From Epinephelus fuscoguttatus (taxonomy: Eukaryota > Chordata > Actinopteri > Perciformes > Serranidae): a DNA stretch of 64,000 nt. Positions 1 through 64,000 of the stretch are shown here, piece by piece (position 1 is the stretch's first letter; each line of letters opens with the position of its first letter). Under the pieces are notes generated by a model. That model searched no databases and had not been told where the DNA came from. It saw only the letters and a program-made list of their open reading frames with translations. The position numbers and the translations under genes are program-made. The stretch spans positions 30,031,098-30,095,097 of the forward strand of contig NC_064770.1 of the NCBI RefSeq assembly GCF_011397635.1, given 5' to 3'.

Positions 1-90
1 GCCGCGACATCAAATTCATGTTTATGTTGCTAGCATTAGCTAAAGCTTCAAATCACAGTGTGTCCACCACCTCACTCCACGCCATTACAG

Positions 91-372
91 ACCACTTTGC
101 TGGGAGGAGAACAGGCAGCAGCTGTGAGGTTGGACCCTGAGTCAGCAGCTGCAGCAACCCAAATTCAGCCAGTGCAAACCCCAGCTCTGGAGGATCAGAC
201 AGCCTTGACTCCCCCACAGATCAGCAAACTTTCTGTTGCTGCTGTTGCACAGGTTAAAAATAGCGCTGCCACTGGCCAAAAGCCCGCTGGCCAAATTCAA
301 GCTGACAAAAGGTCCATCTTCAGAGCTGCTGCCAGCCCTCCTCCCAGCGAAGCAGTTTTTTGTATGCAGTAG
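91..372 (+). CDS. Possible terminal coding exon of an unidentified gene
   Basis: An open frame runs from a good splice acceptor (pyrimidine tract then ACAG ending at 90) to a TAG at 370-372, giving 93 residues. The peptide is rich in Ala, Gln, Pro and Ser and is not a simple repeat; it ends in FCMQ. I do not recognise the family. A position at the window edge, just upstream of a complete gene on the same strand, fits the last exon of a gene whose body lies to the left. It could also be a chance frame. No strong AATAAA follows within 300 bases, which weakens the case. Confidence 0.3.
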   Translation, partial: TTLLGGEQAAAVRLDPESAAAATQIQPVQTPALEDQTALTPPQISKLSVAAVAQVKNSAATGQKPAGQIQADKRSIFRAAASPPPSEAVFCMQ

Positions 373-614
373 ATCTTCATAAGCACATCATCAGAACAGC
401 AACTAAACTGGCCTTAAGCTGAGACTGTTATGTCAACTGCTGTCTTCAAGATCAAGAGTGAACTCTGTAACTCAATAGACCGAATCACAATGTTTATTTA
501 CAGTAACTTGTGAGTAGAAAACCTCTGTGTCACATTATGTGTCAGGCACATAGGATCAAACAGTGCTGAGCAAATTTGTTTTAGCCGTACAAAAAGGACA
601 CACCTAAAAAAAAT

Positions 615-850
615 TAATATCAGTTGAAGTGTACTCTATATATAGAATATATTCACCTTGCCATCAGACAGCTTTTTGCAATGGGGAACTGAGGCTGTTA
701 TATCAAAGCCAACAGACTCCATAGAAAGAAACAGTCATTTCACTGAGCAGAGCACAGAGTGCTGGTCATGGCTTTGGTTGGTTAGCGTGGAAGGTAAAAT
801 GGTACAAATGTTCAAATATATTGTACACTTAAACTGATTTTTAAGGCAGA
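615..850. repeat. Fragment of a palindromic MITE family
   Basis: The stretch shares phrases with the fold-back element at about 15940-16700: a segment reading like CAGTTGAAGTGTAC, then GCCATCAGACAGC, GGGGAACTGA and CAGACTCCATAGA, and at the far end TGTACACTTAAACTGAT in reverse orientation. It is a shorter, diverged copy of the same non-autonomous element. Ends are not sharply defined. Confidence 0.4.
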
Positions 851-1045
851 TGGTCTGCACTTGTATAGCGCTTTTCTATTATTCTGAACACTCAAAGCGC
901 TTTTTTCACCACGTCACATTCACCCATTCACACACTGTTGGCCGAGGCTACCATACATGGTTCCACCTGCTTCTCAGTTACCAGTCACATGCTCTCACAC
1001 ACCGATGGAACAGCCACTAGCAGCAATTTGGGGTTTAAACGTTAC
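848..1045. repeat. Truncated dispersed fish repeat (TATAGCGC type)
   Basis: It contains the wording of a very common fish dispersed repeat: GGTCTGCACTTGTATAGCGC, CTCAAAGCGC, a CACATTCACCCATTCACAC stretch and CAGCAATTTGGGGTT near the end. It codes for nothing and has no matching opposite end here, so it is a partial copy. Confidence 0.45.
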
Positions 1046-1261
1046 AGTTAGGGTTTTACATATCTCTGCAATTCATATCAACTTCCAGATGTCCACCTGG
1101 AGATGACTGTTGTGAGCATATAAAGGTAACATTTCTCATCAATGTGGAATTTTGGCAGAACGCTGAATGTTTTATTTTATGATAGCAGCAAATGAGCAAT
1201 TGATTATATGTTCTTTATAATATTTTCAACACTTCTAATTATGATTTTTTAACAAAGATTT

Positions 1262-1640
1262 GTAAGGTAAGGTAAAACTTTAAAGTCCCTAAGGGGCAAT
1301 TTGAGATACAAACAGTAGTCATGTGTACAACAAAACAGTAAGTACAGTGCAAACACACAGAATCCAGTATCGCACACTTAGTGGTCACTCCTGGTTAAGA
1401 TACGTGATAAAAGACAGGACAAAGAATGATGTGGAACACTTAGTGCTACATTTAGGGAGGCAAACCTCCGCCCTGATGGAAGCATCTCAAACTCAACATG
1501 GAGGGGATGCTGAGAGTCTAAGACAATAGACCGAGCTTTAGAGGTGACCCTCTCTTCATACAAATGCTTTAAGTTATAAAAAGTAACACCAGTAACCTTA
1601 AAGCACAACTTGACTACTTTTTTTTATCTGTAATCCTCTA
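1262..1640 (-). mobile_element. 5'-truncated non-LTR retrotransposon (LINE) 3' end
   Basis: On the minus strand a short frame reads SKARSIVLDSQHPLHVEFEM followed by LPSGRRF, the usual C-terminal tail of a fish LINE reverse-transcriptase protein. The plus-strand left edge reads AAAGTCCCTAAGGGGCAATT, the 3' noncoding end of such elements. Only about 380 bases are left; the frame is short and degenerate, so the copy is dead. The fragment at 36928-37375 is a related element in the same orientation. Confidence 0.6.
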
Positions 1641-1929
1641 ATTTTTGTAATAAACTGCTGTTTTCTTCAGCTGGATTCTTTTAAAATAAACTTTAATGTG
1701 AATTTTCCTGATCATGGTGCTACAGCAACGACTGAATTTAAACAATAAGTCAACTATTTTAACTTTATAAAAGATTAGAATACAATATTCTTGCTGTTTT
1801 TGTGGTTCAAATCAAATTTATTATTTTTTTCTGTAAAATGCAGATTTATCACTTGAGAAAGTTTTCTGCTTCTCTGCCCTTTAAGTGAAATCACCTCTGT
1901 GTTGTTGTTTTTTTTCCTCTTACTCTTCG

Positions 1930-2062
1930 TGATTTGCATGAGTGTCTATGATTGGCTGCTGTAAGGAGGGAGATACTGCTCTCTCCTGATTGGCTGCAAG
2001 CAGAAGGGGGCAGGTGCTGTGTGTGAAGATATATACAGAGTGCAGCCTCACCAGGCACACTC
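1930..2062 (+). promoter_or_regulatory. Promoter of the Ras-dva-type gene
   Basis: A perfect octamer ATTTGCAT (1932-1939) is followed by two reverse CCAAT boxes in ATTGGCTGC context (1951 and 1989) and a TATA-like TATATACA at 2030. Transcription would therefore start near 2055-2062. This places the in-frame ATG-like codon at 2019 upstream of the transcript and supports the start at 2211. Confidence 0.55.
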
Positions 2063-2210
2063 ACATGCATCTGCTGTCATCAGCCTATTCAACAGAACTG
2101 CATCCAACTCCATCACTGATATCAAGAGTTTTCAGACAAGGATCCACAGGCAACAGAAAACAGAAGTGATTCTTCCAAGTGGTGTTTTGGAGGCAAAGAG
2201 CATCAGAAAC

Positions 2211-2837
2211 ATGTCTTTTGAAGTGAAGGAGAAGACGGAGGTGCGTCTGGTGTTTCTGGGAGCAGCTGGAGTGGGGAAGACAGCCCTCATCCAACGCTTC
2301 CTAGAGGACACTTTTGAGCCCAAGCACCGGCGCACAGTGGAGGAGCTCCACAGGAAGGAGTACGAGGTGGCAGGTGTCAAAGTCACCATCAACATCATGG
2401 ACACCAGCGGAAGCTACTCCTTCCCCGCCATGCGAAAGCTCTCCATCCAGAGCAGCGATGCCTTCGCCCTGGTCTACGCTGTGGATGACCCCGAATCCCT
2501 GGAGGCTGTCAAGAGTCTGCGAGAGGAGATCCTAGAGGTCAAAGAGGACAAGTACACACCTATTGTGGTGATAGGCAACAAGATAGACCGTCACAACGAG
2601 CGTCAGGTGTCCAGCAAAGACGTGCTGTCCACAGTGGAGCAGGACTGGAACCACAGCTTCATGGAGTCCTCTGCCAAAGACAATGTCAACGTGCTGGAGG
2701 CTTTCAGAGAGCTGCTCCAGCAAGCCAACCTGCCCAGTCGGCTGAGCCCAGCGCTGTGCCGCAGACGGGAGACGTTCCCCAAAGAGAGCAACAAACGACC
2801 TCCTATGAACAAGGCCAACAGCTGCATCATCTCATAA
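2211..2837 (+). CDS. Ras-dva-type small GTPase, single exon, 208 aa
   Basis: This is a membrane-anchored small GTPase of the Ras superfamily. Seen: P-loop GAAGVGKT at residues 17-24, a DTSGSYSFP switch II where Ras has DTAGQE, GNKIDR for guanine recognition, SSAKDN for G5, and a C-terminal CIIS CaaX box predicting farnesylation. Length and the SFPAMRKLSIQ wording fit the Ras-dva family best; RASD1/RASD2 are similar but about 70 residues longer. Ras-dva proteins act in early head and forebrain patterning in frogs and fish, and the family is reported lost in placental mammals. The catalytic Gln of Ras is replaced by Ser, which predicts weak intrinsic GTP hydrolysis. The frame is open upstream to 2019, but that lies before the TATA element, so Met at 2211 was chosen. 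The gene is intronless here. Confidence 0.85.
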   Translation: MSFEVKEKTEVRLVFLGAAGVGKTALIQRFLEDTFEPKHRRTVEELHRKEYEVAGVKVTINIMDTSGSYSFPAMRKLSIQSSDAFALVYAVDDPESLEAVKSLREEILEVKEDKYTPIVVIGNKIDRHNERQVSSKDVLSTVEQDWNHSFMESSAKDNVNVLEAFRELLQQANLPSRLSPALCRRRETFPKESNKRPPMNKANSCIIS

Positions 2838-3560
2838 GGGCAAGAATACCCAAAGAGACTGAGAAAGAACTGCCCAAAAGAGACTGAAAGGGCTTCGTTG
2901 GTGTGGAGCTACACACTGAGAGACAGTGTTACATGTGTCAAGACTCTAGCTAAACACTGAGTCAGTAAATGTTGTGTACTCATCAGGCTTGAGAGCATTG
3001 CATCTATCGCCACAACACTGGGGGTGCAGAGATGTAACAGTGAGATGGACATGTCACCATGAAAACACCTTTCATACGTGAAAGAATGTGGTTGAACAAC
3101 TGTGTGTAAAAAAAAAAAAACGGCAGTGCACAGACACTGCTAACTGTGAATGTCAGAAATGATGGTGTAAAAATTGTGCAGCTGTGTGTATCATACGCTC
3201 AATTTTCCTTCAAATGTATATCATGTTTAAGTTTTTGTGTTGCTGGTGTTAAAAGAGCAAATAACTGTGAAGTGTTTACATGAGAGAGATTTATGAAGTG
3301 AACAACTGAAGTGGGGTTTATATTTTTGATAGCAACACATTAAACATTATGTTGTGAATTGTTGTGCGGCCTGTCCTGCATCTAAGACATTAAAAAAACA
3401 CACATACTGGTGTTTCTCCCTTTCTTTGTCATTTCATTTTTTAATGGGTGTTTGCCTTCTTTTTAAAAAATGTTAATGATATTTTCTCTTCATGACGGTG
3501 CAAAGGTGATGTTTGATGTTCTTATTCAGAGCTTATCTTAAAGATAAATAAAACAGCTTA
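2838..3560 (+). other. 3'UTR of the Ras-dva-type gene
   Basis: No further coding sequence is seen. Candidate poly(A) signals on the plus strand are ATTAAA near 3340 and 3388, and AATAAA near 3546. The first two fit a message end near 3360-3410. Confidence 0.4.
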
Positions 3561-6500
3561 TCTCATCCAACGTCGGCACATTACTTCGCTTTTTTTTGCA
3601 GATGATATTGTAATTTTTACTGATAAAACTGTTCTTGACGTGACAGCAGACAACAAGTGAGTGTGTGTGTGTGTGTGTGTGTGTGGGCAGGGGCAAAGAC
3701 GTATAGACAAATTCTAAAATATGTATGTAAAGTAAGTTATCACAGCCCAAACTGGAAAAACAAGGAAAGAACAATAAAGCTGACGCCAAGTCCTGACAGG
3801 AAACACATTTTGAAATCTCACGTGCAAACAGCTCAGCTCACATGAACATACTGAGAGTTTGGACGTGCAGACTTAGTTGTATGAATGAAATGAATTCTGT
3901 CACAACATACAGAGACATTTGTTCTTTAAATGCCGTATTAAATGACTGTAATTCTACTCCAAGTTGCATTGTGTTGACTTTTCTTGAGGACTGCTGGTCT
4001 GACCAGAAATGTAAGTTTTAAAAAACAATAATTGCTTTAATAGCTCGACCAACCTGTTTGTTGTTTGTTTAAAGTGATCGGTGTTTATTCTAATGTTTGT
4101 ACCCAAAAAAGAAAATCATAGAAAGTGGTTTTTAACACTGAGTGGATTATCCTGGTGAAATAAAGTCAGTTATGGACTTATTGCATGGTCCTAATACACA
4201 CACTCACACACACAATCAATCAATCCCATGATCTCTCTGCTTTGTCTTGTATCGCCCTCTGGTGGTCATTATTTACCAACAAGGCAGCAGTTCCACGAAC
4301 GGTGGTTGATATGGGGAAGCAAGTCTCAAATAATGCTGCAAATGACATTATAAGGGAACCAAAAAAAACTGTAAATACCTCAACTTCTGTCTCCTGTGGC
4401 CCTACAATACATGACAAAAAAGAACACAGGCTTTACAGTAACTACAAGTACTAGAAGTAATTAGCTGTACTGACATGCACTTGGATGCATTTCTCTACTG
4501 TGTTTTTGTCATATAAGTTGATGTGGGACACTGCAGATACTTGAAGGTACATACTTAAAACAGTATTTTAGTACACTAAGTCTATGAAAACTACTTTCCA
4601 CCTACTGTGAAACATGATTGCTGGTTAGATGGATCAGTTAACTTGATATGACATTTAGATGTTCTCTTCACATGTACTGTTAACATTTCCCGTCTGTCAA
4701 AAGGCCACAGGCCCCAGAGAGGGAGAGAAAAGGGTATGCTTCCTCTTTCAAAAAACGTTCAGAGACAAGGTGCATTGTTTCCCCAGAATCAGACGAGGAA
4801 GTGATCTGTGATTATCAGATCTCTGGTTCCTCTTCGTGTCCCGTTTAAACTCAGTGCTGTCTTCAGTTGGACCACAGTGGCACACGGGCGGACGCAGAGA
4901 GGCAGATCGTCCCTTTTAAAGCTAAGGTGCGGACTTAACTTTTCATTCAGGCTGTAGTGAACACAGGCATAGATAGGCTTCATGACATGTAAATGATTCA
5001 AATAGCTCACATGTAACTGAAGCCAGCTGGTTAGATTTCTGTGGTTTGAGATGTCTGGGTTTGTCTCTGCTCCTGGACTTGGTCAAAGCTCCTCAGTGTT
5101 GTAAAGATACCTGAGAAGTTTTGAACAAGTACAGGATCTCTGACTGTCACTACTTCAAGTGTTGTAATCTATGTTGTTCTGTAGTGCTGCTTGTCAAACT
5201 TAAAGTCAGGCCTTCTCATACACCTGTACAGTATTTTCATTTATCTGTTACCTTTTACCGTGTTCAGCTATGTTTATTCAATATACATAAAGATTGCTCA
5301 AAGAATAAGATTAGCAAACTGAAATCTGATTCAACATGAAGAGGGCAAGATCCAGAAAGGACAGGACTCCAAGCTGACTGTCTCTATGGTGACTGAAGAA
5401 TCCAAAAACAGAGAAACCTTTTCACCGATTGAAGTCATAGGGAACTGTTACTAACAAAAGCAAAACTATATCAAAAACAAATCAGTTTACAAACTCTCAC
5501 ACAACTCGTGCAGAATAATCCAAGTCGCAGTCGTATGCTCACTACTTCCCAAACAAGCATTCACACTAAAACCTTACAATTTATAACACTGGTTCAGGGT
5601 GTCTACAGGTCTCAGACACTTGTATTTGATTTTTAACTAAATATTTAGACTTTTTTTCTTATTGAAGCAGTGAATAAGAATAAAGGTATGCAATATAGTA
5701 GTAGCCTATATATGTGGACACATGCAGAGGCAGGCAAGTTAGGTTAATCTACATTTTGCCAACAGGTAGTTGCAAGTATTAAGTTGGTTCAGAGGTATGT
5801 TTAGAGACTATTTAATGACTTTTAGGGCCTGATAATGTATGAAATTTAATTTATCCCAACCCAAGTGTACCAAAAACAAAGAACTTTAATACAGTATTTA
5901 ATTCATTTCTATTAAGAAAACTAAATGAATTGCCTACTTTTAAAGCTTAGATTATTCTTAGAGAAATTAAAAAAAAAAAAAAAAAAAAACTCTCAAGAAA
6001 AGGGCACCATGAAGACCTGAACACAAGCTATATCGACAGAGCCTTCACTCTCTGCTTAACCACCTTGTCCTGCATTAGAGAAGTACACAGTTAAAACAAC
6101 CACAGAGCTAACAGAACAATGGCCACATGACAGGGAGAAGAAAACACTTACTTTGTCATAAGGAATCCTATTAAATATCTATTAAAAAAAAAAAAAAAAA
6201 AAAAAAAACCTGCACAAAAAGCTCCACAAATATAAGATAAACTCACCTGTGATGCAACATTCACAAATAATCTGCACAAATTTAATCCATATCTCATTTT
6301 ACACAAACATCCTGCTGGGTTAATTGTTCAGATTATTAGTTGTTCTGCACCGTTGTTGGGGATGCTTCTTTTGGCTATGTGTATTTTTCATTACTTCATT
6401 TATTATTGATTGATAAATGTGTTCATTCTTCTTATTTCTCCTTGAATGAGTGCTGTATAATTGTACAGTTTTATTTCCTTGCTGTTTGTCTCTGCCACTG

Positions 6501-7424
6501 AAATGCAAAGCATTTTGTGCATGAAAGGTGCTTTATAAATAAAGTTCATTCATTCACTGTTATGCATTGTGTATAATATGTAATCTCTGTCACTTAGTCA
6601 GGGGTCATCAGTTTACCCAACGACAGAAAAGGGGTCCCTGACGGAAAAGGTAGGGAACCAGTGATTTAAAACACTTCTGCATAAACAGTTTCAAGCACGG
6701 ATGATTAGCACGCCTGAGTAAGTGCCTGTGATTGAACTCTGCTCAGTGGAACGTTCAGCAGTATGCTTAAGTGTTTTAAATACTAAGGTTTTAACAGAAG
6801 TGCATGTGGGGGGGGAAGTACTGAGCGTTCGACTGGATAAATGAGATTTGGATTATACTGCATGAGTTTAGTGAGAGGTTGCAAACGGATGTTTTGCTGC
6901 TGTTATGACTTCAATTCATCAAGAATTTTCTCTGTTTTTTGATTCCTTGTTCGCTGTGGATGCATCCAAAAAGAACAATATTCTTCATAAATTCAAAGTA
7001 ACACAGGGTGAGCAACTGATATACAAATTATCATTTTGTGGGTGAAGTATTCCTTTATCCAACACCTATAATGTAGCTGAAAAGCTCACTTTCCTGGACT
7101 GAAATCTTTATGAATTCTGATTAAAGTCAACATTTTCAGAAAATGTGATCATATAATACAGTAACATGTAAAGATTTAACATTTTAAAATTTGTCTCCTG
7201 TCAAGTTAATGCACAATACCTACCTTGACTTTACAGAGAGAGACTGGTTTACAATACACTTTGAGGAAAAAGATAATTTTTCCACACTTAAGTCCAATAA
7301 AAAATGACTTAACTGTCATTAAGTAACATAAACTGTCGAAGTCTTTAACCTATAAGGCCATTCACCAAAGCATAATAACATGGTTTCTTATACGGTAGAG
7401 ACAAGGCACAGAAGGAGGCAAATG
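3561..7424. other. Intergenic spacer with simple repeats
   Basis: No gene was recognised. It holds a GT microsatellite (3660-3684), poly(A) tracts (5968-5989, 6183-6208) and a LINE or SINE 3' tail near 6500-6560. All open frames are short and unconvincing. Confidence 0.5.
6490..6562 (+). mobile_element. LINE/SINE 3' tail remnant
   Basis: The text GTGCATGAAAGGTGCTTTAT, then AAATAAAGTT and short tandem CATT units, is the 3' tail shared by fish L2-like LINEs and the SINEs they mobilise. The body to the left is too diverged to place. Confidence 0.4.
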
Positions 7425-10400
7425 TTTTATTTTCATACACATTGACAAATGTCGTAGAGCTGGACAGAAGAGTGTTAGTGTCAATCATACTCCCTCAGCG
7501 TCACAGACAGGTCAGGGGAGCAGTGAATACAGAGAAGACAGAATGATAAACACTCACAACAGATCAAATCTTAGCCTGCATAGCAACAGCATTTGATACC
7601 GACAACCTCCAACTCTGTGCCAACACAACCCCAACATGTGCATCTAGCTCTCAAATACTGAAGAAGTACAGTTTCTATGACAAAGAGTACAAAGATAACG
7701 TGTACAGTACTGCTGTATGGAAGACATACGTTTTCAACATGTGACATTGGAACAAAGCATCGAAAACACAAGAACAGATAATTGTGCATTGGCTTATTAA
7801 GTGTATTTCCCTGAGCAGAGGACTCAATCAGAACAGAAATACACTCAGTTCCTCTTAAGCATCACTTGGAAATTCACTCAGAGAGCGCAGAAAGGTGCGT
7901 GTGTTCAGATCACGTTTTAAGGGGGAACATCACAGTAATTCATCGACCATACTGGTGTTTGTGCCAGTTCACTAAAAACACACATATTATACATTACTGC
8001 TGGCTATTTCTCTTTTTTTTTTTGTAGTACACAAATCCTATCTTCCAGGCAGCCATCGGCTTCCACACACCTTAGAACAAAGCCACTCGAGCAGCCCACC
8101 ATACTGGAGTTTGTGAAAGCGGTCATTGTAAAGTGACGCGCCTAAAGCATGGATCAAATCAAAGTCCACCTATCTGGTACATTCAAATGCTGGTATAATG
8201 CTCAAGCAAAAACAGGTTAAGAATGTGACTGCTGCTTTAATTAGAGAAGGTTATGGACTTGGTGTGGATAAGTGTTGCTAACCTCCAACTGGAGAATTGT
8301 TTCCAACACAGAGCAACAGCAGCAGATGAGGGGAGCTGTTCTGATACCAGTTTGGGGAATGCCACTGACACTGCCTAAAATGCTGGATCGGGTATCAGCA
8401 AGTTTGCATGTCAAGCACCAATCAGATACCACAGAATTTATTAGTAAACTTTAAGCAGTTTCACATCGACAGTTTTCCCAATTCTTCTTTGCCGATCCAA
8501 AACAGTAGCTTACACAGCAAGTTGCTCTGTGAAACTACAGTTTTAGAGCAGTGAAGAAGAAGTGATTTCTAGTAAATAGTGTTACATTAGGCGTTGGCAA
8601 GATGTCAGCAATTTGGCAATATTTTTACACTGCATGAAATAAAGTTATATGGCAGTCATTCTCTGTATTAGTTCATGTTTTACATAACCTGAGCCATGCC
8701 ATACAACAACGACAGCAATCATTTCACATTTATACAGGGTTAGCAGTAAACAGCTGTTAGATTTCTTTTTAACGCAATGCAATCAGAGCCTCTCTACACA
8801 TATGCCCATCAGACAAGCAGAGTTTCAGTCATACTGTAAAGTGATGAAAAGGAAAACGAAGCAGGAGGTTCACTGTGATCGGTGTCTCTCACAGCAAATT
8901 GAAATTAAGGAAAACCACTGGCTGCTTAGAAAAACACAAACTAAATACATGAAGAACTGTTTTTTCTCTGCTTTGAAAAACAGTCGGCAGTAATGTTAGG
9001 TGTTAAGGTTTGTAGTTAACTGGCTTCAACAAAGATGGTCCTTTATGTATATGTGTATGCATGTGATTTCACTGTCGGGTTACACCGTCAGCCATTCAAA
9101 ATAAGAACTATACTGAGCTGGGTGTGTTCAGTCTACTGCTAGAAAGTTGGAGTATATTAAGGGGTCAGCCCGTCCAAATAACAACAAAATAATAGTAATA
9201 ATGACAAAAAAATCCCACTCACTGCCTCAGTATAGGTAACTATGCACTGTTAGGCTGAAATGTGACACTCCAAGGAGGATTCGTGCTCCGTCAACAGAAG
9301 TTATTACTGCTTTTACCAAAGTAAAAATGAGTGACGACTTCTTCCACCCTGTATTAGTTAAAAAATGTGTGGACACCTACTACTTGAACTTAATTTTTCA
9401 CCGAAAGAGCCAAATTCCAGAGCTGTGGCTCAACTGACAATATCTTTTTTGCCATTGTCTTTATAATGACGGGACTGTGGGTTGTATAGCTTGGGATATT
9501 TGTCAACCTCAACAACTCGTCTCTCCTCATCTATTCTTTGACACACATGAGAGACACAGTGACAGCAGAGGTAAGGAGCGAGAGCCGGGATGTACGCTAC
9601 CATCCCGGAGCAAGTGTTCTTTTTAGGGGCAGCGAGGCTGGAAATAGGATAGTGGTGCTAAGAGTCACAGGGCAGCACATCTGTGAGTGCAGAAGTGTGT
9701 CTAGCCACCACCAGTGAGGGTTGCACATTGAAAATAATAGAGGCAGATGTTTTGACGCGTGTCGCTCGGCTGCAGAGTGTTTTAGCTTTGAGACCACTGC
9801 TGCAGGTGCAATATAAGGTGAATGAAGTTTCATTTGTGCTGTGCAAATCTTTTAAATAATTTCCTCTCCAGGATAATCTGCAATTTATCCTGAGTTTTCT
9901 AAGTATTTTTTCAGTTGTTTAAGCACCACAACTTTTTCAAACATAGTATGCCAATACTTGAAGGACCACAAATGAAATTACATTAACCTCTATTGCTCTG
10001 TGATAACAGCAGCAGCAGTCCCCAAAAGGGCAGCACCGAACAAAAACTATTCTCTTGGCTTGATACTAACATAAATAAGTTGAAAAATATATTTTGTTAT
10101 GATTTAGTTTAACTGACCCAATAATATAGAGCATATGAAATAATGATCCATTTCTACAGATGTTAGAAACTTCTTTTGTCACATTTTACCAAACATTCCT
10201 TCAAATGGTGCAAAAAAAGCTGCATAAAAATATAGTTTGGGCACCAATAAGCAGGAGTTTGTCCAGTCCTGTCTGTATGGTCAGACACAACACATCCAAT
10301 TAAATGCAAAGACATCACAGTGCTGAGCAGACCTGATCATATCGGGCCAGCAAGAGCAAGAGCGTCTGGAAAACGGGTGGTAAAGCATAAAGTCCTGTTA

Positions 10401-10840
10401 CTGCAGACATTTTTCTATTGTCTTTTGCAGCCGAAGCTCAGTCGTTAGATATGAGGTACCGCAGTTTATGACAAAATAACTTTTTTTTTTTTTTTTTAAT
10501 ACAAAGCATCTTTTGTTCAAGTCTGTAAAGCAAAAAGAGCAGCAAGGCAAGGAGAGGCGGGGTCAAAGTCACTTTTTTGCTATTTCTATCATCTTTTCTC
10601 AACAAGAACAAGATCTTTCAACTTAAAGAAACACCTCTTTACACCTTTTGATGTTAAGTTAAATAACCTTGAATAATTCTTACTATTTAAATTTCTTTCA
10701 CAGAATTAGGATACATGTAATCCCGACATATACAACACATGGAACATGGCGATAGCATGTTTTTACAGCACGGAGAAGGAGTGCACCTGCCTTTCGTCTC
10801 TATCACACCCACCTCACCCTCTGACCTCTCTGACACTCAT
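7425..10840 (-). other. prpsap1: Probable long 3'UTR of prpsap1
   Basis: On the minus strand the prpsap1 stop codon is followed by noncoding sequence without clear exons on either strand. A minus-strand AATAAA at 7425-7430 is a good candidate for the message end, giving a 3'UTR of about 3.4 kb. A minus-strand poly(A) run lies at about 10482-10498. An earlier cleavage site cannot be excluded. Confidence 0.35.
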
Positions 10841-13800
10841 TTAGTCGTCCACGGTGATGTTGCGGAACAAGTAGGCCATGGACTCTCCGTTGTGGATGCG
10901 GCGTATGGCCTCAGCCAATATCATGCTGACATCCACAGTCTTGATTTTGGGACACTGTAGCTTCTGTACTTCATGGGGGACTGTGTTGGTCACCACCACC
11001 TGAGGGCCGCATAAACAGAGACATCATGCTCAGACTTATGCTCACCATGCATGAGAAGACTTAGACATAACTTTTAAGAAACTAAAGTCTGACACCCTTT
11101 CACATCTTAAGACAACGTTCTTTTTTAGTCACACACTATGAGATTTTGCAAAGACTGAGGATCTTGCAGGGTCACTATTTTTAAAATACTACTAGATTTC
11201 TTTTGAGGTTATTTCCCGCCCTGCTCCTGGCGAAAAATATTACACCAAATTCCCTTTAAGAAATTTGACATATTAACAATTCCTCACATGTCCACAAAAA
11301 CACAAGATAAAAGGCTTTACATGTCGACAGTATTCTTGTTAAGTCTGCATCAATATAATCCATAAAGAAACTGTATTTGTGTACAAACTTTGGATTTTGT
11401 CGCCTTAACTCGTGACTTGCCTCCAAAAGTTAGCTGAGTTGTTTTAGTGGGAGGAGACCGTGGAAATGAGAGGTGAACTGTTTCATAAACTAAGATTTCT
11501 CACTAAAATAAGTGCTGGTTAGTGGACTGGATACCACTGAATCAAACATGGACTCTTGTTCTCTCAAGATCTCCATCAGTTTCTCCTCCTTTTCCAAGAG
11601 AACCAAGACTTGTTTATGTTCTTGTGCCTTTCTGGAGTCCCCTCCTCATCCACAATCTACAAGATTTGCTGCTTCTTGTTTGTTGCTGGAGAGGGCGCAG
11701 CTGTTGGCTGTTGACAGTGATCTCGTCATTGAACTTCAGTATTTGCATGAGTCAAGACTAAAAACATCTTATAATATTAAACACATTTGATTTTGTGGGA
11801 CCATCAAAGAGGCTGTTTGTGAGACTGTTTCCATTTAACTTCAAAAGCAGTCGACCAGTGCAGTTTTTTGTCAGGCTGATTCACTGAAACGTTTCAGTGA
11901 CACTGATGACAGTCACACTTTAAAAGTCACCAGGATTTGATTATCAGAGAATTCAAACTACGCTTGTGTACTCATTTGTGTGGGGAAAAGAAAACAGAGA
12001 TGGAAAAATGAGATGGAAATACGGTTGTGAAAACGTGGGGAATGTGTTGTTTGTGTGTCTTGCCTCCTTCACCTGGTTCATGAGTGGACTCTCAAAAGCT
12101 TTCAAAATTGAAATATTGAGATGGCTTAAAAATTAATGGGAATTAAAATTCCAGACCCTTTTTACCCAGCGAGTTCAAATATACCAGATTTGGCCCAGAA
12201 CTCAATAAGCGTTATGTTCTAAATCATAATAAAAATATTATCAACCTAAGTCAGATATCACATGAATACATGAAAATACTAAACTGCAACTACTGTTTTC
12301 TGAACCCTGGGTAGTCACGGAGGAAGTGAAAACTGAAACTAATAGTTCACAGAAATGCATCTGGACGTTATAATGATCATTTCATTGTTCTAGTTACAGA
12401 TAATTTCATGCCACAACAGTTCAGCTGAAAAACCTTTCATTAGGAGGAAGTATCGTCTTGTACACGTTGTTTATAAAGAATACATGAGAGCTAATAAAAG
12501 AGCACAAATCAGTTTGGTATTTTCTTCTTCCCTTGTTACTTTAGCTTCCTTATTTATATTATGCAGGTATGACACATAAGGTTTCTATTAAAACTCAATA
12601 ATAACAAGTTTTACTGATTAAACTTACATATAATCTTTAACTAGTGACTCACACTGAGATTAAAGCCTGTTTTGCAAGTAAACTTAAACACATTACTGAA
12701 AACAAAAAGTTAAGTGTCCTCACCTCATCAATGGCAGATTCCTCTATGAGGCGCGGAGCATCAGCAGACAGTAAGCCATGTGTGGCCATGATATAAATCT
12801 TATAGGCTCCTCTTTCTTTCAGGATCTCAGCAGCTGCAACAAAGTCTCCAACATCATCTATAATGTCGTCCTGAAGGAGGAAAGAGAGAAGAAAAATACA
12901 ACCTGCAGCAAAGACTTAATGATTTTGACTTTTGGTAGTTTCTTTGTAATGGTGAAAGTATTATTGATCTGATCTGTGGAGGATAATTGCAGGATCATGT
13001 GAGCACCACTATGTGGCCACAAATGAGAACTATGGGATGACAACAAATGCCAAAACAGCAAGTCAGCGAGTTGACTCAACAATGTCCTAATACAGGAATG
13101 TCTATTGTTAGCCTAAGCTCAGACTAAGCTAAAGATTGTTCTTTTGCGCAGCCTTTTATACTTTAATTTATTTTATTAATTTGGTTTTAAACTTGTCTGT
13201 ATTTTTAATAAACTTTTATTTACCCAATTTTATACTTAAACTATTATTTGTTGTCTTTTGCCTGTGCATAACCTTCGTGTATGATAAGGTGCTACATAAA
13301 TAAACTTGTCTTGCTAGCGTTGGCTTACATGAGCCACCATAAGCTACTGGTCACACCAGACCACATTAGGCTGTCGCAGCAAAACCTCTATGTTCACTGA
13401 ATTGAGCATCTGTGAGTTTTACTGTTGTGGATTAAACATTTTATATGTAAAAAAGAGAAAGTGTTAATAATTCTTCTTCAAAAAAAAAAAAAAAATCTCA
13501 CTTAAAGGTGTAAACAATGTAACTCAAACAGTTCAGCTCACACTTACTCGTGGTTACAGCATAAGGCAAGTTAGATTTAAGACTTTTTTTTAAACTTCAT
13601 TTCAATTTAAAATACAGCAACTTATACAATATTTTTTTCTATTTTTTACAGCTGTGTCTATGTATCTTACAGGCAAACAACAATAAGTTAAAATAAACTA
13701 AGCATATCCCATCTGAAAGTATTTACTTTGAAATAAAACAAAAGGTGTAAGTTGGGAAAAGGAAATGTTAGACCAAAAAAAAATAAAGAAAGAAGAAAGG

Positions 13801-16800
13801 GGAGTTGTGTTTGTGTATATACAGTGGCATCAGGGGTGAGTCAGGTGGGCGAGGTAAAAATACATATATGCTGTGAAGTATGTAGGCGGATTTCAATCAC
13901 TTCACTATGTTAGTATGGCGATAGCAGGGGCCCATCCTTTGATAAATATTTCTTTTTGGAGTCTCAAGGAGTATGTTATCTGTTCCATCTGGTAAATTTC
14001 CCATACCAAACCAAAATTTAATATCAATCACTTATGGTACAGTTCTGCTCAAATGTTTCTTGTGTCACAGACAAGAGTAGAACAGAGCTGCGATATGCCT
14101 GGTGTTTGTTGGCATGCTTTCTCTGCAATTTTTTGTTTCTCACTCAGCAAGTGGGATTCCACCGCCTTCATTTCCATCATGCTGATTTGTAAATCTTTTT
14201 GCATAAAATACAATGAGTTTTATACACACTGCCTGGCAATGGATTCAGCCACACAGCAAAATCAAAATGCACTTCCCCATGTCGACCAGGTAACAGTGAC
14301 AGCAATCTAGAGGTCAGTGAATCCCCTGCTTCCCGGATGAAAAGAAAAATTTGAGTGTTGTTGGTTGAACAACCAACCTGAACAGAGTGATGTTAAAGCC
14401 AGAAGCATTTGGGAATTAATTTAAGAAAAATACATGTTAGCAATTATTTTGAGATTTTACAGTGCAAAGTCAATGTCTTTGCATTTTTCAGAGATTTGAA
14501 AAGTTGATTTAAGACATTTTAATACCAATTAAAACCTTATATTTAGATGCATTAATTCAATGCCATTAAAGACTTTAAGGATCTGCAGCAACCTGGCCAG
14601 TTATGTTTCTAAAACCACACTGTCAGTGATGAGGCGTTTATAGTCGTAGTAAACGAATTCATTTCCAAGTGCAAACTACTTTAAATGCTTTGAGATGAGA
14701 TATAATCAAAGATGGCAGAACAGCTTACATCAACAGCTCAACCATGTAGGCTGTAAAAAGTGCATTTGCAGCATCTTACCACAATGATGGCAATTCTCCC
14801 TCCCACGTCTCCGACTACAGTTATGGGAGGTTTCTCTTTGGCCATCATCACTGCAAAGGAAAGCAGAAATTGTTACCAATGAGAGCACTCTGAGAAGGCT
14901 GTGTGAACTGTATCTCACCTAATCAAAAACAAATCTCAGTAGATTGGGTAAAATGGGTTGAGAAAATGTTTTGTGATTTGGGCAAATCTGCACCCCGAAT
15001 TATGGGGTCGTTATCGGATGATGTAAATGATTTGTAGAAATTCTGTTAGTTATACAATGCCGTAATAAATTTAAAAATGGCAATCAAAAGTAAAAGAAAA
15101 TTCCCCCCATTGTACCCCACCTACCCCTATGAGATTAAACTGAAATGCCAAACTTAGTACAGCACATGCCATGCAAAATCAAATGACAGGGTTTTCTGCC
15201 CAGGATACCCAATCAGAAGGCAACTGCCTGGACACACACAACCTCAGGCCCAGGCTGTGGCAGGCATATGGCAGCAGTCTGCATATGAACCAATATGCAC
15301 CAGACAGTCTTAATTCACACAGGACAAGAGTGGTTGACAAGCACTGATGAGAGTTTCTTCATACACACTTGCCAATGTTCTGGGGTCAGTCCTCAGTCGA
15401 ACATCACTGCTGCCAGCGACTACTTTTACATGCACACAATAATCCCACTGCATCTCACAGGGCAATCACAGGAGATGCAGCAGCTGCGTCTTTTGGGTCA
15501 ATGTCACACAACAAACAAAATGTAGTTTAGTTTATCTACGCAGCTTCATTTGTTATTGTGAATACAGCTGAGCCAGGCTGCTGTCCAACGCTGTCCATTT
15601 CCAGTCACTGAACCGACTACTTTGCTCCTGACAAACTGGAAACATCCTGGTGTCATGTCATTTTGGTTAAAATAAAACCATTCTACTTTTCAATCTGACA
15701 GACATACAGAAACTGTTATGACAAAGGTTGAACAAAATCATTTTTAAAGATTATTTTTAGGGCTTTTTACTTTTTTATAGTGACAGGAAAGTGGGGAGAG
15801 TGTGAGGGGGAATGACATGTAGCAGAGGGCTGAAGGTTGGGATCGAACCCAGGCTGCTGCAAAGGGCTCAGTCTATATGGGGCACACGCTTTTGCATGTG
15901 AGCTTGAGGTCATCCCTAGTTAAGATATTTTTGAGTAGGGTTGTACGAGAGACATCTGTCGGCACGCCCCCCATTTAGAGAAGCAGGCAGGAGTACTGAC
16001 ACGAAAGCAAAGCACTGCTGTGGACGGGGACAGCAGCAAAACATACTTTAGCCACCTAAAACAAAGTACCACCTGCTAAAAGCTGTATCAGTTTAAGTGT
16101 ACACTATATTAAGAGTGTATATTTACCACTTTGCCTTGCTGTCAGACAGCCTGTCCTGATGAAGAAGCCATTAACTGTATCAGTTCCCCATCTATGCTCT
16201 CATGAAGCCACCAGACTCCATTGACAAAAACAGTAATTTAAGCTCACTGTTCACAGAAGCTGCTGGTCTACAGCTGCCTCGATCAGTTAGTTAATTTGTG
16301 TTATTGTGTGACTTTGGTGAATCCAGACTAACCCCAAAGTCACACAATAACATGAACAGAATAACTGACTGATGCAGTGGTAGACCAGTTGCTCCTGTAG
16401 TCAGCAATGTTAGATCACTGTTTTTCTTAATGGAGTCTGGCTTTGAAGAGACAGATATATCGACTTCAGTTCCCCATCGGAAATCACTATCTGATGGAGA
16501 GAGCTTCTAAATATGGCATACACTTAAACTGATATGGATTTTTTGTAGGTGGGCTTTTCTCTTAAGTGGCTAAAATACATCTTGTTGCTGCCCCCATCCA
16601 CAGCAGAACAGTGCTGTGCTTCGGTGGCCGTACTCCAGCCGTGTTCTCCGGAGTGAGGGCATGCCGACTGACATCTACTGTAGGTTATACACTGACTGTG
16701 GATAAGTATCTATGATATATGTGCCTAACCTACAACTAAAATAAATAGTTTACGAATTGAAATTAGACTGGGATTAGATTCAATACAGCACATTTAAGCG

Positions 16801-19800
16801 GCTACCCATTAAATACATTTTTTTTGAATACATAGCAGAATTTAAAAACCAGCTGCATCTGAAGTATTGTTGTGCATGTAAATGTAGTCATTCAGAGGGT
16901 ATAAGGAAACAACCAACTGGTAAACAATCAGCCAGCCAAGCCGATTGTGAAGGAAAAAAGTATAAAGAAGCAGAGACAGGAGGAGCATGCCTTGCAGAAC
17001 ACTTGCTGAATACCGTGAGTTCCCACAGCATCAGAAAACCTGGCAGTGTCACATTCAGACTTTTATCACTATTAACCAAAATAACAGCAAAAGCCATGTT
17101 GTTAGCAGTACACACACTTCTCAAAAAAAGATGTTTTTACAGCTTGCTGAGATACTGCAACAAGCTACCTGAGAAATGTTTGGTCAGATATCTTGAAATT
17201 AATTTAAGATGAAATAATAAAATCCAGTCATCAATATTGTCCTGACAGATTTGATTAGGTTAAACACTGCGTTACAGAAAATTCTGCCATAGAGATAAAA
17301 GTGTTAACTAAATATTACTGTTGATAAAATAAGGTCTGAATCGTTGAAGCAGCAAACTAAAACTTTGATTTAACGTAATTTTAATGCTTAAACGTACCAA
17401 CAATTCCATTCGTAATGTTTCTTCTTCCCATCGTTAGATGTTAGGTTTCAAAAGCATGCTTTGTAGTTCTCATCACATGCAGTTATGACCAAAAGTTAAT
17501 CAGGTTTTAGAGAGCGGGTTTAATATGGGTGCATCATGTGTTGATTGGCAAGATGAGTCCAGATACTTAAGTAAAAAAAAAAAAACAATAAAACAAAAAA
17601 ATGTTTGGCATGGTTCTGGTTTGATTTATGGGTTTTAAAATAAAATCAGAACACAACAAAACAAAGAAGAGTTTGGCCATCTTGTAGAACAACGGTCTGG
17701 AATCTTAGAGAGGTGCGGTAAACATGTCAGCTGCTGATTTCAAGTCAAACATGCCATGCAAATAGCACTGAGTATGGAGTGCACTGTAGCTGATTGGAAG
17801 TTTTATCAATGCAAATCTGGGCACTAACATTCATTTTGTGCATTTTTCGCACCCCCTGAATCCAGACTGTATTTTCACAAGATGCAACGCAAACCCTTTT
17901 TCTAAACATGCACCAATTGAGGAACCATTTGAAGAGGAATCATTTCATAGTCAGATGTAAGTTATGTTTACGGTCGTACTTGGGAGCTCTATGCCAGGGA
18001 ACGGAGCTTGTTGTTTGCCTGCTATTACCAACAAATAAACACCACGTTAACACAAATGCACAAATATTTGACATGACAAACACATGATACCAAGACTTGG
18101 AAAATCCTCTCGCTAGGTTGACACAAATGGAAAATATTTCACAGCAACAAATCAGCCTCACTGTGTTAAGAATTTAAGTCTTCTTATGGTTGAAGCAATT
18201 TCTGAGTTGTTCCAAAAGGAGGATTTTTTAAGTCAAGGGTGAGAATAGAAACACAAGTAAGAATAGAAATATTTTTTACTAAATAATAAAGTGAATACTG
18301 GACGCAAATACGTCGGAGTCATTTGCCAATGACACAATCATTTGATATTTTCCTCACACCGAACCATTAAAATGGCCTCACCAGGAATTAAAACTGCAAA
18401 TATGTTAAGATCTATGAGTCACATTAGTATTTCTCACCAAATATTAATATTTCAAAATTACGGTATTTGCCAAGAAAAAGGCAGGGACGATGTTTTCTAT
18501 GATTATTAAGCACGTCACTCTTTGTAAGTTTGTAAGTCTTTGTAAGCAGCTTGCGGAGGATGCAGCATGAGTAGAGGTAGTGTATCTGTGGAATCAAAAC
18601 ATGCAGTGACACAGAAAATCAATTTCTTGGAGTATGGTTGATGGCATGAGTGAGAAACAGCAGAATCATCAGCTCAAAAACAGGTTAGCACAAGTAAGAG
18701 CTGCATTGGGTTGTCATTATTAACAACTTGAAGCACTGTGGAGTTAAACTAGTAGAAATTATAAGACATTTCTTGTTAAATTTAACCATGGTGCGACAAA
18801 TAAAAAGGAATCTAACTGTGAGAAACAATAAACAGGGACGTGCTTTCTGTAGAGGTAAAATCTGTCAGGCGCTGGACCTACTAATCTGAAAAGACAACCT
18901 GCAAAAAAATAAATAAATAAATAAATAAACAGCTCTCTACAAAAATGGGTGTTCTTACAAGGAAGCTCCAGTCCTGTGTGTCCTGTGGTGTTGCGTACAC
19001 ATGGTGGAGAGTGTCTTCCATCAGCCATGTCAGACTCTGAACACTGAGCCTCGCCGTGAATCACAGCCAAACCTAAACGCAGGCGTTCTGCGTAAGACTG
19101 AGCCCTGGGAAAATGGAGAGTAAATAGATAACGTAAGTTTATGTACACATATTAAGTCACAAAAATTGCCAACAACATCAGACATCTATTTAAAAAAAAA
19201 AAACCATCTGTATTGTCGATTACTTCTGGCGTAATGTCATGTTTTTATTTTGAGACCATTAAAGGAACAGTGTGTGGGGCTTTGTGGCATCTAGTGGTCA
19301 GGATTGCAGATCACAACCCAAAGCGACGTCATAGCGGCGTGCCTTCGGTGCGACGCGCTTGTTTTTTCGTCCAGCGCACAGCTCCACAGACCTGCTTCTC
19401 CCTCCAGTGTTGTGTCAGATCCCGGTTCCCCCTCAGGCTGTGTCTCTCATACTGTTTCCCACAGAGCTCTGCCCTGTTTGAAAGGCGAAGGAAGCCCGTA
19501 TGTGGAAAGACGTCGCCTCCGAGATGTAGAATGTGTATTATAGAAGAAAAACACACATTTCAGGACCGCTGACTTGTATCATCAGAACAGACATGTCCTG
19601 TGATTTTCAGCCTCCTTTCATATTTAATAGAGGGGGGACAATACCTGACAGTCATACTCTCAGCTGTCAGGATGTGCCTGCTGTAAAGGGTAAATATAAT
19701 CATAGAAGGCTGAAAATCACAGAACATGTCTGTTCTGATTATACAAGTCAGCAGTGTAAAGCTCAAGCATGTGGGGGCCTCCTTTCATATTTAATAGAGG

Positions 19801-22800
19801 GGGCGACCACATCTAAAAGTACAGCTGTCAAGATGCCCCAGCCACAGGCCTTTGCCACCTTGGTCTCGAAAAAAACCCAGGGAAAACCCTGCGACCAGCT
19901 GAAACTTCTCCATGTGCCAAGCGTGAACTCCCTGTTAGGATTCCTTCAGCATTCATTGTTCAGGAGGTTTTTACAGGGAGCCAAATTATCCACAGTGGTC
20001 TCTTCCTCTCCAAAACAAACTAACCAGGTGATTCAAACTGTTAATAATACTGAATGCAGCTGCTTCGCGTAGAGGAACTGAGTTTTCCCGATGCTGCTCG
20101 TTAGAGAGGGGCTTTTAACTAGAGTGGCAGACACAAAAACGCAAATGGCCCTATCCATTTGGGCCTCCTCCTTATGTAGACAAACACGATTCCTATTTTC
20201 AGGTGATTTCACACATAAGAAAACATTCTTATATTTAATTTCTGCCAATATATCCCCCTAAATTCTACACACTGGACCTTTAACATGTAATTTCATAGAT
20301 AGGTAAAATATGTTAATTTTTATCTACCAGTTACCTTTTAGCTGCTGCTGGGGACTTTGCCACAATGATGGCATTTCTGTAATCAGGAATCTGAGAGGAC
20401 GGAGGAAAACAGGAGTCAAGGATTATGTCTGAATAAGTGATTGACTTCAGCAGGGTGACCAACGCTTAAACTTTAACAAACACACAAAGACACTGGAATG
20501 GGATTATCACCTCTTCTTGGATGTACTGAATCAAGAAAGGAGAGGCACGCAAGTTGTCCACTGGAAAACTGAAGAAGCCCTGGATCTCCTTCTGATGCAA
20601 GTCCATGGTGATGATGTGTGTTAATCCTTTGGGGTTAATGACAGATTATTGGCATGGTCGTCCTCCCAATTAATTAATTAATATATATTCAGTTCAGTCA
20701 ATCATATATGACAGTTAGATTAATATTAAAAAAACAACACTGATGGTGACACATACACAAATCACAGGGTGAGATGTATTTTGTTCTCTTTACCTGCTTT
20801 CGCCAACATTGAAGCTAACAACTTGCTCACTATTGAGCCCCTCTTCCTCATCTTGCACTGTTTGCTGTAGGGAAAGTAAGGGATGACTCCAATAATGTTC
20901 TTTGCACAAGAGGTCTTGAGGGCGTAGGCCATGACCAGCAGCTCCATGATGGCTGTGTTGACATCTCTGTGTGCATAAAAAAAACGTAAAATTTAGCTAG
21001 TGTTAATCTTAAAAAATGTGGAACAAGATCTCACTTACAGGTGGTGATTTGTATAGAACTCAAACATTATACTAACCGTGGTATGGTCTGGATGATGAAG
21101 ATAGTTTGTCCACGAACTGATTCTTTCACATCCACTCTAGTTTCTATTGTCAAGGAAGAAATGACACAGTCAATTCATTTAGCAAAGCTGCTTCATGTTT
21201 TTGGTAACTGTATCCCTTCACTGTGAACACACCACTCATCATCAAATACTGTCATTGATAGAGCATGTATAAACAAATAAGAGATAAGACAGACTTAATT
21301 GTTATCCAACTGTATAAAGTCCAGTAAAGTACAAAAGATAAAGTCATAGCGAAACAGAATAATGTGTCTCCTGATGCAACATTCAGTAGCAGTGAAGCGA
21401 CATTCAGACTATGCATAAGGTGCAAACAAAACACTATGCAAAACAAGGTACAAAAATGAAGTACAGGTAGTCAGACAGGCTAAGGTAACCAGTAAAGTGA
21501 GGTGAGGTGCAAAGTGACGAGTATCGAGTGTGTGTTTGTGTCGGAGGGATGGTGGCAGCTGCTGGGTGTTCAGCTGTTCAATTCAGTGCTTTATCAGAGC
21601 TTTAAATTTCATATCCCCAAAATATAACGATTTATCTGATAGTGCAGCTGAAGTAAAATAACCACATTTTGAATTAGTCACATCCTATTGTAGGGCTGAG
21701 CAGTAGATCAATAATATATCAATACTGTGATACCAGAGTAGATATCTACCTAGATTTTGGATATCCTACTATCATAAGTGTTGTGTTTTCCTAGTTTCCT
21801 TGTTCGAGGCTAGCTGCTGTATTTGTTTGCCTTTACACACTTAGTCATACTATCCACATTACTGATGATTATTTATTAAAAATTAGTCAACCCTGCAATA
21901 TTGTCACAATATCAATATCGTGGAATGTGGTCAGAAATACTGTGACATTTGATTTTATCCCTATCGCCAAGCCCTATCGTGTTGTGTATAGTGCAGTACA
22001 AATTATGCACATCTAAATGATATGGCCTGCTACCTTGTTTGATAAATGGACAACAGTCAATAATAACTTCAAGACAAATACATCTTAAAAACATCAATGC
22101 AAAACATGCACGTTAAGTCCGTTCCCTCAGATTTTGAGGTAAGATATCTTTTTGATGACAGTGACAGTGTTTGTGGACACCTGCATGTATGATTAAGTAT
22201 TCTCGTGTGTGAGGGTGACTAACTCAATCATTATTGTGTATAAGATGGGTGTTTTAGGGATGCATTGTTGTCAGGTACTATGATACACTGTGCCTTAATT
22301 TTGTTTTCTATTAAGCCTAAAATTATTGACAGATACAAACAAATATTGTATATCACAGAGCTGGAATTATTTCCTGTAATACCTAGAGAGGCCCACTTTT
22401 TAAGACCTTGGAGTGTTTTTAGGCAATTCGCCTTCGCATTCCTTTGCATGTTATGTATTGTATATTTTTTAATGTGTGTAAATAAATAAGAAACAAGATA
22501 AAAACTGTGTCACACCTTCATATTTTACACATTGTATGTTGTTGTGATGCTACCCCAAACCAACCTCTGTTCTTGTAATACAGATGCAAGGCACTCAGGT
22601 AGCCTAACTCAAATTAAAGTGCTTTGTTTTATAGGGTAGCTAGATAAATACCTGACATGTTCATTTGTTATTTACCCTATAAAACCACAATATTCTCCTC
22701 ACCTCTGTTAGACTCCTGAAAGACCACAGACTTCCCCAGCTCGACTCCCAGCCGCCTGTGAAACAAGGGCACACATTTAGAGTTTAACCATATCTGAGAC

Positions 22801-23041
22801 ACAGCTGTCACGACCACGATATATTTATTTAGCACACCATTAATTCACTCAAGACTACACGGACTCTCGTTGGCGAAAACAGCTCCAACAGCTGTTGTAC
22901 AACATAAATTACTCACTAACATGAGGCTATAATGCCAGAAATGTCCCGTTGTACTTACTCTGTTATCTTCTTGGCCAATTCTGTGCATGCTACGGAGGAG
23001 TTAGCGGAAAATACGCGATAGCCACTTTTCGGGACATTCAT
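10841..23041 (-). CDS. prpsap1: Phosphoribosyl pyrophosphate synthetase-associated protein 1
   Basis: Non-catalytic partner of PRPP synthetase; it joins the cytosolic PRS complex and damps PRPP synthesis. Ten coding exons in minus-strand order: 23041-22959, 22755-22703, 21143-21077, 20966-20794, 20626-20511, 20390-20335, 19104-18959, 14850-14780, 12870-12724, 10999-10841. All phases join, giving 1071 nt and 356 residues, the length of human PRPSAP1. Visible landmarks: start [16 protein letters not shown], middle [16 protein letters not shown] and [17 protein letters not shown], then [55 protein letters not shown], and end [10 protein letters not shown]. The [10 protein letters not shown] and AQC-ESDM wording separates it from PRPSAP2. 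Introns hold several MITEs and a SINE. Confidence 0.95.
13120..13312 (+). mobile_element. LINE/SINE 3' tail remnant in prpsap1 intron
   Basis: The end reads GTATGATAAGGTGCTACAT followed by AAATAAACTTG, the same tail type as at 6490-6562, preceded by A/T-rich sequence with no frame. It lies in the intron between prpsap1 exons 8 and 9. Confidence 0.35.
15740..15925 (-). mobile_element. tRNA-derived SINE (minus orientation)
   Basis: Read on the minus strand there is an A-box-like CTCACATGCAAAAGCG, then a B-box-like GGGTTCGATCCC, spaced as in a tRNA, followed by a tail matching a common fish repeat (GACATGTAGCAGAGGGCTG on the plus strand). The tRNA fold is not kept. It is inserted in a prpsap1 intron. 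Confidence 0.5.
15940..16700. mobile_element. Fold-back MITE in prpsap1 intron
   Basis: The two halves are imperfect inverted copies. Left arm: GACATCTGTCGGCACGCC, CAGCACTGCTGTGGACGGGG-like text, then TTTAGCCACCTAA and TATCAGTTTAAGTGTAC. Right arm reads the complement of each in reverse order. A central palindrome near 16328 has GTGTGACTTTGG facing CCAAAGTCACAC. No transposase frame is present. Ends are approximate. Confidence 0.6.
19259..20283. mobile_element. TTAA-flanked MITE (AAGGAACAGTGTGTAG ends)
   Basis: The element is bounded by TTAA on both sides (19259-19262 and 20280-20283). Its left end reads AAAGGAACAGTGTGT and its right end TACACACTGGACCTTT, which are inverted. The inside carries a second insertion with its own inverted repeat (about 19567-19755). 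No intact transposase is seen; the 179-residue frame across it is accidental. A second copy of the same family lies at 62290-63523. The TTAA target fits piggyBac or Kolobok superfamilies. Confidence 0.75.
21691..21976. mobile_element. hAT-type MITE in prpsap1 intron
   Basis: The left end TAGGGCTGAGC and the right end ATCGCCAAGCCCTA are inverted, and the inside is rich in ATATCAATA-type motifs, the look of a widespread fish hAT-derived MITE. It is about 286 bases long with no coding capacity. An 8-bp target duplication was not evident by eye. Confidence 0.6.
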
Positions 23042-23430
23042 TGTGGCACTGCTGGTGGTTTATTTCTCGGACACTGACAGCAGCGGCACCTTTAATCAAC
23101 TCACCACCGTGTTAGTTTCTGATTTTCTTATGACGTTGTCGTTAGCTTAACGTTACAGGCTACCTAGCTAGCCACCTGCCGCACACTCGCCTGCTAGTTA
23201 AGCTAATTACGCGAAATGACCCTCAGTGTGTGACGTAAACTTAGCTACAGCATAGCTACAGAGCAAACATTCATTACTGTCTATTTTCCACGTATTTGTC
23301 TAATTGTTCGCAGACTCACAGCTGGTACCTGTCACCTAACTTGTGTTGTACTGTTGCTAACAACTGTCCTCGCTTAAAACTACGGTAGCCCCTCTAGGTC
23401 AATCTTGCCAGCTGCGCTTTGCGGGTATGA
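23042..23430 (-). promoter_or_regulatory. prpsap1: prpsap1 promoter and 5'UTR region
   Basis: This stretch lies directly upstream of the start codon at 23041. No TATA element stands out. It probably holds a dispersed, housekeeping-type promoter, but no single site can be assigned. Confidence 0.35.
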
Positions 23431-23813
23431 GTAATGGTGAGTCATTTCAGGTTAACGGTATGATTTGGTCTTCCTGTACAGTAAGGTTTAAAGGTTTCTT
23501 TGATTTTTTTTTTAAAAATGCATCTTAAGTTAATAAGCAACATTATTTGTTGATGCATCACGTGCATTTCATTCTTTTTTTTTTTTTAAAGTAAAATGAT
23601 AGTTTTTTTCTAATCTGGATTGATACAGTTGTGTCCATGTAATCGAAAATGTAACTAGTCTTAAAATAGACTTTAATGTTTATATGTCATGCATTGGCTC
23701 GTGAAATGGCGTGTATTTGAAATAATATATTCATTTGTTTATAACCATATAATTAGGCTGGTGTTATCTTAATTAACAGTATGATATCTGATTATTTGTG
23801 GATTTATCACATT

Positions 23814-25284
23814 TTAAAAGGTGACTTCAGTATTTTCCAACCTGGACATATTGTCCCATGTTTTTGTTTCTAAGCATCTAATAAAGACAACAATCCTTGA
23901 AACAGCCGCGAAACAGGGTGCAGTGTTATCACTAAGGGCAATTGTGCACGGTTGCTTTAAGTCCATTACAAGCGTTGTTTTTTTTGCCACTGACACGCTC
24001 AGACTAAAATTCTGTGTAAGACAACATTATGGAAAGGATCCCTACAGAGAAAGACCTATCTATTCAACAATAAAGTCCTTGTTGTTTAACCAGAAACAGC
24101 CTCCAAGTTGCTATCACCACACCCACCAGAATCCATTTAAATAAACAGTAATTTAAGCACGTATAGAGCCAGCATATTTTCATCTTTAACTAACTGATTT
24201 AAGGGTTTATTTCAACCAAACCAGAGTTGGTGATTGTTGGTTTTATTTTGCCTCTGTCAACTTTGAATAAAGTGTGTTTTGTACTGATAAAATAACTGTA
24301 TATTTAAACTGAGTCTGGTGGGCTTGGTAAAAACAGTTTTGGGTCTGCTTCTTGTTTAAAAAGGATCTTACTCTAATAAAAAGGTTTTTCTCTGTAGGGA
24401 TCCTTTCTATAATGTTGTTATTCTAAGTGTCTGACAACATTATAGAAATGATCCCTACACAGAAAGACCATTTTACTGAAGAGTAAGTTCCTTGTTGTTT
24501 AACCAGAAACAGCCCAGAAATTGCTATTGCAAATCCCACAGTAATTTTATCATCCTTTTTTATCCCATGTTTTTGTTTCTAAGTGGCTACGGGTAACAAC
24601 TTTTTTTTTCTTAATTGGTCCAGTAATGAGCAAGAGTTCTGCAGCTGGCAGCAGCAAAACAGGCTGCAAGGTAATCACTCAGGACATGTTCACATTGTCT
24701 AAATATGTCCACTAAAAGTGTTTTTTTTTTGTCCCCGTGGAGAAAGACATTTTTGTTAAAGTGTAAGATCCTTTTTTTAAACAAGAAACAGACCCCAAAT
24801 TGCTTTTACCAAGCCCACCAGACTCCATTTAAATATACAGTTATTTTATCAGTGCGAAACACACTTCATTCAAAGTCGACAAAAGCAAAATAAAGCCCAC
24901 AAAGACTGTCTTGGTTCATTGTTCCACTGTTCCAACAATCACCAACTCTTGTTTCAGCAATAACAATTTCAGGGCTGTTTCTGGTTAAACAACAAGAATC
25001 TTACACTTGAATAAAAAGGTCTTTCTCTGTAGGGATCCTTTCCATAATGTCGTCAGACACTTACAATAACAATCTGAGCCTGTCAGTGGCAAAAACAAAA
25101 AGCGCTTTTAGTGGACCTACTGTATATTGATGGTGCTCAACTGCCCACAGAAGTTTGTTTTGCTACTGCTGGCTGCAGCCCTCTCGCTCAGTACTGGACC
25201 TTTTCCAAAAATTGTTGTTCCTATCAGTCACTTTGACAAAACATAGGAAAATAGGGCCCAAGTTAATATGAAGTTACCCTTTAA
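23814..25284. mobile_element. Large nested fold-back MITE array
   Basis: TTAA flanks lie at 23814-23817 and 25281-25284, with inverted ends reading AAGGTGACTTC and GAAGTTACCCTT. Inside, a block containing AAGGATCCCTACAGAGAAAG and GTTTAACCAGAAACAGCC occurs in forward orientation near 24035-24105, reversed near 24350-24410, forward again near 24430-24515, and reversed near 24980-25045. This is best read as two fold-back copies, one inserted in or fused to the other, with partial loss at the junction. No transposase frame is present. It fills the spacer between prpsap1 and cytoglobin. Confidence 0.7.
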
Positions 25285-27058
25285 GTGTCAGTGATTAGAC
25301 AAGATAATAGCAGTTAGCCTGTATGTCATTCAACTAAAGACCTGTATGCATAATCTTTGCCTTCAGTTTTTGACAGATGGGGCACCACCTGAAAAGCTAC
25401 ATTACTGCAACTGTCCACTAGATGTCATTACTCATTTGCTCCTGACCTGCAAAGTGGCGTTATGTCTCTGGATGTAGCATAATGAGATCATGGGATCTTT
25501 GTTTTTCTGAGCAGAGTGGGCTAAAGGTATAACATTATTTATATGACCCAGTCTGATTTTGCAAGTGTGGGTGCACAGACTGTAGAAACAATTACAAAGC
25601 ATTACAGAATGTGTCTGACTTCCTCTGTGGAGACATAAAGGAGCAGAGTGTGTTGATCAATCATTGACCAAGTCTCTTTGTCTGATCAATAACAACCTCA
25701 TCTGACCAGGACCAGCCACATTTAAAATCATAAACCTGTACAGTGAGAAGGAGGGGCAATACATGGACTCTGATTTTATTGCTTTTAACTGGGAGTGCCT
25801 GGGGTGGACTTGAGTAATATTCACCGAAGTTAAAATATTTACAGTGTGATCGGCTGGTATAATAAGAGGATTAAACTCTGTTGTTGGGCAAGGTGGCACA
25901 CGTTATTCTTCCGAGACATTTGAGACACAGCAATCCTGGAAATATGAGATGTGACAAGCACATGTTGTTCCCCAACATGATTGTTAATGGCATACTCTGC
26001 AGAACTCTGTCAATATTTAACATGGGTACCTACTGTACATTGATCCTCCCCATTCAGGCAGTAAATCACCTTAATCTGGCTTTTCTTGCAATATTTGATG
26101 TCTTCCCCCTGCTCTTCTGTTTGCTCTCCTTTGACAGCTAACCCACAGCTTCCTGAGTAATTGACCCCATTTGCCCGACCCAACCCTGAAACTTGATTCA
26201 AAACACTGTCTAGTTTTCAGCTGCCACAACACAAGATAAGCTCTGCCACAACAAAGGTGGAAAATGTATGCATTTGGAAAAAGTGCACTGAGAGCTGCGT
26301 GGCTCTCTTGAGGGTGTGTGCATATAATGAAAAGTGTGAAGTAATGAAAAAATGGACGCTCCTATAATCTGAATCTTGAATCTCATAGAACAAACGAAAT
26401 GAAATACGCCTGCCCTAATTCTGATGGACGTCACACTGTTTAATTTTGTGTTTCTACATTTACATCAGCAGGGCTTTGTGAGCAATTCAATATTACAGGT
26501 TAATCTCCTGGATAGTCTGGAATGGTGACGACAACCACAGAGGTAAAAGGTCAGGGTACGTGCTCCTTTATCTTATTCCAGTGTCATAATCTTACATCGC
26601 ATCCATGCTCACCCAGTGCATGTGTTATATATCTGATGCTCTTATTAGGGATTTGTTTTCTATCTCATCATGATTTCATCAAACACCACCTACAAAGGTG
26701 AGGTGGGTAGAGGGAGAAAGATGGAGGGAGAGACAGAGAGAGGGAGGGAAGGGAGAGTGTAAAAAGAGAGTACAGAGGCTCCTCCTCGTTCGCTGCGTGT
26801 GTTTCTTGTGTTTTTTCTGCCTGTTCTCCACTCACACTCTCGCTCAGCAGAGATTCAGAGGTGGAGAGCAAAGATTCTCACTGGGAAAAAAAGGGGGGGA
26901 AGGGAAAACAGATTTTCTTCCTCTCACATCAAAAAAAGAGACACAACCAAGAAATAAAGGTAGTGTTTATTTTTGAGGGTTGGGGGGGGGGGGGTACTGT
27001 CATCATCAGCCCTGCCTTCCTTCTGCACGTGCTCAGCTCTGCACAACTGTGTTCCCAG
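25285..27058. other. Cytoglobin upstream region
   Basis: No gene was recognised. A GA-rich stretch (26699-26760) and a long 5' leader precede the cytoglobin start. A CACGTG core, usable as an E-box or hypoxia element, lies at about 27026-27031, just upstream of the start codon. Confidence 0.4.
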
Positions 27059-33231
<6,173 letters not shown>

Positions 33232-33445
33232 GACTTTTAGTGTGGGTTTAGTGGACAACAATCTCCAAGAGACTTTTAAGTTTTGGGCCACGGCCTCCTA
33301 AGAGAGGAATGAATTAACTGTACTGACCTTTGAAGGGAAGTAATGTATCTAGGGACAAATACAGTTTAATATAATCTAAGATAATCATGGGCTATGGGAC
33401 ATACACTCAGAATAGAGACGGGTACTGTACCCTTTTCATTGCTAA

Positions 33446-33515
<70 letters not shown>

Positions 33516-33900
33516 CAGAGAGGGACAGGGAGTGAAAACATAAAGCTCTTACAATACTCTTGTAAAGGACCAAAATATTTAAAGGAGTGAGCAAAGAGGA
33601 AGAAAATGCAAACGTAAACCCGACAGTGGACAAGAGGTCACATTTGACTTGGATGTGCCTTCTACTGAATGTGTGGATTTGGAAACTGCCATGTAAATAT
33701 TTAACAAATATCGTGTGATGTTTCCTTTCCTCCCCTTTCTTTTACCAGTCTGTACTACTTGTGTTTACTTAACGGGATATTGAGACATTTTTACATTTTT
33801 AACAGTTAATTGTGATGATTGTACATTTTTTTTCATTATAACTCACCTTTGTATCTGTATCTAACACAATTTTGAAATAAAAATACAAAGAAAAGCCTCA
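33232..33900 (+). other. cygb1: Cytoglobin 3'UTR
   Basis: Noncoding sequence after the stop carries a long GT microsatellite (33451-33513) and ends near an AATAAA at 33876-33881. Confidence 0.55.
33451..33513. repeat. GT dinucleotide microsatellite
   Basis: About 31 perfect TG units lie in the presumed cytoglobin 3'UTR. Confidence 0.95.
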
Positions 33901-34319
33901 TTTTCACGATGTTAAATCCTTTTAAACTTATATCTGCTCTAATCTGATTCCCCTGCATGTCTGTGTTGTAATAATTAGACCTTTCCTCTGTCTCGCTTGG
34001 CCTACTGCTCCCTTCTTCTCTGCTTGAGTCAGCAGTGCTAAGTATAAGCTGCTGGAAGTCACTATTTTTACCCCCATTTATCCCACTGTGTTCCATCTTT
34101 TCATTAGATATTGTAGGAAGACTGCAGCAATTAACTGGTTTTATCAAGATATATGATCATTTGATTGGTATCTGTTAATTCTTGCGATAAAAAAAATCAG
34201 GCTACCCACAATATCGAGGTTGATTTTGCTTGCTGTGTTGACAACATGGGGGCGAGGTGGGTTGTTTTCAGAATAGAAACACACAGCATGCTCTGTTTAC
34301 CTCCTAGTCCTGCCTTGAT

Positions 34320-34350
34320 CCTGGCTAATCCTCTGAGCTAATCTCCCCAA
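34320..34350 (+). promoter_or_regulatory. prcd: Paired CRX/OTX-like sites upstream of prcd
   Basis: TAATCC at 34326-34331 and TAATCT at 34339-34344 are spaced 13 bases apart in the same direction, about 160 bases before the prcd start codon. TAATCC is the core bound by the photoreceptor factors CRX and OTX2, which fits a rod and cone disc gene. Function is inferred. Confidence 0.4.
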
Positions 34351-34494
34351 TCATGAGTGAGAGCCAAGAGGAAAGACAGGAATAGTCAGATTGTTACACC
34401 ACTTTTTGCCATTCGAGCCTTTCAATGGAAGGAAAGGTCTCAGTGCTTTGAACCATCATCGGCCTTGAGGCAGGAGGTCCTTGGGGTTAGGACC

Positions 34495-36604
34495 ATGTGT
34501 ACCACTTTGGCGGTCCTCACCACCATCGCTCTGATCCTGCGGCAGAGATTCTCCAACAAAATCAAACCGTGAGTACTGATCCAAAACAATTACTGGAATA
34601 AAATGTTGACATTTTACATTTTATATTACATTTGTATGTTTCATATGTATCATATATAGTTCTGTAGTGACATAGATCAGGTTAAATGTATATGAGCTGA
34701 GTCTCTCATCAGGAGGAGCAGAGGATGGTAGGTAGACGGACTGACACAAAACAGGTCGGGACATTCCCAGTTGTCTTTGAAGAGACACAAGCAGATATTT
34801 TTTAAACAGATTGCAAGACATATCCAGCTGTGTTTGTAGCTACAAAAGTGGGTATTTGTAAATGGACGTTCAGGACATTTCCAGCAACAAAAGCGATTAT
34901 TTTTTAAATGAGTTTGGGACATTTCTAGCCATGTTTGTAGTGACAAAAAACAGGTATTTTTTAATTACAGTTTGTGACTTTTCCAGACGTGTTCCAGTGT
35001 CAAAAGCAGGTGTTATTTCACAAGAGGTTGGAACATTTCCAGCAGTGTTTGTAGCAACAAAAGCGGGTGTTTTTACATAAGAGGTTGGAACATTTCCAGC
35101 AGTGTTTGTAGCGACAAAAGCGGGTGTTTTTACATAAGAGGTTGGAACATTTCCAGCAGTGTTTGTAGCGACAAAAGCAGGTGTTTTTACATAAGAGGTT
35201 GGAACATTTCCAGCAGTGTTTCTGGCGACAAAAGCAAGTGTTTTTCCAATTAGAGGTTGGAACATTTCCAGCAGTGTTTGAAGCAACAAAAGCGGGTGTT
35301 TTTCCATAAGAGGGTATTTTTTCACGAGACTCTGGGACATTTTCCGCAGTGACAAAAGTGGATGTTTTTAACCACAATTCAGGACATTTCCAGCCATGTT
35401 TGTAGCAATATAAACGGCTATTTTTTAATGAGAGTTTGGGACATTTTCAGCCATTTTTGCACAAACATCCTGAGTTTGGGATATTTCTAATAGTGTTTAT
35501 AGTAACAAAAGAAGGCAATTTTTAACACGTGTTTGAGACATTTACAGCTGTGTTTTTAGGGACCAAGCCAGGTATTATTTCACAAGAGGCTGGAACCTTT
35601 TACAGCCATGTTTTTCATGATCAAACCAATATTTTCAGTCAAATCATTATGTTTTCCTAACCCTACCCGAATGGTTGTTGTGCCTAAACCTAACCACACA
35701 TTACAGTGTTGTCACATACCATTTCAAATTTAAAACACATCCCCGAAATATGAAAAGTACTTGCAGAAATGTACAATGCCAACATTTATTCCGACGACTG
35801 GGTTGACTTATCATGAACCGTGACTTTTAATAGGCACTAAAGAACAGTGGTTGTTGAAAATCTGTGTGTTTTCAGTTATGAAACAGAAATAAGAGACTAG
35901 TTTTTGTCAAGATTTGGATTAAGACTGGAGTGCCTGACAAATAAGATAAATTCAAGAGCTTGAGGCCTGTGAGAAAAGTATTTTATACTTCATAAAATAA
36001 ATACATGTAAAAATGTCCACCAATACAGCAGATATGAACATACACATACACAGAAAGTGCAAGGCCATTTCATATGTGGGGGAGTGAGGGAGATAGGGTT
36101 AGACTTATCTGCATCATTGATTTGAAATCACTCCAGTGATTATTTTAGGGTACGCCTTGAGCAACAGTGTCGGATTAAGTGGCTCGATACATAACAGTGT
36201 ATTCCAGGTTTTCTTTTTTAATGGAGAGATGAATGGAGGGGAAAGCATCAGAGCTCTTGAGCTCGTGGCTGCTAATTGACTCAAAGTGCAATCTTCTCAG
36301 CCCCCCCCCCTGGCCTTGCTCAGCCACTCACACAGCAATGGCAAACAATACCAGGAGGCTACGGCACCACGGAGCATGGCAACAGCTAGCTTACACAATT
36401 ATGAGCTAATAAACACTGAAACCTCCTTTTTAAATGAGTTCCTTAACCAAACTGTTTCCAGTTAAGTGTGTTCAAGAAGACACTGTGATGATACACATGG
36501 AGCATTTAATACTGAATTCTGCTAATGTCCCGTATCACAGGCAGACAGAGGAGACAGACGTGCCATACACAAAGAGCAATGGAGCAGCAGAAACCCAAAA
36601 ATGA
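34495..36604 (+). CDS. prcd: PRCD photoreceptor disc component
   Basis: A tiny membrane protein of photoreceptor outer-segment discs, mutated in progressive rod-cone degeneration of dogs and humans. Coding exons 34495-34568 and 36541-36604 join in frame to about 45 residues. The start MCTTLAVLTTIALILRQRF closely follows human MCTTLFLLSTLAMLWRRRF: Cys2 is the known palmitoylation site, residues 3-15 form the hydrophobic anchor, and a basic RQRF segment follows. Exon 2 gives PQTEETDVPYTKSNG and ends at TGA. It is somewhat shorter than the 54-residue human protein. The upstream frame in exon 1 is open, but the conserved Met at 34495 was chosen. It lies just downstream of cytoglobin, as in human. 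Confidence 0.9.
34740..35640. repeat. 57-bp minisatellite in prcd intron 1
   Basis: A tandem array with a core of five or six close units at 35024, 35081, 35138, 35195, 35253 and 35310 (period 57, once 58). The unit begins GAGGTTGGAACATTTCCAGC and includes GCGACAAAAGCGGGTG. More diverged units spread to both sides. Because 57 is 19 codons, open frames survive on both strands, including a 152-residue minus-strand frame with the repeated peptide GNVPTSYVKTPAFVATNTA. I regard these as by-products, not genes. Confidence 0.9.
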
Positions 36605-36927
36605 CAACAGTGAACATCACAGGGTAAGGACACACAAACAATCAAGTCAGTGAAAACAGACTAAGCAAATGTACTATACAGCCACAGGGGCCTTAAAGGG
36701 GTACTCCCATGACTTTAGTACTGCACTTGCAGGCAGCAGAGGCCAAATTAGCCTGACTTTAATTGGTTAGTTTTGGTCCAAAAACTTGCAACATCCAGCT
36801 TGATAGCATTCCCTGCCTGGGAAACACCCATGTTCGCCAAGGTCCAGTTGGAAAACAAGATTTTTAGGAACACTTTTTTTTCCATGAGTCACATAGCTTC
36901 CTATAATTTTCTAAAAAGGAACGCACA

Positions 36928-37375
36928 AGTTCAAGTTCAAGAATTTTTATTATCCCCTTGGGGCAATTAGTTCCACAACTAGCAGTTATCAAAACAACAT
37001 AGAAACCAATATATGTCAAGACAGCACACACAGCAAGTCAAAACAAGTCATATAAAAGGCTAATCGCTGCGGGGACAAATGAATCCCTCAGTCTATTTGC
37101 CCTGCATCTCGGCAGCAGATATCTGCATCCGGACGGATACGACCTGAGCTCTCCATGAAGCGGGTGGTCTGGATCTGCCACCTTGTGCACATCGATGAGG
37201 TTGCTTAGGGCTGTGCCAGCAATTCTACTGCACACCCTGATAATTTCCAACAGTTTGTTCCTGTTCTCACATGTCAAAAGTCTGAACCAGCAGATGAAGT
37301 TAAAGGTTATTAAAGACTGGATAACACAAGAATGCAACACAATGTTCAGCTTTCAATTAATTAACTTTAATTATT
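36928..37375 (-). mobile_element. 5'-truncated LINE 3' end
   Basis: A minus-strand frame of 100 residues reads LITFNFICWFRLLTCENRN, then RIAGTALSNLIDVHKVADPD and LHGELRSYPSGCRYLLPRCR, ending in SFVPAAISLL. This is the C-terminal end of a fish non-LTR reverse-transcriptase protein. The 3' end (left, plus-strand reading) contains TATCCCCTTGGGGCAATT. Only the tail is present, so it is a dead-on-arrival insertion. Confidence 0.7.
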
Positions 37376-38175
37376 TTGAATAAACTACAGAATATTTTAA
37401 CTAGTGCAAAGATGGTCATCATGCACATATATAAAGTTATATTAAAATTAAAGTTTAAATTTAATATCAGTGGATATAGTCTTGGCTTTCAATGGACTTG
37501 TTTATTTCAAGAGGAATTTTCTAAAAGAACAATTTTTTTTAAACTTATCCAACTCAGACACCTGTGTCAGAGCTTTGTGACTATTTACAACCAATTTTTA
37601 TATTTCTCCCCAGAAAACTTCCTTGGGAATTATCAGGAAATAGTGGACCTGTCAGATAAAGCATTACTGCTTTTTGTTATAAAGCTGTAGTCTCATAGTC
37701 CAGGCTGAGATAACCATCACCTGTGAAGAATTCCAAGATTGGGTGATTCCGTAAAACCTCGGACTACGTTCAATCTCTCTGCTACTTCCTGCATTAGCAC
37801 TGAATACTGGCATTAGACGTAAATGGTGAGGTAGACTCGCAAGTCAGTCTTTAGACGCTTTGCTGAAGCCGGAGATCTCTGATTGTCTGGTGGCGAGACT
37901 AATGGTGAGGTGCATAATCACTGAGTCAGAGTTTATTATACCCAGATATCACAAAGTATGTCTGAAAGGACTGAACATTAAATAAACCACTAATAAAAAG
38001 CATTAGCGAAATATAAAATAATGTACAAGTGAAATAAAATAGATAAAATACCTAACACATTGCAAACAAAATATTTAGAATATTTAAAAAACTATATAAA
38101 CTGTGCAGGTGAAAAGTAAGGATTTAAGCATTTTCTTGGATTTAACAAAGCTCCTCCAGATCCACAGAAGACATT

Positions 38176-38825
38176 AGACATATGGATGGATTACTGAACA
38201 GGCTTACCGCACATGCACAGGGGCCCAAATGTCAGTCCCCCCTGACCTTCACCTGCAAAATGTCACTCAAATTAACACGTGCTGACAAGGAAGAGACTCA
38301 AAACGACAACAACGAGATGCAAAACACCCACAAAGACATGCAGAGACGCACAACAGTTACGAAAAGGGGCAAAACAACCATGAAGAGATGCAAAATGACC
38401 ATGAAGAGATGGAGAGCAGCTACAAAGAAACACAAAAAGACCACAAAGAGACATAAGCAACAACAAAGACATGCAAATCAGCTGCAAAGAGGCACAAAGT
38501 GACTCACTACGACCACGAAAGGGGGCAAAACATCCACAAAGAGACATACAGTTATCAAAAACAGATGCAAAATGACTACAAATGGGGCAAAACATTCACA
38601 GACACACACACACACACACACACAAAATAGAAAGAGAACCGAAATTACCACAAAGTGACACAAAACCACAGAGATATGTGTAACAACTACAAAGAGATGC
38701 AAAACAACAACAAAGAGAGGCTTAACAACCATCATGTGTGTGTGTCTTGCTCCTACACAGGAGAGGCGGTGGGGCTTTCTGCGTGTCTGTGCCCAGGGGC
38801 CCATTGTCTCATAATCCGTCCATGA
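38176..38825. mobile_element. Repeat element carrying a 21-bp minisatellite
   Basis: The ends are imperfect inverted repeats: TATGGATGGATTACTGAAC on the left against CATAATCCGTCCATGATA on the right, each next to GGGGCCC. The middle (about 38270-38720) is a degenerate tandem array with a period near 21 bases built on ACAAAGAGA-CACAAAA wording. Because 21 is seven codons, frames stay open on both strands (106 to 121 residues) without meaning. Confidence 0.6.
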
Positions 38826-41012
38826 TAATACAACAAATAACAAGTGACTGATCAGTGTTATTCAGATGTAAAATCAGTGGCGTTTCCCTTTAAGAATAAC
38901 TTTTGCACTTCACCTTGGACAAAAGTTATTTGAGGCGAGCCGTGTTTGTGTTTTTGGCAGTATTTTAGAAAAAAAAAATTGGGCTAATGCGAAACAGTTT
39001 TAGAGAGCAGTAGCGTTTAAAATTGATTTAGGTTGTGAATTCAAAACACTGCCAAAACTGAGAATCACAGTGGGCGACAGAGACAGGAAAACATCTAAGC
39101 AAGACAAAGAGACGTTGACAGTAACGTTGAAGTGGTGTGTGTGTGTCAGTGTGTGTGTGTGTCAGTGTGTTCGGGGAGGTTTACAGACGGGGCTCCAGAC
39201 AAGGGGAGAAAGTGGAGCAGTGGAGCATGTCACAGAGGCACAGATGCATAAAGAGCTAAGATGCCTGCCCCACATTTAGCTTTTAAGTATTCACTGCTAC
39301 GCTGCTAATGCTAAATGATTCAGAGGCAGAACAACAATCCATCATCTCTTCGGAGGGTTATTATAAATACATTACCTCCCTACAACCACACCGCTTAATG
39401 CAGCTGAAAGATCTCACTATGAAGTAATAAACTACTAAACATTGTACCTAATGCTGCACAAAGTATGCATGCAAATCCCAGGACTTTGATGTGTTTGCTT
39501 TCATTTGCTTTATCAATCATTTTTATGGAGGCAAGTGCATTTAGCTGAGTCAGGGTGATTTATTGTTTTCTGATTATTTCCCTGCAGACATGACCAGAGT
39601 AGGCCATCATCTCAAGTCTGGTGAGCGTCAGGTGAGCTCTGTCATATGTTATATTTAGAATGCACCAGAAAACAAATTGTCAAAAAAAAAAAACAACAGT
39701 ATTTACGTCACGACTTTGAAAGCTACAAACCCTGATTAGTTTTCTCTTTTGTTCTCAGCGGCATCTGCTATCAAGACTTATTTCCCTGGATGCTATGCAG
39801 AGAGATTTCCTGTAATCTTTTTTCTTGCTTTCTGTCATTGATCAGACTCTGATTTATCTGCACTTGACAGCTCACGCCAAGACTCCCACCAGGATTTAAA
39901 AAAAAAAAAAGAAAAAGAAAAAAGAAAAAGAAAAGTGGGGCTTGAAAAACAACGAGGCCTGTTTTGATCATGGCTTCCCCTATCTGTCCTGCAGACGCTC
40001 TCACCACTGGAACAAGAAACAGTGACTCCGGGGTGAATTCCAGCTCAGAAGTTGAAGCCTGACAAATGCCATGCACTGATCATGAAAATTTACAGCACTG
40101 TCACTTCAAAGTCGGGTATATGATCAGAAAGTGATAAACATGTTATGTGCCTCTGCATAAAAACAAGCAGTAATAATTTCTTTGATTTCCTGCTTTTGCT
40201 CATTTTTAAAAATAATGATCTGTGTTACATGTATGTATGTATGAGGACAGGATGAGCTGTGATGGATATTTCTTAAAGAGTAGTGTCTCTTAATATCGCA
40301 TAAGTGACCTAATTTCTTGAGAAAAAGGGGCTGAAGTCATGCATTGTAGTGTAATGTATTGCATTGTGTATGGCAGGTATATCAATTCTGTGAATCCCTT
40401 AAAGGTTTATGTTGTTCAGACAGGAGCCCAAAAATAAAGCAATGGAATGCATTTGACTTGTGTGTCATTGTGTGCTTCAGAATGCAAATGAAGGTGGTCT
40501 TTCACATGCACTAAAAATATCTGTGTTTGATTAGCTGATGACTTTTTTTTAAAAGGGTACATTTCTATTATCAAAACAAGAGAAAGCATTTATTTTCCTT
40601 TTCCTTGCAGGCTTCCGTAGTTTGAACAGTCAGTTTTGCCTCTTGACAATACATATGATTGTATTTATTTATTGTCTCCATCCTGTGCTGTGAGTAATGT
40701 CTTTTGCCCCCGAAAGAGTAAAATAAATCTTACAATTTGCATATTATTATTATTATTTGCACAAGGCTGACATTACAGCAAATGGTGTTATCCTTCAAAG
40801 TACATATGAATTTTGCCTGCACTTTTGCCTCACAATCAATTATGATCTCTAAAAACATTAAAGTTGTGTTTTTCAGCTATTTCTTCTTTGATCAAGTCAA
40901 GGAAACTATAAATAACTTCTATAGTTTCCTTGGATTAGGTAAAAGTATGAACTTCCTGCCTTGAGATCATCAGTGCGCTCTTAAAAAAAAAAAAGTCATA
41001 AATATTGATATT

Positions 41013-41990
41013 ATGGATTGATTACTGAAAAGGGCCCCACTGCCCTAAGTTGTAGTGGTCCTGACATCACCTGCAAAATATTACTCAAAGTGACACTACG
41101 AGGAGACTCAAAATAAGCACAAAGAGACGCAAAGAGAGCCACAAAGACTACAGAAAGGGGCAAACAACTACAAAGAGACACAAAGCAACTACAGAGATAC
41201 ACAAACTGACAACAAAGAGACACAAAACAAGGGGTGGGCAGATGGATACCAAAATATTGAGACTACAGATATGTTTATGTTGTGAAAATCGATCCCTGCA
41301 TCAGTAGGATTGATATCAAACCAGGGATCCGTTTCTCTCTTCTAGCTTGTACCCATTTGTATTTCAAGAGCAAAACTGTCAGTGTCAACAATGATGTACT
41401 CTTTGCTTCTCCTCTGCTGTTATGTTGTGTGCACTTAAATCAACATGCATAAACAACTTATGTATCGTGCGTATGCAGCACACAACCTGACTATTTAATC
41501 CAACGCATGATTGCAATGATGCCTGACCGAGGGAGGAAAAAAACCATGGGAAAGAGAATGTGGTGCTGCAACAACAAGGAGGAAGGAGGAGGGAATGCAG
41601 CATCAAGACCCCGAACACAGAAACAGACTTCACTGGCAGAGTCTTTTCAGAGAGGCTCAGGCAAGAAACATCCAGGTAGTTGTAAAATTAACATTTTAGT
41701 CAAACCAGATCTTCAGCCTCTTCACCTCAAACTGTAATTTTTCATCATAAGCTGTTCAGTAGTTTCCGTATCAGTATTGGTATCGATATTTCATGATTCT
41801 GGCTTTGCATTACATGACATCAGATCAAAACTACATTTTGTGGTTATCGTTCACCCTATACAAAACCACAGAGAGAAGCACAATGACTACAAAAACAAGC
41901 AAAATGACAAGTAAAGGAGGTAAACAACAGTGTCTGTGTGTCTTGCTGCTATGTGGGGAAAGTGGTGGTGCCTTTTGTATATTTGAGGCT
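41013..41990. mobile_element. Second copy of the minisatellite element, interrupted
   Basis: The left end TATGGATTGATTACTGAAAA and the following GGGCCCC and CACCTGCAAAATATTACTC match the element at 38176. The 21-bp CAAAGAGACACAAA array runs 41095-41230, stops, and resumes at about 41868-41930, followed by TGTGTCTTGCTGCTATGTGG as in the first copy. The 41232-41866 segment between them looks like an insertion; its ends (GGGGTGGGCAGATGGATACC and GTATCGATATTTCATG) hint at a hAT-type MITE. Confidence 0.5.
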
Positions 41991-42469
41991 GTGTGGTTGT
42001 TCACCATGTTTATAGTACAAATCTCTCAACATAATAATTATGTTAATAATAAAATCACATCATTTCGGCACGCATCTCTAACCCCAACTCTGACACACCT
42101 GAAAAAGACTCAAGCCTCACAAGGAATAGCGTTATAGAGCTAAATCTGAGCAATGTGCTTACTGGTTATCGTTGTGCTGATTAAGAGCAACATCAGGCCT
42201 AGACCTCACTGAATTAAACATGGCTCTCAGAGGATAAATTATTCAGCTCTTCAGTTTTGCTGGAACTGATTTGCTTTGGCTAAATTTTCCTGTGCTCTGA
42301 CGCCACCTGGTGGTGAAAGCGCTCCGTACATTTCACCAAGTAAACAAGCAGGTTAAGATGTCAAACATAGTTCAGAATAACCAACTTAATAATTTAAACA
42401 CAGCCCAAAGCAAACACATTTTCTGAAACGCGTTTTCTTAAATTGTACGCTATAAAAACTACTCTACCC

Positions 42470-42982
42470 ACAATGCACCGCGAGCTGTAAACAGGAAGCG
42501 TGTGGCTCGCGCCGGTTGTGGAAACGTTGCTACATCTAGATGCTTCTGAATTGCCGTTTGCTGTGTGCCCAGCTTAAAGCTAAGACTTTATAATGATACG
42601 CATAAAGTTTGTATTATAAGACTGAATTACCGTATGGTTAAATGTCTAATATGGCTAACGAACAGCGTTGTCCCTTTTGTAGTACCTTCTGATGCTGCGT
42701 TTACGGTAGCGGCGGTGTTATTCGTTTCATCCGTTAACGTCACTTCACATAAACCGGGCAATTTTAAAAATGCTAAACGAGTAAACACGACTGTATTTAA
42801 TCATGAAACAACACGGTATGTAACCAACTATGACCTACATCATGTATAGTGTCCTTAACGTGAATGCTCATCGGTGTAGCGGTGTGGTAACCAATGGAGA
42901 CAGGAGACGCCTAATCAGATTTAGCTAGGTTAGCTAGCTAGCTAACTACTCTCACATTTAACCCTATCAGAAGACATTCGAC
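42470..42982 (+). promoter_or_regulatory. fbf1: fbf1 promoter and 5'UTR region
   Basis: This stretch precedes the fbf1 start codon. It includes a GC-rich patch (42478-42525), a CCAAT at 42891-42895 and an imperfect RFX X-box-like sequence GTAGCG-N4-GGTAAC at 42876-42891, of the type found before ciliary genes. The X-box half sites match only partly. No TATA element is seen. Confidence 0.3.
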
Positions 42983-45900
42983 ATGGTGAGTCAGGCTGCT
43001 GCAAGTAGCAACATTTCCATCATTTATTAGTGTTTACTGGATTCTTGGAAAAGTTAAACGCATGTTTTCTGTCACTTTGTATGTAAACGCAACTGATTTG
43101 CTTGAATTACATTATCCTACCTGTATCACAACATATTTATTGTCATTTACAGGCTGCAAAGCTGAAGGGCAAACCATCCCAAAGTAAGTTCAAGTGTTAT
43201 TTGAATGCCGTAGTGTACCCCATAGTTATGCTGACTGATACACACTCACTGGCCACTTTATTAGGTACACCTTACTCGTACCAGGTTGGACCCCTTTTGC
43301 CTTCAGAGCTGCCTTAATTCTTGGTGTCACAGATTCAACAAGGTGCTGGAAACATGATGAAAACCTTCCGTTCCACCACATCCCAAAGGAGCTCTATTGG
43401 AGATCTGGTGACTGTGGAGGCCATTGGAGTACAATGAACTCACTGTCATGTTCAAGAAACCAGTTTGAGATGATGTGAGCTTTGTGACATGGTGCGTTGT
43501 CCTGCTGGAAGTAGCCATCAGAAGATGGGTACACTGTGGTCATAACGGGATGGACACGGTCAGCAACAATACTCAGGTAGGCTGTGGTGTTTAAACCATG
43601 CTCACCACACCACCAGCCTGAACTGTTGACACAAGGCTGCATGGATCCATGCTTTCATGTTGTTTACACCAAATTCTGACCCTACCATCTGAATGTGGCA
43701 GCAGAAATCCAGACTCATCAGACCAGGCAACGTTTTTCCAATCTTCTATTGTCCAGTTTTGGTGAGCCTGTGTGAACTGTAGCCTCAGTTTCCTGTTGTT
43801 AGCTGACAGGAGTGGCACCTGGTGTGGTCTTCTGCTGCTGTAGCCCATCTGCTTCAAGGTTGGACAAGGTGTTGTTGCTTCAGAGATGGTCTTCTGCAGA
43901 CCTTGGTTGGAACCAGTGGTTATTTGAGTTCCTGTTGCCTTTCTATCATCTTGAACCAGTCTGGCCATTCTCCTCTGACCTCTGGCATCAACAAGGTATT
44001 TTCACCCAGAGAACTGCTGCTCACTGATATTTTTCTCTTTTTGGGACCATCCTCTGTAAACCCTAGAGATGGTTGTGTGTGAAAATCCCAGTAGATCAGC
44101 AGTTTCTGAAATACTCAGACCAGCCCATCTGGCACCAACAACCATGCCACGTTCAAAGTAACTTAAATCACCTTTCCTCTCCATTCTGATGCTCAGTTTG
44201 AACTTCAGCAGGTCGTCTTGACCATGTCTACATGCCTAAATGCATTGAGTTGCTGCCATGTGATTGGCTGATGAGATGTTTGAATTACGAGCAGTTGAAC
44301 AGGTGTACCTAATAAAGTGGCCGGTGACTAATTTTACAACCAAGAAATTTAGAGAAGTAATGCCACAAAATACTAGTCATATAGAATACCAGAAAAATAG
44401 CACACAACTTACACATATAAGAGCTGGTGGCAGTATAATTGAACGCAAAGGTTTATTTCAAAACAAATAAAAATTAGAACTTGAGTCAAATAAAACAAAG
44501 TCCACGTTAATAAGGGAAAACAATATTCAGTTAAACTGATAATGTCCAGAATAAACTAAAGAGAAAGAAAATGCTTACCAGCACTTCTGCCCAGTGTGAC
44601 ACTGAAGAAAGAATGAGTGAAATGGTGTTCAGAAATCAGGGTGAGCAGGTGAACGCAGTCAGGTTAATGAGTGAACAAGGATTGAACGGAACCAATCAGT
44701 GCTGAGGAAAGGAAGTGAGGTAAGTGAGGAAAAGTAGTGTCAAGATAAAGAAAATGTGAACCTTTAGTACGGCAAGCATGCTTAGTATTTTATATTCCAT
44801 TCTGCCAGTATCCCCTAAATCCTATAATAAGCTGAATCATCTCAAGCTTATGTGAATGTATGTCCTCTCTGTTTTCCCAAGGTTTATTTGGAGATGACGA
44901 TTTGCTCGACAGCTTATTTGATGATGAAAGTAAGTGAGCAGTTTTTAACCAAATAGTATAATTATACATTATTATTGTAATGTCACTGTGAGAGATTTGT
45001 GTTAAAATACTTCCTCTCATCATTTTGCTCACCAGAATTCCCAGTAAGAGGGAAAGCAACTCGCAGTGGACCACTGAATCGGTAAGTCGGAGGATTTGGA
45101 AAGTTACATACCACCACTTATTGTATAAATCATAACTCACTTTGTGTAACTTTTGTTTCTTCTGCAGCACTTCTGCCACTGATAACATCTTCAGTATGCT
45201 AGCACAGGAGGTAAAGAGGGATGGTGGGGACACTGAGGTATGTAGACAGAGATGTGAAGAGATACATGTATTTGTTCAGAGTATTTTAAGCTGCTATTTA
45301 AGTTACTATTTTCTGTCCAAGGACTCTGATGTCTCAGCGGCAGATCCCAACGACATACTGAAGAACTTGAAGGTAGCTCATTATCAATTTAGAGAATGCA
45401 GAGACAATGTTCAGCTTTGTAGTTGTCCTCTCACAGTGCCTGTTGTTTTTCTGTATCCCTGTACAGGACATGGATGATATGGACGCTGACCTCTTTGCAT
45501 CAAAGAAAAAGCCCAGTTCAGCTCCTGCACAAACAGAGCCGAAGAAAGACTCTTCCACATTAGAAAGTAAAGTAAAACCAGAGGGAGCAGGTAATTCAGC
45601 GCAGAGCATTTCTTGCATAAATTATTTTTCTCATTATTAGCTTCACGTTATTACTGGCTTTGAAGTTTGCATTAAGAGTAGCAATCAGAGAGAGCTTGTG
45701 TCTCCCCTTGTTCACTCAGATGAACCCACCACAGGAGGGAGGAAACCCAATTCTGCACCTTCATCTACAACGCAGAACTACAGGAAGTTAATCTTCTCTG
45801 GTAAGTGAGCCTCCCTGTCCAAATCCATCTCTGACACTGAGCTTTATATAACTCAGCAGCTGTTTACTAATAGCTTTGCTTTGTTTTTCTTGAACTGCTA

Positions 45901-48900
45901 CATTCATTTAGACAGTGGTGGTGATGATGAAGGTGTTGGTCAGACACCCAACACTAAAAGTACATTAGCACAGATATGTGTTTGGCCTTTTTACTTGTAG
46001 GTTGAATAATATCTGTGGGTCGTGTCAGTGGGTAGTTAGTGAACAAGAGAGGTACACACAACAAAAAGAGGTGATCGTTTGATATCCCACACAGATGTAC
46101 AAATCTGGAATGTGTAAATTACTCACATGGACACCAGTCAGTGGTGGAGTGGAGGGTATACGCAATTACACAGGGGTATAGCCTTCTCTTTTTCTAGCTG
46201 TTAACCTCACCTATCAGCCAAAAAGCCATTAAAATATATAGGAAAGTATACCCACCTCCTCGTCAGTGACCTATCTGTCTACCTAGCAGTACACCCACCT
46301 CATCAACTACCAATACAGTACTGATACATTTCTTTGGTACACCTGTACAATTTAATACAATAGCCCTTCACAAAAGCATATATTTGCCTTATTTGCATGG
46401 GACTAATATTATCTGGGGACTCCCCCTTCCCAAATGTGTGTGTTTCATGCAGTGCATTTACATGGGATAAGGGAAGTCAGTATTTTACTTAAATTTACGG
46501 ACATTATCCCCTGGATATGATGCACACAGTCCACTCTATACACGAAAAAACACAGCACTACTAGAAGTGGTGAACATCGTTAACCCCTTTTTTCCTTTTA
46601 AATGTGGGTTAAGGGCATCATGGTAGTGCAGTGTTTAGCATTGTCACCTCACAGCAAGAGGGCTCCTGGTTCAAACCAGGGGTAGAGGGTTCGAACCCTG
46701 GGGGAGCCCTTCTGTGCATGTTTTCCCCGTGTCAGCGTGGGTTTCTCCAGGTACTCCAGCTTCCTCCCACAGTCCAAAGACATGCAGGTTAATTGGTGAC
46801 TAAATTGTCCGTAGGTGTGAATGTGAGTGTGAATGGTTGTCTGTCTCTATGTGTCAGCCCTGTGATAGTCTGGTGACCTGTCCAAGGTGTACCCCGCCTC
46901 TAGCCCAATGTCAGCTGGGATAGGCTCCAGCCCCCCCGCGACCCCTAACAAGATAAGCAGTTATGGAAAATGTAGGTTAAACAAACAAAAGCGATTCTGA
47001 CACACATTGTCAGTGTCATCACCTTTTGAGATTTCGCTCTTCTGATCAATTTAAGCTTGCTTTTTCTGCAAATGGTTTCCATGCTGTGCAGCGAGATGAG
47101 CCTCCTGCACCCAAAATACTGTCAAAACTTTCATTCATAATTTCCAAATCAGCCTCCATAATTCTCGACATGGGAAAGAGGCAGAAAAATCACAGCGATG
47201 CCAATTCACATGGACTACTTTTATCACATGACCTCTGTGTTTGGTGAAATAAGGAATGCCCTTTGAGGCGGAATATTTACTGTACAAATTACAGACATGG
47301 CAGATTTGCACAGGATTAAGATCACAGATGACTTCTGCAATGATTACAAATTACCAGAGGTCTGCAAGTAATAATAGTACTGTATGTTGAGCTTACTGCC
47401 TTGTGTTAAAAAGTGTTTCTCTTATTTTTCTCCACCACTTTTTACATATCTATAAGGGGAACAGTATAAAAAAGTCTGTCAGTAAATGCAATCCAATTCA
47501 ACACCACCTACGACTATTGTATTGAACAGGTGCAAACAGGTGTACCTAATAAACTGGTAACTTAGTGAATAAACATATAGTATATGCTCGTAATTTATTT
47601 GAACACAATTACTTTGTTGTATGTGATATTTTAAAAATGTATCATAAGAAAATCAATACAGATATAAAACCTCGTTATCATTTAAAGCTTTACTGCCTGG
47701 TGTCCAAATAAAAGTAAAGAATCTAATTTCCTCTGCAGATCCAGACGACCCGCTGGCTGATCTTGACGACTTGCTTCCAGATGAAACCAAGCCCGAACCT
47801 AAATCAAACCTACAGCAGTCCAAACCTGAAAAATCTCCCTCAGCATCTCCTATCCTAAAGACTGAAACATGTGAGACTGAAATGGTCCTTAATTCTTAAT
47901 TTTCAAACTTCAAACAAACACTGAAGTAATGTATGTGTTTGAGTGTGTATACTCTTTGTTCAACAGCTAAGGCAGCCAAAAAACGAAGGGATCTCACATT
48001 TGATGATGATGATAAGGATGACCTAATGGATGCCCTGGGATTTGACAGTGATAAAAGCAGCGCCAGGAAAAAAGACAGCCTGCTTTGGTCCAACAAGGAG
48101 AGGTAACAGCTCTGCTCTCACTCACACTGTCTCACTGTTATTGTTTTTATTTATAGTGCTCCAACGATGAATAATTACTGCCTTAGTGCTTTGAGCTTTG
48201 GGCTTAGGGGTGCCACAAAACAAAGCCAAACCGTGGTGATGTTTTATGAAGCAACATCTTTCAGCATCAGGCAACTTTTATTGTCTTCTTTTGTGTCTTA
48301 AAATCTCTTTTGCCTTTCCCTTCTGTTGTGTCCCCCTGTCCTCAGGAGTGGGACCCCTCAGAGACCTCTCACTGCAGTAGACGGGATCCTGGAGAGTTTG
48401 ACTTCACCTCGTCTTCTGGAGCGACCTGCGACGGGCGAGAAGAAGGAGCAGCCTCAGCCTCAAGAGAAGCAGCAAAAAGAAAAGACCCCTACTTTGAAAG
48501 GTAGTAAAGCAACCTTGATCTTCTGCTCTCATGAGTAGGAGAAGAGTAAAATATTTAAACTTGTATGTTGTTCCCATTCGTCAGAGACACTTTTCGAAGA
48601 CGACCTCACGTTTGGCTCCTATCAGCCCACTCTGGGATCCATGCTTGAAGGGCGCCTGTCCCGTAGACAGTCAGTCAGGTGTGTGTGAAGTCTGATTTTG
48701 GTGTTTTACAGCAGCGTGTTTTGCCTGAAACTGAACACTACATGTTTTCTCATCATCAGATTTTCTACAGAGGACGTCTCTACGCCAGAGAAGAAACCAA
48801 AACCCACCACCCCCACCACCTTACGACACCGCAACTCAGCTGACTGGCTCGGCCTCAAGACAAACGATGACCTCACCTTTCTAGAGGGCGATGCCAAAGA

Positions 48901-51426
48901 GACCAAGACTTCAACAGAGTCTCCAAAGGCTCCTGCCTCTCCTTCATTAGAGAGAAGACCCTCCCTGACTGGCAGTCATGCCACATCTGCTGCAAAAATG
49001 GCAGCTGACACCCCAGCGACGACTGATAATATCACCAAACAAACCAAACCAGAGGTCTCTAAGAGCCAGAAGAAAGAAGAGGAGGAAGATGATTGGTTAG
49101 CAGGAGTACTGAGCAGGAAGAAGGTGCCATCAGTGTCAAAGTCTGAGGCAAAAACATCCAAGCAGGAAGACGCTTTGGGCCTGGGAGAGGAAGTGGATCT
49201 GGAGTCGACTGTTAGGTACACAACAAAGGAAATACAGTGACACAATGACAGACGAAGCGTGTTCCTCAGCACTGAATGATAACCTGCTCTTGTTTTTTAG
49301 TAAACAAGTCACTTCACAAGCTCCCAGGGGCAGAGAGGACACTCTTACATCTGTCAGAGAAGCTAAGTAAGATTTTTTTTTTATCTAAATCCATTAAACC
49401 CGTGATCTGTGAGTGAAAATTTGTTTGCTATTTTTGTCATTCTGCTTTTGTTTTGTGCAGTAGTACTTATCTTGGACAGCCCAGCGCCAGTGCTCTCTCC
49501 ACTCCTATCAGAGAGGCAAGGACCGAGCAAGGTATTTATCCAAGTATACTACTCTTCAGTGACTCTGTATATTAAAATAGTGACTTTCTTGGCAGCTTTG
49601 CACATTAGCAGTAGAAGCCTTCTTTTATCCCATTAATGAATCATTCATTCTCATTGATTCTGAGAAATTAAACACATCACACAGCAGTTATGAGCCCCAC
49701 ATCTGGTACCACAGGGCCTGTACACATGCTGCGTTTTTTTCACCCTCAAATCCATTGTTTTCAATGTAGACGCACAGAGCATGTGCTCAAAGGTGAGAAT
49801 GGCACGCAAGCATCCCCAAACGCCTCTTTTCAGGGCGCGTCAGCAACACCCTGAGATGAAGTACAACTTTTGGAACGCAGCTAAGGGTACAGCATGTCAT
49901 GTGACGTGGAACAGCCAATCACAATTGGAAGATATCTTCCTTTTCTTCTCTAAATATCAGTCTATTAAACCTATGGAGAAGAAGTTGATCACAAGAATTT
50001 TACATCTGTCCTACGAACAACAGTTTAGGCCAATTACATATTAAGAAACAACACTTGGAAAAAATCGGCTCCTAAATTGGAATATCTATGATACAGTGCT
50101 GGTTAAGGTTGCCTTGCAAATTTGGACGCAACCTGCCTCTCTGCCCTTGAAACCTTGCACAGGGTACATGTAAGAGTAGCACCCAGCATCTGACCTTGCG
50201 TTTCCCAGACAGTTAAAGACACAGCATGTGTCCCGGCCCTCATTTTACCTCATGTCACATCCAACTCATAACATTCTGCTCCCCCTCTCAAACAGATACC
50301 AATCCCACTTGTCCCTCCACTCCACCACAGTCCCCTTCTTTAATCACAAAGCATACACCCACCACCCAACCTAACCTCCCCTCCGACTTAACATCCCCCT
50401 CAGGGACTGCACTCCATGCTAAAGTAGACCTCGGACAAACTCTAAATTCGTCTCATCCTTCAGATTGCCCTCCTCAAGTTACTGCTCCTTTACCGGCCTC
50501 TGCTGCTAGCGTTAGCCTCGCCCAACCCCATCCTCAGTCCCAACCCCAACACCTATCGTCCAACAAGGGATCCAGGGTGCCAAGTGGGCCCGTTCAGGCT
50601 TCGGATGAAACCCTGCAACAGCAGCCGCTGCCCAACCCCATCTCTGCTATACCTTCTGGCTCAGTGTGGCGTATGTAACTTTGGGAAAATCTGATGTAGT
50701 TTCAGATGCAGTATTCACTTTGATATCTAAGGCGAGCAGGTAAATATGATGATGGTTGTTTTCTTTCCAGCTGTTCCACAGCAAAACCAGTTGCAAAATG
50801 CATCAGCTGCCATCCAACAACAGGTATTCATGCTTTTCTGTAATATATTTTACAGAATTTGGGCGATTGTAAACTAATTTTTTGAAATCCTTTCCATATC
50901 TTCTGTGAAGGTGACACTTTCAGCAGACAGTCTGCAGCAGCTGCTTCTACAACAGCAAGTAAGATCATAAAAGTCTCTGCTTGTAGATTTATTAAAAATG
51001 TAAGAACCCATTTACCACCTGGTTTGTTCTTGACTTGTTTACTCTTCTCCTAAAGATGATGCAGTCTCAGTTGCTGGGTCTTGGGGGTGTTGTGGATGCA
51101 GGGCTCCTGCAGAGACTCAAAGAGAGAGAGCAGCCGCCTGGAGATTATCAAGCGTTACAGGCTCGCATCATCCAGCTGGAGGGACAGGTACATTAACGCT
51201 GCTGTCATGATGAGAGTAATAACCTTCCCTGCTGTCCCAAATCCTCTTCCTATGTGACACCCATGTACATGCACAGCCTGAACTGTCTGTGTGTTACTGT
51301 CCAGGTGAAGACCCTGCAGCTGGAGCGAGACCAAAGCCAAATGTTGCTAGAGTGTGTCCAGCAGAGGCATAAACAGGATATGGAACTAATGGAGAACGCA
51401 CACAAGTAGTTTATTCGTCCACCACA

Positions 51427-51483
<57 letters not shown>

Positions 51484-54400
51484 GTAGTGCCTGTGTACAT
51501 GTTTAACATACATTATGCATAATTCCCTGCACTTCAAGCAGCTTATGTGTGTCCGTGTGCTGAACTCATACTGTAAGGATTTCTGTGCACGTCCAGGACT
51601 AGAGTGAAGCTTCTCGAGGAATCGGCAGCCCAGAGGGAGACACAAACACGGCAGGAGTGTGAAGACCTAATGGATCGCCTGGCTGCAGTAACACGATCGG
51701 CTGAGCAGGAACGCTCGGAGCTGCAGGCACAGTACCAGCGCAAACTGGCCCAGGCCCAGCAAGAGAGAGACTGCGAGGTGGAAAGACTCAAGGACCTGCA
51801 GAGGTATTGAAACTCAAAGCTTTGGAAATGCCTGTCCTGACTTGGGACGTGAATGGAAAGACCTGAGACTTATTTGTGACTTGCAAAACAATAACTTGGT
51901 CCCACCTCTGACAAGTAATGTATTAGCGAGGTGGTGGGGAGGGGGTCTGGGCCTCCAGCCCCAAATGTTCTCTCTAAATCTACGCTATTCTCTACAGAAA
52001 TCTAAGCTTGTTAAGTAAATGTTCTTTTGTTGGCCAAATATTTTATTCAGAGTGCTGAAGACCATATGTACTTTGCACTGTTACCAAGATTTGTAACTTA
52101 AAAATAGTAACATCAGTCATTTTTTGTCAGGAGTAAATGTAAGGAGTGAAAATTAGTCATCCTTAACATTTGCTGTGTCATGGTTTTAGAACGATGAAGA
52201 CACTTTGATTCAAAATCAGATGAAGGCTCAAACAGGATGATTTTTTTTTCTTGGCAACTCTCATGTTTTTCCTGAATGATGTGCAGATTTTTAGCCATTC
52301 TATTATGTCAAATATCTTGAGAAATAGTGCATATCGTTGTCGTGAAACTGGGAAAATTATATCCCTGATAACTTCTTAAGTCCCAGACTGAGCATATTGA
52401 TTCTTTTAATAATAAACTTTAAAGTTTACCACATATTTGTTGTATTTGTACCACTCTGCTGTCAAGGAAATCTATCTTGGAGATGAAGAAAGACCACGAG
52501 GATCATGTCCAGAGACTAAAGAAATTAAAGGAGGAGGAGATTGATGCAGTTACGAGCGCAACATCTCAGACCAGGTTAGATTTGATCAAAGTACACAGTT
52601 TCATTTGCAATTATACTTGTAATTATAATCCTGTGATGACTAGTAGTATGTTCGACCTGTGTTTTTGTGTGTAATACTAGTTTCAGTGCTGATATTTCTA
52701 TTATATACAGTATGTAGAAAGAGCAAACTACAACTGGAGAATGTCTGGAATTATTGTTTCTTATTATATTTTATATCAAAACAGATTTCCTACATTTCAG
52801 AGATTTTTGTATTATCTACTAGCAGTACTGTGTTTTTTTTTTGTTGTTTTTTTTTTGTCCAGATCTCTTAAAGTGGTGATTGAGCAGATGGAGCAGTTCT
52901 CCTCTCGGCTGGGTGATCTGTCTTCTCGGGTGGAGAGCACACACGAACACACGGCTCATGGCCTGGAGGAGGGGGCACGGCACAGGGACGAGCAGCTTCG
53001 AAGTACTTATACACACAAACACACATTTACATGCATGCGCACGCTTTGCACAAATAGGTCAAGATACACATTGCCTAATAGCCTACTTTAGTTGGTATCA
53101 AATTGCAAGTGGGTTAAGGTCATTCTCCTAATTCCCGTTTCAGTGGTGCAGGACTGTCTGGCCCAGCAGCAGAAGGCGATGGCGGAGGAGAGAGTGTACC
53201 TCAAGGAAGTCATTTCCAGGATGGACACTCAGCTCAGTGAGCAGCAGAGACAGCTTGAGAAGGTCAGGGTAAAATCTGACTTTAAAAACAGACTATTTTT
53301 AGGATACCTGCATTTTCTTTGACATAGCAGGAGGCAAAAACACCTGCAGTGAAGACTGATGCTTTTCCCTTCAAAGACTGGAGATACCTTTTTTGTATGC
53401 CTCAGGAGCGCTGGAGGATGACAGCAGCACAGGCCAAGGCAGGGACTCCAAAGGACAAATAAATATACCTTTCTCTCTGTGTCTGTTGCAGGAACAAGGC
53501 GACCTAAAACTTCACAATGCAGAGCTGAAACAAAAGGAGATGGCTTTGGCACAAGAGAAAGAAACTCTGGACAGACTGAAAGAAGAAGTGAACAGAGAGA
53601 AAGAGAAAATAAGCAGCACAGCGTTGAGACTCAAGACACAAGCCCAGGAGGTGGAGGCCTTTAGCAAGGTAGGATCACACCACGCAGACCCCTACATGTA
53701 GAGCTGTAATAAGTCATGTCTGAGTTTTGACCACACTGTGCTGTTTGCAGCTTGCTGCGGAGAAGTTCGAGGAAGGCGAACGAGCGCTGCAGGAGGCGAA
53801 ACGTGTGGAGGCTGAGCACGAGGCAAGGCTCAGAAATATCCATACCCAGGCAGAGCGGCTGAGGCAGCAAGAGCAGCGAATCCTTCAGGTGACACCTCTC
53901 TGTACGATATTTAACAGATCGGGCTTCTATTTTACAAAAACAATAGATGAACAGCACATAAAAGGTTACTGCGTGGTAAACACTTCTCATCACAGGAGCG
54001 AATGCGGTTAAATCATCTGCAGGAGGACACAGAGAGGCTGAGACAAGTCGCTCCAGTTACGTCTTTAACACAAATGATTCCACCTGTTTTACCAGGTGAG
54101 ATCAACGCTGGGTATTGGCCATCGTTCAGCAAAAAGTACTTGTCCAATATAAAGTGTATAACATGATTTTGTTATATTTATCTTTAGACGCAGGTTCAGT
54201 GTTGCAAAACCCGGAGCTGCAATCAACCCTGAATGTTCCTCCTCCAACGACAACTTCATGTGCCAACTCTAAATCCATGGCTCTTCAAGCTAGTCTGGCT
54301 CTGTGGAGGTACACTTCAGAAAAGGTAACCAGTGGAGATACAATTTAAACTAAAGGTATAGGGAAGCGTCTTAGCAGACAGGGTCATAGGGGATGATTAA

Positions 54401-55616
54401 GAACGGTTACTTTAGTATAAGTCTATACATTGTTTTAAGAAAAATCATGCAAAGTCTTCCTTTTAAGTTACATTATAACTACTAGCAACTTGAGATTTTT
54501 ACTTGGGTTTCTCAGAGTGTTCCAAAAAGTAGTCACATTATCATAATGATTGGTGCATGACTTAGCTTTAAAGGTGACAAACCTTCAAAAAGCTGTTTGA
54601 TTAAAGATTGCAAGTATTGGAGATAGAAATGTACATAACTATATTGGTATACAAGCTGTGTGTGAGACACATAAAGCCTGAAAAATACAAGTCAAGAAGC
54701 TGCAGCAGATGGTGGTGGGAAAAAACAGTCAAGTCAGACAGTTTCCAGCAGCCTTCAAAGAATAAACACAAAGTCACAGAGATATTTCTATCCTGTTGCA
54801 TCCATCTGTAGGCTGTGATTTGCAAACCATGTTAGAACGTGATCAACCATACAGTGTTTAATAGATGAAACCTTAATTGCATGATATAGCCTACAATCCA
54901 GCATTAAGTATGAGATTTACACAAAATTAGAAAAAAAAACAAAAAAACAAACAAAACATGGCATCTGAGCTCAAAACTAAGAGCCAATCAGGTTTTTGTT
55001 TAGGTGTCAGCTAGGTGTTTTCCATCATACCCTGGGTCTTGCACATATTTAACCAGCATGCACTGCGTAGTGATCATCTTGAACAAACTTAATGTCATCA
55101 CACAATATAAGCACAGGACCATCATTATTACAGTCGTCCAAAAGCTCTTTCAACAATTATCTTTTACGACATGAAGAAATCTGAGGTCAACTCATTAATG
55201 TCCTAGTGGTACTTAACATTTTGCTGAGTCCTTAACACTTCAAAAAATAAAATGAAACTGCAATTTGATCAGCGTTAACTGTACCAGAGATGATTATTAA
55301 ACATTAAGGACTTACAATTCAAAAGAACACAAGTAGGTTGTCACTGTAGGTTTTTAATGTCAATATGGAATTGAAACAAGCTCATTACAACATGTGAGTC
55401 ATCCACAATAAACACATTTACTAAGCTACAGTGACAGCTTCCAGCAGTCGATGGCAAAAAGTCTAGAAACAGTTGTCTTCGAATGTTTCAAAGTTTGCGT
55501 TTCTGTTCCTAATTACTTTCTTCCTCCCCACAGGACCAGGAATTCCTCGCAGAGGAGCAGATCTTCTTGGAGAATTTGAAGAAGAAATCTTACAGATCCA
55601 CCTTCAAAACAGATTG
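42983..55616 (+). CDS. fbf1: Fas-binding factor 1 (centriole distal appendage protein)
   Basis: FBF1 sits on centriole distal appendages/transition fibres and is needed for ciliary gating. Coding exons: 42983-42985, 43153-43183, 44882-44929, 45036-45081, 45168-45237, 45322-45372, 45467-45590, 45720-45800, 45912-45959 (optional), 47739-47870, 47967-48102, 48346-48500, 48585-48678, 48760-49215, 49301-49366, 49461-49531, 50296-50670, 50771-50823, 50911-50958, 51056-51187, 51305-51405, 51597-51803, 52467-52574, 52863-53002, 53144-53262, 53492-53668, 53751-53888, 53996-54095, 54188-54324, 55533-55616. Phases join throughout to 1176 residues (1160 without the optional exon); human is about 1133. 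The N half is acidic and low-complexity (FGDDDLLDSLFDDE, DDDDKDDLMDALGF, DWLGLKTNDDLTFLEGD); the C half is coiled coil (EQMEQFSSRLGDLSSRVEST, LEEGARHRDEQLR). It ends QIFLENLKKKSYRSTFKTD. Confidence 0.92.
43241..44328 (-). mobile_element. Tc1-like DNA transposon, degenerate, in fbf1 intron 2
   Basis: It is flanked by TA (43239-43240 and 44329-44330). Inverted ends read CACTGGCCACTTTATTAGG (left) and CCTAATAAAGTGGCCGGTG (right). The minus strand encodes pieces of a Tc1-type transposase: an N-terminal DNA-binding part (GMVVGARWAGLSISETADLL, then GFSHTTISRVYRGW), a middle part (WTIEDWKNVAWSDESGFLL) with the first catalytic Asp, and a C-terminal part (YFQQDNAPCHKAH and QWPPQSPD) with the second Asp. 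The pieces lie in different frames and the copy is shorter than a full Tc1, so it is inactive. Its sense is opposite to fbf1. Confidence 0.9.
46605..46985 (+). mobile_element. tRNA-derived SINE-like repeat in fbf1 intron
   Basis: It starts with an A-box-like TGGTAGTGCAGTGTTTAGCA and a B-box-like GGTTCAAACC or GGTTCGAACC, then the very common fish body text CCACAGTCCAAAGACATGC, GGTTAATTGGTGACT, GTCAGCTGGGATAGGCTCCA and GATAAGCAGTTATGGA. The B-box area is locally duplicated (46665-46700). It lies in the intron after the optional fbf1 exon. Confidence 0.65.
47526..47570. mobile_element. Orphan Tc1-type terminal repeat
   Basis: ACAGGTGTACCTAATAAACT matches the right end of the Tc1 element at 43241-44328 at nearly every base, with no partner nearby. 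It is a relic end of an older or deleted copy in the same gene. Confidence 0.5.
49690..50110. repeat. Probable DNA-transposon remnant in fbf1 intron
   Basis: Between fbf1 exons at 49531 and 50296 lies sequence with GTAGACGCACAGAGCATGTG, CATGTGACGTGGAACAGCC and a short frame MEKKLITRILHLSYEQQF that resembles the start of the MADF-like protein of Harbinger-type elements in fish. The identification is tentative. Confidence 0.3.
51425..51480. repeat. CA dinucleotide microsatellite
   Basis: A nearly pure CA run of about 55 bases lies in the fbf1 intron just after the exon ending at 51405. Confidence 0.95.
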
Positions 55617-55930
55617 ACCAACACATGCTGGGTGCTCCCAGTAAGATTTAGGTTACTTTTCATGTGTAGAATGTTTAAAATGTGCCATTGTGCTTGAATT
55701 TTTATACAGTTCATAATTTTATTAAACATGTTTTAGATTAAACATGGCTGAATTTTCATACTGACAAATCTACTGCATTTAATATTCACTTCTGGATCTA
55801 TCCCAAGCTGGTGTTGCATCCACTTCTGTCGATTTCACCTGCAAGTTAGGGAAAGAGAGATTAACACTTTATCACTCGTGATATACTACTTTAGTTAGCC
55901 AAAGATGTACCGTTTCTGTATCTGTAGTCA

Positions 55931-55994
55931 AGCCTCAGGTTACCATGACTCCACACTTTAGTTCAGACAGGGATAACATGTTTCATCACTGGCT
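55931..55994 (-). ncRNA. snord1: SNORD1-type box C/D snoRNA (intron 5 copy)
   Basis: Minus-strand reading: stem AGCC, box C GTGATGA, guide GTTATCCCTGT directly before D' CTGA, then guide GTCATGGTAAC before D CTGA, closed by GGCT. The D' guide is fully complementary to ACAGGGATAAC of 28S rRNA, the SNORD1 target (G4362 in human numbering, from memory). By the fifth-base rule it selects the second of the three G in ACAGGG. It is 64 nt long. Confidence 0.85.
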
Positions 55995-56173
55995 AGACTT
56001 TATCATAAGTCTTAAGGGCATTTACCTGTTCAACATTTCCCAGCACCTGTGTGTTGCCTTAGTCTTTTCTTTGCAGATTGTCAAGACCTGGAGGGAGAAA
56101 TTCTGTATTTAGATCATGTATACCAGTAAGATTCAAACAACTATCGTCAGCCAAACGTATACTGTTTCTGCAG

Positions 56174-56242
56174 TCAAGCCTCAGGTTACCATGACTCCAC
56201 AATTAGTTCAGACAGGGATAACTTGTATCATCACTGGCTTGA
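56174..56242 (-). ncRNA. snord1: SNORD1-type box C/D snoRNA (intron 4 copy)
   Basis: Minus-strand reading: stem AAGCC, box C GTGATGA, the same GTTATCCCTGT guide before D' CTGA, the same GTCATGGTAAC before D CTGA, closed by GGCTT. The terminal stem is at least seven pairs, better than in the other copy. It lies 245-248 bases from its twin, showing tandem duplication. Confidence 0.88.
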
Positions 56243-56431
56243 TTTTATCATCGAGAGCTAAGTCGTACAGCATTTACCTGTTCAGCTCTCATCAGCTCCC
56301 ATGTGTTGTGGTAGTCTTGCTTTGAAGATCAAAACCTGTAGAAAAAAATTACATCTTTATCTTATCAAGTGTTCAGAGTGGGTGCACCACAGACAAAAGG
56401 TTCAACAGCATTTCTCAGAACAGCTAATACC

Positions 56432-56488
56432 ATCGTCAGTTATCGCATCAGACGGCACTTCCTATGCAGCAGTTTTCATCACTGAATC
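56432..56488 (-). ncRNA. Diverged box C/D snoRNA candidate (intron 3)
   Basis: Minus-strand reading: CAGTGATGAAA (box C) at the same offset from its exon as in the two SNORD1 copies (248 bases away), then GTGCCGT before CTGA, and GATAA before a second CTGA. The guide segment differs completely from SNORD1, and no clear terminal stem is seen. It is either a new guide RNA or a decayed third copy. Confidence 0.45.
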
Positions 56489-57325
56489 TGTGGTAAAGTT
56501 GATCATAAGCAGTAAAGGGGTACAAACCTTTTCACCAGGCCTCCTCGCGTTAGCAGGCAGTGTGAAGTGGGACACGTGTACCTGTAATGAGACAGTTCAT
56601 TAGTGATAGTTGAACAGCAACATGTGATTCACACACATACCATCTGCTTCATGTCAGATGCCACTGATTTCCTCACATATTTTTAGACAGGGTGCAAAAT
56701 CATGTTCACTGCATGAATTCAGCATTAAAAATTATACCACTATGTCAATCTTACCTTTCATTTCGCTGAAAGGCTGCTTCTCTTGGCATGAAGATGAGCC
56801 TCATCCGCCCAAGCTGCACCTTAAGTCAAAATATATCGAATAAAATCAGACAGTAGATCTCAAATCGGACATTATGTTATGGGCTGCTGACCAAAGAAGG
56901 CCATGCTCCTCACCGCCCCTATAGTAGGCTAAATAACACTATGCAACGTTAAATTAATATTTTAGTTTATTTCCATGTTACTCTACACGCGAGTAGATTT
57001 AATGCACGTTATCTGTTGCTCACAATCACCTACTTATAACCCTTTTGTAACTTTAGCCCATCATGCTCTACTTGCACGTGTTAGCTTAACTTAAGGCTAG
57101 CTAACAGCTAGCAGTACGTTAGCACATTTCATATGAAACCGCCTCCAGACTTGTAAATAGTTAAAGTCTCAATAACTACTTTTAAAATATTACCTGTTCA
57201 CGGCGGCTCATCTGCAGTTAAGTCCATATGTAGACGTAAATTTAAAAAGACATGTGACAACGGCATGTTGAAGAGCAGGAGACTTAGCTTGCTACCACCC
57301 CGCCAGTGAAAGAGCTTAAGAACGA

Positions 57326-57420
57326 AAGTCTCGCGTGATGATGCTTTTATATGTTGTAAACGTCATATCCCACGTGATTACTGACCCGGTGTGGTAAAAG
57401 TTTAACTTGTATTTTTCGCG
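57326..57420 (-). promoter_or_regulatory. Promoter of the snoRNA host gene
   Basis: A TATAAAAG element (minus strand, 57351-57344) lies about 25-35 bases before pyrimidine-rich start candidates near 57328-57314. A CACGTG core lies at 57371-57376. Confidence 0.5.
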
Positions 57421-59300
57421 AAAAAGAACAAGAAAGTACTATTAATAGACTCAAAAATAATATTAAATATTTCATTTCGATTTTAATTAGATTTATTAAA
57501 AGTAGCGACAAATATATACGAAGTAAAACAGTGTAAACACGGTGAGTATCATACAAATACGACACAAATACCCCAAAAATACATGAACTGGACTGATAAG
57601 TTTCAACCATGGACATTTTTTGTCTCGTTACAGTGACGGTAAAACTATGTACAGTGTGTTAATTATTTGTTTAGCGTGAGTCTCAGTATTCAACAAACTA
57701 TTACTAGTAGCCTACATTTTGAAAATGTTCATCCATTATAGGCCTACAAATCAGATAACAAACAGTCTGTGCTGTCTTCAAGGGAATAAATGCAATTTCA
57801 GCAATGTTGCTCGGTTTTTCCACATTCAGTGAGTCCACTGTCATTAGATGTGCGTTTTTCTTTGCATTCCACTCCTGTGTAGTAGTCCTGACATTACCAC
57901 ACCAAACTAAAGTGAAAGAATAGTGTAGTCTGGTCAGGGTGGAAAAACCTCTGAAGCAGTACTTTACATAAAGTATCTGCTCGCTGTTTAACTTGCTCCT
58001 GAAACCTGGCACCTCTTAGCCTTCACAAGTGCATCACTAATACATGTGCAAAGTCATCCAGTGGGCCAGACTGGACCCTTTGGCGAGCTTGGTTTGGCCC
58101 CTGGGCTGTATGGTTGACATCCCTGCTCTAGAAGGACTGACCAATATATTATCAGTATGAAGAAGGCCTGTGTGGAATAAATCACACAATAAAACAATAT
58201 GTGCAGTCTGATCACAACTTTTTTTTTTAACTTCATCTCTCAACTAATGCGAAGCATCACAAATATGATGTCAGATGTGTGTATCAAAAAGCAAAATAGC
58301 TCCCATGGCTAATACATAAATTAATGGGGTTAATTTAGACTGCAGGTTTTTGTCAATTAGCCGAAGTTAACATGAAAGAGAGACGCGCAGTGTCCACCAG
58401 CCTCCAAACAGATTCACAAGGATATGCCTGAGGCTGATAATTGGGATCACATTCAACAAATGATTGGAATATCTCTTCCAGAGGACATTTAGGGGACAGA
58501 GACTGCCAGTGTATCTAAATATTTAATAGAGGAATTAGGCTATGTGATGAGGGAACTGATAGAGATTCGCAGTTTGGGCAGAAATAAATAGAGTGGAAGT
58601 CATTTCTTTCACAAAGTCGACATGCCTTTTCAGTTTTACTGTTTGAAATAAGTTTAAACACTAAAGTAGTTGTAGATAAAAGATGATGTAGTTTTGCAAA
58701 ACAGTCTAAACTCAAGGTCCACTTACCGGCTGTGTCCGGAGCTTTCAGAAACATCTGTCATCTTCATAGGCGAGTACCTGAAAAAGCCAGTCAGCTATGT
58801 GGGCTCCATGTGCTTAGTAAATGAGCTGAAAATTGGGCCCTATATTGGCACTATAATGGCCCCAATCGCCATCATGGGTGGTTTTACCCAAGTGGGCCCC
58901 ACATGGGTTATGCTGCAGCCTGAGTGCCAAATGGGTATGGGCCCAAAATGGGCATCTTATCCTGGGCCCACTTGGGTAAAACCACCCATATGGGCAGTTG
59001 GCATGAGGCCATTATAGACTCTGGACAATCCCATATAGGGTCAGTTTTTCAGCCCATTTTCTACCTACATGGGCCCTTAGTTACAAATGTTGGCTGGGGA
59101 GTGTTGTTGGATGTTATCAGAAATTAGATTCTCATAATGGTTATTTTTAAGTAGCTTCAATCCAGACAAGAAGGAGGAGGGTTTGTGGGAGTCTAGTCAC
59201 ATTTAGTTCAGATTTGAATTAATAAGTTAACTGTATGGGCTTTTTTTGTGAATTGTTCTCTACATATTTATAAATAAGCCCGAGCAGATGCTTGAAATTG
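57421..59300. other. Spacer between the snoRNA host gene and sphk1
   Basis: No gene was recognised. It holds a truncated repeat (58050-58135) with GGCCCCTGGGCTGTATGGTT-like text typical of hAT-derived sequences and the palindromic element at 58780-59100. The two flanking genes are divergent. Confidence 0.5.
58780..59100. mobile_element. Palindromic GGGCCC-rich MITE
   Basis: GGGTGGTTTTACCCAAGTGG near 58877 faces CCACTTGGGTAAAACCACCC near 58968, and ATGGCCCC faces a matching inverted copy further out. The right edge reads AAATGTTGGCTGGGGA. It has no coding capacity. Confidence 0.65.
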
Positions 59301-59579
59301 AGAAACTAGTTTGTCAAGCCAAGTTGAAGTGTTGTACATGATCTGGTTTCCTGTGTTTCCTCAGGTGCGCTCGGAGACAGACAGGACAGCAGAGCTGCGC
59401 GCTCCTCCGGCTCCATCACTGCCATTCCCCTTTCAGTCACTAGGGAGAGACTCCGAACTAGGAAAGCTGCTGTTATCACACACTCAAAGGGTCCCACAGC
59501 AGGCTGATAGGGAGCACAGTCTGCACCGCACCGCCATCCGCACACCGGCCTCCGGGACGCGTCGCTCTCTCCGCCCGGG
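59264..59579 (+). promoter_or_regulatory. sphk1: sphk1 promoter and 5' leader
   Basis: A TATA-like TTTATAAATA at about 59268 precedes the gene. A pyrimidine tract with CAG ending at 59364 could instead be an acceptor for a leader exon. The leader up to 59579 is GC-rich. The start mode is undecided. Confidence 0.35.
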
Positions 59580-60006
59580 ATGGAGAAAGACGCCTCTGAG
59601 CCGGACCCATCCCGCCAGCGGAACGGGGTCGTGGGCGTGCTGTACGGGGAGTTCACCGACACGCTCAACGACAGGGTCCGGTACTCGGTGAGCTTGACGG
59701 AGAGCGCCCTGACCATCCAGAGGATCTCCTCATCACCCGGCCGGACTAAGGTGGTTTTTAACTTGACAGACTGTGTCGGCTGCCGGGCGCACAGAGGGCC
59801 GGACGGCGCGGACGTCGGCGCCTACTTTACAGCCTATTTCTACCCGTTCAAGAGGCGCTGGATGAGCGCCGGAGTGGCCCGGCAGAGAGTGGAGCAGTGC
59901 TTTCGGGTCGCGCTGGTCCAGGACCCGCTCGCCAACCTCCAGGAGGCTGAGAGGTGGGCTCGTGCCATCAGAGATGCCTCGGTGCTGCAGGCGCCCCGGA
60001 GAGACG
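59580..60006 (+). CDS. sphk1: Sphingosine kinase, first coding exon (sphk1 likely, partial)
   Basis: Sphingosine kinases phosphorylate sphingosine to the signalling lipid sphingosine-1-phosphate. Only the first coding exon is here: 142 codons plus one base, then a GTGAGC donor. The kinase domain lies beyond the window. The peptide GVVGVLYGEFTDTLNDRVRY, then SVSLTESALTIQRI, ends in QEAERWARAIRDASV. It follows the N-terminal domain of human SPHK2 (LLHGEFGSYPARGPRFALTL, then LTSQALHIQRL and EAQRWATAL), which human SPHK1 lacks in its main form. Placement next to PRPSAP1, CYGB and PRCD, as in human 17q25, favours sphk1. Sequence alone would allow sphk2. Confidence 0.75.
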
Positions 60007-63000
60007 GTGAGCACTGAGGGGAACATGGGTCACAGCAGGTTTGGAGCTTGAAAAATTAACTTAATATTACAAAAACACAGGCCAGGAGAAGGCTAGCAAA
60101 TACTATTTTTATATGAAGATGAGAAAACCATCAAGTGTAAGCTCAGTCACATGGTGCATGCCAGGATATTCTCATGGCCATCACTGTGATTTCACTCTTT
60201 AATGTGACAAAAGTGAGCATTTAAGGGAGTAAATGAAATCAGGCTACCTGACTCAGAAAGCCCCACATGAAACCTCAAGCACAGCACACATTTCTATTTC
60301 CAGAAACAGGTTTGTCAGAGAGGATGCACACATTCCCTCTGCTCTCACTAACCTGCTCTACCTGCCCTGAAAGGTGATCCACCTGCCAGCAGCAATTACA
60401 GCTGCCTCATTCATTCATACAGCCCGTCAGAGGCATGATGGTTCTGGATGTGGAGCCTGTTGTGAACTTACACACACACACATATGCACAGTCCCACACT
60501 CACACTCACAAAACTGATCACTTAAGTAGTTAGATTTTCTACTGATCCTCTGTCTGCAGAGAGTGTAGCCGCTGCTCAGGCTTCATTATTCCCGCTCAGT
60601 AAATTCCCACTGAGAGTTTATTGTTGACGGGTGGAAGAATCACATCAAAACAAAGCCTGTTTTTCATCCCCAGCTTTTGCAGGCAGCTACGTCTAATTAG
60701 GTCTCGTCATGTCTCGCTCTGTTTAAAATGCAGCCTGTCCTCAGGTTCCTTTGTCTTCCAGTCTCATTAGCTTCCCTTTGCTCCATCCTCGTACACAATG
60801 AGACAGTCATTAACATGAATACTATATGAGAAGTGTTTATGCAGCTAATTACCCCCATCACTCATTTGGGAGGAAGTGGTGATACTTGCTGATGATGAGA
60901 CAAAGCTGTTTCAGTCCCAAAATGGTCCATCATCTGGGAACGGGTGCAGAATCCGGCATGTCAGGTCAGCTAATATCCTCTTCCTCATATAGAAATATTT
61001 AACAGTTTAAAATATAAAGCAGGCATGTGCTCCCGGGCAGTTCAAAGAGGAAGCGGATATTTGATTTGACAGTGACTAATTTGGAATGTTGGTTGCCAAA
61101 GATGGAGGCAAGTGTTGGTATAGTGGGATAAGGAATGAGGTGTGCCCTCCTGGTCACAGCCTCCAGGTGTACACAGCAAACACAGAGAGGTCGATGAATA
61201 AAGAGAGAGACTGTGCTTCTGTGTGATGAAGAACATCACCTCCCTCTGGTCTGCAGCCAGCATGGAGTTTGGGTTTCAGCCCTGGATGCCAGGCAGGCAG
61301 GCAGATGGTAACCTGAGAGGTAACTGCCCCTCCTGTCACCATCTTCTCACTGGACTCATCAAAGAGCTCCAGCTTGGGAGGTTTTCAAATCACACATACT
61401 AATGAACCAGCTCAGACATCTAACGGCTCTCTAACATGGTCTCTCATCCCAGATTTTTTTCTTTTTTTGCCTCTTTTGAACGCAGCGTCTCAGCAATGAT
61501 GTGATCATATCATTAATTTATGAGCTTGTTTTAGCATTCCGGATCCAGGCCAACCAATAATACAGTATTTAACAGAATATGATATGTGATTTAAATGAGT
61601 AATGTTGTGGTAATAGATGCAGCAGAATTGCTGCTTTGCTGCCTCGTCGGAGAGGGTGTGTGAAGGTCAGCGTGAGTCGCTAATCCCTTATAGTGTATTT
61701 AAGTTAATTGCGTGTCATCTCATCTGGTATTGCAGATGGAAAGGTTGGATTAAAAGTGCAATTGCAGCACAAGATTGGTATTTAGTCAGAGTGACGCACT
61801 TTCACTGAAGCAGATAAACACTTCATTGAACATGTGAAGGTGCAGTTTCCACTGAGGTTGTAACTCTACTCATTGACTCTAGTTTAGTTTGGCTGACGGC
61901 ACCAATACTCTCAGAGGGTTCTTACTCTCGCTGCAGGTTCATTGGAATGAATGAGCCGTAAATAATGAAGTGCACACACTATGATACAGTCCTGCACACG
62001 CTAATGGTCTGCTACAGTATTTCCCCTGCTGAGGATTCACAGTGAGATTGCATGCAAAGGAGTGAGATGATGGTTACTTGCTTTGACTTTTTCCAAAACT
62101 ACTAGCTGCTGCCTTCGTTGCCAATGGCTGTATCCTTTATATGCTGTTCAAACAGCTGGTAGGAGCTCAGTTACAGCTTTAAAATTTAGACATTGTGGGT
62201 TTTACATTCTTCTGATTACATTCGTGCTACAGAGTTATGATGGTAGTCTTCATTGTTCCCAAACTTCTGTGTCTGACCCCTGTGTACCCTTAAAGGAGCA
62301 GTGTGTAGGATTTTGTAGCATTTAACGGTGAAGATTGCAGACTGCAGTCAGCTGAAACTCTGGGTTAGGATTCCCTTAGGGTTAACTGTTCAGGAGGTTT
62401 TCACCGGGAGCTGAATTATCTGCAGAGGTCTCTTCCTCTCCAAGACAAACAGACCAGGTGATGGACGCCTTGTTTCCACATAGCTCTGTGTGAGTCAACT
62501 GGAAGTCCATGTTGCTATGAGAACCTCCATGATCTCTGATGTGTTCGTGAAACTCCACCTTCCATTTTTTTACGGTCCAGTTTGTGGCAGATTTCAGACA
62601 GACCCATATACAATGTGCCACAGGGAACTAGTGTATAAATGAACTAACTAAGAGACTGATGAATGTTATACAGCTCGACTAAAACATTTGATGGCATGCT
62701 AAGGTTGTGAACACTGGTAGCATGCTAGCTGTGTAACATGCATAGTAGATCATACGTCTTTTAACAAAATATCTTATAAAACTGGCTACACACCTGACAG
62801 GCCAACATCAATACATATTCGTCACCATGCATTATTGGTCCCATTTTTGTCTCTGTATGGCTCCATGTGAATATTCTAAAAGACTGAACACTGAAAACAC
62901 TCAAAAATACCTTTTCTGCCATTTCTGTGGTGGTGTTTTTATCCATCCTGAAAGAAATGCATTTCCTTGCGTTGAATATTAGTGGCATACACCATACACT

Positions 63001-64000
63001 ATACGAAAATACGGGCATTAAGTGTGGAAATGAGTCGTCAAACTAATAAAAACACTGAATAAAGCAGATGGGCTACTAGCACAGCACCTGCTAATGTGTG
63101 CTCATCTGTGTCTCTGATATCTTAAGATCCAGATGTTCAGCTGGTTTTTACTGAGAGCCGAATTATCTACAGAGGTCTCTTCCTTTCCAGAACACACGGG
63201 CCCGGTGATTTCAACCAGTAAAAACACTGAACAAAGCAGTTTCATGTTAAAAATATGTGTTTTACTGATGCTATTCGGCTCATGCAAAAGAGCTGCTAAC
63301 AACAGTGGCTGATGTTTGGTTTGTCTGTTGTGAGCTCCTGTAGAAACATGGTAGTGCAACATGGCAGACTCTGTTGACCCACTCCCTATGTAGGTATAAA
63401 CATCTTATTCCAAGGTAACAAATATATGAAATTCATATTTTATACACTAAAGAAAACATACTTATTAAATTATATTCATTGCTGCCATTATATCCCCTTG
63501 AATCCTGTACACTGGACCTTTAAAGTTTAAATTCTTGCAAGCTATTCCAGTGCCAGTGTGAGCATGAACCTTGCACTGACTGCTTGGATATGGAGGAGAG
63601 AGCTGCGGTCTGTTCAGCTCCCACAAAAGTGACTGTTTTTCAGGAGCCGCAGGGTCAGGTGTGTGTCTGTCAGTGTGTGATCTCTCCTCCCGAGGGGCTC
63701 TGCTGAAGTCATCGTGGCCTACTCAGTGAAGGAGACAAGGGCTAAAATGCGTCACCAGACGACCTCTCACCCCGACCAACATCTCAGTCCCTCAGGGCCC
63801 TTTGTCTCCTGCTCCATGACACCCGGCTGTGATGGCCTGTCAACGCCAACCCCCTTCCCCAACCCGCCCCCCCGCCTGGTGATGCCTCAGTGGGCAGTTG
63901 TGTTTATGCCCTTTGGACTCCCTCCCCTCCTCTCCGGCAAACACTCACCCAGCCTTGGAATGCAGCTTGTTTGCAGACACATCAGTCCAGTCTGGATATA
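60007..64000 (+). other. sphk1: sphk1 intron 1 (partial)
   Basis: No exon of the kinase domain was recognised to the end of the window. The intron contains one large TTAA-flanked MITE (62290-63523) and short CA runs near 60470; the remainder shows nothing clear. Confidence 0.5.
62290..63523. mobile_element. TTAA-flanked MITE, second copy of the 19259 family
   Basis: TTAA lies at both edges (62290-62293, 63520-63523); ends AAAGGAGCAGTGTGTAGGAT and ATCCTGTACACTGGACCTTT are inverted. Inside, AGCTGAATTATCTGCAGAGG with TCTCTTCCTCTCC (from about 62410) recurs as GAGCCGAATTATCTACAGAG near 63152, so an internal block is duplicated directly. It shares the AATTATC-N-CAG and TCTCTTCCTCTCC text with the copy at 19259-20283. 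Confidence 0.75.

Follow-up and report, generated by a model that had tools for sequence, protein, structure and literature searches.

Inverted conservation, in which intronic snoRNAs are kept while the exons around them drift, is a known trait of snoRNA host genes, and one of these hosts, SNHG16, is known mostly from papers on human cancer. The human gene hosts SNORD1A, SNORD1B and SNORD1C, and SNORD49 is not listed with it in the available extracts of the papers concerned (PMC6868825, PMC7154078). SNORD49A and SNORD49B appear with SNORD65 in the locus schematic of another human host, SNHG29, in the extract of PMC9622897. In chicken, according to the accessible part of the relevant report, snR38 (SNORD1) occupies an intron of its own host, and U49 is found together with HBII-135 (SNORD65) in the host CR391615 (PMC2653536). 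A survey of 60 human lncRNAs, as excerpted, did not count SNHG16 as one of the five with conservation reaching as far as chicken (PMC6868825), and no description of SNHG16 from fish, or of SNORD49 inside it, appears in the excerpts of the literature matches listed.

The window analysed here is a 64 kb stretch (G000:C19:30031098-30095097) taken from a genome of 1.047 Gb and 26 contigs. It was searched against 4227 Rfam families at their gathering scores, and one match to SNORD49 and two to snoR38/SNORD1 were obtained on the same strand, spanning no more than 560 nt (Table 1). The first-pass annotation had predicted intronic box C/D snoRNAs of the SNORD1 type at this place and had suggested an Rfam search for them; both loci score above the gathering threshold, in introns 4 and 5, and the inventory has to be extended by the SNORD49 of intron 3, which had been missed. 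The six minus-strand exons with GT-AG junctions in that annotation agree with a predicted gene (about 57328 to 55700) whose five introns fit the splice consensus, the donors matching it at 7, 8, 7, 8 and 8 of 9 bases for introns 1 to 5 and the acceptors ending in CAG in four introns and in AAG in the first. Since each Rfam match falls inside a GT-AG intron, the gene model appears to be right.

Table 1. Features of the predicted host gene in window coordinates; introns run from the predicted donor to the last acceptor base on the minus strand.
Feature	Position	Strand	Basis
TATA-like stretch ATATAAAAG	57342..57351	-	read from sequence, without a test against chance
Exon 1, pyrimidine-rich possible starts 57328-57312 (start uncertain), holds 22-aa ORF	57194..57328	-	predicted
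Intron 1, 374 nt, no credited snoRNA	56820..57193	-	predicted
Exon 2	56755..56819	-	predicted
Intron 2, 173 nt, no Rfam snoRNA, one uncredited imperfect box C/D-like candidate (56725-56654)	56582..56754	-	
Exon 3	56528..56581	-	predicted
SNORD49 in intron 3 (56527-56336, 192 nt)	56413..56486	-	Rfam RF00277, 62.6 bits, E 1.1e-11 (64 kb window)
Exon 4	56278..56335	-	predicted
SNORD1, first copy, in intron 4 (56277-56088, 190 nt)	56174..56242	-	Rfam RF00213, 61.0 bits, E 6.8e-8 (64 kb window)
Exon 5, tandem duplicate of exon 4	56026..56087	-	predicted
SNORD1, second copy, in intron 5 (56025-55839, 187 nt)	55928..55997	-	Rfam RF00213, 56.7 bits, E 6.7e-7 (64 kb window)
Exon 6 with AATAAA at 55723-55718, end approximate	55700..55838	-	predicted

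A donor with at least 7 of 9 consensus bases and a pyrimidine-rich YAG acceptor were correctly placed around 3 of 3 snoRNAs and around 277 of 20000 random positions, a control that favours the gene because its distance limits (donor 25-45 nt upstream and acceptor 74-92 nt downstream of the snoRNA) were chosen after the gene had been seen. For the TATA box, pyrimidine-rich start and poly(A) signal that had been proposed, a TATA-like stretch, possible starts and an AATAAA can be located, and the start site and poly(A) site, like the splicing, are predictions. The exons were held to have no coding value, and this agrees with the 508-nt spliced model, in which the longest ATG ORF has 47 aa and the first, of 22 aa, terminates inside exon 1.

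Exon 4 with intron 4 and exon 5 with intron 5 form a tandem duplication (local score 142, best shuffled score 25). When gap columns were counted as differences, the duplicates were identical at 65 of 70 columns in the snoRNA (93%), at 43 of 62 in the exon (69%) and at 78 of 132 in the rest of the intron (59%), with Fisher p values of 6e-4 for the snoRNA against the exon and 1e-7 for the snoRNA against the rest of the intron. Selection has kept the snoRNAs while the exons drifted, and the locus provides an example of inverted conservation within a single gene. A second copy of exons 1-3 was sought in the genome, and only the gene itself matched.

Both SNORD1 copies have boxes C and D, a 28S guide and a strong terminal stem, matched by 1 of 500 and 0 of 500 shuffles, respectively. 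The SNORD49 copy has boxes C, D', C' and D and a D' guide to 28S, and no terminal stem was found for it, 210 of 500 shuffles being as good; some working C/D snoRNAs lack such a stem. Between box D and the 3' splice site there are 79 nt for SNORD49, 93 nt for the first SNORD1 and 96 nt for the second, and the predicted branch point lies 49, 53 and 73 nt from this box, respectively. The first two branch-point spacings are near the favoured range of 33-50 nt given in the available part of PMC10234308, where it is also stated that a terminal stem often compensates for a distance of more than 40-50 nt between snoRNA and branch point. The SNORD49 without a stem, at 49 nt, and the stemmed SNORD1 copies further away fit this pattern of compensation, with n=3.

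In introns 1 and 2, no minus-strand Rfam match was found at E values up to 5; the region gave one plus-strand match to mir-998 (E 4, below the gathering score), and the two introns showed no resemblance to the snoRNA introns above shuffled scores. A box scan proposed candidates there (e.g., 56913-56846 and 56725-56654, with 1-2 mismatches in box C), which were not credited because the scan returned equally imperfect extras inside introns 3-5. Both are on the minus strand; the one in intron 2 stops 72 nt short of the 3' splice site and may be what is left of a former snoRNA.

The guides were followed on four 28S-like loci; all of them look like fragments and not like working rDNA, and three are recognised by the Rfam LSU model. 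The SNORD1 guide upstream of box D' forms 12 pairs without mismatch with the 28S stretch ACAGGGATAAC (-19.3 kcal/mol), and the pairing is exact at 4 of 4 own-genome sites. The D' guide of SNORD49 pairs over 12 positions with one mismatch (-18.6 kcal/mol), 64 nt beyond the SNORD1 site, at L015, the best LSU-like locus (251.5 bits); at the diverged loci L016, L017 and L018 the energies were -8.5, -9.7 and -11.4 kcal/mol, so that good pairing was seen in one of the four 28S-like loci. The methylated base lies opposite the fifth nucleotide from box D', and the SNORD1 target is one that we take to be the equivalent of human 28S Gm4362. By the fifth-nucleotide rule, the SNORD49 target is predicted to be the equivalent of human Cm4426, which is listed for U49 together with Cm2409 in the extract of PMC3511168. 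For the second SNORD49 guide (human Cm2409), no consistent site was found in the four 28S-like loci, whose sequence possibly does not extend to that position. The pairing energies of the SNORD1 and SNORD49 D-box guides were scattered over sites and varied from one of the four loci to another, so that no target is claimed for these guides. Diverged 28S fragments occur on many chromosomes, with 14 sites at no more than one mismatch to a 22-nt 28S stretch (including L016, L017 and L018), and a search for the 28S stretch in viral contigs gave no match.

Family searches across the genome returned at least two SNORD1 matches, all at this locus, among 62 candidates scored, and at least three SNORD49 matches, one here and two on C12, among 60 candidates scored; these counts are lower bounds because such searches score the best candidates only. 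The locus on C12 (L004, C12:30905500-30915499, minus strand, from about 6300 to 3600) carries SNORD49, SNORD65, SNORD65, SNORD49 and SNORD65 in this order on one strand, and in snoRNA content alone it resembles a fish counterpart of SNHG29; the chicken host CR391615 combines the same two families (PMC2653536). Its sampled neighbours are calpain and HHH_9 domain ORFs and a Tc1-like transposase. Human SNHG29 shares SNORD49 with the C19 gene, whereas the Rfam search found no SNORD65 in the 64 kb window. The SNORD49 bodies of the two fish hosts match over 55 nt at 94.5% and over 58 columns at 87.9%, and beyond these two matches no alignment between the hosts was better than E 0.18. Duplication of the whole gene from the C12 host was rejected, as the similarity is confined to SNORD49, and the genome presents a clear case of one snoRNA family in two unrelated hosts. 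This is most simply explained if SNORD49 came into the SNHG16 gene on its own, or if that gene once had an old copy which amniotes have lost.

The gene neighbourhood was followed from a cytoglobin ORF (26711-27265, plus strand, E 1.2e-22) and a prcd-like match (34495-34569, plus strand, E 9.6e-7, with a human protein sequence as the query) to FBF1 stretches (E 1.7e-16) at 51197-53701 on the plus strand, where 4 of 10 tested ORFs matched PF21007, one of them above the cut-off. About 15 kb past the window end, a plus-strand catalytic exon matched sphingosine kinase 1 in the PDB (E 3.9e-71), with SPHK2 as the remaining alternative; two ORFs inside the window, 59302-59691 and 59511-60017, had no match in Pfam, and the latter looks by sight like the start of the sphingosine kinase gene. 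Of the positions first assigned to the gene, near prcd and between fbf1 and sphk1, the flank formed by FBF1 stands, and the other flank is a sphingosine kinase, either SPHK1 or SPHK2. The prcd-like match belongs to the same block, but the host gene does not adjoin it, since it lies about 21 kb away beyond fbf1, with the host in the opposite orientation.

The human 17q25 block includes CYGB, PRCD, SPHK1 and FBF1, and the fish block of cygb, prcd, fbf1 and sphingosine kinase fits it, rearranged inside, with different adjacency and orientation. Human SNHG16 and the fish gene have in common intronic SNORD1 in a spliced non-coding gene and the cytoglobin, prcd-like and sphingosine kinase neighbours; the human gene has three SNORD1 copies and, in the human gene order, adjoins PRCD, whereas the fish gene has two, adds SNORD49 and lies between fbf1 and the sphingosine kinase. 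SNHG16, as had been suspected from the outset, is the best name for it because the human gene hosts SNORD1A/B/C and because cygb, prcd and the sphingosine kinase are nearby. As no U49 is listed with snR38 in the accessible chicken data (PMC2653536), the mixed content is a difference of the fish gene. With gas5 and other TOP-type hosts it shares conserved introns, fast-changing exons and the pyrimidine start, which zebrafish snoRNA hosts also have according to the extract of PMC6954239, and differs from them in snoRNA content.

What is shown here are the matches to snoRNA families, the pattern of splice sites, the pairing of the guides, the inverted conservation and the neighbouring genes. Their best explanation, which we hold with considerable confidence, is an SNHG16 orthologue, a non-coding host gene with an additional SNORD49 and ordinary intronic snoRNA release. 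We infer from the sequence that RNA polymerase II would transcribe the host from the TATA/pyrimidine-start promoter, that splicing would free introns 3, 4 and 5, and that box C/D proteins would shield the three snoRNAs from the degradation that removes the remaining intron sequence. In 28S, SNORD1 would then direct 2'-O-methylation of the G that corresponds to human Gm4362, and SNORD49 would do so for a C lying 64 nt downstream, human Cm4426. The spliced RNA would probably be a by-product removed by nonsense-mediated decay, which is plausible because the first ORF stops in exon 1.

That the spliced RNA or a small peptide is instead the main product seems very unlikely: ORFs of 22 and 47 aa are present, and human SNHG16 RNA is said in the excerpt of PMC6868825 to sponge miRNAs and bind HuR, but no ORF exceeds 47 aa and the exon copies diverged faster than the snoRNA copies. 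Improbable, if less so, is a true snoRNA host that is no SNHG16 orthologue, with SNORD1 having moved into an unrelated non-coding fish gene of the same region. SnoRNAs do switch hosts, as SNORD49 in two unrelated hosts of this genome illustrates, and the immediate neighbours and the orientation to prcd differ from the human order; yet a chance arrival of SNORD1 in the cygb-prcd-fbf1-sphk block is unlikely, and rearrangement inside a preserved block is common, the flanks of gas5 also differing between fish and mammals in the available part of PMC5024134.

It is harder to judge what the SNORD49 copy does. We put forward tentatively, as a suggestion with somewhat less than even support, that in this fish lineage SNORD49 was copied alone from an SNHG29-type host into intron 3 of SNHG16 and is expressed there, so that one transcript yields the guides for two 28S methylations separated by 64 nt, guides that mammals and chicken have in separate genes; if so, the two 28S marks could be co-regulated. 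A possibility to be taken seriously, although we lean against it, is that the host and both SNORD1 copies work while this SNORD49 is a decaying, poorly expressed passenger, the SNHG29-type gene on C12 being the true source. The C19 copy has no terminal stem (210/500), in contrast to the two on C12 (matched by 5 and 14 of 500 shuffles), and expressed C/D snoRNAs have more stable stems according to the extract of PMC10234308. The stem does not decide the matter because a stem is likewise missing from two of the three SNORD65 copies on C12 (224 and 410 of 500 shuffles as good), and against the decay of the C19 SNORD49 stand its intact boxes and guide, its 94.5% identity over 55 nt to a C12 copy and its distance of 49 nt from the predicted branch point, which is the favoured spacing.

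Orthology to SNHG16 would carry this gene back to bony fish, and if the two SNORD1 copies are the only ones, a deletion of the gene would test the role of the 28S Gm4362 mark in fish.

Several minor features of the window were recorded. A likely last exon of fbf1 (region 55534-55750, stop at 55615-55617, by sight) points towards the snoRNA host, and a plus-strand ATTAAA at 55721-55726 overlaps the AATAAA of the host, so that the 3' ends of the two genes probably overlap. Just upstream of fbf1, minus-strand ORFs at 43591-44235 resemble by sight a Tc1/mariner transposase remnant, and right after the prcd-like exon, minus-strand ORFs at 34897-35446 contain a repeated motif, likely a minisatellite. 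Further away, a plus-strand match to the mir-7132 precursor family was found at 5076-5133 (71.5 bits, gathering score 70), and a Ras-family GTPase (PF00071, E 6.3e-41) is encoded by a single uninterrupted plus-strand ORF at 1965-2837.
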